Program-made: the position numbers and the translations under genes
NCBI RefSeq assembly: GCF_007743815.1
Contig: NZ_CP036265.1
Coordinates: 2,994,823-3,058,822, forward strand
Direction of reading: 5' to 3'
DNA from: Alienimonas californiensis
Lineage (GTDB): Bacteria > Planctomycetota > Planctomycetia > Planctomycetales > Planctomycetaceae
DNA: 64,000 bases
Part shown: piece by piece, positions 1-64,000 of the stretch
Layout: the number at the start of each line of letters is the position of its first letter
Position numbering within the stretch: the first letter of the stretch is position 1
The notes under the pieces: generated by a model
Told to the model about the DNA's origin: nothing
The model's database searches: none
The model's input: the letters and a program-made list of their open reading frames with translations, nothing else

Positions 1-514
1 GCTCCAGCAGGTATTCGACCAGCAACTTCTGGATCCGCTCCCGGCCGAAGTGGGCGTCCGGGTTGAGGGCCAGCGCCCGGTCGATCTCCTTCAGCCCCTC
101 CTCGTAGCGGCCGGCGTGGATGAGGACCGTTCCGCGGTTCGCCGCCGTTTCGTAGGCGCCGACTTCGCCCACGTCGGCCTGTTTGCGGTCCAGCGCCGCC
201 AGCGCCTCGTCGCGGCGGCCGAGTTTGTCGAGGGCGACGGCGAGGTCGTCCCAGGCGGCGGCCCGCTGTTCCGGGGTCATCTCCTGCTCCCCCGCGGCGT
301 GCAGGCGGAGCTTCGACTGCCGGTCCTTCACGCGGTGTTCGTAGAACTCGTCGGTGTGCCGGGGGAACTTACCGACGATCAACTCCAGCGTGCCGGGCCA
401 TGCCTGACGTTCCTGCCAGAGGGTGTCGGTGTCCCATAGACAGGCGGACGCCGGGGGGACCAGCAGCAGCGCCGAGAGCGCCGCGAGGCCGGCGAGGGAA
501 CGGGAGGCGAACAT
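1..514 (-). CDS. Secreted tetratricopeptide-repeat protein (3' end missing)
   Basis: The gene runs off the left edge, so only the first 171 codons are visible. The product starts with a hydrophobic signal peptide (residues about 1-24, cleavage after an Ala-Ser-Ala just before a Cys). A helical region follows that holds at least two TPR-like units. One is around residues 83-105 with the WDDLAVALDKLGRRDEALA pattern; the next is around 120-150 and ends in ALALNPDAHFGR. TPRs mediate protein-protein contacts; the partner cannot be told. An in-frame ATG at 559 would add 15 residues in front of the signal peptide. I prefer 514 because the hydrophobic stretch then follows closely. It is divergent from the VOC gene at 663. 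Confidence 0.8.
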   Translation of the reverse strand, partial: MFASRSLAGLAALSALLLVPPASACLWDTDTLWQERQAWPGTLELIVGKFPRHTDEFYEHRVKDRQSKLRLHAAGEQEMTPEQRAAAWDDLAVALDKLGRRDEALAALDRKQADVGEVGAYETAANRGTVLIHAGRYEEGLKEIDRALALNPDAHFGRERIQKLLVEYLLE

Positions 515-662
515 GGCGGCAGGCGGGAGCGACGCGCGGGCGGCGGGGGAACGCCCCATCTTAACCGGCCCCGCGGGGCGCAAACCCCCCGGACGGTCGC
601 ACCCCGCGGCGGACGCTCTTACCGTGCCGATTGCGTTCCTCTCACCGATCGAGTCTCCCGCA

Positions 663-1550
663 ATGTCGCGTCCCACTTCCATCCTCGGCCTGCTGCCCGC
701 CGCCGCCCTGTTCGCCTGCCTCGCCCCGCTCGCCGCGGCCGCCCCGCTCGCCGCGGCCGCCCCCCAAGACGGCGACAACGCTCCCCAGGACGGGGACAAA
801 GCTCCTCAGGACGTCGCCAATGAGGCCGCCCAGGACGCCAACCCCTACCGCAAGCCGACGATCGACGTCGGAGTGATCGTCTCCGACGGGGAGAAGTCCG
901 AGAAGTTTTATGTGGACGTGCTCGGCTTTAAGAAGGCGCGGGAATTCCGCGTCGACAAAACCGTCGCCGGCGACAGCGGCCTGACGGACTACCGCCCGCT
1001 GCACGCCCGGGTGATGACCCTCGGCGAGGGCGAGGACGCCACCCAGATTAAGTTGGTCGCGGTGCCCGGCGCCCCGGCGGCCCGTCAGGACAGTCGGTTT
1101 ATCAACAGCACCTACGGGCCCAGCTACCTGACCCTGCACGTGCTGGACATGGATCCCATCCTCAAGGCCGCCGCCGGTCACAAGCTCAAGCCGCTGGCTA
1201 AGGGCCCGGTCGCCCTCGGCGGGGATCGCTACCTCGCCCTGCTCCGCGACCCGGACGGCAACTTCATTGAACTGGTCGGCGCCCGCCCGAATATGAAGGT
1301 CGAGGAACCGAAGGTCGAGGAACCGAAGGACGAGCCCAAAAAGGACGGCGATCAAGTCGAGATGAAAAAGGACGAGCCGAAAAAAGACGAGCCCAAGAAG
1401 GACGACGTGAAAAAGGACGAGGCGAAGCCGGATCAGCCCGCCGAGGAGGCCAAGGACGACGCCAAGGCGGCTGCCGAAAAGGCCGGCGACGCGGCGGCGA
1501 AGGCGACGGACGCCGTCGAGGAGGCTGCGAAGGACGCCGTCGACGAATAA
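663..1550 (+). CDS. Secreted VOC (glyoxalase/bleomycin-resistance fold) protein with charged C-terminal tail
   Basis: The product has 295 residues. Residues 1-36 are a signal peptide with a duplicated LAAAAP block. Residues about 64-208 form a vicinal-oxygen-chelate domain: it opens with TIDVGVIVSDGEKSEKFYVDVLGF and closes with the usual LLRDPDGNFIELV. The remaining ~85 residues are a low-complexity tail of Lys, Asp, Glu and Pro that turns Ala-rich and helical. VOC proteins are metal enzymes or binding proteins; no substrate can be assigned. The open frame continues upstream to 423, but the ATG at 663 puts the signal peptide at the N terminus and is preferred. A perfect hairpin follows 28 bases after the stop. 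Confidence 0.85.
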   Translation: MSRPTSILGLLPAAALFACLAPLAAAAPLAAAAPQDGDNAPQDGDKAPQDVANEAAQDANPYRKPTIDVGVIVSDGEKSEKFYVDVLGFKKAREFRVDKTVAGDSGLTDYRPLHARVMTLGEGEDATQIKLVAVPGAPAARQDSRFINSTYGPSYLTLHVLDMDPILKAAAGHKLKPLAKGPVALGGDRYLALLRDPDGNFIELVGARPNMKVEEPKVEEPKDEPKKDGDQVEMKKDEPKKDEPKKDDVKKDEAKPDQPAEEAKDDAKAAAEKAGDAAAKATDAVEEAAKDAVDE

Positions 1551-1578
1551 TCCGCCGACGAGGCTCGTCATATCAACA

Positions 1579-1607
1579 CGCCCCGGACGGGTCTCCCGTC
1601 CGGGGCG
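1579..1607. terminator. Bidirectional terminator-like hairpin
   Basis: A perfect 13-bp stem (arm CGCCCCGGACGGG) closes on a three-base loop. It lies between the stop of the VOC gene (1550) and the stop of the convergent Hsp20 gene (1634), where a shared terminator is expected. No T-run follows on either strand. Confidence 0.65.
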
Positions 1608-1633
1608 ATGTCGTTCACGACGGCTCCTGTCAA

Positions 1634-2107
1634 TCAGGCGACGGTCTTCACCGCGATGGTGCGGCGGAGCTGTTCCTTCGCCTTGGGCAGGGTGACGGTC
1701 AGGACGCCGCGGCTCAGTTCCGCCTCGACGCCGTCCCGGTCGACGGTCTGGCCGAGCCGGAAGGTCCGGTGCCAGTCGCCCTCGGGATAGCCGTTGCCGC
1801 GCGTCGTCAGCGAATCGCGGTCCCGCCTGGCGAGCGGGCCGTCGGGAACCTTGGCCCACAGCGTGAGCACGTCCTTTTCGACGGTCAGTTCCAGGCCGTC
1901 CTCGCTGGCGCCCGGCACGTCCGCGGTCAGGCGGAAGGCGTCCGGCGTTTCCAGCACGTCCACCCGCGGCAGATACCGCGACCGCAGGGCCTCGCCGTCC
2001 CCGTCGGAGGAGGATCGCTCCTCGTTCTGGCCGGCGTCGGTTTTGGTGAGGGCGGTCTCCTCGGTCGTCTGATCCGCGGAGGTGTTCGTGAGATTTTGCT
2101 CGCTCAT
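1634..2107 (-). CDS. Hsp20/alpha-crystallin family small heat-shock protein
   Basis: The product has 157 residues. The first ~45 are polar and rich in Thr, Glu and Asp. An alpha-crystallin domain fills the rest, from YLPRVDVLETPDAFRLTADVPGA to the C-terminal GVLTVTLPK signature of the family. Small heat-shock proteins form ATP-independent oligomers that hold unfolding proteins. AAGGA lies about eight bases before the ATG. A second, divergent Hsp20 gene lies upstream on the same strand (2208-2651), so the two probably form a tandem operon. I see no CIRCE element nearby. Confidence 0.92.
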   Translation of the reverse strand: MSEQNLTNTSADQTTEETALTKTDAGQNEERSSSDGDGEALRSRYLPRVDVLETPDAFRLTADVPGASEDGLELTVEKDVLTLWAKVPDGPLARRDRDSLTTRGNGYPEGDWHRTFRLGQTVDRDGVEAELSRGVLTVTLPKAKEQLRRTIAVKTVA

Positions 2108-2207
2108 CGCTAAGTCCTTGAAAAGGGGGTTACGGATGAGAACCGGGCGGGAGATAACCCCGCTTGGTTCTTGAATTCTTATGTCTTGGAGTTTCCGCCG
2201 CCGGCGG

Positions 2208-2651
2208 TCACCGGGACTTCACTTCGATGCGGCGGGCCTGCCGTTCGGCGGGCTTGTTCAGCACGAGGGTGAGGACGCCGCGGGCGAACTCCGCCTCCAC
2301 GCCGTCGACCGGCGGGGTGAACGGCAGGCGCACGGTGCGGGAGAACTCGCCGCGGGGCCGTTCGCGGCGGAGCCAGTGGCCGTTCTCCGGCGTCTCGACG
2401 GCGGGCCAGGCGCCGCGGACGGTGACCTCGTCCGCCTTCACGGAGACCTCCACCGCCTCCGGGTCCAGCCCCGGCAGTTCGGCGGTGAGGATCACCGCGT
2501 CTTCGGCCTCGTGCAGGTTGAACGGCGGCAGGGCGGCGTCGGCCGCGGCGGAGGGGTTCGACAACGCCCGGTCGAAGGACCGCAGCAGGCCGTTCATCTC
2601 ACGGCGGACGTCGTCGAGCTCGGCAAAGGGATGACGGGTGACGAATCGCAT
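2208..2651 (-). CDS. Hsp20/alpha-crystallin family small heat-shock protein (second copy)
   Basis: The product has 147 residues and begins MRFVTRHPFAELDDVRREM, the usual amphipathic N-terminal region of bacterial Hsp20. An alpha-crystallin domain follows (about 45-147) and contains GVLTLVLNKP. It is clearly diverged from the downstream copy, so this is an old duplication. An in-frame ATG at 2666 would add five residues, and neither start has a strong ribosome site. The open frame continues far upstream (to 4310), but that part is antisense to other genes and is not real. The spacing to the next gene is 100 bases, compatible with co-transcription. Confidence 0.9.
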   Translation of the reverse strand: MRFVTRHPFAELDDVRREMNGLLRSFDRALSNPSAAADAALPPFNLHEAEDAVILTAELPGLDPEAVEVSVKADEVTVRGAWPAVETPENGHWLRRERPRGEFSRTVRLPFTPPVDGVEAEFARGVLTLVLNKPAERQARRIEVKSR

Positions 2652-2666
2652 GGCAGTGGCTTTCAT

Positions 2667-3017
2667 CCAGAGAAACAGGGGGAAACCGCTACGGCTGCCA
2701 ACTTGGGCGGCCGGGTTGACATCCTGCAAGCAGCGTGCCGAACCGCTCAGGCGTACACCCCGGAGCCGCCCGTCCGAACGGGCCGGATTCTCGCGTCGGC
2801 GGGGGGCGGAACCGGCGAAACGGAGCGACCGGCACGGTCCCCGCCGCCGGGGCGATCGACGGGAGCGACACGTCCGGGGGCCGTTTCCGCCGGCCGGTCC
2901 GACGGAGCGACCGCCGCTCACCGAGGCCTGCCCGTTCGGCCGATGCCCGCTGCGTCCCCCGTTTGTACGGGGGCTCACTTCCAACACTCCGCACAGCCGC
3001 ACGGACGGGGCAGGGCG
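2667..3017. other. Intergenic region of about 350 bases without a gene
   Basis: This stretch separates the start of an Hsp20 gene (minus strand) from the start of the next gene (plus strand), so promoters for both should lie here. A TTGACA hexamer occurs on the plus strand at about 2716, but no convincing -10 box follows at normal spacing. The several open frames across it lack homology or codon bias that I can recognise. Confidence 0.4.
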
Positions 3018-3827
3018 ATGACCAACACTGCTGCACGCACTTCCAAGACCGCTTCCTCCCCGATTCCGGAGGTCGCGGCCATCCGCCCCGCCCGCCGCGG
3101 CGGGGTCTCCCGAACCTTGGGGCGCCTGTCCCGGCTGACGCTGGGCGCCGGCGGGGCGGCGCTGTTGCTGGCGCCCTCCGCCGCGATCGCGACCCAGGCG
3201 GGGCCGTGGGCCGCCGCGGAAATCACCGCCGGTTGGACCGCCGCGGAGGCCGCCGGCGCCGGGTTGCTGGTCGTCGCCGGGTTGTGGGCGGTCGTCGCCC
3301 TGGCCCGCCGTCCCCGCTGGGAGGTCGCCCCCGCCGCCTCCCGCGACGCAGCTGTCCCGGCCGAGGCTCCCCGGAGCCTCGCCCTGGCTGAGCGGACCGT
3401 CGCCGGCTCCGCAACGAAGAGCGAGACGAAGAACCCCGCCCCCAAGCGGGTGGACGACGTGGACCCCGCCGCGGTGCGGTCGACCTGGTCGGCTTCCGCG
3501 TCGAAGAAGGTCGCCCGGCCGGAGGACGCCCCGGCGACGATTCCCTTCCCCGCCGCCGCCGTCGCCGAACGGGCGGAGGAGGAGGAGGAGCCCTCCTACC
3601 GGCAGGAATGGCCGGAGGAGTGGGGCGACGAGGGGAACGAGCCCTCGGTGATCCGCTTCGAAGACGTGCCGAAGACCATCCAGGTCGGCGAGCGGGTCAT
3701 CGACCTGACGGAGATGGACTTCGACGGCGGCAAGGAGGACATGCTGAAGGGCCTTTCCAAAAAGGAGCGGCGGACCGTCCGCAAGGCCCTGCGGACTCGC
3801 GAACGCATGCTGATGCGGGCCGCCTGA
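3018..3827 (+). CDS. Membrane protein of unknown function
   Basis: The product has 269 residues and I do not recognise the family. Two hydrophobic segments (about 41-59 and 79-96) are followed by a long, mostly charged cytoplasmic-type region. That region has an acidic run of Glu around residue 185. It ends in a more conserved-looking block with VIRFEDVPKTIQVGERVID and a basic C terminus (KKERRTVRKALRTRERML). The ATG at 3018 has a GGGGCAGGG sequence just upstream; a longer frame back to 2181 is antisense to the Hsp20 gene and is rejected. Confidence 0.7.
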   Translation: MTNTAARTSKTASSPIPEVAAIRPARRGGVSRTLGRLSRLTLGAGGAALLLAPSAAIATQAGPWAAAEITAGWTAAEAAGAGLLVVAGLWAVVALARRPRWEVAPAASRDAAVPAEAPRSLALAERTVAGSATKSETKNPAPKRVDDVDPAAVRSTWSASASKKVARPEDAPATIPFPAAAVAERAEEEEEPSYRQEWPEEWGDEGNEPSVIRFEDVPKTIQVGERVIDLTEMDFDGGKEDMLKGLSKKERRTVRKALRTRERMLMRAA

Positions 3828-3872
3828 GCCGCTGACGCGGGCCGCGTGAGCCGCCCGTTCCGCAGACCGCCG

Positions 3873-3913
3873 ACCCGGCGCCGGGCGCGAGGACCCTCGC
3901 CCCGGCGCCGGGT
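3873..3913 (+). terminator. Terminator-like hairpin
   Basis: The arm ACCCGGCGCCGGG and its complement (3901-3913) form a long GC-rich hairpin. It extends inward through GCGCGAGG/CCTCGC with one unpaired base. It begins 45 bases after the stop of the preceding membrane-protein gene. No T-run is visible. Confidence 0.5.
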
Positions 3914-4122
3914 TGTCGTTCGTGCCGGAGCCGGGTCGGCGTTCGTGGGAGACTGCGTGGGGCTTGTCGGAAACCGTCGGTGCGGTTTTTCCCGGGTCGG
4001 AAACCGTCCCCGGCGGGTTTGACGCGGCGACCAAACCGCCGGCAGGATCAGCGGGTCGCTCCCGGTCCCGCCCGGTCCGCCCGGACGCCGCCGGCCCGCC
4101 CCGGTCCGTCGCCCCCGTCGCC

Positions 4123-5313
4123 ATGTCCGCCTCCATCGTCGCCGCCCGCGGCAACACGATCTTTCCCGTCGAAACGTTCGGCGACACGCTGATCGTCCTG
4201 CCGAAGGGGGACAAAGCCGGCTTCGGCGAGGCGGACTTCCGGGTCGAATGCGGCCGCGTCTCCGCCGCCCTGCGGGACCCGCTGTACAAGAACCTCGTGC
4301 TGGACTTCACGCTGACGAACTACGTCGGCGGGAACGTGGTCGAGGAGTTGCAGGCGTGGGTCTCCCAGGTGCGGGAGCAGGGCGGACGGGCCGTCGCCTG
4401 CGAGGTCAGCCCCGACATGCGCAAAGGGCTGGAGGTCTCCCGCCGGGCCGACGACTGGGAGTTCTTCGACACCCGCGACGACGCCCTCCGCGCCGTCGCC
4501 CGGGAGACGGCGGGCCAGAAGCTGACCCGCTGGGCCCCCTCGATCGCCACCGCGCTCACCGTCCTGCTGCTGATCGGCCTGGGCGCCTGGCTGCTGACCG
4601 GCCGGCAGGCCGAGCGGCGGCAATACGCCGCCTTGGAGGAGATCTGGCAGGATTATGCCAAGATTCGGAAACGGAGCCCCGACGAACGCGACTGGCAGGT
4701 GCAGGCCGAGCCCCTGGTGAAGCGGTTGGACGCGCAGATCGCCGAGCTTCAGGCGATGCTCCCGAGCCAGTACGCGGCCCGAAACACGCTGCTGGCCGTG
4801 GCCCGCCTGCGGATGAAGCCGATTCTCCTCGAACCCCGCGCACCCGATCCGCGGGCGGAGGGCGTCGAAGCCGGGCTCGCCTACATCCGGGCGAATCTCG
4901 CGGGCGGCGCCCAGACGGATTACAAGGAGCTCGAGGCCCGTTACCTCGCCACCCGGCCCAGCCTGGGGTTCGGGGCGCCCGCCGTGGCGACCGATTCGTC
5001 CGCCGGCAGCGAGGAAGGGGCCTCGTCCGAAGCCGCCGACCCAGCCGTGGAGTCCATACCGATCCCCGAGCCCGCTCCCGTGGTGGAGCCCGTCCCCTCG
5101 CCCGAGCCCGGATTGTCCGGGGAGCCGGTCGCCGAGACCGTCTCGCTGGAGTCGGTACCGCCGCCGTCGGAGCCCCCAGCCGAAGAACCGGCCGAGGAGC
5201 CGAGCGCCGAGCCGGTCGGCGCCGCGGAGAGCGGCGAGTCGGACGTCGCGGCGTCGGCCTACGACCCGAACCGCCGCCTCATCCCGGTGGCGACGGGGCG
5301 TTCGCCGGACTGA
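4123..5313 (+). CDS. STAS-like domain fused to a transmembrane helix and a helical/Pro-Glu-rich C-terminal region
   Basis: The product has 396 residues. Residues about 15-125 read like a STAS domain (anti-sigma-factor antagonist fold): GDTLIVLPKGD, then NLVLDFTLTNYVGGNVVEEL, then RAVACEVSPDMRKGLE. The position where classical antagonists carry a phosphorylatable Ser in a D-S-S/T-G motif reads V-G-G-N, so phospho-switching is unlikely. A single TM helix spans about 139-159. Residues 160-290 are helical and charged, and the last ~100 are Pro/Glu/Ser-rich. The fold is my inference; the membrane topology is clear. I chose ATG 4123 over an upstream frame to 3913 because the STAS-like part then starts at the N terminus. 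The 3' end overlaps the convergent gene by 35 bases. Confidence 0.75.
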   Translation: MSASIVAARGNTIFPVETFGDTLIVLPKGDKAGFGEADFRVECGRVSAALRDPLYKNLVLDFTLTNYVGGNVVEELQAWVSQVREQGGRAVACEVSPDMRKGLEVSRRADDWEFFDTRDDALRAVARETAGQKLTRWAPSIATALTVLLLIGLGAWLLTGRQAERRQYAALEEIWQDYAKIRKRSPDERDWQVQAEPLVKRLDAQIAELQAMLPSQYAARNTLLAVARLRMKPILLEPRAPDPRAEGVEAGLAYIRANLAGGAQTDYKELEARYLATRPSLGFGAPAVATDSSAGSEEGASSEAADPAVESIPIPEPAPVVEPVPSPEPGLSGEPVAETVSLESVPPPSEPPAEEPAEEPSAEPVGAAESGESDVAASAYDPNRRLIPVATGRSPD

Positions 5314-5791
5314 CGCACCCCGCCGCCGCGATCGCCGCGCAGCAGGCGACGCCGACCCAGCGGGTCGGACCGTTCTCGAACACGATCGCCCCGTTCACGG
5401 CGATGAACCCGAGGAACGCCCCGACGGTCACGTCCAGCCAACGCGGCCGGGCGGCGTGGCGGTCGGGCCGGAGCAGCCACCAGGCCGCGTCCGTCGTCCA
5501 GACGGCGGCGAACAGGTAGTTGATCCAGACCCCGCCGCCCCAGTCGATCCCGGTGAGGGCCTGCGTCTGCCGGGCCGTCTCGCGGACGGCGTCCGCGTGG
5601 CTCCAATCGTGCGCCACGCTGAACGCGGCGGCGAGGTGGGCCCACATCGCCGCCGCCCCGGCAGCCCAGCAGCCCCGGGCGAGCCGATCGAACCGCAACC
5701 GCCGGGCGACGAACCCGGCGGTCAGCAGCCCCAACGAAACCCGCACCGTCCAGACGACGACGGCGTCGTCGAACGCCGCGGCGCCGGTCAC
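5279..5791 (-). CDS. Multi-pass membrane protein of unknown function
   Basis: The product has 170 residues with about five hydrophobic segments: near residues 9-29, 42-60, 88-106, 120-138 and 143-160. It has conserved-looking polar spots in between (HDWSHADAVRETA, GIDWGGGVWINYLF). I do not recognise the family. It overlaps the upstream Coa1-type gene by four bases (ATGA), so the two are co-transcribed and probably translationally coupled. It converges on, and overlaps by 35 bases, the end of the STAS-like gene. Confidence 0.7.
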   Translation of the reverse strand: MTGAAAFDDAVVVWTVRVSLGLLTAGFVARRLRFDRLARGCWAAGAAAMWAHLAAAFSVAHDWSHADAVRETARQTQALTGIDWGGGVWINYLFAAVWTTDAAWWLLRPDRHAARPRWLDVTVGAFLGFIAVNGAIVFENGPTRWVGVACCAAIAAAGCVSPANAPSPPG

Positions 5792-6459
5792 GGCTGCTCT
5801 TCGACGTCCGCTTCCGGCGTCTCGTCCTCAAGCATCTCGCCCTCGAGCGTCTCGCCCTCAAGCGTCTCGTCCTCAAGCATCTCGCCCTCGAGCGTCTCGC
5901 CCTCGAGCGTCTCGCCCTCAAGCGTTTCGCCCTCAAGCGTCTCGTCCTCAAGCGTTTCGTCCATGAGAACGTCCTCGGGCGCGTCGGCGTCCGGTTCGAC
6001 GCCCTCCGGCGTCCCCTCCAGCAGGTCGATCGCCGGCTCGCCGGGGATCTGCACGCTCATCTCGCTGTACTCCCAGTCGCCGCCCGGGGCGGCGGTGCCG
6101 ACGACGTGCACGGTGCCGCTGCCGTTCGGGCCGGAGATTTCGTAGGTCAGGTCGGCGTCGCTGTTGCCGTTTGTGTTGTTGAAGGAGCCCTGCACCAGGA
6201 AGGCGGGTTCGATCGGGGCGCCCAACGCCTCCTGCACGTCCGCGTCGGCCTGGGCCGCGGCGAGCGACTCGGCGTACGGCGGGGAGGACTTGAGGGCGCC
6301 GAACGCCCCGCCCACCACCGCGAACAGGCACCCGCCGCACAGCACCAGCGGCGTCAGGCAGCCGACCGGCGCCGCCCACAGCCAGTTCCGCGACCACCAC
6401 CCCCGCTGCTGCGGACGGGATGCGACGGCGGGATCATCAAACGAATCAGCGGACGGCAT
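5788..6459 (-). CDS. Coa1-type (cytochrome c oxidase assembly factor 1-like) membrane protein with pentapeptide tandem repeat
   Basis: The product has 223 residues. A single TM helix (about 29-52, containing CLTPLVLCGGCLFAVVGGAF) is followed by a Coa1-like domain (about 60-150). Its hallmark strands read FLVQGSFNNTNGNSDADLTYEI and SGPNGSGTVHVVG. In mitochondria Coa1 helps mature Cox1; bacterial members are uncharacterised. The C terminus is ten tandem pentapeptides of the (D/G)E(T/M)LE type, strongly acidic, then ADVEEQP and stop. The gene overlaps the following membrane-protein gene by ATGA. The domain call is from pattern recognition and is probable, not certain. Confidence 0.8.
   Translation of the reverse strand: MPSADSFDDPAVASRPQQRGWWSRNWLWAAPVGCLTPLVLCGGCLFAVVGGAFGALKSSPPYAESLAAAQADADVQEALGAPIEPAFLVQGSFNNTNGNSDADLTYEISGPNGSGTVHVVGTAAPGGDWEYSEMSVQIPGEPAIDLLEGTPEGVEPDADAPEDVLMDETLEDETLEGETLEGETLEGETLEGEMLEDETLEGETLEGEMLEDETPEADVEEQP
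5812..5961 (-). repeat. 15-base tandem repeat, ten units, coding
   Basis: Ten consecutive 15-base units (plus-strand form near CGTCTCGCCCTCAAG) encode the pentapeptides (D/G)E(T/M)LE. Units differ by one to three bases in two recurring positions (Gly/Asp codon; Thr/Met codon) and by synonymous Leu-Glu changes. The order of variants (GEMLE-DETLE-GETLE twice) suggests amplification of multi-unit blocks. The unit number is expected to vary between strains. Confidence 0.9.
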
Positions 6460-6494
6460 GGCAGGCGGTTTGTGGCAGGGGGGTTGGGGGCAGG

Positions 6495-6522
6495 AAAAAC
6501 TCCCCGCGGGGAACGCGGGGAG
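6495..6522 (-). terminator. Rho-independent terminator downstream of dxr
   Basis: On the minus strand an 8-bp stem (CTCCCCGC with GCGGGGAG, seven-base loop) is followed directly by five T residues. It lies 69 bases after the dxr stop and is one of the few hairpins in the window with a real T-tract. Confidence 0.75.
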
Positions 6523-6590
6523 AACGTCTTCAAATCACCGAGTCCGGATCGCCCGGGGCGCGGCACGGTCGCAGTTCACACAGTCGCAGG

Positions 6591-7748
6591 TCACACGATC
6601 GCAGATTGCGTCGCCGCCCGCGCCCAACGATCGACCTCCATCAGGCCGGCCAGGGTCGGCTCGGCCTCGAAGGGGTGTTCCTCCAGGGCCCGTTCGCAGA
6701 GGCGGGCGATGTCGGGAAAGCGGATCTCGCCGTGGAGGAAGCGGTCGACGGCCACCTCGTCGGCGGCGTTCAGGGCGGCGCCGGCCGTGCCGCCCCGCTC
6801 CGCCACCCGCGTGCCGAGATTCAGGCCGGGGAAGGCCGTGCGGTCCGGCGGTTCGAACGTCAGTTCGAAGGCCCGCGACCAGTCGAACTTCGCCGTCGGC
6901 CCCGGGCGGCGGTCCGGGTGCGTGAGGGCGTACTGAATCGGCAGTTTCATGTCCGGCGGGGACAACTGGGCCAGCACGCTGCCGTCGACGTACTCCACGA
7001 AGCTGTGCACCACGCTCTGCGGATGGACCGTCACGTCGATCCGGTCCGCCGGCAGATCGAACAGCCAGCGGGCCTCGATCAACTCGAACGCCTTGTTGAG
7101 CATCGTGGCGCTGTCGATCGTGATCCGCTTGCCCATGTCCCAGGTGGGGTGAGCGAGGGCGTCCGCGGGGGTCACGTCGTGCAGCGACTCCGCCGGGCGC
7201 CCGCGGAACGGGCCGCCGCTGGCAGTGAGGATCACCCGCCGCACCTGATCGCGCCGCCCCGCCAACAGAGCCTGGTAGATGGCGTTGTGCTCGCTGTCGA
7301 CCGGCAGCAGTTCGGCGCCGGTCTCGGCGGCCCGGGCCGTCACCAGCGGGCCGGCGACCACCAGCGTTTCCTTGTTCGCCAACGCGACCCGCTTGCCCGC
7401 CTCCACCGCCGCCCAGGTGCCCCGCAGGCCGGCGGCGCCGACGATCGCGCTGAGGACCGTGTCCGCGTCCGGGTGGGCGGCGACTTCCTCCACGGCCTGC
7501 TCCCCGAACCGCAGTTCGCAGCCGGCGGGGAAGGCGGAACGGTCCACCTCCGCGGCGACCGATTCGTCCGCGAGCACCGCGATCTTCACCCCGTGCCGGC
7601 GGCACTGCGCCGCGAGCGTCTGCCAGGAGCGGTGCGCGACGAACGCCAGCGGGATCAGCTCCTCGCGGGCCGCGAACACGTCGCAGGCGCTCGTGCCGAT
7701 CGAGCCGGTCGAACCCAGCACGACGACCCGGGAGGAATGGACGGACAA
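6591..7748 (-). CDS. dxr: 1-deoxy-D-xylulose-5-phosphate reductoisomerase
   Basis: The product has 385 residues, the family's normal length. It catalyses the NADPH-dependent conversion of DXP to 2-C-methyl-D-erythritol 4-phosphate, the committed step of the MEP isoprenoid pathway. The N terminus carries the Rossmann nucleotide-binding motif VVLGSTGSIGTSACDV (about 8-23). The metal and substrate region shows PVDSEHNAIYQAL (Asp and Glu ligands) and ILTASGGPFRG. Further on are HPTWDMGKRITIDSATMLNKAFELIEA and VTVHPQSVVHSFVEYVDGS. The start is a TTG at 7748; no ATG or GTG lies early enough to keep the Rossmann strand. It is divergent from ftsH and has its own terminator. Confidence 0.96.
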   Translation of the reverse strand: MSVHSSRVVVLGSTGSIGTSACDVFAAREELIPLAFVAHRSWQTLAAQCRRHGVKIAVLADESVAAEVDRSAFPAGCELRFGEQAVEEVAAHPDADTVLSAIVGAAGLRGTWAAVEAGKRVALANKETLVVAGPLVTARAAETGAELLPVDSEHNAIYQALLAGRRDQVRRVILTASGGPFRGRPAESLHDVTPADALAHPTWDMGKRITIDSATMLNKAFELIEARWLFDLPADRIDVTVHPQSVVHSFVEYVDGSVLAQLSPPDMKLPIQYALTHPDRRPGPTAKFDWSRAFELTFEPPDRTAFPGLNLGTRVAERGGTAGAALNAADEVAVDRFLHGEIRFPDIARLCERALEEHPFEAEPTLAGLMEVDRWARAATQSAIV

Positions 7749-7961
7749 CGGCGGAACCGGGGGCGGGCGAATCGAGCGGAGACCGCACGATAAAAGGGGG
7801 CCGGGCGCCCCACAACGTCCGCGGGCCTCGGCGCCGCGCGAACACGGGACGCGGCCCTGCGACGGGTCGGCCGATTGACCGGCCCCTGCCTTCGCTTAGG
7901 GTTATCCGCCCGGCCCGCGGTCGCCGTCGTCCCTGACCGTTCTCCCCCCAAGCCGACCGCC

Positions 7962-10097
7962 GTGCCCGACGCCCCCCGCGACCCCGCCGGCGATCCCCCC
8001 CCGCCCGAGCCCGCCCCCCGTGCGCCCGGCGACCGCGGCGGCAAGGGCAAGCCGTCCGGCAAGGGGAACCGCCCCGGCCCGGGCAACCTGCTCTGGTTGG
8101 GCCTCGTCGCCGCCGCCGTGCTGGGGCTGATCGCCCTGACCACCGGCGGCCGCAGCGGCAAGGAGATGTCCGTCACCCGCTTCCGGGCGTTGATCGACGA
8201 CGGCACCCTCACGGCGGAGAGCACGAAGAACGTGCGGTTCGGCCCGACCGCCGTCAGCTTCCTCGGCCCCCCGGGACTGACGCCTGACGCCGACGGCGAA
8301 CCCTCCCCCGCGGAAGTCGCCGCGGAACCGGACGAGTCGGAGCCGAACGACGGTGCTCCGGACGCCGCGGAGGCCCCGCTGTCGACCGCCTACCGCGTGC
8401 CGATCTATTCGCTGCCCAGCGAAACAAAGACGGCGCTGGAGGAGAAAATGGGCGCCGCGGGGCTGGATTACTCCGCCGCGGAGCCGCAGCCGGAGTGGGT
8501 CGGTCTGGCGATCCTGTTCCTGCCGGTGCTGTTGTTAGTGGGCATTTTAGTGCTGGTGCTCAAGAAATTCGGCGGCCCCGGGGCGGCGATGAGCTTCGGG
8601 AAAAGTCGCGGCCGCCTCGCCGCCCAGGACGACGTGGAAGTGACCTTCGCGGACGTCGCCGGCATTGACGAGGCGAAAGAGGAATTGAAGGAGGTCGTGG
8701 ACTTCCTCAAGACGCCGCAGAAATATCAGGCCCTCGGCGGCCGCATCCCCCGCGGCGTGCTGCTGGTCGGCCCGCCGGGCACCGGCAAAACCCTGCTGGC
8801 GAAGGCCGTGGCGGGCGAGGCCGGCGTGAGCTTCTTCAGCCTCTCCGGCAGCGACTTCGTCGAGATGTTCGTCGGCGTCGGTGCCGCCCGCGTGCGGGAT
8901 ATGTTCAAGCAGGCCGGCGAAAAAGAGCGGGCGATTATATTTATCGACGAATTGGACGCCCTAGGAAAAGCCCGCGGCGGCGGCGCCCCCGGCGGGCATG
9001 AAGAGCGCGAGCAGACCCTCAACGCCCTGCTGGTGGAAATGGATGGCTTCGACAGCGGCCAGTCCGTCATCGTGATGGGCGCCACGAACCGCCCGGAAAC
9101 GTTGGACCCGGCGCTGCTCCGCCCCGGCCGGTTCGACCGCACCGTGACCGTCGACCGCCCCGATAAGGCGGGGCGGCTGGCGATTCTCAAGGTGCACGCC
9201 AAACGGATTCGCCTCGGCACGGGCGTGGACCTGGAACGCATCGCCGGCATCACCCCGGGCTTCGTCGGGGCGGACCTGGCGAACCTGATGAACGAGGCCG
9301 CCCTGCTCGCCGCCCGGGCCGCGAAAACGGCGGTCTCGATGACGGAACTCGAGGAGGCGATCGAACGCGTCGTCGCCGGCCTCGAAAAGGGCACCCGGCT
9401 CATCCACGACGAGGAGAAGGAGCGGGTCAGCTATCACGAATGCGGCCACGCCCTGGTCGCGTGCAGCCTGCCGCACACGGATCCCGTGCATAAAATCAGC
9501 ATCATTCCCCGCGGCATGGGGCTGGGTTATACGCTGCATTTCCCCGCCGACGAGCGGATGCTGACCACCCGCACGGAGCTGTTCAACCGCATCTGCTGTT
9601 TCCTCGGCGGCATCGCCGCGGAGGACCTTGTCTATGAAGAAGCCAGCACCGGGGCTCAAAACGATTTGCAGCGCAGCACGGATATCGCCCGCCGCATGGT
9701 CACGGAGTTCGGCATGAGCGAGGTGCTCGGCCGAGTGCATTATTCCGACGCCCGCACCAGTTTCCTCGGCCCCCAGGCGGCCGGCGAGACGTTCCACGCC
9801 GAGCAAACCCTCCGGCAGATCGACCTGGAGGTGAAGGCCCTCATCGACCGGGCCGGCCAGACCGCCGCGGAGATCCTTACCGCCCGCCGCCCGCTGCTGG
9901 ACCGGATGGCGAAGGAATTATTGGAGGTGGAAGTGATGGACGCCGCCCACCTCAAACGCCTCCTCGACGAGGACACCACCGGCCCGCGGCTGAGCCTGGG
10001 TACAAAGATCGGCGCCAAGAACGGCGTGCCGACCGAGATCGAACTGCCCTCCTCCGACGAGGCCACGAACGAACACGAGGGCATCGACGTCGCGTGA
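7962..10097 (+). CDS. ftsH: ATP-dependent zinc metalloprotease FtsH
   Basis: The product has 711 residues from a GTG at 7962; the frame also opens at a TTG at 7875 but that part is Pro-rich and unlikely. A basic/Pro-rich N terminus precedes TM1 (about 42-61). A periplasmic-type domain with an acidic insert ([10 protein letters not shown] and on) leads to TM2 (about 180-206). The AAA module has Walker A GPPGTGKT at 270-277, Walker [12 protein letters not shown] and the second region of homology ([19 protein letters not shown]). The peptidase has the zinc motif HECGH at 492-496. FtsH degrades misfolded membrane proteins and some regulators as a hexamer. The acidic insert in the first extracytoplasmic loop is longer than in model enzymes. 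Confidence 0.96.
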
Positions 10098-10116
10098 GGG
10101 CGTTATTCTCGGCGGC

Positions 10117-11256
10117 ATGTCCGCCGAGCCGCCCCTCCCCGACGTCGCCGCGTCCTCGCGGGCGCTCGCAGAGCGAGAGCCGTTCCCCGTAAGTCGGGCG
10201 GCGGGGCCGTGGGTGTGGGCGCTCGCGGTCTTGGGACTGTTCCTGGCGGTCCTGCCGTTCTACCGGTACGACGCGCCGGCCTGGGACGTGCTGCGGGTCT
10301 GGTGGCCGTACGACCCCGACGGCCCTCGGCACCCGATGGACCTCCCGTTCCACCTCCGCCGCGACCATCCGCACCCGGACCCGCAGCGGGAACTGGAGCC
10401 GACGCGGCTCGGCGTACGGGTGGCGGCCCCGCCGGGAGGGGGCGCCGCGATCGCTCGGCACTGGCGGGCGCTGGAGGTTCGTTGGAACGGCCCGCCGTTC
10501 GCCAACGTCAACGACGCGTCCCATTACGACGACCAGCGGACGGGCGACCCGTATTCGATGGAAGGCGCCCCTCAAGAGGTGAAGGACTGGTCTCTTTGGG
10601 AGTCGGAGCCGGCGTGGGGCGTCAGCGTCCGACGAACTTTCTGGGGTCCGGGCGCTACCTTATTGCCGACGGAGGGGCGGCTCGCCTGGAAGCAGTTGGA
10701 CCTGACGGTCGGGATTGTGTGGTTGCTCGGCCCGCCGCTGGTTTGGTCGCTGGTTCGCTCCGTCTCGTTTCTCCGCAGCGCCCGTCCGCCCGCTGAACCG
10801 TCTCGCTGGAGGCTGGCGGCGCGGCCGTGGGTCGGCACGTTCGCCGCGATCGGCGGGGGCATGCTCTTGCTGAACGGGACGTGGGATACATCCGGCCGTG
10901 AACACGGACCGACAATCCGTGACACCCGCGTCACGCTGGTCGCCCGCCGCGATCGTTTTTCGGCGATCCACCCCCTCTTCCTGCGGCTCACGTTGGACCT
11001 GCCCCGGGAGGCCCGGCAGACCGGCGTCGACGTGCCGTCCTGGGTCGTCGGCTCCCGCCGCTGGGGATTTCAGGCCGATCGACGCGACTCGGGCCGCACT
11101 CTCCCGGGATATGCAGTATTCGATCATGACGACCCCCGCGGCGGGCGCCCGCGGGTCGCGTTTAACCTCTCCCTCTGGTACGTCCTGCTGCCCGCGGCGT
11201 TGTGGAGCGGCGTGAGCCTGTGGCGGACGCGGGCCGGACGCATGCGTCCGGCTTAG
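10117..11256 (+). CDS. Membrane protein of unknown function
   Basis: The product has 379 residues with four predicted TM helices: about 31-49, 195-217, 236-254 and 347-369. A large hydrophilic region sits between the first and second (about 50-190), and another between the third and fourth. I do not recognise a family. It starts 19 bases after ftsH on the same strand, so co-transcription is plausible. The last codons and the TAG stop lie inside a repeated palindrome (11233-11258) that is also found near 41.1 kb. The final residues (RMRPA) are therefore dictated by the repeat. Confidence 0.65.
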   Translation: MSAEPPLPDVAASSRALAEREPFPVSRAAGPWVWALAVLGLFLAVLPFYRYDAPAWDVLRVWWPYDPDGPRHPMDLPFHLRRDHPHPDPQRELEPTRLGVRVAAPPGGGAAIARHWRALEVRWNGPPFANVNDASHYDDQRTGDPYSMEGAPQEVKDWSLWESEPAWGVSVRRTFWGPGATLLPTEGRLAWKQLDLTVGIVWLLGPPLVWSLVRSVSFLRSARPPAEPSRWRLAARPWVGTFAAIGGGMLLLNGTWDTSGREHGPTIRDTRVTLVARRDRFSAIHPLFLRLTLDLPREARQTGVDVPSWVVGSRRWGFQADRRDSGRTLPGYAVFDHDDPRGGRPRVAFNLSLWYVLLPAALWSGVSLWRTRAGRMRPA

Positions 11257-11258
11257 GC
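11233..11258. repeat. Palindromic repeat, copy 1, overlapping a gene 3' end
   Basis: GCCGGACGCATGCGTCCGGC is a perfect 20-bp palindrome; the right arm continues with TTAGGC. The same 26 bases occur at 41090-41115 inside a longer, perfect 38-bp palindrome. Here the left outer arm is not conserved because it is coding sequence. The TAG in the right arm is the stop codon of the preceding gene. Confidence 0.85.
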
Positions 11259-11277
11259 ACGGCCTATCCTGTCTCGC

Positions 11278-12201
11278 ATGGCCGCCGAGATCGAGAACAC
11301 TTACGCCGAAGCCTTCCGCAGTCTGTTTGCGGAGGTCCTCGTCACTGCCCGGGACCGGACCTGGCTGGACCACGCCTGCGCCAACGCGACCGGGCACGCC
11401 AGCAGCACGATCCTGTGCGACTGCGAAGCGGGCGTCGCCACGTACCTCAACCCCGCCGAGACCCCCGACGGCCGGCCCGGGGCCGTGCTGCAATTTCACG
11501 TCCCCCGCTTCCGCAAGGACCGGGAGGAGGCGCTGTATCAGTCGCTCCTCAAGCGGGTCAGCCAGAATATTCTCACCTGCCCCACCGCGGCGGCGTTCAG
11601 CCCGATGGGGGAAGATATTGAAGCCGGGCGGTCGATCCCGCTGGGGCGGAAGATCGCCTACTTCGGCGACGGGTACGAGTTTGAAGACCGCCGCCACGGC
11701 CGCGACGTGTGGGTGATCCCGATTCTGGCCGGCGAATTTATGCTGGACCGGGACTTCGGGTTCCGCGACGGAATCATGGGCGGGAACCTCTGGTTCTTGG
11801 GCGAAACGGCCGACGCCGCCCTCGACGCCGGCACGGCGGCCGTCGCCGCGGTCGCGGACTGTAAGGGCGTGATCGCACCCTTCCCCGGCGGCCTCGCCGG
11901 CTCCGCCAGCAAGGCGGGGTCGAACTATAAATTCCTCATCGCCAGTACCTTCGCGGAGTGGTGTCCGACGTTAAAGGGGAAACTCGGGGAGAAAAGCCTC
12001 GTGCCGGACGGCGTGGCCGCCATTCAGGAGATTATTATCAACGGCCGCGATCTGGAGAGCGTGACGGCCGCCACCTACGCCGCGATCGACGCGGCCAAGA
12101 ACACGCCCGGCCTGCGGTTGATCCGGGCCGGCAACTACGGCGGCCGGCTCGGCAAGAGTTTTATCCCGCTGATCCCGGGCGAGACGCCCTGGGAGGAATA
12201 G
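11278..12201 (+). CDS. ftr: Formylmethanofuran--tetrahydromethanopterin N-formyltransferase
   Basis: The product has 307 residues, the usual Ftr length (about 300). It transfers formyl between methanofuran and tetrahydromethanopterin in the H4MPT-linked C1 pathway shared by methanogens, methylotrophs and many planctomycetes. Recognisable stretches are the N-terminal ENTYAEAFRSLFAEVLVTA and the conserved ETPDGRPGAVLQFHV. Further on come FFGDGYEFEDRR-type sequence (here YFGDGYEFED), APFPGGLAGSASKAGSNYKFL and the C-terminal IRAGNYGGRLGKSFIPL. No other C1-pathway gene is in the window, so ftr is unlinked here. A paired inverted repeat begins four bases after the stop. Confidence 0.93.
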   Translation: MAAEIENTYAEAFRSLFAEVLVTARDRTWLDHACANATGHASSTILCDCEAGVATYLNPAETPDGRPGAVLQFHVPRFRKDREEALYQSLLKRVSQNILTCPTAAAFSPMGEDIEAGRSIPLGRKIAYFGDGYEFEDRRHGRDVWVIPILAGEFMLDRDFGFRDGIMGGNLWFLGETADAALDAGTAAVAAVADCKGVIAPFPGGLAGSASKAGSNYKFLIASTFAEWCPTLKGKLGEKSLVPDGVAAIQEIIINGRDLESVTAATYAAIDAAKNTPGLRLIRAGNYGGRLGKSFIPLIPGETPWEE

Positions 12202-12204
12202 GAG

Positions 12205-12292
12205 TTGTGTTCTTACTAACCCGAAGCGTCAGCGAGGGATGCGGGCACAGCCCGCCCCCGCTTCGCGACGCCCCTCGCTGACGCTTCGAGTT
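12205..12292. repeat. Inverted-repeat element, family with copies at 59.2 kb (and related 55.2 kb)
   Basis: The arm AACCCGAAGCGTCAGCGAGGG (12218-12238, one base over twenty, 20/21 paired) matches the complement at 12272-12292. A small inner hairpin (GCGGGCACAGCCCGC) lies between. The 35 bases from 12205 are almost identical to those from 59173. It lies between the convergent ftr and DapA-family genes and may act as a terminator, but no T-tract is present. Confidence 0.8.
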
Positions 12293-12314
12293 GGTATTCG
12301 AAGAGGTTCCACAA

Positions 12315-13298
12315 TCACTCGGCCGCCGGTCGGGCGTCGTATTCCTTGCCGGGCCAGCGTTCCCACCAAGCCTGAAAGCGGCGGAGCTGCGCCTCCGCGT
12401 AACGGGCCTGGCTGGGCGAGAGCCGGTCCGAGACGTTCAACTGATGCTCGTAATCAGCGTCGCCCGTGAGGAACAGGAGATATTTGTAGTGGAGGACGAG
12501 GTCCGGTTCCTCGTCGAAGCGGGACAGGACCGCCAGCGCCTCGGCCAGTTCCCGGGCGCAGCGGTCCGCGTCGGGATCGCCGCCGGCGGCGGCTTTGCAG
12601 AGGCAGACGAGCGTCAGGACTTCCCGCGGCAGGCAGTTGCCGATGCCCGTGATCGCCCCCGCCGCCCCGCAGCGCACGAAGCCGTGATAAACCTGAGTAT
12701 CGACTCCCGCCAACAGCAGCAGATCGTCGTCGGCGGAGGTGATGTGCTCGGCCGCGTAGCTCAGCGACGCCGCCCCGCCGAACTCTTTGAATCCGACGAG
12801 GTTGGCGTGGTCGCGGCGTAGTTCGAAGAACAGCTCCGCCTTCGTTTCAAAGCCGTAATAGGGGCTGTTATAGATCACCGTCGGCAGGTCCGGGGCCGCG
12901 GCGAGGATCGCGTCGAAGTGGTTCCGCTGGGCCGCGGGCGAGGCGCCGCGGGAGAGCACCCGGGGAATTGCCATCAGCCCCGCGGCCCCGACGGCCGCGG
13001 CGTGCTCCGCGTGGGCGACGGCGAGGGCCGAGTTCTGGGCGCCGGTTCCAACGACCACCGGCACGCCTGCCTCGACCAGCCGGGCCACGCCCTCCTGCCG
13101 CTGTTGATCCGTCAGGAGCGGCCAATCCCCCATCGACCCGCAATAGACGACGCCCGTCATCCCCGCAGCCGTCATCTGCAGGCCCTTGCGGACCAGCGCC
13201 TCGTAGTTCACGACGCCGTCCGCCCCGCAGGGCGTCATCAGGGCGGGCATGCAGCCGCGGAACACGCGGGCGTCGACGGGCGGGCGGGGGACGGACAT
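12315..13298 (-). CDS. Dihydrodipicolinate synthase/N-acetylneuraminate lyase family protein
   Basis: The product has 327 residues and a TIM-barrel class I aldolase pattern. The Schiff-base lysine is K171 in GFKEFGG and the catalytic tyrosine is Y143 in VIYNSPYYG. The carboxylate-binding G-T-T-G-E motif of the family reads G-S-M-G-D (54-58), a departure from true DapA. These residues say it is an aldolase or dehydratase acting on a 2-keto acid. The substrate (dihydrodipicolinate, hydroxyproline-derived, sugar acid or sialic acid) cannot be told. It is likely not the lysine-pathway DapA. It follows the Nei-type gene at a distance of 60 bases on the same strand. Confidence 0.88.
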   Translation of the reverse strand: MSVPRPPVDARVFRGCMPALMTPCGADGVVNYEALVRKGLQMTAAGMTGVVYCGSMGDWPLLTDQQRQEGVARLVEAGVPVVVGTGAQNSALAVAHAEHAAAVGAAGLMAIPRVLSRGASPAAQRNHFDAILAAAPDLPTVIYNSPYYGFETKAELFFELRRDHANLVGFKEFGGAASLSYAAEHITSADDDLLLLAGVDTQVYHGFVRCGAAGAITGIGNCLPREVLTLVCLCKAAAGGDPDADRCARELAEALAVLSRFDEEPDLVLHYKYLLFLTGDADYEHQLNVSDRLSPSQARYAEAQLRRFQAWWERWPGKEYDARPAAE

Positions 13299-13358
13299 GC
13301 GGGCGGCGGAGCGAGGACGGGACCTGCCGCACAGGGTAACGCTCCGGCCGGCCGGCCT

Positions 13359-14231
13359 TCATCCCGCCACGCCCTGACAGCGCCGGCAGGCGTACATCGT
13401 GCGGCCGCCGAGTTCCCAGACGTGGGTTTCGTCCCCGCAGCGGGGACAGCGCGGCTGCCGATAGATGCGGAAGCGGTCCATCCCCGTTAATTCCGCCCGC
13501 GATTTGCCCGCCTCGCGGGCGGTGCGGGTGACGATCTTGCCGTACTCCAGACCGGTCTTCATCTGCCGCTTGATCGTTCGCCAAAGGGCGGCGAACTCCT
13601 CGTCGGAGAGGCTGTTCGCGGGGCGGGCGGGGTCCATCCGTAGTTCATAAAACGCCTCCGCCCGGAAGATATTGCCCACGCCGCTGACGACCGGCTGATC
13701 CATGATCAGCGCCCCCGCGGGCTTCTTCGACTTGGCGAACGCGGCCCGCACCCGGGCCTCGTCGCCCCGCCGCGGGGCGAGCGGGTCCGGGCCGAGGCGG
13801 TCGTGAATCGCTTCGACCTCATGCGGCGCGAGCGTTTCGCAGGCGGTCGGGCCGCGGAGATCGAAGCCGACAACCGGGCCCGGGTCCTGCGCACCCGGTG
13901 TGGGGGGCAGCCGGCCGGCGCCGTCGTCGGTGCGAACGAGCCGGACCCGCACCGCCCCGACCGGCTCCGGCACGGGCCGCGTCAGCGGGGCGAACTTGCC
14001 GTAGCGACCCAGATGCACGTGCAGGAACGACGAACTGCCCGGTTCGTCCTCTCCGCCGAACTCATAGAACAGGTGCTTGCCGTGGGCGGAGACGTCGACC
14101 AACCGGAGGCCGTCCAACTCCGCGGCGCCCGTTCTGAACCGTCCCTGCGGGCTGCTGACGGCGTAGTCGGCCCCGGCAAACGCCGCCCGGTGCTGGGCGG
14201 CGAGGTGATGAACCTTGTGACCCTCGGGCAT
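13359..14231 (-). CDS. Fpg/Nei family DNA glycosylase (endonuclease VIII-like)
   Basis: The product has 290 residues. The N terminus MPEGHKVHHLA gives the catalytic Pro2 and Glu3. The second residue after PEG is His, the Nei/Nei2 style, rather than the PELPEV of Fpg. The helix-two-turn-helix region contains VVSGVGNIFRAEAFYE. A four-cysteine zinc finger (CPRC ... CRRC) closes the protein. Such enzymes excise oxidised bases and nick at the abasic site. An ATG at 14231 fits because the processed Pro2 must be N-terminal. Confidence 0.93.
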   Translation of the reverse strand: MPEGHKVHHLAAQHRAAFAGADYAVSSPQGRFRTGAAELDGLRLVDVSAHGKHLFYEFGGEDEPGSSSFLHVHLGRYGKFAPLTRPVPEPVGAVRVRLVRTDDGAGRLPPTPGAQDPGPVVGFDLRGPTACETLAPHEVEAIHDRLGPDPLAPRRGDEARVRAAFAKSKKPAGALIMDQPVVSGVGNIFRAEAFYELRMDPARPANSLSDEEFAALWRTIKRQMKTGLEYGKIVTRTAREAGKSRAELTGMDRFRIYRQPRCPRCGDETHVWELGGRTMYACRRCQGVAG

Positions 14232-14235
14232 TTTT

Positions 14236-14320
14236 AAGGCAGATGGCGGAAGGGCGAGGGCGGCAGGACACGGTGTTATAGCGCACCTCCTTCCGCCTTC
14301 CGCCCTCTCCCTTCCGCCTT
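14236..14320. repeat. Purine/pyrimidine-rich inverted repeat, copy 1
   Basis: A left arm rich in GGAAGGGCGAGGGCGG and a right arm CTTCCGCCTTCCGCCCTC form an imperfect inverted repeat ending in CTTCCGCCTT. It sits between the stop of a small membrane-protein gene and the start of the glycosylase gene. A second copy with the same arms occurs at 23151-23266. Confidence 0.7.
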
Positions 14321-14325
14321 GAGCG

Positions 14326-14784
14326 TCAGTCGCCGCCGACGCCGCTGAGCCAGACCAGGAAAGCTACGGCGAGCACGACCATCCCCACGATCTGAAGAAT
14401 CCCGCAAAAGACCTCCCCGCCGGGGACGAACAGCAGGAGCAGCGAGGCGCACATCGCCGCCACGGTCACTTCCGCGATGCGGGCGCCGAGTTTGCGGCTG
14501 TCGGCCAGCAGTTGGCTGCGGGCCCGGTTGACGATTTTGTCCGCCTGATCCGGGTCGCAGCCGGCGGCGATCAGGCGGGCGCGGACCTGGTGCGGGGTGC
14601 CGCGGGTCTTCAGCGCCCGCACCGCCGCGGCGATGCGGTCCGCCTCGGTCGGGGTGCGGCGGGTCGCTTCGCCCTCGCCGTCGCCGTCGGGGGCGTCGGA
14701 CTCCGCGGCGGCGGCGGTCGCGGCGTCGGCCTCGAACGGGTCGGAGTCGGACTCGGGCGGCAGGGCGACGGCGGCGTCATTCAT
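14326..14784 (-). CDS. Small membrane protein of unknown function
   Basis: The product has 152 residues. The first ~45 residues are acidic and disordered-looking. A helical basic part (about 45-100) with ADRIAAAVRALKTRGTPHQVRARLIAAG follows. It reads like a short helical repeat that can bind a partner. Two hydrophobic helices lie at about 107-124 and 128-147. The ATG overlaps the stop of the upstream LRR gene by eight bases (ATGAATGA), so the two are translationally coupled. Confidence 0.7.
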   Translation of the reverse strand: MNDAAVALPPESDSDPFEADAATAAAAESDAPDGDGEGEATRRTPTEADRIAAAVRALKTRGTPHQVRARLIAAGCDPDQADKIVNRARSQLLADSRKLGARIAEVTVAAMCASLLLLFVPGGEVFCGILQIVGMVVLAVAFLVWLSGVGGD

Positions 14785-15751
14785 CGGCTTCGGCCGGTTG
14801 GTCCTGCGGTTCCCCCGACGGCTCCTCCCGCACGACCCGCACGCCGGCGGCCTCCAGCGCCTTGATCTGCTCCGCGGCGGCGTTCCCCAGCGGGTTGCCG
14901 GCGAGGTAGAGCCGCAGATACGGGGCGAACCGGCGTTCCCCGGCGGCGTCCTCGGTCGCGGCGGCGGCCAGCGGGGCCAGGTCGGCGATCTCGTTCTCCT
15001 TCAGGATGAGGAACCTCAGGTCCTTCAACCCGGCCAGCGGGGCGACGTTCGTGATGCGGTTGCCGGAGAGCGTGACCGCGCTGAGCCACTTCAGGTCCGC
15101 CAGCGGGCCGAGATCGGTCAGGTCGTTCTCCGCCAGATCGAGGGAGGTGAGCCGGTCCAGATTCTCCAGCGGGCCGAGGTTCGTCACCTTGTTGCCCGAC
15201 AAATACAGGGCGGAGAGCCGCTCCAGCCCGACCAACGGGGTGAGGTCCGTGACTTCGTTGTCGTCCAGCTTGAGATATTGCAGGCCGGTCAGCCCCTTCA
15301 GCGGATCGAGCGACGTGATGTTGTTGGCGGACAGATCCAGCGATTGCAGGCTCGTCAGCTGGGTCAGCGGGTCGAGGCTGCTTACCTCGTTGCCGGACAG
15401 GTCGATCAGGGAAAGGTTGACCGCCCGCTCCAGCCCGTCGAGCTGTTTGACCCCCTCGCCGGGCGCCCGCAGGAAGAAGAGGTTCCGCAGGGCGTCCTCC
15501 TTCAGCTCGGCCTTGGCGTCGAGGCGCAGCTCCCGGCGGACGGCGGCCTCCAGGGCGTCGTCGGGGATCAGCTCCGGGGCGGGCGCTTCCTTGGGCGCCT
15601 CTGGCTTAGGCGCCTCCGGGGCCGGGGCCGGTTCGTCCGGCTCCTGGGCGAGAGCCGGGGCGACGGCGACGGCCCACGCCGCGGCGAGCAGTCCGAGCGT
15701 CGCCAGACGGAGAGAGGCGAAACGGAGCGGCGGGGCGGGTCGGCGGGCCAT
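14777..15751 (-). CDS. Secreted leucine-rich-repeat protein (SDS22/internalin-type repeats)
   Basis: The product has 324 residues. A signal peptide ends near Ala-Leu-Ala at residue 35. A Pro/Ala/Glu linker follows, then a cap. From about residue 95 to 260 there are seven to eight 22-residue repeats of the L-x-x-L-x-L-x-x-N-x-(I/L)-x-x-L-x-P-L type, for example SLQSLDLSANNITSLDPLKG. LRRs of this type bind proteins; the target is unknown. The C terminus is Glu/Pro-rich. It is the first gene of a two-gene unit with the small membrane protein and is divergent from the RNA methyltransferase gene. Confidence 0.88.
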   Translation of the reverse strand: MARRPAPPLRFASLRLATLGLLAAAWAVAVAPALAQEPDEPAPAPEAPKPEAPKEAPAPELIPDDALEAAVRRELRLDAKAELKEDALRNLFFLRAPGEGVKQLDGLERAVNLSLIDLSGNEVSSLDPLTQLTSLQSLDLSANNITSLDPLKGLTGLQYLKLDDNEVTDLTPLVGLERLSALYLSGNKVTNLGPLENLDRLTSLDLAENDLTDLGPLADLKWLSAVTLSGNRITNVAPLAGLKDLRFLILKENEIADLAPLAAAATEDAAGERRFAPYLRLYLAGNPLGNAAAEQIKALEAAGVRVVREEPSGEPQDQPAEADE

Positions 15752-15890
15752 CGGCGGTCGGGCGAGGCGTCGGACGGGGACGGGCCTGTTAGTCTACGAG
15801 CCCGTTTCCCGGCCCCACAACCGGCGTCGGCCCGCACGGTTCGCCGCCTCCCCGGCCCGTCGCCCCCCTCGACCGTCGATCCACCCGACC

Positions 15891-16652
15891 GTGCCCAAGC
15901 GCCCGCTCCTCGGTAATCATCAGAAGTGCTGGATCCGCGGCCGCCATGCGGTCGCGGGCGTGCTGCGGGTGGGGTGGGAGCCGTACGAGGTCCGCATCGC
16001 GGAGACCGCCGACCCCGCCGCCGCGGACGAGGTGACGCTGACCTGCGAGGCCCGCGACGTGCCGGTGATCCCCTCCCACGCGGCGAACCTGACGAAACTG
16101 TGCGGCGGGGCGGACCATCAGGGGTTCGCGGCGAAGATGCCGCCCTTTCCTTACGCCGACGCCGCCGGGCTGTTCCGCAAGCCGCCGGCCCTCACGGTCG
16201 TGCTGGACGGGGTGCAGGACCCGCACAATCTGGGGGCGATCCTGCGGGGCGCCGCGGAGTTCGGGGCGAACGCGGTGTTACTGGCCGAAACCGGGGCGGC
16301 GGGGGTCTCCGCCGGGGCGGTGCACAGCGGGGCGGGGGCGGTCGGGGCGGTGCCGATCGCCCGGTCGGCGGACCTCGCGGAGACGCTGGCGGATCTCAAA
16401 TCGAGGGGCGTGCGAGTGGCCGCGGCGACGCTCGCCGGGGACGCCGTCGCCCCGTGGGAGGCCGATCTCGCCGCCGCCCCGGACCGCCCGCTGGCGCTGG
16501 TGATCGGTGCGGAGTGGCGGGGCGTCTCCCGGCCGATCGCCGAGCTGGCGGACGCCCGGTTGCGTCTCCCGACCGGCCCGGTGGGCAGCCTGAACGCCGC
16601 GGTCGCCGCGGGGGTGCTGCTGTACGAGATCCGCCGCCGCGCCGAGGTCTGA
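15891..16652 (+). CDS. TrmH/SpoU family RNA 2'-O-ribose methyltransferase (RlmB-like)
   Basis: The product has 253 residues from a GTG at 15891. An N-terminal substrate-binding domain (about 1-95, GRHAVAGVLRVG ... VPVIPSHAANLTKLCGGADHQGFAAK) precedes the SPOUT knot domain. Motif 1 is VLDGVQDPHNLGAILRGAAE, with the catalytic Arg. Motif 2 is LALVIGAEWRGVSRP and motif 3 is LPTGPVGSLNAAVAAGVLLYE. The HQG segment in the linker resembles RlmB, which methylates G2251 of 23S rRNA. The exact target is inferred only. The much longer frame that opens at 15006 is antisense to the LRR gene and is rejected. Confidence 0.92.
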   Translation: MPKRPLLGNHQKCWIRGRHAVAGVLRVGWEPYEVRIAETADPAAADEVTLTCEARDVPVIPSHAANLTKLCGGADHQGFAAKMPPFPYADAAGLFRKPPALTVVLDGVQDPHNLGAILRGAAEFGANAVLLAETGAAGVSAGAVHSGAGAVGAVPIARSADLAETLADLKSRGVRVAAATLAGDAVAPWEADLAAAPDRPLALVIGAEWRGVSRPIAELADARLRLPTGPVGSLNAAVAAGVLLYEIRRRAEV

Positions 16653-16788
16653 TAGCCCGAGGCGCGGGGATGCGCCGGATGAGTGATGAAGAAGGTTTGA
16701 AGACCGAGCGGCCGGCCGCCGGCGGCTTCCGGCGTTCGACCGCCGCCGACAGGATGCCAGTCCGCTCCGCCCGTCGTCCCGCCGGTTC

Positions 16789-18201
16789 ATGCCCGTTCGC
16801 CCGTTCGCCCCGCTGCTGGTCCTTGGAGCGCTCGCCGTCGGCTGCGACGCCGGCCGCGACCCGGAGCGGGCGGCGCCGGTCGGTTCGCCGGTCGTCCCCT
16901 TGGCGGACCGCCCCGCCGCCGCGGCGACGCCCGGTGAGTGGCTGACTTTGCACGGTCCCGGCGGCCGCAACGTCGCCCCGGACCGCGGGTTGAACTGGGA
17001 CTGGCCGGACGCCGGCCCGCCGGTCGCGTGGCGGGTTCCCTGCGGGACCGGCTACGCCTGCCCAGTGGTCGCGGAGAACACGGTAATCCTGCTGCACCGC
17101 GTCGGCCCGGACGTCGGGCCGTTCGCCGACAGCGCCGCCGAACTGGGCGGCGATCGGCCGATCGAACGCCTCGCCTGGTTCGATCTCGACACCGGCGCCC
17201 CCGTCGCCGACGCCCCGGCCCGATTCGAATCGGACTATCCCGGCCACAGCGGCGCCCCCTACGCCACCCCCGCGATCGGCCGGCGAGGAGCCGACGGCGT
17301 GCGCCGCGTCTACGCCTACGGCGCCGCCGGCGGGTTGCGGGCGGTCGATTTCGACACGGCGGAGGAACTGTGGAGCCGCGACCTCGCCGCGGAGACGCAG
17401 CCGGAGGAGAAGCCGTTCGCGACCTCCGCCAGCCCGGTCGTTTTTCAGGCGGACGACGGTGCCGAGCGCGTGCTGATCGCCACCGGCGGGACGGTCCCGA
17501 ACACCGGCCTCACGCTGCTCGACGGCGCCACCGGGGAGACCGTCTGGCAGGCGGTGGACGCCCGCGAAAGCTACTTGACGCCGCTGCTCGTCACGGTGCA
17601 CGGTCGCCGGTTCGTCGCGGCGCTGATGAAGACCCGCCTGCTGATCGCCGACCCGGCGACGGGGGAGGAACTCGGTTCGCTGCCGTTCGAACTCCGCACC
17701 GTGGACGCGATGAACGCCGCCAGCCCGGCCGTGTGGGGCGACGTACTGTTCGTCGGCAGTGGCCCCAGCGGGCGGACCGCCGGCTGCATGGCGGCCCGGA
17801 TCGAGCCGGACGGCGCCCTCGCCGAACTGTGGCGGAACCGGCGGGGGCTGGACCCGCAGTACAATTCGCTCGTCGCGGCGGACGGCTTCGTGTACGGGTT
17901 CGGTTCGAACCTCAACCAGCAACAAAAACTCCGCTGCCTGGATCTGGCGACCGGAGAACTCGCCTGGCTGTGGGACGACGATCTGCGTCGCGGCCACCTG
18001 CTCGCCGCGGACGGCAAGCTGGTGGCGCTGGGCGAACGCGGTCTATTGGCGGCGCTGGCACTCGACCCGAGCGAACCGGCCGTCGTCGCCCGCTCCGCGG
18101 AACCGGTGATCGAGGGCGTCTGCTACACGACCCCGGCCCTCGCCGACGGGCGCCTGCTGCTCCGCACGGAGTTGGAGATGGTCTGCCTCGACCTGCGGTA
18201 A
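16789..18201 (+). CDS. PQQ-like beta-propeller lipoprotein (BamB-type repeat)
   Basis: The product has 470 residues. The signal peptide ends in a lipobox-like A-V-G-C with Cys19, so it is probably lipidated. The rest is a beta-propeller with repeated Trp/Asp-containing strands typical of PQQ-like repeats: LAWFDLDTGAPV, GGLRAVDFDTAEELWSRDL, LLDGATGETVWQAV, RCLDLATGELAWLWDD. No PQQ-ligand residues of dehydrogenases are evident, so a scaffolding or structural role is more likely than an enzyme. Planctomycetes encode many such proteins. It converges on the DUF1552 gene across two hairpins. Confidence 0.85.
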   Translation: MPVRPFAPLLVLGALAVGCDAGRDPERAAPVGSPVVPLADRPAAAATPGEWLTLHGPGGRNVAPDRGLNWDWPDAGPPVAWRVPCGTGYACPVVAENTVILLHRVGPDVGPFADSAAELGGDRPIERLAWFDLDTGAPVADAPARFESDYPGHSGAPYATPAIGRRGADGVRRVYAYGAAGGLRAVDFDTAEELWSRDLAAETQPEEKPFATSASPVVFQADDGAERVLIATGGTVPNTGLTLLDGATGETVWQAVDARESYLTPLLVTVHGRRFVAALMKTRLLIADPATGEELGSLPFELRTVDAMNAASPAVWGDVLFVGSGPSGRTAGCMAARIEPDGALAELWRNRRGLDPQYNSLVAADGFVYGFGSNLNQQQKLRCLDLATGELAWLWDDDLRRGHLLAADGKLVALGERGLLAALALDPSEPAVVARSAEPVIEGVCYTTPALADGRLLLRTELEMVCLDLR

Positions 18202-18268
18202 CCGGCCGACGGTCCGCCCGCCGCCGCTCACTAACGCGTATCCCGGCGAATCATCTTTTCATACCTGC

Positions 18269-18338
18269 CCGGAGCGCAAGCTCCGGCCGTGCGTCATTCC
18301 ATTCGCCCGCTGTGCCGACGGCCGATGCTTGCGCATCG
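18269..18338. terminator. Two short hairpins between convergent genes
   Basis: CCGGAGC-GCAA-GCTCCGG (18269-18286) and CGATGC-TTGC-GCATCG (18323-18338) lie between the stops of the PQQ-repeat gene and the DUF1552 gene. Both have GCAA/TTGC tetraloops. They may end transcription from both sides; no T-runs follow. Confidence 0.45.
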
Positions 18339-18374
18339 GGCCGGTAATCGCTCCGCCGTTCCGCCGGCCTCGCC

Positions 18375-19886
18375 TCACACCCGCAGCGCGTCGATCGCCT
18401 TGCCGTCGCGCTTCTTCGGGCCGAGGCGGTCGGCGACGCCCATGCCGGCCAGCAGGGTGTTGTAGACGTCGAGCCCCTCCGCGTTCGCGTCCAGCACGGC
18501 GCCGGTGCGGAAGCGGCCGCCGGCGCCGGTGATCGCGTGGAATACGCCGGACAGCTCCCGTTTCACGTCGTTGTGCCGGCCGTCGCCGGATTCCGTGGAG
18601 ATCGTCACCAAGGCGTTCTCCAGCACGGTGCGGCCGTTCGCCTCGCGGGCCTCCTCGCCGGCGAGCAGGTTCAGGAAGTAGGCGACCTCCCGCATTTTCA
18701 GGTGGGCGTGGGCTCGCAGGGCTTCGTTCGGGCGATCCTCGCGGAACTGGTGCCACCACTCGTGGCTGCACCCGGCGGCGCCGGATTTGCCGAGCTGTTT
18801 TTTGTCGTCGAAGGAAAAGATTTTCTTGCCCCCGTACTCGTAGTCGCCCGTCAGCCGGATGCGTTCGCCGGCGGCGAGGTAGGTGAGCGAACCGAACCGC
18901 ACGCGGTCGGTGAGGATCGCGTGGGCGTACAGGTCCGCGACGAGCCGCCACTCGGTGGTGAGGTCCGTCAGGGTGATGTCGACGCCCTCGCCGCCCGGGT
19001 CGGCCTCGTCGCCGTGGCGGAGCTTCGACTTCGGCGGGGCCGGCGGGAGGGCGGCGGTTTTGGCGGCCTTCTCCCCCTCCAATGCGAGCGTGCGGCGTTC
19101 GTACTCCCGCACCCGATCGAGGTGGTCGGCCAGCCGTTCCCGGCTCGCCGCCCCCAGCGGGCCGCGGGGGCCGGAGAGGTACTTCGCCTGGGCCGCGACG
19201 GCGTCCAGCACGCTGCGGGTCAGCCGCTCGCTCCGCGGATCGGCGGGGGCGGCGCCGTTCGTCCCGGGGGCGGCGCCGAACACCCGGGCGAACAGTTCGC
19301 CGGGGCTCTCCTGCATCGGGGCGGCGACGGTGCCGTCCTCCCGATAGCTGTGCACGTAGCGGCTCAGCCGGCTGCGACGGAAGAAGGTGCCGGCCACCAG
19401 CGTAGGAATCATGCCGTCCGGCGTGCGGCCGTCCGGGTGGGCGGCCCGGCGGATCAACTGATCGAGGCTCGGCCCGCCGCTCTTGGCGTCGCCGTCCGGC
19501 GGCTCGGCGGTGAAGGCGCCGCTGGCCCCGTCGAAGTGGGCGTTGATGCCGCTCTCGTCGCACCGCACCTGATCGACGTTCCGCAATACCGCCAGCTTGT
19601 CCGCCAGCGGGGCCAACGGCTCGAGCACGCCCTCCAGCTTGCCGTTCTTCGTCGCCTCCGCCTGCAACGGGGCGGGAATGCCCAGCCCGAAAAACAGGTT
19701 GAAGGCCCGCACCGGCACGCCGCCGGCGGCGGTCGGGGCCGCGGCGAGGGCCGGCGCCGCGGCGAAGGCCCGGGCCCCGAGCATCTCCTCGAAGAACGGC
19801 AGCCCCACGGCGACCGCCCCGAGGCCCTTCAGCACCGCCCGCCGGGGCACCGGCGTGCGGGAGGTCGCGGATTGCGGGGCGATCAT
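18375..19886 (-). CDS. DUF1552 family protein with Tat-type signal
   Basis: The product has 503 residues. The N terminus contains VPRRAVLKGLGAVAVGLPFFEEML, a twin-arginine style export signal. The remainder matches DUF1552. Recognisable parts are FNLFFGLGIPAPLQ, LAVLRNVDQ, a GPSLDQLIRR segment, the ERLADHLDRVREYERR helix and CSHEWWHQF. The C-terminal part has STESGDGRHN and a TLLAGMGV segment. DUF1552 proteins are found mainly in planctomycetes and verrucomicrobia, paired with DUF1592-type proteins as here. Function is unknown; an exported metalloenzyme role is speculative. The start codon overlaps the upstream stop (ATGA). Confidence 0.92.
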   Translation of the reverse strand: MIAPQSATSRTPVPRRAVLKGLGAVAVGLPFFEEMLGARAFAAAPALAAAPTAAGGVPVRAFNLFFGLGIPAPLQAEATKNGKLEGVLEPLAPLADKLAVLRNVDQVRCDESGINAHFDGASGAFTAEPPDGDAKSGGPSLDQLIRRAAHPDGRTPDGMIPTLVAGTFFRRSRLSRYVHSYREDGTVAAPMQESPGELFARVFGAAPGTNGAAPADPRSERLTRSVLDAVAAQAKYLSGPRGPLGAASRERLADHLDRVREYERRTLALEGEKAAKTAALPPAPPKSKLRHGDEADPGGEGVDITLTDLTTEWRLVADLYAHAILTDRVRFGSLTYLAAGERIRLTGDYEYGGKKIFSFDDKKQLGKSGAAGCSHEWWHQFREDRPNEALRAHAHLKMREVAYFLNLLAGEEAREANGRTVLENALVTISTESGDGRHNDVKRELSGVFHAITGAGGRFRTGAVLDANAEGLDVYNTLLAGMGVADRLGPKKRDGKAIDALRV

Positions 19887-22552
19887 CGGGGGGCGGCGTT
19901 CGGAGAGGCGGAGGAGAGGGAGGCGGGCTCGGTGGGGGCGGTCAGCGTCAGCTCGCTGCCCGCGATCGCGGCCATCACGGCGCGGTAGGAGCCGGGTCCG
20001 TGCGGGGCGTCGGCAGACCAGGCGGCGTCGTGAATCGCCTGCACGGCGGGCTCGTCGGCGGGAGTCAGCGGGCGGCCGAGGGCGAACTGCGTCAGCTTGC
20101 GGGTCAGCCCCCGCCGCACCGGCTCGCCGGCGGCGATTAGGTCGAGGAACTCCGCGGTTGTCGCGAAGGTCGCCTGTTCCCCGCCGGGCAGCTTGACCGC
20201 CCCGTCGGTCCGCAGGGCGTTGCCGTGGTGGTCCTTCGTGCGGAACCCGCCGAGCCCGTCGTAGCGTTCAAAGGCGAAGGCGAACGGTTCGAACTGCACG
20301 TGGCAGCCGGCGCAGGAGGCGTCCGCGAGGCGCTTCTCCGCCATCTGCCGCTGCGAAAGCCCCGGCCCCGCGGGGACCGGGGTGGTGTCCACGCCCGGCG
20401 GCGGGTCGCCGATCGAGCCCAGCAACAGGTCCCGCAGGACGAACAGCCCCCGGGAGACGGTGCTGGCCTCGTCCCCGCCGACGGTCAGCGTGGTCCCCTG
20501 CGTGAGCAACCCGCGGCGGGGGGCGTCCTCGGGCAGATCGACCCGCCAGGGGGCGCCGGCCCGCTCGGCGATCTCTTCGTCGCTCAGCGCCCGGTCGTAG
20601 ATCGCCACCCGGTGCAGCGTGCCCCGCCACGGCCGGTCGTCCCCGATTTCCCCGGCGAGGGCCAACCGAAAGCCGTCGTCCCAGTTGCCGAAGGAGCCCT
20701 CGGTGCTGCGGTTGCCCCGCATCGCCCCGTCCACCCACAGCCGGGCCAGCCCGGTGGAGCGGCGGGTGAACACGACGTGCGTCGGCCGGTCGGTTCGCAC
20801 CGCGTCGTCCGTGCTGGTGGACGGCAGGCCGTTGTTGTCGGCGTTCGAGGTGGTCCGCAGGCGGGCGTCGTACTTCTTCCCCTCCTGGGCGAGGGTGACG
20901 TTCCGCTTCGACGACCCGCCGGAGAGCGTCACGATCCGGGCCGGGCCGGCCTGCTTGGCGTCGGCCGGGGTGAGCCAGACTTCGATCGTGACCTCGCCGG
21001 ACTTCTTCAGTGCGGCGGTGAGGCGCTTGGCCGGGCGGGGGGCGGAAATCTGGGAGGGGCCGTCGATCCGCAACCCGGCGGGGGTGCGGCGGACCTTCGC
21101 CCCCTTGCCGATTTCCAGATCCAGCGGCTCCCCTGTCCCGAAACCGTCCTGGCCGGAGAGGTCCCGCACGATGTTGCCGTCTCCGGCGAAGTCGTAGACA
21201 GCGACCACGCCGGCCGGCTCCGGCGGCGCCAGCAGCACGGCGTTCTCGGCGAGGGCCCCCCAGTCCTGCCCGTAGTGGGCGGCCAGTCGGGGGGTGAGGA
21301 AGGCCGTGCGGTCGGTCAACAGGGCGGTCAGCGGCCGCTCCGACCAGGCGACGTGGTTGAAGAACGCCCGCGTCTCCCGCCGCATGTCCCCCGCGAGCGC
21401 CGGGTTCCAGTTCGGGAACCGCTCGGCCGCGGGGCTGAGGGCGTCCAGCCGATCGAGGTTCAGCCACTCATGGGCGAAGCGGGCGGAGCGGTCCCGGGCG
21501 CGGGGGTCGTCCAGCAGCCGGGCGATCTGTTTCTGAAGGGCCGCCCGGCCGGCGGGGTCGGCGGTCAGTTCGCCCCGCTCCGCGGCGGCCCGCAGCGCCG
21601 CGTCCGGCGGGGCGCCCCAGAGGGTGTAGCTCAGCCGGTTCGCCAGTTCGTGCCCCGTGACCGGCCGGGTCGTGCCGTCGCCCCGCTGGGTTTCGATTCG
21701 GTAGAGGAACCGCGGCGATTGCAGCATCGCTTCCAGCACGAGGCCCAGCGCCTCCTCCTCGGTCCCCCCCTCCTTCCGCATGGCGTCCGCCACGGCGAGG
21801 AAGGGGGCGGTTTCGTCCTCAGACAACGGCCCCCGCAGGGCCAGTGCGCCCAGCGCTTCGATCCGCTCCCGCGGCGTCTTCCCCGGGGCGTGTTGTTTCA
21901 GCAGGGCCGGCAGATCCGCCCGGGCGACCGCGAGGCGGGCCAGTTCGGCGTAGGCCCGGACGTGCTCCAGGTCGACGGCGAGGTTGTACGCCGTGTTGTG
22001 AAAACCGTCCGCCCGTAGGTCGGCGGGCAGCAGGCGGGCGGCGTCCGCGGCGAGGTCCACGCCGGTGACGGCCCGCACGCTGGCGAGGTACTCCGGCGCC
22101 GTCAGCCGCCGCACCCAGCCGGCGCCCGCCGCCTCGCCGCCGGCGGCGTGCAGCACGGCCCACGGCTCCGCCTTCGGCCACGGGGCGCCGGCGTCGAGCC
22201 ACTTCTTCAGAACCGCCTTCTCCGCTTTTGAGAGCGGCGGACCGTCCGGGGGCATCGTGTCGGAGTCGACGTATTGCCACAGCGGGCTGTCGTCCGCCTT
22301 ACCGGCGACGACCGCGGCGCCGTTCACCCCGCCGGCGGCCAGCCGATCGCGGTGCGACAGATCGAACCCGCCCTTCCGCGAGGTGGGGCCGTGGCACTCC
22401 AGGCAACGTTTCGCCAGGACCGGGGCGACCTCCGCGAGGAACCGGCGTTCCTCCCCGGTCGTGGCCGGCGCGCCGTCGGCCGCTCTCAACCCGCCGGCGA
22501 CGACTCCGCACCACAACGCCGCAACGACGAACGGACGGCACGCGTCAAGCAC
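19883..22552 (-). CDS. Planctomycete cytochrome/DUF1587-DUF1592-DUF1588-DUF1585 protein with internal LamG-like domain
   Basis: The product has 889 residues from a GTG at 22552, which puts a hydrophobic signal peptide at residues 7-25. A c-type heme motif C-L-E-C-H lies at 50-54 in the PSCyt1 domain (VLAKRCLECHGPTSRKGGFDL). The DUF1587 and DUF1595 regions follow, then DUF1592 (LANRLSYTLWGAPPD ... FAHEWLNLDRLDAL). A concanavalin/LamG-like insert of about 200 residues comes next (GEVTIEVWLTPAD ... VAIYDRALSDEEIAERAG). DUF1588 has a second Cys pair C-A-G-C-H, and DUF1585 closes the protein. It is coupled to the DUF1552 gene by an ATGA overlap. The frame is open back to 23197, but that part is antisense to ridA. 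Confidence 0.92.
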   Translation of the reverse strand: MLDACRPFVVAALWCGVVAGGLRAADGAPATTGEERRFLAEVAPVLAKRCLECHGPTSRKGGFDLSHRDRLAAGGVNGAAVVAGKADDSPLWQYVDSDTMPPDGPPLSKAEKAVLKKWLDAGAPWPKAEPWAVLHAAGGEAAGAGWVRRLTAPEYLASVRAVTGVDLAADAARLLPADLRADGFHNTAYNLAVDLEHVRAYAELARLAVARADLPALLKQHAPGKTPRERIEALGALALRGPLSEDETAPFLAVADAMRKEGGTEEEALGLVLEAMLQSPRFLYRIETQRGDGTTRPVTGHELANRLSYTLWGAPPDAALRAAAERGELTADPAGRAALQKQIARLLDDPRARDRSARFAHEWLNLDRLDALSPAAERFPNWNPALAGDMRRETRAFFNHVAWSERPLTALLTDRTAFLTPRLAAHYGQDWGALAENAVLLAPPEPAGVVAVYDFAGDGNIVRDLSGQDGFGTGEPLDLEIGKGAKVRRTPAGLRIDGPSQISAPRPAKRLTAALKKSGEVTIEVWLTPADAKQAGPARIVTLSGGSSKRNVTLAQEGKKYDARLRTTSNADNNGLPSTSTDDAVRTDRPTHVVFTRRSTGLARLWVDGAMRGNRSTEGSFGNWDDGFRLALAGEIGDDRPWRGTLHRVAIYDRALSDEEIAERAGAPWRVDLPEDAPRRGLLTQGTTLTVGGDEASTVSRGLFVLRDLLLGSIGDPPPGVDTTPVPAGPGLSQRQMAEKRLADASCAGCHVQFEPFAFAFERYDGLGGFRTKDHHGNALRTDGAVKLPGGEQATFATTAEFLDLIAAGEPVRRGLTRKLTQFALGRPLTPADEPAVQAIHDAAWSADAPHGPGSYRAVMAAIAGSELTLTAPTEPASLSSASPNAAPR

Positions 22553-22674
22553 GCCTGAGCCTGGAGTGGAGGAGCGAGACCCCGGAACGGAGTCCTTCGA
22601 TGCGAGCGTATCGCTCCCCCGATTCCGAAACAATCGCCGGGCGCCCCTCCCCGCGGGGCAGGGCGGGGCGGGGG

Positions 22675-23145
22675 TCAGCGGGGCGTTTTTGCGTCCACTT
22701 CGAAGATCGCCTCGACCTCCACGCAGACGCCGCCGGGCAGGCTGGCGATGCCCAGGGAGCTGCGGGCGCAGCGGCCCTGACTGCCGAACACCTTCGTGAG
22801 CACCTTGCTGAAGCCGTTGACCACCGCCGGGATGTCCGTGAACTCCGGCGTGCAGCGGACGAAGCCGGTCACCTTCACCGGCCGCACGACGTGGTTCAGG
22901 CTGCCGATCTCTTTCCGCACCGTGGCGAGCATCTGCCGGGCGACGTATTCCGCGGCCTGCTGGGCGGTCTCCACGTCCACGTCCTCGCCCACCCGGCCGA
23001 CGTAGCGCACGTCCGAGGCCGGGGGAATGTGGCCGGAGAGGTACAACAGGTTCCCGCACCGCACGATCGGCTCGTAGACGCCGGCCGGCTCCGGCGGGGC
23101 GGGCAGGTTGATCGATTCGTCGAGCAGAACTTCTTCGGGCGTCAT
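22675..23145 (-). CDS. RidA (YjgF/YER057c/UK114) family protein
   Basis: The product has 156 residues. RidA-type proteins deaminate reactive enamine/imine intermediates released by PLP enzymes. The start [24 protein letters not shown] and the strand [10 protein letters not shown] fit the subgroup of longer, YjgH-like members. The C terminus has the usual VEVEAIFEV. The catalytic arginine of RidA proper (in the I-C-x-R context near residue 105) reads VRCTPEF here, in a shifted context, so deaminase activity is uncertain. The gene is 122 bases upstream of the DUF1592 gene on the same strand. The upstream intergenic region holds a purine/pyrimidine inverted repeat. Confidence 0.85.
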
Positions 23146-23150
23146 GGGGA

Positions 23151-23266
23151 AAGGCAGAAGGGGGAGGGCGGAGGGTGGAAGGAGGGCACGATACCAAAGT
23201 GCCGCCGGGTCTCCTCTCGCTCCACCACCTCTTCCTTCCGCCTTCCGCCCTCTATCCTTCCGCCTT
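23151..23266. repeat. Purine/pyrimidine-rich inverted repeat, copy 2
   Basis: Arms of the AAGGCAGAAGGGGGAGGGCGG type and TTCCGCCTTCCGCCCTCTAT type face each other across about 45 bases. The right arm shares CTTCCGCCTTCCGCCCTCT-CCTTCCGCCTT with copy 1 at 14.3 kb, apart from single-base changes. It lies between the divergent ridA and floA genes, so a transcription-terminator role is unlikely here. Confidence 0.7.
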
Positions 23267-23396
23267 GGCGCAAGGGTGCGGCGGCGGGGACGCTCGCACG
23301 GAGCCTGCCCAACCGGAATACTTTCGCTCCGGGAATGATCCGCGTCGCCTCCGGCGCCGTTTCGCCCGACACGTCCAACCGCCCGAATCGCCGCCG

Positions 23397-24476
23397 ATGC
23401 CCGCTTCGCCCGCACTCCCGCCGGTTTCGCTGATGAGCGTTTCGCCGCCGCTGGCCCAGTTGAACGACCTGTTCGAGGGCGGCGGTCTCTGGGCGATCGT
23501 GGTCATCGCCGGGGTGGCGATGGCCGCCCTGCTGGGCTTCGTGTTCCTGGTGCTGTTCGCCCGGTACTTCAAGCTGTGGTTGCGGGCGTTCTTCAGCGGC
23601 GTGCGCGTCTGGCCCTGGACGCTGGTCTTCATGAGCCTGCGGAAGGTGAACCCCTCCGTAATCGTGGACAGCAAGATCATGGCGGTGCAGGCCGGCATCC
23701 CGCCGATCTCCACCGACCAGATGGAGGCCCACTATCTGGCGGGCGGCAACGTGCGGAACATCATCCGGGCCCTGATCGCCGCCGAACGGGCCAGCATCGA
23801 CCTCGACTGGCAGACCGCCGCCGCGATCGACCTCGCCGGCCGGAACGTGCTCGAAGCCGTTCAGACCAGCGTCGACCCGAAGGTGATCGACTGCCCGGAC
23901 CCCCGCCGCCACGGCCGCAACACGCTCGACGGCGTGGCGAAGGACGGCATCCAGCTGAAGGCCCGCGCCCGCGTGACGGTGCGGACGAACATCCAGCAGC
24001 TCGTCGGCGGGGCGACGGAGGAAACGGTCATCGCCCGGGTGGGCGAGGGGATCGTCTCCGCGATCGGGTCCTCGGCCTCCCACAAGCTGGTGCTGGCGGA
24101 CCCGGTGATGATCGCCAAGGCGGTGCTGGCGAAGGGGCTCGACAGCCAGACGGCCTACGAAATTGTCTCGATCGACATCGCCGACATCGACGTCGGCGAC
24201 AACGTCGGCGCCCGCCTGCAGGCCGACCAGGCCGAGGCCGACATGCGGATCGCCCGGGCCAAGGCCGAGGAACGCCGGGCGATGGCCGTCGCGAACGAGC
24301 AGGTCCAGCGGGCGGTCACGCAGGAGAACCAGGCGAAGGTCGTGCTGGCCGAGGCGGAGATTCCCCTCGCCATGGCCGAAGCCTTCCGCCGCGGCGGCCT
24401 CCGGGCCGACGAGAATGGCAACGTCCACGAACCCCGCGGCCACGCCGGCAACGGGCAGGCGTCCGTCGGGGCGTGA
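23397..24476 (+). CDS. floA: Flotillin-like protein FloA
   Basis: The product has 359 residues. FloA proteins form foci in functional membrane microdomains and influence membrane fluidity and protease/secretion complexes. A short N-terminal part is followed by a hydrophobic membrane-insertion region (about 31-62). The SPFH-type body then begins ([36 protein letters not shown]). The alpha-helical tail (about 275-320) is rich in Glu-Ala repeats ([20 protein letters not shown]), as in all flotillins. ATG 23397 is preferred; a second ATG lies 12 codons later. A small membrane-protein gene starts four bases after the stop, in the place where NfeD-like partners usually lie. Confidence 0.93.
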
Positions 24477-24479
24477 ACC

Positions 24480-24818
24480 GTGGCCGAGTACCAGCTGCTC
24501 CTGTTCGCCGGATGCCTGCTGGTCGGTTCGACGCTCGGGGCAGGTCTGGTTTTCTGGAAGCCGCGGTGGCTCTTCCCGCCGCCGGAGAAGCTGAAGGCGG
24601 TCGAGCGGTTTCATCAGAAATACGACTGGATCGTCTTTGTCATCGGGGTCCCCTTCGGCCTCGTCATGGCGAAGGGCGCGTTTGAACGGTCGTTGGATCT
24701 GTTCGCATGGTTCTTCGTCGGGATGGCGCTGCTCAACGTCGTCGCCCTCGCCCTGACGGTCGGCGGCCGTTTCACCACGCAGCGCAAGTCCGAGGACAGG
24801 CCCCCCGCGGAGCGATAG
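24480..24818 (+). CDS. Small membrane protein, probably co-expressed with FloA
   Basis: The product has 112 residues from a GTG four bases after the floA stop. It has three hydrophobic segments: about 4-25, 49-63 and 72-92. A basic amphipathic stretch (PPEKLKAVERFHQKYDW) lies between the first two. It is too short and lacks the OB-fold of NfeD, the usual flotillin partner, so it is not an NfeD. I do not recognise the family. The tight spacing suggests translation coupled to floA. Confidence 0.7.
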   Translation: MAEYQLLLFAGCLLVGSTLGAGLVFWKPRWLFPPPEKLKAVERFHQKYDWIVFVIGVPFGLVMAKGAFERSLDLFAWFFVGMALLNVVALALTVGGRFTTQRKSEDRPPAER

Positions 24819-24848
24819 GCGCCGGTCGCCGCGGCGCCGGCCGGGCTC

Positions 24849-24867
24849 CGAGGGACTTCGTCCCTCG
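24849..24867 (+). terminator. Hairpin after the floA operon
   Basis: CGAGGGAC-TTC-GTCCCTCG is a perfect 8-bp stem with a UUC-type loop, 30 bases after the stop of the small membrane-protein gene. No T-run follows. Confidence 0.45.
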
Positions 24868-25006
24868 CTCCGCCTCCGCCGTGCCCACTCCTTTTATCTG
24901 TTTCTGCTCGGCCTGCACGTCTGCTGCACGGTCGTCGCGGCGGTCGATACGTGGCGCGTTCGGGAGGACGTTCCCTGGGCCGGCGGGCTGACTGACGCGG
25001 TGGTCC

Positions 25007-25324
25007 GTGACGCTGCTGTTTGCGGGGCTGCTCCTCTTAGATCTACTTGTCCTGCCAGCGGGGCTGATACTGGCGATGACTAGCCGCAGCGGCACCGTCG
25101 GGCAGGCCGCATTGGAACTGAGGATGTGGGGCTTCGGGCTGGTTCTGCCCGCGATTCCGTTCACTGTGTCGGGCGCTCTTGCGGCGGGAATCGCGGCGGC
25201 GGTGCGGGAGGCCCGCGGGATCGGGGGCGGGGGGGCGTCGTTCGCGGCGTGGGTCTTTGGCAGGGGATTGCTGTTCGCCCACCTCGTGCTCTGGGTAATG
25301 TTCGGGGCGATTCCGACGGTCTGA
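25007..25324 (+). CDS. Small membrane protein of unknown function, possibly the 3' part of a frameshifted gene
   Basis: The frame has 105 codons from a GTG at 25007. There are three hydrophobic segments: about 2-22, 43-65 and 83-101. Just upstream, in a different frame, about 24870-25083 encodes another hydrophobic stretch (HSFYLFLLGLHVCCTVVAAVDTW) that reads like an N-terminal TM helix. It has no good start codon. A single frameshift near 25000 would join the two into one ~150-residue membrane protein. Whether this is a decayed gene, a sequencing error or two unrelated frames cannot be settled here. Confidence 0.5.
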   Translation: MTLLFAGLLLLDLLVLPAGLILAMTSRSGTVGQAALELRMWGFGLVLPAIPFTVSGALAAGIAAAVREARGIGGGGASFAAWVFGRGLLFAHLVLWVMFGAIPTV

Positions 25325-25541
25325 CGCCGCAAATCGGACAGCGAACGGCGAACCGGCGCGTGCGGACGCGGGAGCCGGCCGGGACGACCGCCGGCAGGTC
25401 CGGTCCTGTGGGTCCGATCGGGGAGGATGAATGCGGGGGCGCCGAGGGCGGCGGAGCGCCGCGTTCCGGCGCCCCGCCGCTATGACCGGCGGGCGGCGGC
25501 GTTAGTCTGGGGGCGACCGCTCGCTTCTCCCCCCGCTCCGC

Positions 25542-27344
25542 ATGGCCGATTCGCCTGTTCGCAACGTCCCCGCGACCGGCCCCCGCTCCGGTTCGGCCGA
25601 CGCCTCCGCCGCCGCCCGCGGCGCCCGGGCCGACGTGGCCTGCCCCACCTGCGACGAACTGGTCCGTCCCGGACTGGTGCGCTGCTGGAGTTGCGGCGGG
25701 TTCATGCGGTCCGACGTCGCCGACCGCTACGCCGAACTGCAGGGGGAACGCGCGGAGGTGGCGTACCAGCCGCTGCCGGAGCTGGATCAGAACGCCGCCT
25801 CGAAACTCGCCTCCGAGGCGCAGGCCGCCGCCCGCAGCGCCCCGGACGAGGACGCCGACTTTGAACTGACCGGCGAGTTCGCCGTCGGGGGCGGCGACGC
25901 CGGCGCTGCCTCGGGCGTTGCCGACGCCGCGGGCGATGATCCCGAGGACGAGTTCACGATGGCGGACGTCGAGGACGCCAGCTATTCCGCCCCCCGCGTC
26001 GGCAACGCCGCGTCGAAGTCGAAGGCCAGGAAGCCGGTCGAGAAGCCGGCCGGGGAAGAGGGCGACACCTTCTCGATCTCCGACGCCGACGACGCCGACG
26101 ACGAAGCGCCCGCAGCCGGCACGCCCGCGAAGAAGTCGGCCCGCCCGGCCAAGCCGCCGGCGGAAGGGGACGACGTGGCCCACTCCGAGGCGACCGGGGG
26201 CGACGTGCTGTTGGACATCGCCCTACAGGAGGTCGGTCTGGATCGCGGCGGCAAGCGTCGCGGGCTGGTGGTCAAGGGGGACAAGATCCTGCTGCACTGT
26301 CCGGCCGGGCATCCGGTAAAGGTCGCCCGCAAGCATGGCGGCAAGGTCGGCCGCTGCCCGCACCCCGGCTGCGGCCTGCGGTACCTCGTCCCCGTCGTGC
26401 CGCCGGACCCGACCGAGGAACCGGACGCCGACGCCGCGACCCCCGACGCCGCCGCGGACGCCGCCGCCGCCCCGAAGGCCCCGGCCGGCCCGCCGGACGA
26501 ACTCGCCGCGGGCGCGTTCACCCGGTACATCGACGGCGTGCGGCTGCACACGGTCGTGCCGGCCAAGGTGAAGTCGAAGGCCGATTCGCAGGCCAAGGCG
26601 TTCGAGGAAGCGGACCTCGCCCTCTCCCCGGCCTCCCTGCTGGTCGTCACGATGGAGGGTAAGAAGGGCGCGTTCGGCCTCGGCGGCGAAAAGCCGGCCC
26701 AGGTGCGGGTCAAGGTGCGGGAGCACCTCTCCGCGGAGGCCCCGGACCTCGCCGCCCTGCCGGTCCCGCACGTGTTGCTGGCGGGGGAGAACGCGGGGGA
26801 GGTCGCCGTCGAGTACCCCTCGAACCTGCCGCACGAATCCAAGTTCGGCGGGGAGCCGGTGTTCGGCACCGGCCGCATCGCCCTGCGGCTGCCCCGCACC
26901 GGCGGGGAGAAGGACGCCGATCAGCCGCCGGAGAAGCAGTCGTTGCGGTTCGTCTCGCTGACGCTCAGCCAGTACCGCCGCTTCGCCGCGGCGATGGAGG
27001 AGTTCGGCTTCGCCCCCGGCCCGGGCGGCCGCTACGCCCCCGACGCCCCGATCCCCCGGACCGACGACGCCCCGGTTCACACCGGCCACTACACGGACGC
27101 CCCGGTGCCGGAACTGCCCCGGCCGGACCTGTACCAGGCCGACCCGAAACTGAACGTCGTCGTTTCCGGCTACCGCTGCCAGAGCTGCGGGCTGATCGTC
27201 TCGGAGGATGGCCGCAAGAAGGAGAAGCTCGGCGGGGCGAACGGCAAGGGCCTGGCGAAGGCGAAGTGTCCCAAATGCGGCGAGAAGTTCGGTAACCAGC
27301 CGCTCTACAAGCTCGCCGACGCCAAGCCGGACGCCAAAGCCTGA
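25542..27344 (+). CDS. Zinc-ribbon protein of unknown function
   Basis: The product has 600 residues. Three zinc-binding patterns are visible. An N-terminal CPTC ... CWSC pair lies at about 35-53. A middle HCPAGH ... CPHPGC pair lies near 250-280. A C-terminal CQSC ... CPKC pair lies near 545-582. Between the first and second is a long acidic, Ala-rich region (about 85-215) with low complexity. Between the second and third is a folded region with TRYIDGVRLHTVVPAKVKSK and NLPHESKFGGEPVFGTGRIALRLPR. I do not recognise the family; the architecture suggests a cytoplasmic adaptor. It ends in front of a strong hairpin. Confidence 0.75.
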   Translation: MADSPVRNVPATGPRSGSADASAAARGARADVACPTCDELVRPGLVRCWSCGGFMRSDVADRYAELQGERAEVAYQPLPELDQNAASKLASEAQAAARSAPDEDADFELTGEFAVGGGDAGAASGVADAAGDDPEDEFTMADVEDASYSAPRVGNAASKSKARKPVEKPAGEEGDTFSISDADDADDEAPAAGTPAKKSARPAKPPAEGDDVAHSEATGGDVLLDIALQEVGLDRGGKRRGLVVKGDKILLHCPAGHPVKVARKHGGKVGRCPHPGCGLRYLVPVVPPDPTEEPDADAATPDAAADAAAAPKAPAGPPDELAAGAFTRYIDGVRLHTVVPAKVKSKADSQAKAFEEADLALSPASLLVVTMEGKKGAFGLGGEKPAQVRVKVREHLSAEAPDLAALPVPHVLLAGENAGEVAVEYPSNLPHESKFGGEPVFGTGRIALRLPRTGGEKDADQPPEKQSLRFVSLTLSQYRRFAAAMEEFGFAPGPGGRYAPDAPIPRTDDAPVHTGHYTDAPVPELPRPDLYQADPKLNVVVSGYRCQSCGLIVSEDGRKKEKLGGANGKGLAKAKCPKCGEKFGNQPLYKLADAKPDAKA

Positions 27345-27350
27345 CCCGGG

Positions 27351-27388
27351 GACGCACCGGGCCGAATCACGATTCGGCCCGGTGCGTC
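27351..27388 (+). terminator. Perfect 18-bp hairpin terminator
   Basis: The arm GACGCACCGGGCCGAATC pairs perfectly with its complement across a two-base centre. It starts six bases after the stop of the zinc-ribbon gene. No T-tract follows, so it may work with Rho or protect the 3' end. Confidence 0.65.
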
Positions 27389-27767
27389 AACTGTCCCCCG
27401 CCGGCCCCGCGAATGGGGCCGAGAGGCGGCGGGCGGTGGGGAAGCGGACGGTTCGCGGGGCGCGGGGGCTTGGGTCAACATCGCTGCGGGCAGCGGTGCG
27501 CGAAGCGGCGGGGAGGCGTAAGATGATGCCGGCCGGACGGTTGCGCTGCCGAATCCCGCGCCGTCCCGGACAGGGCACGCTTGACCCCGCGGCTGTAGGA
27601 TTTACGGTTGTGAACCGGCGGACCTTCCGCGGGCGAACGCTTCGGACCGCAAACGTCATCTCCTCACCCGCTCGCGGGGGGTTGACGAACCCCGGCCGAG
27701 CGTACGCTCGTATCATGGGACGGGCGCCGTTTCCCCGCGCTCCGTTCCCCCTCCCGCCTCGCCTCGA
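27389..27767. other. Intergenic region upstream of dnaG
   Basis: About 380 bases without a supported gene. A sequence TTGACG-15 bases-TACGCT, followed by TATCAT at 27712-27717, lies some 50-85 bases before the dnaG start and could hold its promoter. The short spacer makes this a weak call. Frames across the region lack recognisable content. Confidence 0.35.
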
Positions 27768-29828
27768 ATGTCGTACGGTCCGTCAGACCTCGGGCAATCT
27801 ACGAGCGGGTCGTATCACACCGGCGCCGACGACTTCAAGGAGCAAGTCCGCGTCCGCAGCGACATCGCCCAGGTCATCGGCGAGTCCATCTCCCTGAAGG
27901 CCCTCCGCGGCGGGGCGGAACTGGCCGGGCTCTGCCCGTTCCACGACGACCGCAACCCCTCGCTGAAAGTCTACCCGGACCGGCAGACCTTCCGTTGCTG
28001 GTCCTGCGACACCGGCGGGGACGTCTTCTCCTTCGTGATGAAGTACGACGGGCTGGACTTCTACTCCGCCCTCAAGCACCTCGCCCAGCGGGCCGGGCTG
28101 GAGATGCCTGAGCGGACCGGTCCCCGTCCGTCCTCGGACGGCCCGGACCGCAGCCGCCTGCTGGAGGTTCTCGCCTGGGCCGACCGGCAGTGCCACACGC
28201 TGCTCACCCGCGGGTCCGAGGCGAAGGTCGCCCGGGAGTACCTGTCCAGCCGCGGCATCCACGCGGACCTCGCCAAGACGTTCGGCCTCGGCTACCACCC
28301 GCCGAGTTGGACGTGGTTGGTCGACCGGGCGAAAGGTCTGTACGACCGGGACGAACTGATCGCCGCGGGCGTGGCGGGCGAGAAACGGGACGGCAGCGGC
28401 CTGCGGGACCATCCGCTGTTCCCCGGGCGTGTCATCTTTCCGATCCGCGACGAACGCGGCCGCACGATCGCCTTCGGCGGCCGTCAACTCCCCGGCGACG
28501 ACTTCGGCGGCAAGTACATCAACAGTTCCGAGGGCGTCCTCTTCCACAAGTCGAAGGTGCTGTACGGCCTGGACGTGGCCCGGGACGAGATCCGCAAGCC
28601 GACCTGCGACACCGCGCTGGTCGTGGAGGGTTACACAGACACCCTCGCCCTGCACCACGCCGGCTACCCCAACGTCGTCGCCACGCTGGGCACCGCCCTC
28701 ACCAAGGAGCACGTCGGCGTGCTGCGGCGGTTCACCAATCGCATCGTGCTGGTCCTCGACGGCGACCGGGCCGGGCAGGACGCCGCCGAGAAGGCGTTGC
28801 AAAAATTGCTCGCCGAAAGCGTCGACCTGCGCGTGTTGACGCTCCCCGCGGGAACCGATCCGGCGGATTTCGTGTCCGAACGGCCGGAGGAGTTCGGCAA
28901 GCTCGTCGCCGACGCCCCGGAAGCCCTTGACTTCAAACTCTCCCGCGTGACCGCCCGCCACGGCGGGGACGCGTTGCAGGCCGGCGACGCGGCCACGAAG
29001 GAGATGCTCGAACTGCTCCGCACCGACCCCGGCCTCGCCGGGACGCGGCGGGGCGACCTCGTGCTGATGCGGACCAGCGAACGCTTCGGCGTGCCCGAAC
29101 GCCGCCTGCGGGCCGACCTGAAGGCCCCCTCGGCCCAGCCGCGCCGCTTCGAGCCCGAGCCGCCGCCGGAACAGCGTCGCCCGCAGGAGCCGCCGGTTCC
29201 CAAGCCGACCGGCGACGAACTCGCCGAGGCCGAGCTGCTGAAAATCTTACTCACGCGGCCGGACCTGTTCCCCGCGGCCCACGCCGTCGTCGGCTCCGCC
29301 GATCTGCGGCACCCGGGCCTGCGGCGGCTGTTCGAACTGTGCGAGGACGCCGAGGAATTGGACGGCGAAGTCACCCTGCCCGGCGTGCTGAACGCCGCGG
29401 CCCCGCAGGGGGATTCGCCGCTCAAACGCTTCGCCGTCGCCCTCATGGCCGAGGCCGACGCCCAGCAACTCCGCGGTCGGTTGGACGGCACGGTCGCCGG
29501 CGGGCTCGTGGAGTCCGGCACGCGACGTGCAGCCTTTTCTGCCGACGGACTTGCGGCGGGCGCGGCCACGACGGCCCGCGACGCGGTTCGTCGCGAAGAC
29601 GGCTCCCAGGAGGGGACCCCCGCTCATCACGCGGCCGGCGGCGTGCCGCCGCTGCTCGCGTTGGCGTTGTCGGCGATCACCCGCCGGCGACGCGCCCGGC
29701 AGGCTCGCGGACAGCGGGCCGACCTCGCCCACGCTCCGGTCTCCGCCGGCGGACTCGACGAGGCCACCCGCGCCCTGCTCCGCCGTCAGGCGGACCTGCA
29801 CGCCGCCCGACACGCTCGTCCCGGCTAG
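27768..29828 (+). CDS. dnaG: DNA primase
   Basis: The product has 686 residues. DnaG makes the RNA primers for replication. The zinc-binding domain has C56, H59, C77 and C80 (CPFH ... CWSC). The TOPRIM core shows the acidic VVEGYTD (285-291) and LDGDRAG (D331, D333). The RNA-polymerase basic region includes GRVIFPIRDERGRTIAFGGR. After a Pro-rich hinge (about 460-485) comes the helicase-binding region (AEAELLKILLTRPDLF). Residues about 580-655 are an Arg/Ala/Gly-rich stretch of different character, before a more typical LDEATRALLRRQADLHAAR ending. The gene lies 121 bases before rpoD on the same strand, the classical macromolecular-synthesis order without rpsU. Confidence 0.96.
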   Translation: MSYGPSDLGQSTSGSYHTGADDFKEQVRVRSDIAQVIGESISLKALRGGAELAGLCPFHDDRNPSLKVYPDRQTFRCWSCDTGGDVFSFVMKYDGLDFYSALKHLAQRAGLEMPERTGPRPSSDGPDRSRLLEVLAWADRQCHTLLTRGSEAKVAREYLSSRGIHADLAKTFGLGYHPPSWTWLVDRAKGLYDRDELIAAGVAGEKRDGSGLRDHPLFPGRVIFPIRDERGRTIAFGGRQLPGDDFGGKYINSSEGVLFHKSKVLYGLDVARDEIRKPTCDTALVVEGYTDTLALHHAGYPNVVATLGTALTKEHVGVLRRFTNRIVLVLDGDRAGQDAAEKALQKLLAESVDLRVLTLPAGTDPADFVSERPEEFGKLVADAPEALDFKLSRVTARHGGDALQAGDAATKEMLELLRTDPGLAGTRRGDLVLMRTSERFGVPERRLRADLKAPSAQPRRFEPEPPPEQRRPQEPPVPKPTGDELAEAELLKILLTRPDLFPAAHAVVGSADLRHPGLRRLFELCEDAEELDGEVTLPGVLNAAAPQGDSPLKRFAVALMAEADAQQLRGRLDGTVAGGLVESGTRRAAFSADGLAAGAATTARDAVRREDGSQEGTPAHHAAGGVPPLLALALSAITRRRRARQARGQRADLAHAPVSAGGLDEATRALLRRQADLHAARHARPG

Positions 29829-29899
29829 CCCGAACCTTCCCCGGCCCCGCGCCGGACTCGTTTTCAATCCCGTTTTTTTCGTCCTCCCGCCGCCCTGCC

Positions 29900-29926
29900 C
29901 CCGCCGCGTTTGCGACGGGCTTTATT
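29900..29926 (+). terminator. Possible attenuator hairpin between dnaG and rpoD
   Basis: CCCGCCGC-GTTT-GCGACGGG, with one mismatch, is followed by CTTTATT. Its place between dnaG and rpoD is where the macromolecular-synthesis operon of other bacteria has internal termination or processing. The stem is short and the U-tract is interrupted. Confidence 0.35.
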
Positions 29927-29949
29927 GAACCCCGCCCCGGAGAATCCTC

Positions 29950-31611
<1,662 letters not shown>

Positions 31612-31626
31612 CCGCAGATAAATGAA

Positions 31627-31670
31627 GAACCGCGACCGTCAGGGAGCCGGCTCCCTGACGGTCGCGGTTC
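31627..31670. repeat. Perfect 44-bp palindrome after rpoD
   Basis: The half-site GAACCGCGACCGTCAGGGAG continues with CC and is followed immediately by its exact reverse complement, with no loop. It lies 15 bases after the rpoD stop and 23 bases before the next start. It may act as a terminator or RNA 3'-end protector. It also resembles the other loop-free palindromes of this window in structure, though not in sequence. Confidence 0.9.
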
Positions 31671-31693
31671 TAAGCTTCGGAAGCGACCCGCCA

Positions 31694-32281
31694 ATGGTTG
31701 AACAGTCCATCATCACCGTTGTGACGTGGATGTTTCTAGCGGGCCTCTACTGGCTGGTGCGGCGTGAGTCGAGGACAGCTCAGGCCGGCGTCGCTGAATA
31801 CGCCGACGCACTCAAATGGTTCGTTCGCGTCGGATGGTTGCTGACTGTCGGGGGCGTATTGTTCGTCGGATTGACGCTGCGAGGACAGGATTACTGGGCC
31901 GCGATGGGAATGGCGGGATTGTTCGCGGCGTTAATTCTCATCCTCCACTTGGAGGCGTTTTTCGTGCGGGTCGCCTTGGACGGTGAGTTTCTGCTCACCA
32001 GTTCACCGTGGAGGCGTGATCGGGTGATCCCGGTTTCCGCGGTGACCGGCTGCGACTATTCACCGTCCATGCAGTGGTACCGGGTCTATACGGCGGGCTA
32101 CGGCGTCGTCCGCCTACACTGGATGATGAAAGGGATCGGCGGCTTGCTGGCGGCTTTGCCTGTGCAAGTTCCGAAGGGCCCTTCAAGTCCCGGACAGGAC
32201 GCCCATGAGATGAACTCTGGGGCCGCTTCCACAGGGGCAAGTGCCGTTGGTCGGAACTTAGAGCCCACCCCGCCGCCGTGA
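31694..32281 (+). CDS. Membrane protein of unknown function
   Basis: The product has 195 residues. Three hydrophobic segments lie at about 5-22, 44-64 and 70-92. A soluble part (about 95-150, FFVRVALDGEFLLTSSPWRRDRVIPVSAVTG) looks like a small beta domain of the bacterial PH type. The C terminus is low-complexity. I chose ATG 31694. An in-frame ATG at 31622 lies in front of the 44-bp palindrome and would translate through it. The stop overlaps the next start (GTGA). Confidence 0.65.
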   Translation: MVEQSIITVVTWMFLAGLYWLVRRESRTAQAGVAEYADALKWFVRVGWLLTVGGVLFVGLTLRGQDYWAAMGMAGLFAALILILHLEAFFVRVALDGEFLLTSSPWRRDRVIPVSAVTGCDYSPSMQWYRVYTAGYGVVRLHWMMKGIGGLLAALPVQVPKGPSSPGQDAHEMNSGAASTGASAVGRNLEPTPPP

Positions 32282-32499
32282 ACCCGCCGCTCGGTTGGGA
32301 GTTCGCCCTTCTCGCGCTCGCGATCCTGGCCTGGGGGCTGTTTATGCTGGTCACCGGCCGATACCTCGGGCCCCGCACGGGGACCGTCCGGCTCCGCCGG
32401 GGCACGACGGTCCCGCCGCTCTACGCCCGGACGATGGGGGCGGTGGTGGCGGCGTTCGGGGCGTACCTCTCGCTGTTCGCCCTCGGCCTCGTGCGGTGA
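32278..32499 (+). CDS. Small two-TM membrane protein
   Basis: The product has 73 residues from a GTG that overlaps the previous stop (GTGA), so it is coupled to the upstream membrane-protein gene. Hydrophobic segments lie at about 9-27 and 52-71. A basic loop (GPRTGTVRLRRGTTVP) lies between them. The family is unknown. Confidence 0.55.
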   Translation: MNPPLGWEFALLALAILAWGLFMLVTGRYLGPRTGTVRLRRGTTVPPLYARTMGAVVAAFGAYLSLFALGLVR

Positions 32500-32602
32500 G
32501 AACTGGACCCGCTCCACTGGGTGCCGCGGGGCGATCCGCAGGCGGGTATGATCTGGCCGGGCGCTCCGCAGTGGGGATGCGCCGCTCATTCAGGGCAGGA
32601 CA

Positions 32603-33202
32603 GTGGACTGGAACGACATCGCCTCGGCCGCGGTCACGCTGTTTCTGATTATGGATCCGCTGGGGAACGTGCCGGTCTTCAACGCGGTGCTCTCGAAGTT
32701 GGAGCCGGAGCGTCGGACGGCGGTCGTCGCCCGGGAACTGGTGATCGCACTGGGCATCCTGCTGGGGTTCCTGTTCGCGGGGAATGCCATCCTGGCGTTC
32801 CTCGGGCTGACGGAGACGTCGCTGAATATCGCCGGCGGGGTGCTGTTGTTCATTATTTCGCTGCGGATGATCTTCCCCGGCCGCGGGGACGCGAACGTCG
32901 AAACGGAAATTGAAGACCCGTTCATCGTGCCGCTGGCCGTCCCCCTGATCGCCGGCCCCTCGACGATCGCGGCGCTGCTGCTGTTTCGGTCCAAGGAGCC
33001 GGATCACATGCTCGAATGGACCGCGGCCCTGTTGCTCGCCTGGCTGGGCACGACTGTGCTGCTGGTGGGCTCGCCGAAGATCCTCGCCGTCGTCGGCCGG
33101 CGGGGCGCCCGGGCGTTGGAACGGCTGATGGGGATGATCCTCGTGCTGCTCGCCACGCAGATGTTATTAAACGGCGTCGGCGACTTCGTGCGGAGCCTCT
33201 GA
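32603..33202 (+). CDS. MarC family integral membrane protein
   Basis: The product has 199 residues from a GTG. MarC (UPF0056) proteins have six TM helices and unknown function; the old link to multiple antibiotic resistance was not upheld. The start DWNDIASAAVTLFLIMDPLGNVPVF has the conserved D-P-x-G-N-x-P motif. A second family motif appears as VPLAVPLIAGPSTIAALLL. The C-terminal helix carries RLMGMILVLLATQMLLNGV, typical of the family. It lies 100 bases after the small two-TM gene. Confidence 0.9.
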   Translation: MDWNDIASAAVTLFLIMDPLGNVPVFNAVLSKLEPERRTAVVARELVIALGILLGFLFAGNAILAFLGLTETSLNIAGGVLLFIISLRMIFPGRGDANVETEIEDPFIVPLAVPLIAGPSTIAALLLFRSKEPDHMLEWTAALLLAWLGTTVLLVGSPKILAVVGRRGARALERLMGMILVLLATQMLLNGVGDFVRSL

Positions 33203-33344
33203 GGCGGCGTGTCGGGGCCTTCGGTGCGTTCCCGTCCGTGGCGATTGGGGAACGCTCCCCGATCTGGCGGGCGAGCCGCGAAACGGCTGCCGGAACGGCT
33301 CAGAATCGCTGGCGACCGGCGGCGGCGGCGGTTCTGATGGGGGC

Positions 33345-34925
33345 ATGAACGACCCCGCAGATTGCCGCTTCCGCCGTCTCCGGTCGCTCGGGCTGGCCGC
33401 CTCGCTGTGGGCGGTCGCCTGGGCGGGGACCGTCGCCGCAGCGGCGGAGGAGCGACCGAACGTCCTGGTGATCCTCGCGGACGACCTCGGGTACGGGGAC
33501 GTGGGCTGCTACAATCCGGAGTCCCGCATCGCGACGCCGCACCTGGATCGGCTGGCCGCGCAGGGCATGCGGTTCACCGACGCCCACGCCCCGTGCACCG
33601 TGTGCACGCCCACGCGGTACGGGCTGCTGACAGGCCAGATGCCGTTCCGCGTGCCGAACGGCGGCCGCGTATTCTCGGGCGCCGGCGGGCCGTCGCTGAT
33701 CGCCCCGGGCAAACTCACCCTCCCGGAGATGCTCCGGCAGGAGGGCTACACGACGGCCTGCGTGGGGAAGTGGCATCTCGGGCTGACGTTCTATGACGAA
33801 GCGGGCGCCCCGATTCACGACGGCGGTCCCGAGGGCGTCCGCCGCATCGACCACGACCGCCGCATCGACGGCGGACCGCTCGATTGCGGGTTCGATTCGT
33901 TCTTCGGAACCGCCTGCTGTCCCACGACGGACTGGCTGTACGCCTACATCGACGGCGCCCGCATCCCGGTTCCCCCGACCGGCCTGCTCGACAAGTCGAC
34001 GCTCCCTAATCACGACTACTCCCTCGACAACCGCCGCGGTTTGCAGGCCTCGGACTTCGACCTGGAAACCGTCGACCTCGAGTTTCTGGAGCGAAGCCGG
34101 ACGTTCCTGCGGGAACACGTCGCCGAGACCCCGGAGCGGCCGTTCTTTCTGTTTCACTCCGCCCAGGCGGTGCACCTGCCCTCGTTCCCGGCGGACCAAT
34201 ACAAAGGGAAAAGCGGCGCCGGCCCGCACGGCGACTTTATCCTCGAACTGGACGACGTCGTCGGCGAATTGATGACGACGTTGGACGAACTGGGCGTGGC
34301 GGACGACACGTTGGTGCTGTTTACCAGCGACAACGGGCCGGAGGTCCCCTCGGTGTATCACATGCGGCACGACCACGACCACGACGGCGCCCGCCCGTGG
34401 CGGGGCGTGAAGCGGGACAACTGGGAAGGCGGCCACCGCGTGCCGTTCCTCGTCCGCTGGCCGGGGCGGGTCGCGCCGGGCGCCGTCTCGGACGCACTCG
34501 TCTCGCTGACGGACGTGATGGCGACCGCCGCGGAGATCGTCGGCTATGAACTGCCGAACGATGCCGCGGAGGACAGCTTCAGCCTGCTGCCCGTCTTGTC
34601 GTCGGAGCCCTCGGACAACCCGGTCCGTCCCTACCTGCTCGTGCAGGGGTTCCGCGGCCGGGGGACGCTGGCGTTGCGACGCGGCGATTGGGCGTACCTC
34701 GACCACCCCGGCTCCGGCGGCAACGACTACGCCGGTCACCCGCAACTCCGGGAGTATCAGCTCCCCGAACCGGCGCCGGAGGCCCGGTTCTCCCTCTACA
34801 ATCTGGAAAAGGATCCCGGGCAGCGGGACGACTTGGCGGACGTGGAGTCGGAGGTTGTGGAGGAGATGCAATCGCTTCTTCAGAAGACGAAAGCGGAAGG
34901 CCGCAGCGCCCCGACACGGGACTGA
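33345..34925 (+). CDS. Secreted type-I sulfatase (arylsulfatase family)
   Basis: The product has 526 residues with a signal peptide (residues about 11-35). The metal-binding DD pair is in LVILADDLGYGDVG (46-47). The formylglycine site is C87-T-P-T-R91, followed by YGLLTGQ, the signature of the family. A later metal site reads FTSDNGPE. The enzyme hydrolyses sulfate esters after its Cys is converted to formylglycine; planctomycetes carry very many for sulfated algal polysaccharides. No carbohydrate-degrading genes are nearby, so the substrate is not indicated. A possible Glu/Asp-rich metal loop HMRHDHDHDGA precedes the C-terminal domain. Confidence 0.95.
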   Translation: MNDPADCRFRRLRSLGLAASLWAVAWAGTVAAAAEERPNVLVILADDLGYGDVGCYNPESRIATPHLDRLAAQGMRFTDAHAPCTVCTPTRYGLLTGQMPFRVPNGGRVFSGAGGPSLIAPGKLTLPEMLRQEGYTTACVGKWHLGLTFYDEAGAPIHDGGPEGVRRIDHDRRIDGGPLDCGFDSFFGTACCPTTDWLYAYIDGARIPVPPTGLLDKSTLPNHDYSLDNRRGLQASDFDLETVDLEFLERSRTFLREHVAETPERPFFLFHSAQAVHLPSFPADQYKGKSGAGPHGDFILELDDVVGELMTTLDELGVADDTLVLFTSDNGPEVPSVYHMRHDHDHDGARPWRGVKRDNWEGGHRVPFLVRWPGRVAPGAVSDALVSLTDVMATAAEIVGYELPNDAAEDSFSLLPVLSSEPSDNPVRPYLLVQGFRGRGTLALRRGDWAYLDHPGSGGNDYAGHPQLREYQLPEPAPEARFSLYNLEKDPGQRDDLADVESEVVEEMQSLLQKTKAEGRSAPTRD

Positions 34926-34972
34926 CTACCCCAAGACCGACCGGGACGGAACGGACCGCCTCGCGATCGGGC

Positions 34973-36040
34973 TCACGCCGGGGCGTTGAGGCGTTCCTGG
35001 CGGTCGTATTCCAGCAGGCCGCTGATTAATTCTTCGAGGTTCCCCTGCATCACCTGGTCGAGCTTGTGGATGCTCAGGCCGATGCGGTGGTCGGTGATGC
35101 GGTTCTGGGGGAAGTTATAGGTGCGAATCCGCTCGCTGCGGTCGCCGGAGCCGATGAGGGTGCGGCGGGACTCGGCCCGGGCCTCGTTCGCCTCGGACTC
35201 GCGCAGTTCCAACAACCGGCTGCGGAGCACGCGCATCGCCTTGGCGCGGTTCTTGTGCTGGGATTTTTCGTCCTGAATCTTCACCACCAGCCCGCTGGGG
35301 ATGTGGGTGATGCGGACGGCGGACTCCGTTTTATTTACCTTCTGCCCGCCCGGCCCGCCGGCCCGCATGGTGTCGACCTGCAAATCTTCCGGGTCGAGCG
35401 TCACCTCCACCTCGCTGGCCTCGGGCAGCACGGCGACGGTGGCGGCGCTGGTGTGCACGCGGCCCTGCGTTTCCGTCTCCGGCACCCGCTGGACCCGGTG
35501 GCCGCCGGATTCGAATTGCAGATTCAAAAAGGCGCCGTCGCCGGTGACGCTGAAGGTTAGTTCGCGGAACCCGCCGAGGTCCGTCGTGCTGCTGTCGATC
35601 ACTTCGATCTTCCAGCCCTTGGTCTCGCAGTAGCTGCGGTACATCTCCCACAGGTCGCGGGCGAACAGGGCGGCCTCGTCGCCGCCGGCGCCGCTGCGGA
35701 TCTCCATGATGAGCGAACCGCGCGTCGCCGCGTCGCCGGCCGCGGCGAGCTCTTCCAGCTCCGCGGCCATCTTCTTTCGCTGGGACTCCAGTTCGTGCAC
35801 CTCGGCCTCGGCGTAGGCCCGGGCCTCGGCGTCGGTCTCCTCCTCGGCCATCTCCCGGGCCGCGGCGAGGTTCTCCTCCAGTTCGTGATAGGCCCGGACG
35901 GGAATCGCAACCTTTTGCAGGCCGCCGTGCTCCCGCTGGAGCTCGATCATCCGATCGATGTCGGAGGTGATGTCCGGGCTCTGGAGCAGCCGTTCCAGCT
36001 CCTCGAAGCGGACGAGTTTCTGTTCGAGGGAGGGGAACAT
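34973..36040 (-). CDS. prfA: Peptide chain release factor 1
   Basis: The product has 355 residues, normal for RF1, and recognises UAA and UAG. It contains the GGQ motif in [16 protein letters not shown], which enters the peptidyl-transferase centre. It also has the [23 protein letters not shown] region around the codon-recognition element and the conserved [17 protein letters not shown]. The gene is the methylation target of PrmC, encoded at 41155-42090. It lies downstream of rpmE in the same direction, but an intrinsic terminator between them suggests prfA has its own promoter. Confidence 0.97.
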
Positions 36041-36045
36041 GGGCC

Positions 36046-36066
36046 GTAGGGTCCGCTCTGCGGACC
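36046..36066. repeat. GTAGGGTCCGCT-type repeat half
   Basis: GTAGGGTCCGCTCTGCGGACC holds an inner inverted pair GGTCCGC-TCT-GCGGACC. A degenerate facing copy lies at about 36103-36117. The same 12-base head starts the inverted repeat at 58362. Position: between the prfA start and the rpmE terminator. Confidence 0.6.
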
Positions 36067-36129
36067 GTGTGCGAATCGGGTGGGGCGGCGAAAGACGGCC
36101 CGCACAGCGGACCCGACGGTCGGCGCATG

Positions 36130-36161
36130 AAAAAGCCCGGGCCGTCGATCACGGCCCGGGC
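36130..36161 (-). terminator. Rho-independent terminator of rpmE
   Basis: On the minus strand a perfect 11-bp stem (GCCCGGGCCGT, five-base loop) is followed by TTTTT. It begins 14 bases after the rpmE stop. This is the clearest intrinsic terminator in the window. Confidence 0.85.
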
Positions 36162-36175
36162 GACGAGTCGCGGCG

Positions 36176-36469
36176 CTACTCCGCGGCGACGGGCTGCTGC
36201 GCTTCTTCGCCGGCCGGCTTCTTCTTGGCGAACTTGGCGTACTTCTTCTGGAACTTCTCGACGCGGCCGGCACTGTCCACGTACTTCATTTTACCCGTGT
36301 AGAACGGGTGCGACGTGCTGGAGATGTCCACCTTCACCAGCGGGTATTCGCTGCCTTCGAAGGTCGTCTTCTCCTTGGACGCCATCGTGGAGCGGGTGAG
36401 GAACTCCTCGCCGCTGTTGGTGTCCCGGAACACGACCGGGCGGTAGTCGGGGTGGATGTCTTTTTTCAT
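36176..36469 (-). CDS. rpmE2: 50S ribosomal protein L31 type B
   Basis: The product has 97 residues, beginning [16 protein letters not shown]. It lacks the four zinc-binding cysteines of the C+ form, which makes it a type-B (zinc-independent) L31. The end is extended by a Lys/Ala tail ([18 protein letters not shown]). It lies upstream of prfA, a common order. In many bacteria type B is zinc-repressed, but when it is the only copy it is constitutive. I see no Zur box here. Confidence 0.95.
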
Positions 36470-36579
36470 CGAATCAGCAGGGCGTCGGCCGGAAGCGCGG
36501 GGTCATCAGGATATTCCGCGGTCGCGAAACCGCAACCCGGACGGGGGTCGGGCGGGGGAACGAAGAGCGAAGAGTCGGT

Positions 36580-37839
36580 TCAGGCGACGCGACGCTGCGG
36601 TTCGGCGGTCGGCAGGACGGAGTCCGCGGCGGGTCGGGAGCGGCCCGTCACCAACTGCCCCCAGCGGGTGCGGCGGGAGAGCGGTTCGGCCGCCCACGTC
36701 AGCCCCAGCGCCACGCAGAAGACGGCGGCGAACTCCAGGTCCGGCGGGGCGTCGACGAACCACAGGCCCAGATGCAGCGAACCGACCAACGGCTGATGGA
36801 CGATGTAAATCCAGAACGACGCCCCCGCCAACGCCGTGACGATCCTCCCGGCCGGCCGGCGGGAGCTGGCGCCGTGCACCAGCGCCGCGGTCGTCGCCAG
36901 ACCGGCGCACAGGGCCGCGGGCAGGACGAAGCCCCGCTCCGAGCCGTCCCGGAGGACCGCTTCGCGGACCGTCAGCACCAGCGGGACGGCCGCGGCCGCG
37001 GCGGCGAGCGTCAGGGGGAGGAACGTCGACCCGGCGGTCGCCAGCGAGGCCCGGTTCCGCCAGCAGAGCCAGCCGAACAGGAAGCACACGCCCGCATGCA
37101 GGAACTTCGCGGGGTGCGGGAACCACTGGTGCTGGAAGCCGAGATAAATCTCCGGCTCGACCGCCAACACGACCGCCAACCCCGCGGTCGGCAGCGTCCA
37201 GCGCCAGCCGGTCCGCATGATCGCATCCAGCCGGCCGAGAACCCGCGCGACAAGCGGTTCCTCGCCCCGATCCGCGGCGGCGGCGAGGGCGTCCAGCGGG
37301 ATTTGGAACAGGGCCCAGAGGAAGAGAAACTGCAAGTACCAGAGGTGCGACGGCCCCCAGAGCACGTCTTCGATGGAGCCCGGCAGGTCCAACTCGCGGA
37401 ACTCGTCCCAACTCAGCCGGCCGGTGAGGGGCAGCGAGACGACCCAGATCACCAGCGAGGCGGTCACCACCGTGGCGACGCCCACGACCAGCGGCACGAA
37501 CACCCGCCGCACCCGACCGGAGACGAATCCCGCGACGTCTCCCCGTTGACCCAGCCGGGCGCTCCAGAAACCGCTCATGCCAAAGAACAGCGGCATGATG
37601 ATCGCCTCCGCCGTCCAGAACAGCGGGTCCGCCAGCAGGCCGGCGCTCTCCTCGCCGACCGGCACGGTCCACAGCAGGCCCGGCAACTCGCCGCAGGCGT
37701 ACGGCAGGGCGGCGTGAAAGGCGACGACCAGCAGCATCGCCGCCGCCCGCACCCGTTCGAACCCTGGCATCCGCCCGTCGTCGACGGCAGTGGCCGGGGC
37801 GACCGGGAAGAGCGGCAGCGTGGCGGTGCGGGCGGACAC
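36580..37839 (-). CDS. Acyltransferase-3 family membrane protein (OpgC/OafA-like)
   Basis: The product has 419 residues with about ten TM helices. The N-terminal RVRAAAMLLVVAFHA carries the family's essential His after the first helix. The conserved R-x-R region reads SGRVRRVFVPLVVGV, and MPLFFGMSGFW replaces the usual F-F-x-x-S-G-F. Such proteins acylate extracytoplasmic glycans or lipids, using a cytoplasmic acyl donor. The GTG at 37839 gives a 23-residue N-terminal lead; an ATG at 37770 just before the first helix is also possible. Confidence 0.88.
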   Translation of the reverse strand: MSARTATLPLFPVAPATAVDDGRMPGFERVRAAAMLLVVAFHAALPYACGELPGLLWTVPVGEESAGLLADPLFWTAEAIIMPLFFGMSGFWSARLGQRGDVAGFVSGRVRRVFVPLVVGVATVVTASLVIWVVSLPLTGRLSWDEFRELDLPGSIEDVLWGPSHLWYLQFLFLWALFQIPLDALAAAADRGEEPLVARVLGRLDAIMRTGWRWTLPTAGLAVVLAVEPEIYLGFQHQWFPHPAKFLHAGVCFLFGWLCWRNRASLATAGSTFLPLTLAAAAAAVPLVLTVREAVLRDGSERGFVLPAALCAGLATTAALVHGASSRRPAGRIVTALAGASFWIYIVHQPLVGSLHLGLWFVDAPPDLEFAAVFCVALGLTWAAEPLSRRTRWGQLVTGRSRPAADSVLPTAEPQRRVA

Positions 37840-37918
37840 GCCCCCTATGTAGTTTGAGCGGCGGTGATTCGTCAGCGCAAAACTTGAGAGAAATCTCCGG
37901 GCTGAACGATCCGCCGGC

Positions 37919-38740
37919 TCAGGAGGCGCTCCCGTCGGCCGCCGCCGCCGCCGCCCGGCGGAGCTTGGCGAGGAAGGCGTCGCTCATCCCCGCCGCCCGC
38001 CGCGGCGGTTCGAGGAACGTGCGGCCCACCGCCCGGGCCGGCTGATTCGGCATCTCCAGCCGCGACGCCCACACGTCGAACTCGTCCCCCGTCCCTCCGG
38101 CAGGCGCCGGGGCGAACCGCCCCAGCCACCGCAGGCCAAAGGCGACATGTTCGATCTCATCCTCGTGGATCGCCCGCATCACCCCGGCCCCCTTCGGGTC
38201 GCCGGCGGCGTCGAACAGGGCGGCCAGCTCCAGCGACTCGTCCAGGTTGCGGGCCTCGAAGACCAGCGGAAGCACGCAGAGGTACTCCGCCTCGTCCCGA
38301 AACCGGGCGGCGCTCCGCCAGACGTGGCCGTTGACCGTGTGATCGCCGAACCGCGTGCCGCAGGCCTCCGCCCGGGCGAGGTGCATGCGGGTGTGCCGCA
38401 GTTCGTCGCACAAGATCGCCCCCAACTCCGCCCGAAACGCCGCCGGGGCCCGGGGGAAGGCCAGCAGCACGGCGGCCATCACCTCGGCGGCCTGCAACTC
38501 GTGATTGGCGAGGATGTGGTGGGCGACGCCCCGCCGGCCGCGGTCCCGCAGGGCGTCGCCCCGCGGCAGCTTCGGGCCGTTCTTCCGATAGCGGAACCGC
38601 AGCCCCCGCGGCCGGGCGGGCAGGGCGACGCGCACCGCGGAGCCGGGGCTTTCGTCGGTCAACGGCCCGCGGGGCGGGCGCAGTTTGCGGTCGATCTCCG
38701 CCGACAGCAGCACCCGGGCGGCGAGAGCGGACAGTTCCAT
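37919..38740 (-). CDS. DUF455 ferritin-like protein
   Basis: The product has 273 residues. The core matches DUF455: a NHELQAAEVMAAVLLAFPRAP helix, then LCDELRHTRMHLARAEACG, then RNLDESLELAALFDAAG and IHEDEIEHVAFGLRW. The Glu and the two E-x-x-H pairs (ELRH, EIEH) are the diiron ligands of ferritin-like four-helix bundles. The family is related to MiaE/oxygenase-type proteins; activity is unknown. A small hairpin (38752-38782) lies just upstream of its start and carries the stop codon of the preceding gene. Confidence 0.88.
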   Translation of the reverse strand: MELSALAARVLLSAEIDRKLRPPRGPLTDESPGSAVRVALPARPRGLRFRYRKNGPKLPRGDALRDRGRRGVAHHILANHELQAAEVMAAVLLAFPRAPAAFRAELGAILCDELRHTRMHLARAEACGTRFGDHTVNGHVWRSAARFRDEAEYLCVLPLVFEARNLDESLELAALFDAAGDPKGAGVMRAIHEDEIEHVAFGLRWLGRFAPAPAGGTGDEFDVWASRLEMPNQPARAVGRTFLEPPRRAAGMSDAFLAKLRRAAAAAADGSAS

Positions 38741-38751
38741 GACGACCCGAT

Positions 38752-38782
38752 GTTAGCCGCTCTCTTGAAGAGAGCGACTAAC
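38752..38782. repeat. Hairpin carrying the stop codon of the sulfite-oxidase-like gene
   Basis: GTTAGCCGCTCTCTT-G-AAGAGAGCGACTAAC has a 15-bp stem with one mismatch. On the minus strand the first arm begins GTTAGTCGC, and the TAG inside it is the stop codon at 38780-38778. A likely terminator, though the following bases are not T-rich. Confidence 0.75.
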
Positions 38783-40097
38783 CCACCGCCTCCACGCCGA
38801 CCGGGACGGTGAAGTTCACCATGTAGGCCCGGCGGAGCGGGTCGTGTTCGGCGGGCTGGGTCTCGCCGGCGCTGTCGGTGGCCCGGCTCATCAGGGTGTA
38901 GGAACCGGCCTGCGGCGGGGTCCAATCGAACCGCCAACGGGTCCAGACCAGCGGCTGCGGCTCGTCGACCAGCTTCGCTTCAGCCCACGTTTCGCCGCCG
39001 TCGGAGGAGAACTCGACCTTGGCGATCGCCCGCTCGCCGGCCCAGGCGGCGCCGCGGCAGACGTAGGCTTCGCCGGCCTTCACCCGTTCGCCGCGGGCCG
39101 GGCGGGCGAGGGAACTCTTCACCTGCATCCCGGTCAGCGGCACGAGTTGCTCGCCGGCGGGGGTGCGTTTGAAGATGGCGTAGTCGAACGTGCTGAAGAA
39201 GCCGTTGTCCGGTTCGTTCGTGACCGTGACGCGGTCAAGCCACTTCACGCTGGCGGCGCCGTACCAGCCGGGGACGATCGCCCGCAGCGGATAGCCGTGG
39301 TGGGGGGGCAGGGGCTCCCCGTTCATGTGCGTGGCGAGCAGCACGTCGTCGAGCGCCTTGGCGATCGGCAGGCCGCGGTTGTAGTGCAGCGGGGCCGGGT
39401 AGGCGGACAGCTTGCCGTGGTCGGCGCCCTGGAGCATCACGTGGTTCCGGTCCGAATCCTGGCGGGCCTCCGCCGTGGGATAGCCGCAGGCTTCCAGCAC
39501 CTTCCGCAGCGGCGTGCCCTTCCAGACCGCGGTCCCGACGCCACCGGTCTCCCACAGCAGACCGCTCGGCTTGGGGACGAGGAAGATCCGGCCGTTGCCG
39601 GCGCACTCCATCGTGACGGTCTTCTCCTCAGTGCCCAACACCTCCAACTCTGCGAGGGTGAAGGTGCGGGGGGAGATGCGGACGTCGCCCAGCCCGCCGC
39701 CCGGTTCGCCGGGCATCCCGCCGACGGTCAGCGTCCAGGTCTTCGGGTCCGCCGGCGGGACGTCGAAGTGGCTGCGGACGTAGAACTGGTTCGTCGGCGT
39801 GAGCGGCCCGGAGAGGCTCGGCAGGGGGTACTCGAGGTTCCGCGGCTCCCACTGCCGGACGATCACCCCGGGGTGCGGGCCGGCGCCGGGGCCGCCGGTC
39901 GCCGCGGCGTCGACGGCTTCGCGGCCGGTGAGGGCGTCCGGCCGCACCGTGCCGTCCTGGGCGACGGCGGCCCGGCGGCCGGCGACGAGGGGGCCGGCGA
40001 CGAAGGGACCGACCGCGGCGCCCGCGGCGGCGCCCTTCAGCACGGCCCGGCGGGACAGCAGCGAACGGCGGGAGGGGGGGGCGATCGGATCGGACAT
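38778..40097 (-). CDS. Sulfite oxidase-like molybdopterin protein with Tat signal
   Basis: The product has 439 residues. The start MSDPIAPPSRRSLLSRRAVLKGAAAG is a twin-arginine export signal. The Moco domain contains TVTMECAGNGR, whose Cys is the molybdenum ligand of sulfite oxidases. It also has HGYPLRAIVPGWYGAASVKWL, and the C-terminal Ig-like dimerisation domain (KVEFSSDGGETWAEAKL). No heme domain is present, so electrons must go to a separate cytochrome, as in SorA/SoxC-type enzymes. The frame opens at 40169, but ATG 40097 directly precedes the Tat motif. The TAG stop is inside a hairpin. Confidence 0.93.
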   Translation of the reverse strand: MSDPIAPPSRRSLLSRRAVLKGAAAGAAVGPFVAGPLVAGRRAAVAQDGTVRPDALTGREAVDAAATGGPGAGPHPGVIVRQWEPRNLEYPLPSLSGPLTPTNQFYVRSHFDVPPADPKTWTLTVGGMPGEPGGGLGDVRISPRTFTLAELEVLGTEEKTVTMECAGNGRIFLVPKPSGLLWETGGVGTAVWKGTPLRKVLEACGYPTAEARQDSDRNHVMLQGADHGKLSAYPAPLHYNRGLPIAKALDDVLLATHMNGEPLPPHHGYPLRAIVPGWYGAASVKWLDRVTVTNEPDNGFFSTFDYAIFKRTPAGEQLVPLTGMQVKSSLARPARGERVKAGEAYVCRGAAWAGERAIAKVEFSSDGGETWAEAKLVDEPQPLVWTRWRFDWTPPQAGSYTLMSRATDSAGETQPAEHDPLRRAYMVNFTVPVGVEAVG

Positions 40098-40238
40098 CGC
40101 GGCGGCCAGGGCGAATCGGGCGGCGGGAGAACGGATCGACGGTAGCGAATCCGGGGGTGAACCGCCCACCCCGCGGCGACGTTCCCCCGGTCAGCGACCG
40201 GCCGACCGCCTCCCACTCGCTACCGAAACGCCCCCCCG

Positions 40239-41072
40239 ATGACGACACTCACCCCGCCCGCCCCGCCGCCGGACCCCGCCGGAACGTCGGCCGGGCCCCC
40301 CGCCGGCGTCTCTCCGAAGCTGGGCCGCCCGTCCGATCGACTGCTCCGCCGCGCCATGACCGACTCCGCCGACCCCGTCGCCCCCCGGCCGGTGAACGCC
40401 CCCCCGGGCGTGCCGGACAGCGTCAAACTGGTTCCCTATCCCAAGGCGATCCTGCTGTATCCGACGCTGTTCGCGTCGCTGATCGCGGCGATCTGGCTGA
40501 CGGTCTCCCCGGCCGAAACCGTGACGACGCACATCGTCACCGCCGCCTGGCTGGGGCTGTTCACGCTGAACCTGGTGGTGCTCTCCTTCGACTTTCCCCG
40601 CACCGCCAGCCTGACGCTGTTCTTCCTGCTGTTCGGGGTGGGAATGGGCCTGATCCTGCTGAACACCGCCCGCCCGGACTGGTTCCCGGCGGCGTTCGAC
40701 GTGTTGGCCCGCATCAAGCCGTTCGCCAACGCGGCCTTCTTCTGGACGTTCAGCGGCGTCCTCGGAACCCTGTTCCTGTTCATCTTCCTCTCCACCCGAT
40801 TCGACTACTGGGAGGTGCGGCCGAACGAACTGCTCCATCATCACGGGGCCCTGTCGAACCTGAAGCGGTACAGCGCCCCGAATCTGAAGATCGAAAAGGA
40901 GATCAACGACGTTTTCGAGTGGTTCCTGCTCCGCAGCGGCACGCTCATCCTGCACCCCAAGGACGAACCCCGGGCGATCGTGCTGGAGAACGTCCCGGGC
41001 ATCAGCAAGAAGGAGGCGAAGATCACCCGGATGCTCTCCGCGTTGCAGGTCAGCGTGCGGCCGGACGAGTGA
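40239..41072 (+). CDS. Membrane protein of unknown function with PH-like C-terminal domain
   Basis: The product has 277 residues. A Pro/Ala-rich N terminus (about 1-60) is followed by hydrophobic segments at about 70-87, 95-118, 125-145 and 164-185. A soluble C-terminal domain comes next (about 190-277). In it, DYWEVRPNELLHHHGALSNLKRYSAPNLKIEKEI and LILHPKDEPRAIVLENV suggest a bacterial PH-like fold. I infer the fold only. An in-frame ATG at 40359, within ten codons of RRAMTDS, would drop the Pro-rich part. A perfect 38-bp palindrome follows the stop. Confidence 0.7.
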   Translation: MTTLTPPAPPPDPAGTSAGPPAGVSPKLGRPSDRLLRRAMTDSADPVAPRPVNAPPGVPDSVKLVPYPKAILLYPTLFASLIAAIWLTVSPAETVTTHIVTAAWLGLFTLNLVVLSFDFPRTASLTLFFLLFGVGMGLILLNTARPDWFPAAFDVLARIKPFANAAFFWTFSGVLGTLFLFIFLSTRFDYWEVRPNELLHHHGALSNLKRYSAPNLKIEKEINDVFEWFLLRSGTLILHPKDEPRAIVLENVPGISKKEAKITRMLSALQVSVRPDE

Positions 41073-41080
41073 CGGTTGCG

Positions 41081-41118
41081 GGCGCCTAAGCCGGACGCAT
41101 GCGTCCGGCTTAGGCGCC
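41081..41118. repeat. Perfect 38-bp palindrome, copy 2 of the 11.2-kb repeat
   Basis: GGCGCCTAAGCCGGACGCAT continues as GCGTCCGGCTTAGGCGCC, a perfect palindrome without a loop. The inner and right 26 bases recur at 11233-11258. It lies eight bases after a membrane-protein stop and 36 bases before prmC. Confidence 0.9.
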
Positions 41119-41154
41119 GCCTACACTTCGTCGCCCCCGCCGAAGGAACGCCCC

Positions 41155-42090
41155 GTGACGACGCAGACCGCTCCCATGACCACCGCCAACGAGGGCAGCG
41201 ATTCGTCCAGCGGCGAGAAGGTCTGGACCGTCAAGGCGATCCTCGAGTCCTCCGCCGGCTTCCTGAAGAAGAAGGGCAGCGACTCGCCCCGGTTGGAAGC
41301 GGAGATTCTGCTGGCGAAGGTGCTGGGCTGCGAGCGGATTCAGCTTTACGTGAAGTTCGCCCAGCCGCTGACGGACGACGAACGGGCCGCGATGCGGGAC
41401 CTCGTGAAGCGGCGGGCGAACGCGGAGCCGGTCGCGTACCTGGTGGGCTATCGGGAGTTCTTCAGCAAGCGGTTCGCGGTGAACCGGCACGTGCTGATCC
41501 CCCGCCCGGCGACCGAATCGCTGGTGATGGAGGCGCTGGACGCCGCCAAGCCACTGGACGCCCCCCGCGTGCTGGACCTGTGCACCGGGAGCGGCTGCAT
41601 GGCGGTGAGCGTCGCTGCGGGGCACCGCGGGGCGCAGGTGCTGGCGACGGACCTGTCTGACGACGCCCTCGCGGTCGCCAAGGAGAACGTGCAGACGCAC
41701 GGCCTGGAGGACCGCGTGACGCTCGCCGGCGGGGATCTGTTCGCCGCGGTGCCCGGTTCGTTCGGCAAGGGGGGGAGCGAACCGTTCGACCTGATCCTGT
41801 CGAACCCGCCCTATGTCCGCGACGACGAATGGGACGGGCTGGACGCCGACGTGCGGGACCACGAGCCGAAGCTCGCCCTGCTCAGCGGTGCCGACGGGCT
41901 AGATCACGTCCGCCGCATCGTCGCCGAGGCCCCCGCCCATCTGGCCGAGGGCGGCTCGCTGATGTTGGAGGTCTCCGCCGACCAGACGAAGGCCGTGTCC
42001 GGCCTGCTGCGCGACGCGGGGTTCGGCGGCGTGCGGATCGTCAAAGACAGCGACGGGTTGCCGCGGATCGTGATCGGCGTGCGGGGGTGA
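41155..42090 (+). CDS. prmC: Peptide chain release factor N5-glutamine methyltransferase
   Basis: The product has 311 residues from a GTG with AAGGA upstream. PrmC methylates the Gln of the GGQ motif in release factors, here the prfA product encoded 5 kb away. The N-terminal helical domain (about 25-110) ends with AYLVGYREFFSKRF, and IPRPATESLV is the family's IPRPxTE motif. The methyltransferase domain has VLDLCTGSGCMAVSVAA for SAM binding and the catalytic NPPY (LILSNPPYVRDDE). The first ~20 residues are extra and poorly ordered. Confidence 0.95.
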   Translation: MTTQTAPMTTANEGSDSSSGEKVWTVKAILESSAGFLKKKGSDSPRLEAEILLAKVLGCERIQLYVKFAQPLTDDERAAMRDLVKRRANAEPVAYLVGYREFFSKRFAVNRHVLIPRPATESLVMEALDAAKPLDAPRVLDLCTGSGCMAVSVAAGHRGAQVLATDLSDDALAVAKENVQTHGLEDRVTLAGGDLFAAVPGSFGKGGSEPFDLILSNPPYVRDDEWDGLDADVRDHEPKLALLSGADGLDHVRRIVAEAPAHLAEGGSLMLEVSADQTKAVSGLLRDAGFGGVRIVKDSDGLPRIVIGVRG

Positions 42091-42105
42091 GGGGGCGCCC
42101 TTTCC

Positions 42106-42167
42106 CCCCTCTCCCTCAGGGAGAGGGGCCGGGGGTGAGGGTGACGCACGGTTCGCACGTCTTCGCT
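42106..42167. repeat. REP-like element A, left copy
   Basis: A 62-base element starts with the hairpin CCCCTCTCCCTCAGGGAGAG and continues through GGGGGTGAGGG to CACGGTTCGCACGTCTTCGCT. An almost exact inverted copy (one mismatch) is at 44933-44994, beyond the helicase gene. Confidence 0.9.
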
Positions 42168-42218
42168 CCTGCGGCGACGGGCCGGTGAGGAGGCGGGCCG
42201 TGAAGGGGCAGCGGGCGT

Positions 42219-42268
42219 CGTTGCCCCCTCACCCCCAGCCCCTCTCCCCCAAAAGGGGGCGAGGGGAG
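42219..42268. repeat. REP-like element B, left copy
   Basis: A 50-base element CGTTGCCCCCTCACCCCC ... CCCAAAAGGGGG ... GAGGGGAG. An inverted, slightly diverged copy is at 44834-44884. It ends 12 bases before the helicase stop codon. Confidence 0.85.
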
Positions 42269-42280
42269 TGACGCAAGCAC

Positions 42281-44782
42281 CTACTCAAACAGCCCCAGCC
42301 CGAAGTCGTCGTCGCCCGCTTCGCCGCCGTGGGTGAGGGTTTCGAGTTCCGTCTCCGTCGTCTGCGGGTCCACGGCCCGGCAGGCGAGCGTCAGTTGGCG
42401 GGCGACGTCCTTCAGTTCGTTGCGCCACTCGGTCGGGTCGAGGCCGTCCGGGGTGAGGCGGGCGAACTCGCCGCAGAGCAGCACGAGCCGCAGGCAGTGG
42501 CGGAACACGCAGCCCTCCTGCTTTTGCAGGCCGCGGGCGGTGACGTAGTCGTCGAAGTTCGCCCCATGCTTCAGCAGGTCCCCGGCGCACCAGACGGAGC
42601 GGATGTGCTGATCGTCGACGTGCGGGTATTCGTGCCGGAACAGCAGATCGACCTTCTCCGCCAGCGTCGGGGCGAATTTGCGTTCCCAGTCGTTGGCGAG
42701 GCGGTTCTCGTCGTCCTCGATGGAGGCCGGGTACAGTTCCTCCGGGGAGAGCACGCCGCGGGCGATCAGTTCCGGGTCCACATACTCGGTGGCGAGGGAG
42801 CCGGGCGGCATGAAGTCCGGCTGGGGCACCCGCACGCTGCGGGCCGTGCTGCCGGGGAACTCCAGGGTCGATTCGAGGATCTGGAGCCATTCCTCCCGCT
42901 CGGCTTTGCCCAGGATCGTCAGCAACCATGACCCGAACACCGGGTTCACGGTGCGGAACGCGGTGAGCTGGGCGGCCTTCTCGGTCGGCACGGCCCGCTC
43001 GGGGGAGTAGCGCTCCGGTTCGTCGGACGGCTCCGGCTCCCCGGCCTCCTTGCGGCGGGCCCTGGCGAGCGGGGTGTCCTTCTTCGCCGGCTCGTCAGCC
43101 TCCTCGCGGGCCTCCTCCAGCGCCTCGCTGAGCAACCCGCCCAGCATCCCGCCGCCGGCCGGTTCCGGTTCGGGCTCCGGCTCCGGTTCGTTCTGCTCCG
43201 CCGCCGCGGCGGCGGGCCTGGGCGTCTCGCGGGCCGGGGGTTCCGGTTCGAGGTCCACGAACCCGCCGTGATGCAGCGTGAGCAGCATCCGGTCCAGCTC
43301 CTTGAGCTGCCCCTCGACCCGGCCCTCGTCCATCAACCGCTTGCGGACGAAGGCCCGCACGGCCTCCACCTCTGGGTTCCGATTCAGCAGATAGGCCAGC
43401 AGGCGCCAGGGCAGACGGCCCTTGCTGGCCAGCTTGCCCGGCGGGGCGGCGATCAGCTTCTGGAACTGGTCGTCGTTCCAGTACTGCGTCTTCGGATTGC
43501 GGCTGGGGCGCTTCTTTTTAAGCCGCTTGGCCATCTTGAGGATGTTCGGATCCTTCGACTGCTCCAGCGAAGCGAGGTCGTGCTTGGCGTCCCAGCGGGC
43601 GATCTTCACGTCGTCCTCGTGGGCCAACGCGTAGACGTGACCCTGATCGTCGTACTGCGGCCGCCCGGCCCGGCCGAACATCTGGTGGGCGCCGCTGGCG
43701 TCCGCCACCTTTTTCTTCCCCGGAGGGCCCTTCAGCAGGGTGGTCAGCACCACGGACCGGGCCGGCAGGTTCATCCCCGCTGCGAGCGTCTCCGTGCAGA
43801 CGACGACGCTCAGCAACCGCCGTTGGAACAACTCCTCTACCGCCCGCTTGTACTTCGGCAGCACCCCGGCGTGGTGCACGCCGACGCCGCGGAGCAAAAT
43901 CGGCTTGAGCTTCGGCCCGGCCCCGGTGGTGAAGTCGTATTCCTCCAGGGCAGCGGCCAGTTCTTTGCGAAGCCCGTCGCTGATGAGGTGCCGGCCCTTC
44001 AGCGTCTCGGCGATGCTCCAACACTCGTCCCGGCTGAACACGAAGATCAGCGCCGGCGTGCGGCGGTGCGGGTTGTTGGTGCCGGGGTCGTCGTTGTCGG
44101 CCATCGACTCCGTGAGGTCCGGCAGCAGTTCGTCGTCGGTCCAATGGAACTGGAGCGGCACCTTCCGTTCCGTGCCCTGCACCAGCCGGATCGACCGGCC
44201 GTGCGACTTCGACAGCCACATCACGAAGTCCGCCGCGTTCCCCACCGTGGCGCTGAGGAGCATCAAGCGCACGTGCTTCGGCAACAGGGCGAGGGCCAGC
44301 TCCCAGACGATCCCCCGCTCCGGGTCGGCGAAGGAGTGGAACTCGTCCATCACCACCGCGGAGACGTTGTCCCAGTCAAACTTCTCGCCATCCAGCAGGC
44401 GGTTCACCAGAATCTCCGCGACGACGACCAGCACGGTCGCGTCCGGGTTCACGCTGCGGTTGCCGGTGACGAGGCCGACCGACTCCCGCGGGAAGCCCCA
44501 GCGCTCGGCGGCGTCCTGCACCTCCTGAAATTTTTGCTCCGTGAGGGCGATCAGCGGGGTGGTGTAGTAGGCCGTTTTGCCGGTGTGCAGGGCTTCGTAG
44601 AGGGCCGCTTCCGCGACGAGCGTTTTCCCGGTGCCGGTCGGGGCGCAGACCAGCACGCCGGGGTCGTGCTCGAAGTAGGCGAGGAGGGCTTCCTCCTGCA
44701 CCGGATACGGCTCGAACGGCAGGCTGTCGAGGTATTGGAGGCAGAGATCCTCGCGGGAGGGCGGCGCAGATTCGTCGGACAT
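42281..44782 (-). CDS. Ski2-like DExH-box helicase
   Basis: The product has 833 residues. Walker A is APTGTGKT at 47-54 and motif II is VVMDEFHSF (DEFH, DExH class). Motif III is LLSATVGN; motif V is ETLAAGMNLPARSVVLT and motif VI is QMFGRAGRPQYD. The Q-rich spacing and long C-terminal region are those of the Ski2/Mtr4/Hel308 superfamily-2 group. An Ala/Glu/Pro-rich linker (about residues 505-580) splits the C-terminal part. The end, with TEWRNELKDVARQL, is helical and has no zinc cluster. It may unwind RNA or remodel RNP. It stands alone and is flanked on both sides by two families of inverted repeats in mirror order. Confidence 0.9.
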   Translation of the reverse strand: MSDESAPPSREDLCLQYLDSLPFEPYPVQEEALLAYFEHDPGVLVCAPTGTGKTLVAEAALYEALHTGKTAYYTTPLIALTEQKFQEVQDAAERWGFPRESVGLVTGNRSVNPDATVLVVVAEILVNRLLDGEKFDWDNVSAVVMDEFHSFADPERGIVWELALALLPKHVRLMLLSATVGNAADFVMWLSKSHGRSIRLVQGTERKVPLQFHWTDDELLPDLTESMADNDDPGTNNPHRRTPALIFVFSRDECWSIAETLKGRHLISDGLRKELAAALEEYDFTTGAGPKLKPILLRGVGVHHAGVLPKYKRAVEELFQRRLLSVVVCTETLAAGMNLPARSVVLTTLLKGPPGKKKVADASGAHQMFGRAGRPQYDDQGHVYALAHEDDVKIARWDAKHDLASLEQSKDPNILKMAKRLKKKRPSRNPKTQYWNDDQFQKLIAAPPGKLASKGRLPWRLLAYLLNRNPEVEAVRAFVRKRLMDEGRVEGQLKELDRMLLTLHHGGFVDLEPEPPARETPRPAAAAAEQNEPEPEPEPEPAGGGMLGGLLSEALEEAREEADEPAKKDTPLARARRKEAGEPEPSDEPERYSPERAVPTEKAAQLTAFRTVNPVFGSWLLTILGKAEREEWLQILESTLEFPGSTARSVRVPQPDFMPPGSLATEYVDPELIARGVLSPEELYPASIEDDENRLANDWERKFAPTLAEKVDLLFRHEYPHVDDQHIRSVWCAGDLLKHGANFDDYVTARGLQKQEGCVFRHCLRLVLLCGEFARLTPDGLDPTEWRNELKDVARQLTLACRAVDPQTTETELETLTHGGEAGDDDFGLGLFE

Positions 44783-44833
44783 GCCGCCAGCATCCGGGCC
44801 GACCGCGACGGGGGCAACGCGACAGCGGCGAGA

Positions 44834-44884
44834 CTCCCCTCTCCCCCCTTTTGGGGGAAAGGGGCCGGGGGTGAGGGGGCAACG
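44834..44884. repeat. REP-like element B, right copy
   Basis: Reverse complement of the element at 42219-42268 with about three differences. It begins CTCCCCTCTCCCCCCTTTT and ends GTGAGGGGGCAACG. It lies upstream of the helicase start. Confidence 0.85.
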
Positions 44885-44932
44885 GCACCCGAAGGCTGTT
44901 CACGGTCCGTTCACTGGTGCCTCACCGCAGAG

Positions 44933-44994
44933 AGCGAAGACGTGCGAACCGTGCGTCACCCTCACCCCCGACCCCTCTCCCTGAGGGAGAGGGG
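44933..44994. repeat. REP-like element A, right copy
   Basis: Reverse complement of the 62-base element at 42106-42167 with one base changed. It lies 33 bases before the start of the next plus-strand gene. Confidence 0.9.
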
Positions 44995-45027
44995 AGACGC
45001 TGCGGGCGGAGGTCGTAAGCTGCCGGC

Positions 45028-46155
45028 ATGAACGACGACGCCTTCGCCGCCCTCCGCGAGCAGATGCCGGTCACGCAGCGGTACGCTTACTTCGACCACG
45101 CCGCCGTCGGCCCGCTGCCGGCCCCGGCCGCCGCGGCGATGGCGGAGTACGCCGCCGACTTCCGCGACCACGGCGACGTCCACTGGCCGAAGTGGCGGGC
45201 GATGACGGAACGCTGCCGCGGCCGCTTCGCCGAACTACTGAACGCCTCCGAATCCGAGATCGCCGTCGTCCGCAACACGACCGAGGGCATCGGCCTGGTC
45301 GCCGAGGGGATCGATTGGCGGCCGGGGGACAACGTCGTCGTGCCGGCCAGCGAGTTCCCCTCCAACCTGCTGCCGTGGCGGAACTTGGCGTCCCGCGGCG
45401 TCGAGGTGCGGGAGGTGGAGGCTCCCGACGAACGGCTGGACCCGGCGAAGGTCCGCGACGCCTGCGACGGCCGCACGCGGGTGGTGGCGGCGAGTTGGGT
45501 CGGCTACGCGACCGGCTGGCGGAACGACCCGGCGGACCTGTGCCAGATCGCCCACGACGCCGGGGCACTGTTCCTGCTGGACGCGATCCAGGGCCTCGGC
45601 GTCCTGCCGCTGGACGTGAAGGCCGTGCCGATCGACTTCCTCTGTGCCGACGGTCACAAGTGGCTGCTCGGCCCGGAGGGCGCCGGCGTGCTGTTCATTC
45701 GGCAGGAACGGCTCAACGACCTGCGGCCGCTGTTGGTCGGCTGGAACAGCGTAGCGACGGCGGGGGCGTTCGGTTCGACGGACCTCTCCCTGAAGGAAAG
45801 CGCCGCCCGCTACGAGGGCGGCACCTACGCCGCGGCCTGCGTCGCCGGGCTGGCGGCGAGCCTTGATCTGCTCGCCCCGATTTCGCCGGTACAACGTGGC
45901 GAACGGCTGCTCGCCCTGACGGACCGGCTCGTCGACGGCCTGACCGACGCCGCCTGCACCGTCGCCAGCAATCACCGCTATGACCGGCGCAGCGGGATCG
46001 TCGCCTTCACCCCGCCCGACGGCGACAGCGACGCCTGCGCGAAGCGGTTGCTGGCCGAGGGCGTCGTCGTCCGCGTCCGGCACGACCGCATCCGGGCGGC
46101 GCCGCACATTTACACCAGCGACGCGGAGGTGGATCGGCTGATCGCCGCGCTCTGA
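45028..46155 (+). CDS. Class V aminotransferase-fold PLP enzyme (cysteine desulfurase-like)
   Basis: The product has 375 residues, fold-type I. The PLP lysine is in FLCADGHKWLLGPEGAG. The phosphate-binding region reads VVRNTTEGIGLVAEGIDWRPGDNVVV, and the ring-stacking Asp/His region is LFLLDAIQGLGVLPLD. The N-terminal YAYFDHAAVGPLP is typical of the group. No clear catalytic Cys loop of NifS/SufS types is seen near the C terminus. The family also includes isopenicillin-N epimerase-like and kynureninase-like enzymes, so the substrate stays open. A 29-bp inverted repeat follows the stop. Confidence 0.88.
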   Translation: MNDDAFAALREQMPVTQRYAYFDHAAVGPLPAPAAAAMAEYAADFRDHGDVHWPKWRAMTERCRGRFAELLNASESEIAVVRNTTEGIGLVAEGIDWRPGDNVVVPASEFPSNLLPWRNLASRGVEVREVEAPDERLDPAKVRDACDGRTRVVAASWVGYATGWRNDPADLCQIAHDAGALFLLDAIQGLGVLPLDVKAVPIDFLCADGHKWLLGPEGAGVLFIRQERLNDLRPLLVGWNSVATAGAFGSTDLSLKESAARYEGGTYAAACVAGLAASLDLLAPISPVQRGERLLALTDRLVDGLTDAACTVASNHRYDRRSGIVAFTPPDGDSDACAKRLLAEGVVVRVRHDRIRAAPHIYTSDAEVDRLIAAL

Positions 46156-46161
46156 CGCCCG

Positions 46162-46234
46162 CCGGTTCGCCGTCGCCGCTAGGCGGCGCGCGTTTCAGGG
46201 TAATTCGCGCCGCCTAACGGCGACGGCGAACCGG
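46162..46234. repeat. Inverted repeat with 29-bp arms between convergent genes
   Basis: The arm CCGGTTCGCCGTCGCCGCTA ending in GGCGGCGCG (46162-46190) faces its complement at 46206-46234 with one mismatch and a 15-base loop. It is shared by the aminotransferase and rtcB 3' ends and may terminate both. Confidence 0.8.
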
Positions 46235-46252
46235 GGGGCGCCGGCGAGGATG

Positions 46253-47659
<1,407 letters not shown>

Positions 47660-47705
47660 GGCGAAGCAGACCCGGGAACAGCAGGTTGGTTCGGAGAACA
47701 TTGAT

Positions 47706-47739
47706 GTAACGCAGAGGCCCCGCGGGGCCTCTGCGTTAC
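47706..47739. repeat. Perfect 34-bp palindrome carrying a stop codon
   Basis: GTAACGCAGAGGCCCCG followed by its exact complement CGGGGCCTCTGCGTTAC. The TAA in the right arm, read on the minus strand, is the stop codon (47738-47736) of the 120-residue protein gene. A near-copy is at 48699-48728. Confidence 0.9.
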
Positions 47740-48098
47740 GAATCATTCTCCTTTGTCGAATGCCGCCACGCCCAGACCACGCCGGTGGCGGCGAGGTACA
47801 GCAGGAACTGCGTGAGGAACACCGGCCACGCCAGCGGGCCGAGGTGGAAGCCGGCGTTCGGGGCGTACAGGGAGGTGACGATCGGCCAGCCGAGGTTGAA
47901 CACCGGGGCATCACTCGTGCGCCCCGGCGCCTCGAAGGCCGGCGGACCCTCGCTGGGGAAGAAGTCGAAGAACAGCGCCGCCCCCATCAGCAGGGGGGTC
48001 GCCATCAACCACAGCGTCCAGGTGTGGGGGTGAAAGCGAAAGAGGGGCTTGGCCGTGGGCGGGCGGACGGGCGCCGGCGGGGGCGTTTCGACGGTCAT
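47736..48098 (-). CDS. Small membrane protein of unknown function
   Basis: The product has 120 residues. A Pro-rich N terminus precedes two hydrophobic segments, about 29-46 and 88-110. Between them is a region with GWPIVTSLYAPNAG. The family is unknown. The ATG starts four bases after the stop of the Nudix-like gene, so the two are coupled. The stop is part of a repeated palindrome. Confidence 0.65.
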   Translation of the reverse strand: MTVETPPPAPVRPPTAKPLFRFHPHTWTLWLMATPLLMGAALFFDFFPSEGPPAFEAPGRTSDAPVFNLGWPIVTSLYAPNAGFHLGPLAWPVFLTQFLLYLAATGVVWAWRHSTKENDS

Positions 48099-48102
48099 CG
48101 GT

Positions 48103-48618
48103 TCAGCCCTCGCGCGGGGGGATCAGGTCGGCCCGTTTCATCAGGGCGAGTTGGGCGGAGGCGATCGGCTTGCCGTCCGCCTCGCCGGCTTCGAGGTCGC
48201 CGGCCGTCAGCCAGCGGACGGCCCCCGGTTCCGAAGCCAACCGCTCCTCCAGCTTCGCCCGACCGCGGCGGAACAGTTCGCAGAGGTAGAACTGCACGAT
48301 CGTGATGTCCCCCTCCGTCGGCCCCTCGCATTGGTCGGCGAACTGCAGGTGCGCCCGCGGGGCGTGGCTCACCAGATAATCCTTGCCGCCGTCCAGCCCC
48401 GCGGCCCAGGCGACCTCCCGCACCAGGGCGTCGCGGTAGCTTTCGCCCTCCAGCTTCTCGGCCTGCGGCAGAGTGAGCACGCCCTGGGCCGAGTTCCAGA
48501 CGGAGAGCCACTCGCTACGGAGGGCGGGGTCGGCCACGTCCCGATCGCCGGGCTCAGCGGCGTCGCGGCGGACCAAGGCGATCGCTCCGACGTAGTGCGG
48601 CATGCGGGGGCGGGACAT
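48103..48618 (-). CDS. Nudix-fold protein with degenerate catalytic box
   Basis: The product has 171 residues. The region LEGESYRDALVREVAWAAGL aligns with the Nudix box G-x5-E-x7-R-E-U-x-E-E-x-G-U. The metal-binding glutamates of the REUxEE core are replaced (R-E-V-A-W-A), so hydrolase activity is doubtful. Strands before (MPHYVGAIALVRR) and after (APRAHLQFAD, TIVQFYLCELFRR) fit the Nudix fold. It may have become a binding protein. It is the first gene of a unit with the 120-residue membrane protein. Confidence 0.7.
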   Translation of the reverse strand: MSRPRMPHYVGAIALVRRDAAEPGDRDVADPALRSEWLSVWNSAQGVLTLPQAEKLEGESYRDALVREVAWAAGLDGGKDYLVSHAPRAHLQFADQCEGPTEGDITIVQFYLCELFRRGRAKLEERLASEPGAVRWLTAGDLEAGEADGKPIASAQLALMKRADLIPPREG

Positions 48619-48698
48619 GGGGGGAGAACGGGACGCGGCATCATACCCGGCGCCCGCAAACCTTCCCCCGGACCCGCGGCCCGCGGGAGTTTTCGCAG

Positions 48699-48728
48699 AA
48701 CGCGGAGGCCCCGCGGGGCCTCCGCGTT
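48699..48728. repeat. Perfect 30-bp palindrome, second copy of the 47.7-kb repeat
   Basis: AACGCGGAGGCCCCG is followed by CGGGGCCTCCGCGTT, identical in pattern to 47709-47738 except for one compensated base pair (A-T to G-C). The compensation supports selection for the palindromic structure. It lies 67 bases before the histidine-kinase start and 81 bases upstream of the divergent Nudix-like gene, so it cannot be a terminator for either. Confidence 0.85.
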
Positions 48729-48794
48729 ACGGGGCGATCAGTGAGCCGAAGAGAACGACACGCTCTTTCGCCCCCGCCGACGGACCGGCCCCCC

Positions 48795-49601
48795 ATGACG
48801 ACCCTCGCCCCCGCCGCCGACCCCGCGGTCGACCCCGCCGGCGCCTCCGCGACCGCCTGGCCGGACGCGACCGCGGCCCTGCGGGCGGAGAACGACGCCC
48901 TCAAGGCCCGCCTCCGCGACGCGGAGCGGCTGGCAGCGGTCGGGCAGCTGTCCGCCTCCGTCACGCACGAGTTCAATAACGTCCTGATGACGACGTTGAA
49001 CTACGCCAAGATCGGGCTGAAACGCTCCGACGACCCGCACGTCGTGAAAGCCTTCACCCGCATCCTCGAAGCCGGCGAGCGGGCCGCGAAGATCAGCGAG
49101 TCGCTGCTGTCGTTCGCCCGGGGCGGCGAGGAGCGGCGGGACACCGTGCGGTTGGCCGGCCTGCTGGAGGACGTGCTCGTCCTGACCGGCAAGGACCTGC
49201 AGGCGCACCGCGTCCGCACCCAGACCGACGCGAGCGGCGATCCGCGGGCGAGCGTTTGCGTCCCGCAGGTCCAACAGGTGTTGGTCAACCTGATCCTCAA
49301 CGGCCGGCAGGCGATGCCGGAGGGCGGGCTGATGACCTTCACCCTGACCGACAACGCCGCCGACGGCACCGCGGAGATCAGCGTCCGCGACACCGGCGCC
49401 GGCATCCCGCGGGAGGCGCTGCCCCGCATCTTCGAGCCGTTCTACAGCACGAAAACGCTCGGCAACGGCTCCGGCGGCGGCGGCGGGCTGGGCCTGCCGC
49501 TCTGCCGCGACGTCATCGAGGCCCACGGCGGCCGCATCCGCGTCGAAAGCGCCCTCGGCCGCGGGACCTGCTTCACCCTGAAGTTCCCGCGGGTCGGGTG
49601 A
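48795..49601 (+). CDS. Soluble histidine kinase without sensor domain
   Basis: The product has 268 residues. A short coiled-coil (about 24-48) leads directly to the H-box ASVTHEFNNVLMTTLNYA, with H58 as the phosphorylated residue. Then come the N-box QVLVNLILNGRQAM, G1 RDTGAGIP, the F-box FEPFYSTK and G2 GGGGLGLPL. This is the HisKA_NtrB-type dimerisation/phosphotransfer plus HATPase_c core with no TM, PAS or GAF domain, and no receiver. A GTG at 48741 could add 18 residues. No response regulator is next to it, so its signal and partner must be supplied elsewhere. Confidence 0.88.
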   Translation: MTTLAPAADPAVDPAGASATAWPDATAALRAENDALKARLRDAERLAAVGQLSASVTHEFNNVLMTTLNYAKIGLKRSDDPHVVKAFTRILEAGERAAKISESLLSFARGGEERRDTVRLAGLLEDVLVLTGKDLQAHRVRTQTDASGDPRASVCVPQVQQVLVNLILNGRQAMPEGGLMTFTLTDNAADGTAEISVRDTGAGIPREALPRIFEPFYSTKTLGNGSGGGGGLGLPLCRDVIEAHGGRIRVESALGRGTCFTLKFPRVG

Positions 49602-49606
49602 GAACC

Positions 49607-49688
49607 GTAGGCGAGCGGTGGGCGTGAGCCCTCCGTGTACTCACTCGGCTTCGATGACACGGAGGGCTCACGCCCACCGCTCGCCTAC
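49607..49688. repeat. Perfect 32-bp inverted repeat carrying a stop codon
   Basis: The arm GTAGGCGAGCGGTGGGCGTG continuing to CCGTGT (49607-49638) faces its exact complement at 49657-49688 across 18 bases. The TAG of the right arm, read on the minus strand, is the stop codon (49687-49685) of the zinc-ribbon protein. The left arm begins five bases after the histidine-kinase stop. Confidence 0.9.
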
Positions 49689-49930
49689 TGCATCAGCAAC
49701 GCCCAGATCGTGCCGAGGACGCCGATCACCCCCAGCACGAACATCCATCGCGGCACGTTCGCTCCGGCAGGTCGTCGGCCGGGAGTGATGTAGTCGCCGC
49801 AGGACGGGCAGACGTCGGCCTCCTCGTAGACCGGCTCGCCGCAGGACGGGCAGGGGAGCTCCTCCCCGGCCCCGTCGTCGTACGGCTCGAAGTCTTCGCC
49901 GGAGTCGTCCGGATCGTCGTCCCACGGCAT
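49685..49930 (-). CDS. Small zinc-ribbon membrane protein
   Basis: The product has 81 residues. The N terminus is acidic (about 1-22). A rubredoxin-like zinc ribbon follows (CPSC at 27-30, CPSC at 41-44). A single TM helix spans about 61-79. This is a common tail-anchored layout in planctomycetes with no known function. It lies 10 bases after the aldolase gene stop and is probably co-transcribed with it. Confidence 0.8.
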   Translation of the reverse strand: MPWDDDPDDSGEDFEPYDDGAGEELPCPSCGEPVYEEADVCPSCGDYITPGRRPAGANVPRWMFVLGVIGVLGTIWALLMQ

Positions 49931-49940
49931 CGGCGAGGCC

Positions 49941-50933
49941 TTATTGCTTCTTGCCGCCGGACTTTTTCGCTCCGGCTTTCTTGGCCCCGGACTTCCCGCC
50001 GCCGTTCTTCGCCATCAGTTCGAGGACCTTCTCCGCGATCGCGGTGACGTAGGGGTCGTCCTTCAGCGGCGGGGTGGGGGGCAGGTCGCCCGCCTTCTTG
50101 CCGGCCGGTTTGCCGATCGGGCCGAACTTCGGCGGGGGGTTGAACGCCTTGGGGGAATACAGCCCTTCGGCGTCGCCGTCGTAGACGCCGCGGAAGGCGG
50201 TGTTTCCCACGAGATCCGCGTCCGGGTAGTGGAACCGGGGGTCGTCGAAGCCGAGCTTCTGCTTGAGCTCCAGCAGTTCGCGGGTGTGCCGCTCGGCGAG
50301 GTAATCGATCGGGCCGAGCTGCTTGGCCAGCATCAGGATGCGGCAGTAGGCGTCCAGCACCTCGGTCTTCCAGTACGCCTCCTCCAGGCTGGGGCCGAAG
50401 GAGATCGTGCCGTGGTTCTTCAGGATGATGTGGTTCGTGCCCTTCAAGAAGGGCAGCACGGTGTCGGCGAACTCCTGCCCGCCGGGCGTCTCGTAGGGGG
50501 CGAACGGGGTCTCGCCGAGGAACACCTCGACCTCCGGCAGCACGCCCTGTGGGACCGGCTCGCCGGCGACGCTGAAGGCGGTGGCGTGCGGCGGGTGGCA
50601 GTGCACGCAGGCCTTCACGTCCGGCCGGTTCTTCATGATGGACAGGTGCAAGAGGATCTCGCTGGTCCGCTTGCGCTGGCCGTAGATCTGGTTGCCGTCC
50701 AGGTCCACGCCGCAGATGTCCTCGGGGGTCATGAACCCTTTGCAGATCATCGTGGGGCTGCACAGCACCATGTTCTCGCCGACGCGGACGGAAATGTTCC
50801 CGTCGTTCGCCGCGGCGTAGCCCCGCTGGTAGACGCGGCGGCCGATCTCGCAGATCTCCTCCTTGATCGCGTCGTCGTTCAGTTCGGGGGCGTCGTTGGG
50901 GAAGTCGACGCGGAGGTGCTCGGGGATCGCCAT
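49941..50933 (-). CDS. Class II aldolase/adducin family protein with microcompartment-like C-terminal tail
   Basis: The product has 330 residues. The aldolase core (about 20-225) has NDGNISVRV, the zinc-binding H-C-H (H111, H113 in HCHPPHA), H174 in LKNHGT and the acidic SEILLH segment. It resembles the L-fuculose/L-rhamnulose-1-phosphate aldolases that planctomycetes use in their carbohydrate microcompartments. After the core come a Pro-rich linker (about 285-292) and a predicted amphipathic helix (PYVTAIAEKVLELMAK). A basic Gly/Lys tail (KKAGAKKSGGKKQ) ends the protein. Linker plus amphipathic helix is the form of encapsulation peptides. No shell-protein gene lies in the window. Confidence 0.9.
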   Translation of the reverse strand: MAIPEHLRVDFPNDAPELNDDAIKEEICEIGRRVYQRGYAAANDGNISVRVGENMVLCSPTMICKGFMTPEDICGVDLDGNQIYGQRKRTSEILLHLSIMKNRPDVKACVHCHPPHATAFSVAGEPVPQGVLPEVEVFLGETPFAPYETPGGQEFADTVLPFLKGTNHIILKNHGTISFGPSLEEAYWKTEVLDAYCRILMLAKQLGPIDYLAERHTRELLELKQKLGFDDPRFHYPDADLVGNTAFRGVYDGDAEGLYSPKAFNPPPKFGPIGKPAGKKAGDLPPTPPLKDDPYVTAIAEKVLELMAKNGGGKSGAKKAGAKKSGGKKQ

Positions 50934-51067
50934 GTACTGTTCGGTCCGGATTCCGGCTGGGTGGTGTTTCGGCGGGCAGGGTACCGGGGGAAGGCGGAGC
51001 GAACCGTTTCGTTAGCGGGCCGGTTCTCCGAACCTGCGCGCAAGCCGAAATGGTTGCCGCCCGATCG

Positions 51068-52171
51068 CTACAAGCGGTCGACGCCCGGGGTGAAGTCGCT
51101 GTCAGCGGACAGCGACAGGCAGAACTCGCACAGCAGGTCGGCGGCGGCGTCGAGGTCGTCCATGGAGATCACCTCCACCGGGCTGTGCATGTACCGCAGC
51201 GGGATGCCCACGATGCCCGTTGCCGGGCCGTTGCGGGTCAGCTGGATCGCGTTGCCGTCGTTGGAGGCGCCGCGGCTGAGGGCCGACACCTGCACCGGCA
51301 GGTCGTGCTCCTTGCCGAGCTTCGTCAGGCTGCGGAACAGCGGCGTGTTGATGTTCGGTCCCCGGAAGGCGACGGGGCCGCGGCCGATGCGGACGTCGCC
51401 CACCTCGCCCTTCTCCACGGTCGGGCAGTCGGAGGCGTGCGTCACGTCCACGGCGATGCCGACGTGCGGGTCGATCCGGTGGGCGGCGGTGTGGGCGCCC
51501 CGCAGGCCGATCTCCTCCTGCACGGTGGAGACGGCGAAGATCGCCGCCTGCGCCCCGTTCTTGGAAGACTGCCGGGCGGCGGCCCGGCGGGCGGCTTCGA
51601 ACACCACCCACACGCCCACGCGGTCGTCCATCGCGGGCCCGGCCAGCAGCCCGCCCCGCAGCGCCCGGTAGCCCGGCCGCAGCGTGATCGGGTCGCCGAC
51701 CGCGACCAGTTCCAGGGCCTCGGCTTTGCCCTCGACGCCGAGGTCCACCCACAGGTCCTTCACCTCGGGCACCTGCTTGCGCTCCTCGGCGCCCAGCAGG
51801 TGAATCGCCTTCCGGGCGATCACGCCGGCGACGGTTTCGTGGGCGCCGTGCACCTCCACGGCCTGCCCGATGAGCGTCTGCACGTCCCACCCGCCGACGG
51901 CGGAGACCCGCAGGAAGCCGTCGTTGTCGATGTGCTGCACGACCAGGCCGATCTGGTCGCAGTGCCCGGCGAGCATCACCCGCAGCTTGTCGGTTCCCAA
52001 CCCATCTTTGCCGGCGTTCACCGCTGCCGTCAGGTTCCCGTGCCAGTCGGTAGAGACCTTCCCCCAACCCGCGGCGTACTCGGCGACGACGGCCTGAACC
52101 CGCTCCTCATACCCGCTGGTGCCGGGGGTGGTGAGCAGCCGGTCGAGAAACGCGCGGGCGTCGTCGTTCAT
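51068..52171 (-). CDS. M42 family metallopeptidase (glutamyl aminopeptidase type)
   Basis: The product has 367 residues. M42 peptidases are di-metal, self-compartmentalising aminopeptidases. Metal ligands are seen in AGHCDQIG (His, Asp), LAGPAMDDRVG (bridging Asp), VQEEIGLRGA (catalytic Glu and ligand Glu), VDVTHASD (Asp) and RYMHSPVE (His). The domain order is peptidase, PDZ-like insertion (about 70-160), peptidase. It is not linked to other peptide genes. The first bases of the preceding intergenic stretch show nothing clear. Confidence 0.93.
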   Translation of the reverse strand: MNDDARAFLDRLLTTPGTSGYEERVQAVVAEYAAGWGKVSTDWHGNLTAAVNAGKDGLGTDKLRVMLAGHCDQIGLVVQHIDNDGFLRVSAVGGWDVQTLIGQAVEVHGAHETVAGVIARKAIHLLGAEERKQVPEVKDLWVDLGVEGKAEALELVAVGDPITLRPGYRALRGGLLAGPAMDDRVGVWVVFEAARRAAARQSSKNGAQAAIFAVSTVQEEIGLRGAHTAAHRIDPHVGIAVDVTHASDCPTVEKGEVGDVRIGRGPVAFRGPNINTPLFRSLTKLGKEHDLPVQVSALSRGASNDGNAIQLTRNGPATGIVGIPLRYMHSPVEVISMDDLDAAADLLCEFCLSLSADSDFTPGVDRL

Positions 52172-52418
52172 CGGCGCAACGATGGGGACTGCGGGGAGAA
52201 AAAAAGGATGAGCGAGGCGGCCGCCGGTTATACCCGGCCGACCGCGGACCGGCGACCGAGGCGCCGACGCATCAAATCTCTCAGGGGCTTGCCTGCCCGA
52301 AATCGCACGGGTAGATTTCGATGAGACGGTCCCAATCCAACGAGGCCCGCCTCGGGTTGATTCGCCCGGCTCCGCTTCATGCCGCGGGGCCGCCCCTCAG
52401 TGCCGAAGGACGCGGCTG

Positions 52419-52691
52419 ATGATCGCAAATCGCTACAGTTTGGACGGCGAAACGTCCCGCCCCCGTCAGGACGCCGTGCGGTCGGCGGTGAACCGGCTGG
52501 TCCGCGATCGCACCGGCGCCCTGCTGAGCGATCTGCGGGTCGACGTCGCCCCGGAACCGACCGACGAACGAGAGTTCTCCGTCGTGCTCACCGGACGGTG
52601 CGGCACGTTCTACTGCAAGCAACTCGCCGGCGTCGCTGCCATGGCCGCCGCCCCCGGCGGCGTGGTCCGCAACCGCATCGCCGTCGGGTAG
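52419..52691 (+). CDS. BON-domain-like small protein
   Basis: The product has 90 residues. An N-terminal disordered part (about 1-15) is followed by a BON-like alpha/beta unit. It has a helix with VRSAVNRLVRDRTGALLSDLRVDVA, then FSVVLTGRCGTFYCKQLAG, then a helix and VVRNRIAVG. BON domains often bind membranes or phospholipids, but no signal peptide is present here. GAAGGA lies 11 bases before the ATG. The CGTFYC pair of cysteines is unusual for BON and could bind metal or form a disulfide. Confidence 0.75.
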   Translation: MIANRYSLDGETSRPRQDAVRSAVNRLVRDRTGALLSDLRVDVAPEPTDEREFSVVLTGRCGTFYCKQLAGVAAMAAAPGGVVRNRIAVG

Positions 52692-52728
52692 AACGAGCTT
52701 TGGTGAAACGGCCCCGCTTCCTGTTTCC

Positions 52729-52765
52729 CCCCTCTCCCTCGAGGGAGAGGGGCCGGGGGTGAGGG
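52729..52765. repeat. REP-like element A, truncated copy
   Basis: CCCCTCTCCCTCGAGGGAGA continuing to GGGGCCGGGGGTGAGGG matches the head of the element at 42106. It lacks the tail with CGGTTCGCACG. It is 37 bases after the BON-gene stop. Confidence 0.75.
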
Positions 52766-52847
52766 TGCGGCGCAGCCGGAGGAGTGACGCCGCACATCTT
52801 GCGGGAACGACCCGCGTGGTTCGGAACGTGCTGCCGCTACGCGGACC

Positions 52848-52888
52848 CCCTCACCCCCGACCCCTCTCCCCCAAGGGGGAGAGGGGAG
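52848..52888. repeat. REP-like element, second copy near 52.8 kb
   Basis: CCCTCACCCCCGACCCCTCT followed by CCCCCAAGGGGGAGAGGGGAG. It is in inverted orientation relative to 52729-52765, so the two again form a facing pair. It lies 49 bases after the stop of the TPR gene on the minus strand. Confidence 0.75.
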
Positions 52889-52936
52889 AACCGTGAGGGA
52901 GAGACGGCCCTTGGCAGTTCAGTCCGCCCCGGCTTC

Positions 52937-54853
52937 TCACCACCCCTCCGGCGAGATCGGGCGGGCCGACAGCCGCGGGCGGTGACTTTCGCTGAGGATC
53001 GTCGTCGCTCCGCCGGGCGCCAGCGCGACCACGCGGCCGGCCGTCTCCACCCGCGCGAGCGGCAACTCGCGGGGGGCGGGGGGCGGCTCCCTCATCGTGG
53101 TCAGCGAACGGGTGGCCAGCGACAGCGGCCAGCGGGAGGTCGGCTCGCGGCGGACCGTGCGAGGTTCTTCCTCCTGCGAAGCGGCGAAGGTGAGCGTGAG
53201 CGGGTCCGCCTCGCCGAATCGCACCGCCAGCCGCACGCTGCCGTCCGGGCCGGGGCCGAGGTCGGTGAAGCGGATCGCCTCGCGGTTCGGGTCCGGCCCC
53301 TGAGCGACGACCAGCGGCCGCAGCGCCTCGCCCTCGGCCGCCTCCGTGGTGCGGAAGACCGCCGACGGCAGTCCCCACGCCCGGTCCGCGGTGAGGATCA
53401 CCCCGTGTCGGGGATCCACGGCGACGGAGACGCTGTTTCGCAGGGCCTCCGCGGCGACGGCGGGCAGTTCGCCGTTCACCGCCGCGGCGCACCGCACCAG
53501 CGCCGCGGGGGGCAGGTGGGCGACGGTCCGCGGGTCGCGGAGACGTTCGACCAGCTTGGCGTCGGAACCCTCCAGGTGCGTGCCGGCGTCTGCATAGACC
53601 ACGCACAGGGCGGCGGAGGACTGATCGGACTCCAGGTCGCCGTCGAGGTTCCGCAGCACGGCGTCCTCCGCGGCGGCGTAGCGGCGATGCTTGGTGAGTA
53701 CGCCGGCGGCGGCGAGGTTCACCTCCCAGGCGTCGCCCCCGCAGGCGAGGGCCTTCTCCGCAGCGTCGGCGGCGCCGGCCAAGCCGGAGTGCTCGCGGAT
53801 CATCGCCACGTTCGCCCAACTCGCGGCGAGCATCTGATCCCGTCGGAAGTGCCCGCCGCCCAGTTCGTCCAGCCTGCGGTAGGTGCGTTCGGCGTCCTCG
53901 AACAGCCCGAGCCGCTGCTGCGTACGGCCCAGGGCGTACCAGTAGGGCGGGTGGTAGGTGAGGTAACGTTCCAGCCGTTGCAGTCGCCGCAAGCGCGCGT
54001 CGGCGTCCGGGTCGGCTTGGGCCTCGGCGAGGCGGCGGAGGTCGTCGTCCCGCACCAGCCAGCCGTCAGGGATGTTCCGCTTGCGGGCCAGCTTCCAACT
54101 GGTGTCGAGGAACGCCCCGCTCTTGTCCAGCACGCCCTTCATCCGGTCCCGGTCGACCTTCCACAGGCCGGTGTCCCGATCCACCTGCATCCCCCGCAGG
54201 TCCCACCAGCTGCCGGCGCCGGTGCGGACGGCGCCGGCCACATCCGCCGTTGCGGCGTGCGTCAGCAGGGAGAAGCTGGTCACCGTCGCGTGCCGGGAGA
54301 CGCCGCGATGGTGCGATTGCTGCAGCACCGCGCGGTCCCGGTCCGCGATGCGGACGGCGGCGATCTCGTCCAGCACCGCGGTGTAGAGCCGCAGGACTTC
54401 CTCGTCCTCGATCGCGGCGAGGTTCAAGTTCGACAGGATGTGCGCCCGCTCCTCGGAGAGCACCTGATCGGTCGGGGAGCAACGGATGCGGTACAGGCTG
54501 GCCCGGCAGTAGTTCAGCGTGACGGCGGCGGACCGGCGGCCGGCCTCCTCCGCGTCGAAGCTGCTGCCGACCGACCCTTCAGCGACCACTGCTTCGGCAA
54601 CGGGGCCTTCAGCGACGGGCATCTCGGCGACGGGCGCCGCGGCGACGGGCGCCGCGGCGACGACCGGCGTGGCGACGACCGGGGCGGCATCTGCCGAAGC
54701 GGGCTCCGCTGCGGCAGGATCGACTGCAACGGGATCGGCTGCGGGCGTGCTCGTTTCCTCCACGGGGCAGAGCACGGCGTCGCCGGTCGCCTCGTCGGCG
54801 AACAGGGCGGGGGCGGACAGCAGCAGGGCGCAGGAAAACAGCAAGCGGGACAT
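52937..54853 (-). CDS. Secreted TPR-type protein with Ala-Pro-Val repeat linker
   Basis: The product has 638 residues from ATG 54853. The signal peptide covers about 1-19 (SRLLFSCALLLSAPALFA). A low-complexity linker (about 35-95) holds tandem blocks of the AAPVA/EGPVAEA kind, with an underlying DNA repeat near 54600-54690. A helical body follows. TPR-like hairpins are clear at about 290-420 (YWYALGRTQQRLGLFEDAERTYRRLDEL, AASWANVAMIREHSGLAGAADAAEKAL). The C-terminal part has a beta-rich domain with unknown fold. The frame opens back to 55081, but that part reads through repeat-derived sequence. No partner gene is adjacent. Confidence 0.78.
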   Translation of the reverse strand: MSRLLFSCALLLSAPALFADEATGDAVLCPVEETSTPAADPVAVDPAAAEPASADAAPVVATPVVAAAPVAAAPVAEMPVAEGPVAEAVVAEGSVGSSFDAEEAGRRSAAVTLNYCRASLYRIRCSPTDQVLSEERAHILSNLNLAAIEDEEVLRLYTAVLDEIAAVRIADRDRAVLQQSHHRGVSRHATVTSFSLLTHAATADVAGAVRTGAGSWWDLRGMQVDRDTGLWKVDRDRMKGVLDKSGAFLDTSWKLARKRNIPDGWLVRDDDLRRLAEAQADPDADARLRRLQRLERYLTYHPPYWYALGRTQQRLGLFEDAERTYRRLDELGGGHFRRDQMLAASWANVAMIREHSGLAGAADAAEKALACGGDAWEVNLAAAGVLTKHRRYAAAEDAVLRNLDGDLESDQSSAALCVVYADAGTHLEGSDAKLVERLRDPRTVAHLPPAALVRCAAAVNGELPAVAAEALRNSVSVAVDPRHGVILTADRAWGLPSAVFRTTEAAEGEALRPLVVAQGPDPNREAIRFTDLGPGPDGSVRLAVRFGEADPLTLTFAASQEEEPRTVRREPTSRWPLSLATRSLTTMREPPPAPRELPLARVETAGRVVALAPGGATTILSESHRPRLSARPISPEGW

Positions 54854-55190
54854 AGCAGTTCCGGAGGGGAACGGGCGGGCGTCCGGGCGGCGGCGTCCTT
54901 CGCCGGCGGACCATCGTCGGGCGGGCCGCCCCTCATGGGCGGTGAGCGGTCTCCGCAGTCGGCGGAGCGTCGGGAGACCTAAAGGCGAACGGCGTGCCGA
55001 AAATGGCGGGATCGCGTCTGGGCCTATCTGGAAAGAGCGGAGGCGTGTCCCCCGGGGCGTTCCCCCAACTGTAAATCCCACAACGCCGCCCCGTCGGATT
55101 CCAACCCGTTCGGTTGCGAAGAAGCCCGCGGCGACCCTGCGGGCCGTGCGGCGCCTGCGACGTGGGCAAGCCGCAGCGGCGGCCTGAAAG
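54854..55190. other. Intergenic region of about 340 bases
   Basis: It separates the TPR gene start from the repeat cluster at 55191. Several long frames cross it on both strands, but they show no recognisable content. A minus-strand frame reading SPKRKRGF is translated from the inverted repeat itself and is an artefact. No promoter stands out. Confidence 0.4.
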
Positions 55191-55276
55191 AAGTGAGCCC
55201 GAAGCGCAAGCGAGGCGGAGCGGCGGCGCCTCAGAAATCGGGTGCCGAAAGCCTCGCTTGCGCTTCGGGCTCACTT
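55191..55276. repeat. Perfect 26-bp inverted repeat (GAAGCG family)
   Basis: AAGTGAGCCCGAAGCGCAAG continuing CGAGGC (55191-55216) faces its exact complement at 55251-55276. The core CCCGAAGCG-AAGCGAGG is related to the CCCGAAGCGTCAGCGAGG core of the elements at 12.2 and 59.2 kb. Confidence 0.85.
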
Positions 55277-55289
55277 CCCGGGGGGGGCG

Positions 55290-55332
55290 CACGAAAGCGC
55301 CCCGACCGGGGGGCCCGGCCGGGGCGTTTTCG
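55290..55332 (-). terminator. Terminator-like hairpin after the DegT gene
   Basis: On the minus strand ACGAAAACGCCCCGGCCGG pairs, with two mismatches, with CCGGTCGGGGCGCTTTCGT. A run of A before the stem and T after it gives a bidirectional terminator. It starts 31 bases after the DegT-family stop codon. Confidence 0.7.
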
Positions 55333-55362
55333 TGTCGCTCGTCAGACCGCTCGTCCGGTCGC

Positions 55363-56541
55363 TCAGGCGGCGGCCCGCAGGAGGCGGGGGCGGCTGGGGA
55401 CGGCTTGGCGGCCGAGGCTCTTGCAGAGGGTCTGCACGACGATCTCCTGCCGTTCCTCGCCCAGTTCCGCGAAGATCGGCAGGGCCATCACTTCGTCGCA
55501 GGCCCGCTCGGAGACGGGCAGCTGGCCCCGCTTGTAGCCCAGGTCCGCGAAGCAGGTTTGCAGGTGCAGCGGCTTGGGGTAGTAGACCGCCGCCCCCACG
55601 CCCGCGGCCCGCATCTTGCCGATCACGCCGTCCCGCTTGCCGTTCGGCACGCGGGTGACGTACTGGTTGTAGACATGGCGGCGCTCCGGCAGACGTACCG
55701 GCGGCTGGATCGCGTCGGCGACGCGGTAGTCGCTCAGCAGGGCGTCGTAACGCTCGGCGTTTGCGCGGCGGGCTTCGGTCCAGTCGTCGAGGTGGCGGAG
55801 CTTCACCTTTAATACGGCCGCCTGGAGGGCGTCCAGCCGGCTGTTCAGGCCGACTTCCACGTGCTCGTAGCCGCCGACGTCCCCGTGCACGCGGAGGCGG
55901 TTCAGGCGGGCGGCGATCTCGTCGTCGTCCGTGGTCATCATGCCGCCGTCGCCTGCCCCGCCGAGGTTCTTGGTGGGGAAGAAGCTGAAACAGGCGACCG
56001 TGCCCAGCACGCCGCTGCGGCGGCCGCGGTACTCGGCGCCGATGCTCTGGGCGGCGTCCTCGATGATGTGCAGATCGTGCTTCTGGGCGATCCGCCAGAT
56101 CGGGTCCATCTCCGCGGTCTGGCCGAAGATGTGCACCGGCATGATCGCCTTGGTGCGGTCGGTGATCGCGTCCTCGATCGCGTCGGGATCGATGTTGAAG
56201 CCGTCCGGTTCCACGTCCACGAACACCGGCGTCGCCCCGACGCGGTGAATGCTGCCGGCGGTGGCGAAGAAGGTGAACGGGCTGGTGATGACCTCGTCGC
56301 CCGGGCCCACGCCGCAGGCCATCAGGGCCAGCAGCAGGGCGTCGGTGCCGCTGGCGCAGCCGATCGCGTGCCGGGCGTCGCAGTATTCGGCGGCGTCGGC
56401 CTCGAAGTTGGAGACCTCCTCGCCCAGCACGAAGGCCTGCGATTCAAAGACGCGGCTGACCGCTTCCATGACCTCCGTGCGGATGGTCGCGTGTTGCGCC
56501 TGCAGGTCGATGAACGGAACCGGGGTCGAACTGTGAGACAT
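55363..56541 (-). CDS. DegT/DnrJ/EryC1/StrS family PLP-dependent aminotransferase
   Basis: The product has 392 residues. Such enzymes transaminate nucleotide-linked keto-sugars. The start [16 protein letters not shown] is typical. [71 protein letters not shown] and [17 protein letters not shown] (PLP lysine in TKNLG) are the hallmarks. ATG 56541 was chosen; the frame to 56712 has no domain content. No other nucleotide-sugar gene lies near, which suggests a role in surface glycan synthesis encoded elsewhere. Confidence 0.94.
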
Positions 56542-56659
56542 CTGGCGGACGTTTCGTGACGCGGATGGGCGAGGGATCGTTGCGGGCGACGCGGGGGGTC
56601 TCATAGGTCCGTCGCCGTTGCGCGCGAAACCCCGGTCTGCGTTTCTTTCGACGGATTCG

Positions 56660-57433
56660 TCATTCGTCCGAACCGCCCGCCGCGGCGCCGGCGGGCTGGG
56701 CGCTTTGGGCACGTTTGGCCCGGTACTCCGCGAGCGTGCCCTCCGGGTCGGCCTCGAAGGCGGCGACGCAGCCCGTGCAGCACACGTAGTAGGTCTTGCC
56801 GGCGTGTTCGACGGCGATCGTGCCGAGCCCGCCGGTGACCACGCACTCCGGCCCGCCCAGCGAACTCTCCGCCAGCCGTTCCCCGGCCCGCGTGTAGCCG
56901 ACCTCCGCCACCCGCAGAAAGCGGCCGGTCGGGGAACTGCGGCGTTCGATCAGCAGGGTGAACCGCTTGTCGCTCAGGCGTTTGAACGTGAGGCGGTCGG
57001 AGCCGTCCTCCTTCGGCTCAAACGTGACCGTGTCGCCCAACGACGCGGCCGAGAGCGTCGCCGTCTTCCCGCCGGGCGGGGTGAATTGGCCCACGAAGCC
57101 CTTGCCGACGGCGCCCTTGCCGTCCGACGCCGGCCGGACGAGCAGGCGGAGGGTTTCCTTGCCCTCTTCCACCTCGAACCGCACCGCGGGGCGGTTGGGA
57201 TCGGAAAAATCCCAGACCCATTCGGCCGTCTCCCGCCACGCCCCCTCGCGGGAGCCGCGGCGGACCTGCCCCACGCCCCGCCACTGCCCGACCAGCGGGT
57301 TCAGCGGGGCGAGCGCGGCTTTGGCGGCCGCCACGTTCGGCCCGTCCGCGTTCGCATCGGCCACAGCCGTCGCGTCCGTCGGGCCGTCGCCCGGGGGCAG
57401 GAAAAAGACCATGACCAGCGGGAGGGCGTTCAT
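56660..57433 (-). CDS. Secreted protein with C-terminal YHS/TRASH-like metal-binding segment
   Basis: The product has 257 residues. A short hydrophobic N terminus (about 3-13) may be a signal peptide or anchor. A lipocalin-like beta region lies at about 45-185 ([16 protein letters not shown] ... [30 protein letters not shown]). The C-terminal end carries [20 protein letters not shown], then [16 protein letters not shown]. These cysteines match the YHS/TRASH-type heavy-metal motif of copper-related proteins. A role in metal sensing or delivery is inferred. Confidence 0.75.
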
Positions 57434-57473
57434 CTTCCCTATCCTACCGCCCCGACCGTCGCAAGTTGCGCGG

Positions 57474-58352
57474 CTAACTCAAGTCGACCTCGATTTCCCC
57501 CCGGGTCAGGGCCCGGAAGTCGGCGAGCAGGTCGTTCGTGATCGGGCCGGGTTTGCCGTCGCCGATGGGGCGGCCGTCCAGGGAGACGGCGGCGATCACC
57601 TCGGCGGCGCTGCCGGTCAGGAAGCACTCGTCGGCGGTGTAGATGTCGTGGCGGACCATCGCCTCCTCCCGCACCTCCAACCCCCGTCGCTTCGCTAACT
57701 GAATCACTGCGGCCCGGGTCAGGCCGGCGAGGATGCCGGCGTCCAGCGGGGGCGTTTTGATCACGCCGCGCTTGATGACGAAAATATTGTCGCCGGTGCA
57801 CTCGGCGACCTGGCCGACGTGGTTCAACATCAACACCTCGCCGGCCCCGGCGGCGAAGCCCTCGATCTTGGCGAGGATGTTGTTGAGGTAGTTCAGCGAC
57901 TTCACCCGGGCCGGCAGGGCCGCGGGGTGATTGCGGATCGTCCCGGAGGTGATCAGCTTCAGGCCGCTCTGGTACAGCTCTTTGGGGTAGAGGGCGATGT
58001 CCGCAGCGATCACGATCACCTGCGGGTTCGCCGTCTTGCGGATGTCCAACCCCAGCGCCCCGCTGCCGCGGGTCACCACGAGGCGGACGTAGCCGTCCGT
58101 GACCCCGTTGGCCTCGACCGTCTGTTCCACCGCGGCCTTTACCTCGGCCGGGGACATCGGGATTTCGAGGTGAATCGCCTTGGCGGACTCGAACAGCCGG
58201 TCGATGTGCGCGTCGTGCAGGAAGACGCTGCCGCCGTAGACGCGGATGCCCTCGAACACGCCGTCGCCGTAGAGCAGGCCGTGGTCGAAGACGCTGACGG
58301 TCGCCTCGGCTTCGGGGACGAGACGGCCGGCGAGGAAAACGTGCTGGGTCAT
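57474..58352 (-). CDS. ilvE: Branched-chain amino acid aminotransferase
   Basis: The product has 292 residues, PLP fold type IV. It transfers amino groups between glutamate and the keto acids of Val, Leu and Ile. The start VFLAGRLVPEAEATVSVFDHGLLYGDGVFEGIRVYGG is the family signature. The PLP lysine lies in ARVKSLNYLNNILAKIE, and CTGDNIFVIKRG and CFLTGSAAEV are the cofactor-binding segments. D-alanine aminotransferase and aminodeoxychorismate lyase share the fold; the substrate call is most likely. It precedes the ABC-transporter gene on the opposite side of a facing repeat. Confidence 0.92.
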   Translation of the reverse strand: MTQHVFLAGRLVPEAEATVSVFDHGLLYGDGVFEGIRVYGGSVFLHDAHIDRLFESAKAIHLEIPMSPAEVKAAVEQTVEANGVTDGYVRLVVTRGSGALGLDIRKTANPQVIVIAADIALYPKELYQSGLKLITSGTIRNHPAALPARVKSLNYLNNILAKIEGFAAGAGEVLMLNHVGQVAECTGDNIFVIKRGVIKTPPLDAGILAGLTRAAVIQLAKRRGLEVREEAMVRHDIYTADECFLTGSAAEVIAAVSLDGRPIGDGKPGPITNDLLADFRALTRGEIEVDLS

Positions 58353-58361
58353 GGACGTAGT

Positions 58362-58432
58362 GTAGGGTCCGCTGAGCGGACCGTCGCCGGCACGTCCGGA
58401 CCACTTTGCCCGGTCCGCGGAGCGAACCCTAC
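58362..58432. repeat. GTAGGGTCCGCT inverted repeat carrying a stop codon
   Basis: GTAGGGTCCGCTGAGCGGAC (from 58362) faces GGTCCGCGGAGCGAACCCTAC (58412-58432), with three mismatches in 21. The head is shared with 36046. On the minus strand the first arm begins GTAGGGTTCGC, and its TAG (58431-58429) is the stop codon of the ABC ATPase. Confidence 0.85.
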
Positions 58433-59154
58433 GCGGCGCGGCGGAGCGGCTCGACGCGGTCTTCCACCCGACCCCGCAGCAGGCGGACGGTTCGGTCGGC
58501 GGTGGCGGCGAGGGCGTCGTCGTGGGTGACCATCACGACCGTCAGGCCCTCGTCGTTCAACTCGCGGAGCAGGGCGATCACCTCGGCTTCGACCTCGCCG
58601 TCGAGGTTCCCGGTCGGTTCGTCGGCCAGCAGGATCTGCGGTTCGGAGATCAGCGCCCGGGCGATCGCCGCCCGCTGCATCTCCCCGCCGGACAGTTCCT
58701 TCGGGGTGTGCGTCAGGCGGTGACCCAGGCCGACGCGGTCCAGAATCTCCGAGGCATGCGCCCGGTAGACCTTGCGGTTCTTCCAGTAGACCGGCATCGA
58801 GTGCCGGATCATCAGCGGGGTGAGCACGTTCTCCAGCAGGGTGAGTTCCGGCAGGAGGTGATAGAACTGAAAGACGAAGCCGAACACGCGGTTCCGCAAA
58901 CGGTCGCGGGTGCGGGCGGGCAGGTGGTCGATGCGGTCGGCGCCGAGGCGGATCTCGCCGACGTCCGGGGAGTCCAGCAGGCCGAGCAGGTGCATCAGCG
59001 TGCTCTTGCCGCAACCGGACTGGCCGACGACGGAGACGAACTCGCCGGGAAGGACGCTGAGGTTCACGCCCCGCAGCACGTCCACGGCGTTCTCCCCCTT
59101 GCGGTAGGCCTTCTCGACCGCGACGGCGTGCAGGGGTTGGGGCTGTTCGTTCAT
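58429..59154 (-). CDS. LolD-type ABC transporter ATP-binding protein
   Basis: The product has 241 residues. Walker A is GQSGCGKS, the signature is ELSGGEMQRAAIARAL, Walker B is ILLADEPTGNLD and the H-loop is VTHDD. This is the MacB/LolD subgroup of ATPases that power extraction of lipoproteins or efflux through FtsX-like permeases. The partner permease is the next gene upstream on the same strand (59271-61046). Between them lies a repeated inverted element, so coupling is not tight. The insert YHLLPELTLLENVLTPLMIR is typical of the subgroup. Confidence 0.94.
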   Translation of the reverse strand: MNEQPQPLHAVAVEKAYRKGENAVDVLRGVNLSVLPGEFVSVVGQSGCGKSTLMHLLGLLDSPDVGEIRLGADRIDHLPARTRDRLRNRVFGFVFQFYHLLPELTLLENVLTPLMIRHSMPVYWKNRKVYRAHASEILDRVGLGHRLTHTPKELSGGEMQRAAIARALISEPQILLADEPTGNLDGEVEAEVIALLRELNDEGLTVVMVTHDDALAATADRTVRLLRGRVEDRVEPLRRAA

Positions 59155-59172
59155 CGGGCCGGGAGTTCGATG

Positions 59173-59250
59173 TTGTGGGCTTACTAACCCGAAGCGTCAG
59201 CGGGGGACCGAACCCGAGTAATAAACCGGCCCTCGCTGACGCGTCGGGTT
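59173..59250. repeat. Inverted-repeat element, copy of the 12.2-kb element
   Basis: TTGTGGGCTTACTAACCCGA and the following arm AACCCGAAGCGTCAGCGGGGG (59186-59206) face CCCTCGCTGACGCGTCGGGTT (59230-59250) with two mismatches. The 35 bases from 59173 differ from 12205-12239 at only three positions. It lies between the permease and ATPase genes. Confidence 0.85.
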
Positions 59251-59270
59251 GTTGGACCGGCGACAGCGAC

Positions 59271-61046
59271 TCACTCGTACCGCAGGGCCTGGACGGGGTG
59301 CAGGGCGGCGGCGCGGCGGGCCGGCAGGATGCTCGCGGCGACGGCGATGAACACCGCCCCCAGCGCCACCCAGAAGACCGTCAGCGGGTCGACCCGGGTG
59401 GGGATCTCCGGGAAGTAGTAGATCCGCTCGTCGAACACTTCGCGGCCGGTCAGGTAGGAGATGAACTTCTCCACCTCGTTGATGTACCGCACGAACAGCA
59501 GGCCCAGCACGACGCCGGCCCCGGCGCCGACCAGCCCGAGGCTGATACCGTAGCTCAGGAAGATGCTCATGATCCCCCGCGACCCGGCGCCGAGGGCCTT
59601 GAGGATGCCGATGTCCCGCGTCTTCTCGACGACGATCATGTAAAAGATCGCCAAGATCCCGAAGCCGGCGACGGCGACGATCAGGAACAGCAGGACGTTG
59701 AGGATCGTCGTTTCCATATCGACCGCGGCCAGCAGCGGGCCCTGCTTGCTCTCCCAAGTGCCCACGCTGAAGCGTTCGGCGGGGAAGGCCTGTTTGAGGG
59801 CGGCGACGGCGACGGCGGGGTCCACGCCCTCCTTCAGCTTGATCTGCACGGTGGTGACGCTGCGGGAGAGCGGCAGGCAGTCGGTCTTGGGGAGCGTGAT
59901 CTCCTCGCCCGGCTCGTGCCAGCTGCCCAGCCGGACGACGGCGTAGGGGCCTTCGAGCCGCACCACCTGCCCGGACTGGCCGGCGTGCGGGCCGCTGAGG
60001 GCCTTGATCTCCCGGCCGACGGTCACGCTGCGGTCGTTCTCGTCCGGCACGAGCATCCCGCGGACCTCCTGCAGGCGCTCGATGTTGCAGAAGACGACGC
60101 GGCTGTCGTACTCGCTCATGCCGCTTTTGAAGACGTCCGTGACGGTCGCGTTCATCGTGGCGGACTCCGGCGGGCCGTTGCTGCCGGCCTTCACCGTGGT
60201 CAGGGTGACGCGCTGGCCGGGCTGGACCAGCAGGCGTTCCTCGATTGAGCCGTCGGCGGTCTCGATCGGCACGCTGATGAGCTGCTTCCCGATCATCACC
60301 CGGCCGTCCAGCAGCCCGTCGCGGCTCTCCGGGGCCTGGGCGGGAGCCGGGGCGACCGCGGCGAACGGGTCCGGCACCAGGGCGGAGCCGCCTTCCGAAG
60401 CGTACGGCTGGCTGTCGCCGACCCACTCCTCGCTGTCGGCGCCCCAGTCGGCGCCGGCGGCGGAGGCGGGCAGGATCCCGCCGCCCTGCGAGGCCGACTG
60501 GGCACTGGCGAGGCGGTGGCGGAGCACGTCCAGATCGTGCATCCGCTGGCAGAGTTCCATCGCCTCGGGCGTCAGGTTCCAGCCGAGTTCCTCCTCCAGG
60601 CTCCGCTGGGCCGGCTCGACGACCTTGCCGTCCTTCATCACCGGCTGGTAGCTGGCGAGGTTCTCCTTGAGCGGCCCGACTTTGCTTTTGCCGCGGGGGT
60701 CGATGCCGATCAGCTGCACGGGGCGATGGATCGGCTCGCCGCCGTAGTCGAAGCTCATGACGGCGTACATCTCCACCGTCGGGGTGGCCGCCTCGATCAT
60801 GCCGGGGGCGGCGGCCATGGCCCGGGCGATCAGGCCCTCGGGGTTCTCATGGCCCTGCAAACTGTGCGTTTCGATGACCACGTCGGCCAGCAGGCCGCGG
60901 ATGCGGTCCTTCATCTCCGTGGTGAAACCGGCCATCACGGAGTTCACCACGATCATCGTCGCCACGCCCAGCGTGACCGAGATGATGCTCGCCAGCGCGA
61001 TGTAGCGGGTGCGGAGATACCGCAGGCAGAGGAGCAGCTTGTACAT
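59271..61046 (-). CDS. LolC/LolE-type ABC permease (FtsX family)
   Basis: The product has 591 residues. The N-terminal TM helix (about 17-41, YLRTRYIALASIISVTLGVATMIVVNS) is followed by a large periplasmic domain of ~400 residues. Three C-terminal TM helices complete the FtsX fold (LLFLIVAVAGFGILAIFYMIVVEKTRDIGILKALG, GIMSIFLSYGISLGLVGAGAGVVLGLLF, VFWVALGAVFIAVAASILPARRAAALHPVQALRYE). The PAR...P-x-x-A-L-R-Y-E end is the family's coupling motif. The periplasmic domain is longer than in enteric LolC (~400 residues in all), with an Ala/Pro/Asp-rich insertion near 200-240. Planctomycetes have an unusual envelope; the cargo may differ from lipoproteins. Confidence 0.93.
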   Translation of the reverse strand: MYKLLLCLRYLRTRYIALASIISVTLGVATMIVVNSVMAGFTTEMKDRIRGLLADVVIETHSLQGHENPEGLIARAMAAAPGMIEAATPTVEMYAVMSFDYGGEPIHRPVQLIGIDPRGKSKVGPLKENLASYQPVMKDGKVVEPAQRSLEEELGWNLTPEAMELCQRMHDLDVLRHRLASAQSASQGGGILPASAAGADWGADSEEWVGDSQPYASEGGSALVPDPFAAVAPAPAQAPESRDGLLDGRVMIGKQLISVPIETADGSIEERLLVQPGQRVTLTTVKAGSNGPPESATMNATVTDVFKSGMSEYDSRVVFCNIERLQEVRGMLVPDENDRSVTVGREIKALSGPHAGQSGQVVRLEGPYAVVRLGSWHEPGEEITLPKTDCLPLSRSVTTVQIKLKEGVDPAVAVAALKQAFPAERFSVGTWESKQGPLLAAVDMETTILNVLLFLIVAVAGFGILAIFYMIVVEKTRDIGILKALGAGSRGIMSIFLSYGISLGLVGAGAGVVLGLLFVRYINEVEKFISYLTGREVFDERIYYFPEIPTRVDPLTVFWVALGAVFIAVAASILPARRAAALHPVQALRYE

Positions 61047-61363
61047 CGCATCCGTGCGAGCGGGACGTGGGGGTTCCCCCCGCTTGAAGGGAACTGCCGC
61101 GGGAAGATACGGGAACCGGGCCGGTACGGAAAGATCGGTTCGGGCGCGGACGATTGAGAGGCGACGGATCTGTCCCGCCCGGCCGCTGCGTTAGGGGAAG
61201 GCTGGAAGAGTTTTCCGGTTCGTCCGCCGAACGGGGCGGACCGCCGGACGCTCACGCGGGCCTGCCTCGCGGACCGAACACCGGGATCGGGCACGACGCC
61301 CCCGCCGTTCGGCGCGCTTTCGTCGATCGCACACCGCATTCCCCGGGCAGGACGCCCCGCCGC
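61047..61363. other. Intergenic region of about 320 bases between divergent genes
   Basis: It must hold the promoters of the permease gene (minus strand) and the MMPL gene (plus strand). Several weak frames cross it without homology. I see no clear -35/-10 pair, hairpin or regulatory repeat. No member of the repeat families above is in this region. Confidence 0.4.
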
Positions 61364-64000
61364 ATGTCAGCCTCCGGCACCGATCGCCGCCCGGATCGCG
61401 GCTCCGCCCACGCCGGGGGGCCGGTGCTGCCGGACGCGCTCCGCACGATCACCGCGGCGGTCGCCGCGGCGCCCAAGGTGGTGTTGCTGCTCGTCCTGAT
61501 GGTCACCGGCGCCAGCGTGGGGCTGACGCTCTGTTACCTGGGCTTCCATAGCGAGCGGGGCGATCTGATCGACCCACGGGCCCCCACCCGCGCCCACTGG
61601 GACGCCTACACCGCCCGCTTCGACGACGGCAACGACTTCGTCGTCGCCATCGAGGGCGAGAACCCGGGCGGCGTCCGGGCCGCGATCGACGATCTCGCCG
61701 ACCGGCTGAACCGCGAGCCGAAGTTCTTCGGCTCCGTCCTCTCCCGCATCAACACGACCCGCAGCCGCCGCAAGGGCCTGCAAAGCCTCTCCCCGGGCGA
61801 GTTGGAGCGGGTCTCCCAGCGCGTTGCGGAGCTCTCGCCGATCCTGGGCGGAGACTCCACGAAGGCCCGGCTCGACTGGCAGGTCCACGACCTGACGGTG
61901 AAGCTCGCCGAAGCGGTGAAGAGCGGTCAGGACGCGAAGGTGCGGGACGTCGCCGGCCGGGCGGAACGCCTCGCCGACGGGCTGGCCGCGCACGTCGCCA
62001 ACCCGAACGACTTTCGCTCCCCTTGGCCGAGCCTCGTGGGCGGGGACAACGCCGCCACGATGGCCCGCCAGTTGGAGGGCGCCACCTACTTCCTGAACGA
62101 CGCCGGCACGCTGGGGCTGATCCGCGTGGCCCCCGCCCGCACGGCGGAGGGTCCGGCGAGCCCCGAGGAGGTCCTCGACCGGCTGCGGACTGTGGCGAAG
62201 GCCGTCGAACACGATCGCGGCACGATCACCGTCTCCGTGACCGGCGTGCCGGCGCTGGAAATCGACGAGGTCCGCCGCGGCCGGGCGGACATGCTGCGGG
62301 CCGGCGCCGTCGCCTTCGGGGCCGTCGGTCTGCTGTTGCTGATCGGCTTCCGGGGCGTGAAGCACCCGGTGCTGGCCCTGTTCGTGCTGGCGGTCGGCCT
62401 GGCCTGGAGCTTCGGGTTCACCACCTTCGCGGTCGGGCACCTGAACATCCTCAGCGTCTCCTTCGCGGTCATCCTGATCGGGTTGGGGATCGACTTCGGC
62501 ATCCATTACCTCGCCCGCTACCTCCAGCACCGGGCCGAGGGGCTGAGCCTCGAAGACGCCCTCTGCGAGACCAGCGCCGGCGTGGGCGTGGGCATTACCA
62601 CGGCGGCGGTGACGACGGCCTTGGCCTTCTTCTGCGCCACCTTCACCCGTTTCCTGGGCGTCGCAGAGTTGGGCATCATCGCCGGCGGCGGAGTGCTGCT
62701 GTGCGCCCTGGCGACGTTCCTGTGTCTGCCGGCGCTCATTGCCCTGGCAGACGAGCACGTCCCGGCGAAGCGGCTGCCCAAGCCGATGGGCTTCGGTTGG
62801 CTGCGGACCGGCACCAGCCGGTTCCCGGCGATCGTGACCGTGCTGGGCTTCGCGGCGGTGATCGGCATCGGCCTGCAGGCCGTGCAGGTCGACCAACACG
62901 GCGCCGGCAGCAAGCTGCACTTCGATCACAACCTCCTCGCCCTGCGTCCCGGCGACGCGGAGAGCGCCGACGGCCGCGCCCGGCTGCGGGAAGCCGGCGG
63001 CCCGAGCCTGCTGTACGCCGTCGCCATGGCCGACAGCGCCGAGGAAGCCCGTGAGTTGGCGGTGAAGTTCGAGGCCCTGCCGACCGTCGCCCGGGTCGAG
63101 GACCTCGCCCGGCGCCTGCCCGGCGGCGATCGCTCCGAGACCACCCGCGGCATTTCCCAGGTGCGGGGTCAACTCGCCTCGCTGCCGCGGAACGCCGGCG
63201 TCGGCGAACTGCCGGCGCCCCGGCCGTCGGACTTCGGCCGTCGCACGGACATGCTGCGTAAGGTCGCCCTGGACAGCGGCCGGGCGGACCTCAAGCCGCT
63301 CGCCGCCAAGTTGGACCGCTTCGCCGATTCCTTCGAGAAGCTCAGCGAGGGCGAATCGACCGGGCACAAGCAGGTCGTGGCGCTGGACCGCTACCAGACC
63401 CGGGCCGCCGGCGAACTGGTCCGGGAGTTCCGCGAACTGTCCATCGCCTCCAGCGACTCGACGCCGCTGGGCCTGGGGGACATCCCCACGGTGCTGCGGA
63501 AGCGGTACATCTCCGAGGACGGCAAGTGGCTGCTCCAGATCTTCCCGAAGCAGGACGTCTGGGAGTTCGCCCCGCTGGGCCGGTTCGTCTCTGACTTGCG
63601 GACCGTCGACCCCGAGGTCACCGGCACCCCGGTGCAGAACTTCGAGGCCGGCCGGCAGATCATGCACAGCTACCGCAGCGCGGCACTGTACGCCCTGGCG
63701 ATCGTTAGCCTCGTGCTACTGAGCGACTTCCTGGCTCAGGAGAACAAGCTCCTCGTGTTGTTCCCGCCGCTGTTGGTGGTGGGCTTCACCGCGATGACGC
63801 TGCTGACCCGCGGCATCGAACTGGATCCGGTGCTCTGCGCCGGCGGGTACGTGGCGATGGTGCTGGTGGTCGGGGCGATTCTCGACTTCACCAACATGCG
63901 GGACGCGATGCTGGCCCTGATGCCGCCGCTGGCCGGCGGGGTGATGACCTTCGGCGTGCTGAGCCTGTGCGGGATCCCGTTGAACCCGACCAACCTGATC
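61364..64000 (+). CDS. MMPL/RND-superfamily transporter (HpnN-like; 3' end missing)
   Basis: The gene is open to the right edge (879 codons visible). The first TM helix is at about 38-58. A large extracytoplasmic domain (about 60-300) follows. A first block of TM helices lies at about 305-470, with NILSVSFAVILIGLGIDFGIHYLARYLQHR. This holds the G-x-x-x-D-F/Y motif of proton-coupled RND/MMPL proteins. A second extracytoplasmic domain (about 495-765) comes next, then the second TM block (about 770 on, ending with LCGIPLNPTNLI). The layout fits hopanoid-associated HpnN or mycobacterial MMPL exporters; the cargo is unknown. Confidence 0.92.
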   Translation, partial: MSASGTDRRPDRGSAHAGGPVLPDALRTITAAVAAAPKVVLLLVLMVTGASVGLTLCYLGFHSERGDLIDPRAPTRAHWDAYTARFDDGNDFVVAIEGENPGGVRAAIDDLADRLNREPKFFGSVLSRINTTRSRRKGLQSLSPGELERVSQRVAELSPILGGDSTKARLDWQVHDLTVKLAEAVKSGQDAKVRDVAGRAERLADGLAAHVANPNDFRSPWPSLVGGDNAATMARQLEGATYFLNDAGTLGLIRVAPARTAEGPASPEEVLDRLRTVAKAVEHDRGTITVSVTGVPALEIDEVRRGRADMLRAGAVAFGAVGLLLLIGFRGVKHPVLALFVLAVGLAWSFGFTTFAVGHLNILSVSFAVILIGLGIDFGIHYLARYLQHRAEGLSLEDALCETSAGVGVGITTAAVTTALAFFCATFTRFLGVAELGIIAGGGVLLCALATFLCLPALIALADEHVPAKRLPKPMGFGWLRTGTSRFPAIVTVLGFAAVIGIGLQAVQVDQHGAGSKLHFDHNLLALRPGDAESADGRARLREAGGPSLLYAVAMADSAEEARELAVKFEALPTVARVEDLARRLPGGDRSETTRGISQVRGQLASLPRNAGVGELPAPRPSDFGRRTDMLRKVALDSGRADLKPLAAKLDRFADSFEKLSEGESTGHKQVVALDRYQTRAAGELVREFRELSIASSDSTPLGLGDIPTVLRKRYISEDGKWLLQIFPKQDVWEFAPLGRFVSDLRTVDPEVTGTPVQNFEAGRQIMHSYRSAALYALAIVSLVLLSDFLAQENKLLVLFPPLLVVGFTAMTLLTRGIELDPVLCAGGYVAMVLVVGAILDFTNMRDAMLALMPPLAGGVMTFGVLSLCGIPLNPTNLI

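Follow-up and report, generated by a model that had tools for sequence, protein, structure and literature searches.

A class II aldolase in Alienimonas californiensis, probably orphaned by loss of the PVM-type microcompartment

The aldolase gene and its surroundings

The window analysed here is a stretch of 64,000 nucleotides of the Alienimonas californiensis genome (NZ_CP036265.1). A sequence-only reading had proposed a class II aldolase gene at 49941-50933, with a linker, a helix (about residues 294-309) and a basic tail after the core, and our analysis agrees on all of these. The gene reads from an ATG at 50933 to a stop codon at 49941-49943 on the minus strand, and the Aldolase_II domain is matched with a Pfam E-value of 1.9e-47. 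The following features are used below.

49941..50933, minus strand: class II aldolase CDS of 330 aa, orthologous to the cargo aldolase of PVM-type microcompartments (Pfam and ortholog comparison)
50334..50861, minus strand: Aldolase_II core, residues 25-200 (Pfam; invariant columns)
50544..50546, minus strand: codon 130, Gly here and Cys in 101/101 other planctomycete orthologs (ortholog alignment)
50208..50219, minus strand: codons 239-242 (ADLV), a CDLC-type motif in 101/101 other orthologs, both Cys gone here (ortholog alignment)
50055..50228, minus strand: C-terminal extension past the conserved core, residues 236-293, with a Pro-rich linker at its end (comparison and AlphaFold2)
50001..50054, minus strand: relic encapsulation-peptide helix, residues 294-311 (profile score, AlphaFold2, homologous helix in a shell-bearing ortholog)
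49944..50000, minus strand: Lys/Gly-rich tail, residues 312-330, found in this species only (missing from its sister)
49685..49930, minus strand: small zinc-ribbon gene directly 3' of the aldolase, with a homolog near the PVM aldolase in 10/80 loci
48741..49601, plus strand: histidine kinase, convergent with the aldolase; in several relatives, homologs border the PVM locus on its aldolase side
51068..52171, minus strand: M42 peptidase, on the side where relatives have their shell genes; same order in the sister species, elsewhere not near PVM loci

The AlphaFold2 model of the protein (56 orthologs) has a confident core, a low-confidence linker and basic tail, and a C-terminal helix at residues 294-311 (pLDDT ∼81 in the 301-310 block). 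A shell-bearing ortholog that was modelled likewise has a matching layout, with the helix at 288-304. Residues E92, H111, H113 and H174 are invariant columns among the orthologs, and by analogy with E. coli FucA we take them to be the catalytic and metal residues; the class II aldolase fold and the metal and catalytic residues expected of FucA are thus found in this protein. Nothing in the gene points to a pseudogene. The protein scores below the NCBIfam equivalog cut-offs (123.8 bits against 250 for FucA_Meth, and 71.9 against 400 for TIGR01086), which tells little about its substrate since a shell-linked ortholog also fails the FucA cut-offs. Among the 149 ORFs of at least 150 aa in the window, only this one has a lysine-rich C-terminus (seven of the last 20 residues; 49944-50000).

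Orthology with the PVM cargo aldolase and absence of the shell

Erbilgin 2014 is reportedly the original paper on the PVM-type locus. In Stratiformator (G013, putative S. vulcanicus Pan189T) this locus reads DeoR, PduL, BMC-H, BMC-H, AckA, BMC-P, a putative membrane protein, AldDH, BMC-P, an unknown protein (with a peptide-like N-terminus), BMC-P, aldolase and LDH. Such loci of Planctomycetes and Verrucomicrobia are described in PMC4207490 and PMC8217296. Two unnamed PVM-locus proteins (L145:7241-7945 and L145:9679-10236) have no NCBIfam match: one has a peptide-like N-terminus (ESKVIDDIVAAVLSQLKAS) and relatives in 64 of the 80 loci, and the other resembles a small membrane protein and has relatives in 37.

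The Alienimonas aldolase shares ∼60-75% identity with its orthologs in the family. The ortholog lies no more than 10 kb from BMC-H in 45 of the 50 shell-bearing relatives that have one (the usual distance is ∼5-7 kb). Four of the five exceptions are fragmented assemblies with the aldolase and BMC-H on separate contigs; the fifth (G028) has no further PVM gene in the 20 kb around the aldolase. G028 (locus L146) belongs to genus g28, and in the closed genome G060 of that genus the aldolase (L188, G060:C1:3391500-3394500) and BMC-H are ∼0.95 Mb apart. This genus offers a natural example of an unlinked PVM cargo, in which the shell, a canonical peptide and all three of the cysteines discussed below are present. 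By sequence comparison, then, the Alienimonas protein is an ortholog of the planctomycete PVM cargo aldolase, related by descent to the class II aldolase encoded in the PVM locus itself.

One shell-bearing relative (G020:C380; L187:570-1184) has a further, more divergent class II aldolase of 271 aa, with 37% identity. It ends in an encapsulation-peptide-like helix (ESLVDVITRVVISALR), is without C130 and C242, and is encoded on a contig without the BMC-H genes that are present elsewhere in that genome.

The genome of A. californiensis is closed (one contig of 5,475,215 bases). Whole-genome profile searches, in which the E. coli and Synechococcus controls were positive, found no gene for BMC-H (PF00936) or BMC-P (PF03319) in it. 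There is likewise no PduL gene (PF06130) in this genome and no counterpart of the BMC-type AldDH, the best match having 28% identity over part of the protein (E-value 5e-6); Aldolase_II is represented by a single gene. The earlier reading had seen no shell, aldehyde dehydrogenase or phosphotransacylase gene in the window, and a tblastn search of the window with the PVM gene sets of two relatives accordingly matched the aldolase alone and no other BMC gene or remnant, while all PF00171 matches of the genome lie outside the window. PF00936 is also absent from the sister species (G001, putative A. chondri LzC2T, 5.3 Mb). A shell locus elsewhere in A. californiensis is ruled out by the whole-genome PF00936 and PF03319 searches with their working controls, and an assembly gap is unlikely to be the cause of the missing shell, because the genome is a single contig and the independent assembly of the sister is PF00936-negative as well.

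In a genome that encodes no shell protein, no PduL and no BMC-AldDH, the tail cannot be addressing the enzyme to a PVM-type shell. The suggestion that the enzyme is an unlinked shell cargo therefore falls: the reading had itself held that a genome lacking shell genes would refute it, and the search that it proposed, for shell genes and a second class II aldolase, returned neither.

BMC-H is present in 161 of the 170 genomes and in 57 of the 58 genera surveyed in the family, Alienimonas being the only one of these genera without shell genes. The nine BMC-H-negative genomes comprise the two Alienimonas, three that are 64-66% complete and four that are fragmented. The four fragmented genomes (G068, G139, G140 and G166) were considered as shell-less genomes with an aldolase and rejected, as their contigs break inside the PVM locus beside the aldolase: each has BMC-P, and three have AldDH as well, between the aldolase and the point where the contig stops. 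In the tree the Alienimonas aldolase is nested within the clade of the family, and related families of the class also carry shell and aldolase, so the absence of the shell in Alienimonas is a loss. Its branch is long (1.37, against a median end branch of 0.19); published trees have long branches for the genus Alienimonas in general. In open-access papers, the passages found on Alienimonas and microcompartments do not discuss an encapsulation-peptide homolog without a shell, and we found nothing on point there about orphaned cargo with encapsulation peptides.

Homologs of the neighbouring kinase border the PVM locus on its aldolase side in Stratiformator, in G033 and in eight of 80 other loci, in every case convergent and at a distance of 3.0-5.5 kb. 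Since its zinc-ribbon and histidine-kinase neighbours are common to some PVM loci, the aldolase is probably still at the old locus, and the simplest reading would be that the locus was deleted around it. The flank synteny is seen in a minority of relatives only, which counts against such a loss in place. The M42-peptidase side has no synteny with the PVM loci of relatives, so rearrangement is likely there. Gene order also diverges between the two Alienimonas genomes just beyond the zinc-ribbon gene, and a rearrangement therefore separates them at that point. A rhamnulokinase-like gene (L142:16461-18032 and L157:9303-10847) is separated from the aldolase by ∼5.4 kb in the sister species and by ∼240 kb in A. 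californiensis.

The C-terminal helix and other altered residues

The PVM cargo orthologs of shell-bearing relatives have a classical C-terminal encapsulation peptide at their end (EALVKAITDQVMAALGK-like), made up of a linker followed by a helix with the pattern D-x-E-x-L-V-x-x-I-T-[DE]-Q-V-[LM]-A-A-[LM]. The corresponding helix is DDPYVTAIAEKVLELMAKN in A. californiensis and DDPLVAAIAQKVVELMKQG in the sister species, and the modified form common to both is DPxVxAIAxKVxELM. When the whole protein was scanned with a profile of the encapsulation-peptide columns from 89 distinct orthologs, no other window scored as high as residues 291-310, and shuffles of residues 241-330 did as well in just 0.06% of cases. 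The score itself (-4.9) is far under that of every relative (34 to 56), although the high scores of the relatives are partly by construction, the profile having been built from the same 89 sequences. T300A, Q302K, A305E and A306L replace residues that are kept in 88, 82, 76 and 80 of the 89 relatives, respectively. The hydrophobic moment of the helix is not significant alone as evidence for an encapsulation peptide. A linker followed by a C-terminal helix of 15-20 residues, the layout expected by descent, is found in the Alienimonas aldolase (helix 294-311). Its sequence marks this helix as a homolog of the C-terminal encapsulation peptide of the PVM aldolase, and it sits at the same place in the protein; it is a recognisable but eroded peptide. 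The Lys/Gly part of the tail described earlier is not conserved: the sister gene stops after the helix.

The helix does not appear to be drifting freely. Between the two Alienimonas species its dN is 0.136 and its dS 0.783 (18 codons), compared with 0.076 and 0.379 for the core, and a Fisher test on rounded helix counts from these 18 codons of one species pair gives P = 0.009, which argues for continuing constraint. A dN/dS as low as that of the core favours a kept function over a dead relic, and so counts against reading the helix as a relic. The helix may accordingly have been re-used in a shell-free cell and kept by selection, with aldolase tetramers self-associating into a cargo-like condensate or the helix binding a partner enzyme. 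Beside the low dN, this possibility draws on the pattern of change: V296, I299, V303 and a hydrophobic residue at 307 are kept, and T300, Q302, A305 and A306 are changed alike or similarly in both species. But the evidence is 18 codons from one species pair, no partner is known, and in one species a basic tail has been appended right after the helix, so that this end tolerates change; we consider re-use a tentative and, on balance, unlikely explanation.

The changes are not confined to the helix. In a comparison with 101 other planctomycete orthologs, nearly all from shell-bearing genomes, seven of the 115 columns that are at least 95% conserved are altered in both Alienimonas (F39Y, C130G, I192V, C239A, C242V, G250V and T300A), and such columns are enriched in residues 236-330 (4/11, against 3/104 in the core; Fisher P = 0.0014). 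All 101 orthologs have the cysteines C130, C239 and C242, which are gone in both Alienimonas, while six other strongly conserved cysteines are retained there (P about 0.01). The unlinked orthologs of shell-bearing G028 and G060 have kept the canonical helix and all three cysteines, so the changes track loss of the shell and not unlinking. A shell-less relative (G041) has a class II aldolase (38-39% identity) without the extension and without the three cysteines. The correlation between shell loss and these residue changes is suggestive only, because it comes from a single loss event on a long branch. That C130, C239 and C242 form a metal or redox site that matters only inside the microcompartment lumen is a doubtful proposal; if it were true, the orphan aldolase would report which cargo features depend on encapsulation.

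A probable orphaned cargo enzyme

Taken together, we think it very likely that this protein is the signature aldolase of the PVM fucose/rhamnose microcompartment, orphaned after Alienimonas lost the shell and the rest of the locus. Alienimonas would have lost the shell and the remaining PVM locus genes while the aldolase stayed. Free in the cytosol, the enzyme would probably cleave a 6-deoxy-ketose-1-phosphate (e.g. L-rhamnulose-1-P) to DHAP and lactaldehyde, and soluble dehydrogenases may then convert lactaldehyde to lactate. The helix would be the ancestral encapsulation peptide, altered after shell loss and with no shell to bind; the constraint still acting on it suggests that it contributes in a minor way to solubility, self-association or packing.

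A rhamnulokinase-like gene is kept in both Alienimonas species. An AldA-like dehydrogenase reaches 497.2 bits (cut-off 500), and the best match of another dehydrogenase is the lactaldehyde dehydrogenase model; these rhamnulokinase-like and dehydrogenase genes are under the NCBIfam equivalog cut-offs. A search with PF06134 found no RhaA-type isomerase in Alienimonas, and reading the neighbourhoods of the RhaB and AldA-like genes by eye revealed no recognisable sugar isomerase. As no RhaA-type isomerase was found (with PF06134 the only profile searched), a rhamnose/fucose role of the aldolase is unproven. The aldolase might instead have been kept for another pathway, e.g. salvage of 5-deoxyribulose-1-phosphate, a radical SAM by-product; an aldolase of this salvage route from Bacillus thuringiensis (6btd/6btg; PMC6079011) is among the nearest solved folds, and the lack of RhaA fits as well. 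We find this improbable, though, given that the rhamnulokinase-like gene is retained in both species and that YgbL and FucA structures match about equally, so that the fold does not discriminate.

The Lys/Gly tail is found only in A. californiensis: the sister gene stops straight after the helix (ending in VVELMKQG), and the KKAGAKKSGGKKQ stretch is confined to the former species. When its DNA was inspected for an origin by slippage of a repeat, only an 8-base repeat was found. The earlier thought that this tail binds nucleic acid or a membrane, and so sets a new role for the protein, could draw on its seven lysines in 20 residues, a C-terminus unique among the 149 long ORFs of the window, but we judge it very unlikely for a tail that is absent from the sister species and from the C-termini of other relatives. 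Least credible of all is that the tail still targets the enzyme to some compartment that has escaped recognition, such as an encapsulin or a highly divergent shell: the helix is still constrained, but PF00936 and PF03319 have no match with controls working, both species have substitutions at residues typical of a functional peptide, and PduL and the BMC AldDH are gone too.

Microcompartments are usually viewed as guarding the cell from a toxic aldehyde. If the aldolase was indeed orphaned, Alienimonas resembles a natural shell knock-out that has kept the enzyme producing the aldehyde, in a family where the organelle is otherwise near-universal. Comparing the orphan with its encapsulated orthologs would show which cargo residues serve life in the shell only, the helix positions and the three cysteines being candidates, and opens the question of how the cell copes with the aldehyde after shell loss.

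Compared with the PVM-type BMC aldolase, the Alienimonas protein is orthologous and matches it in domain, linker and position of the C-terminal helix. It differs in that its genome is without shell, PduL and BMC AldDH, the conserved Thr, Gln and Ala-Ala are gone from its helix, the three cysteines are lost, and it has gained an extra Lys/Gly tail. With the unlinked g28 aldolases (G028 and G060) it shares a gene position far from any shell locus (∼0.95 Mb in G060), whereas g28 has shell genes, the canonical peptide and the three cysteines. With free E. coli FucA (1fua), YgbL (6vop) and B. thuringiensis 6btd it shares the class II core fold and the metal and catalytic residues at ∼25-31% identity, but the solved chains (∼203-215 aa) end near the core and have neither linker nor helix.
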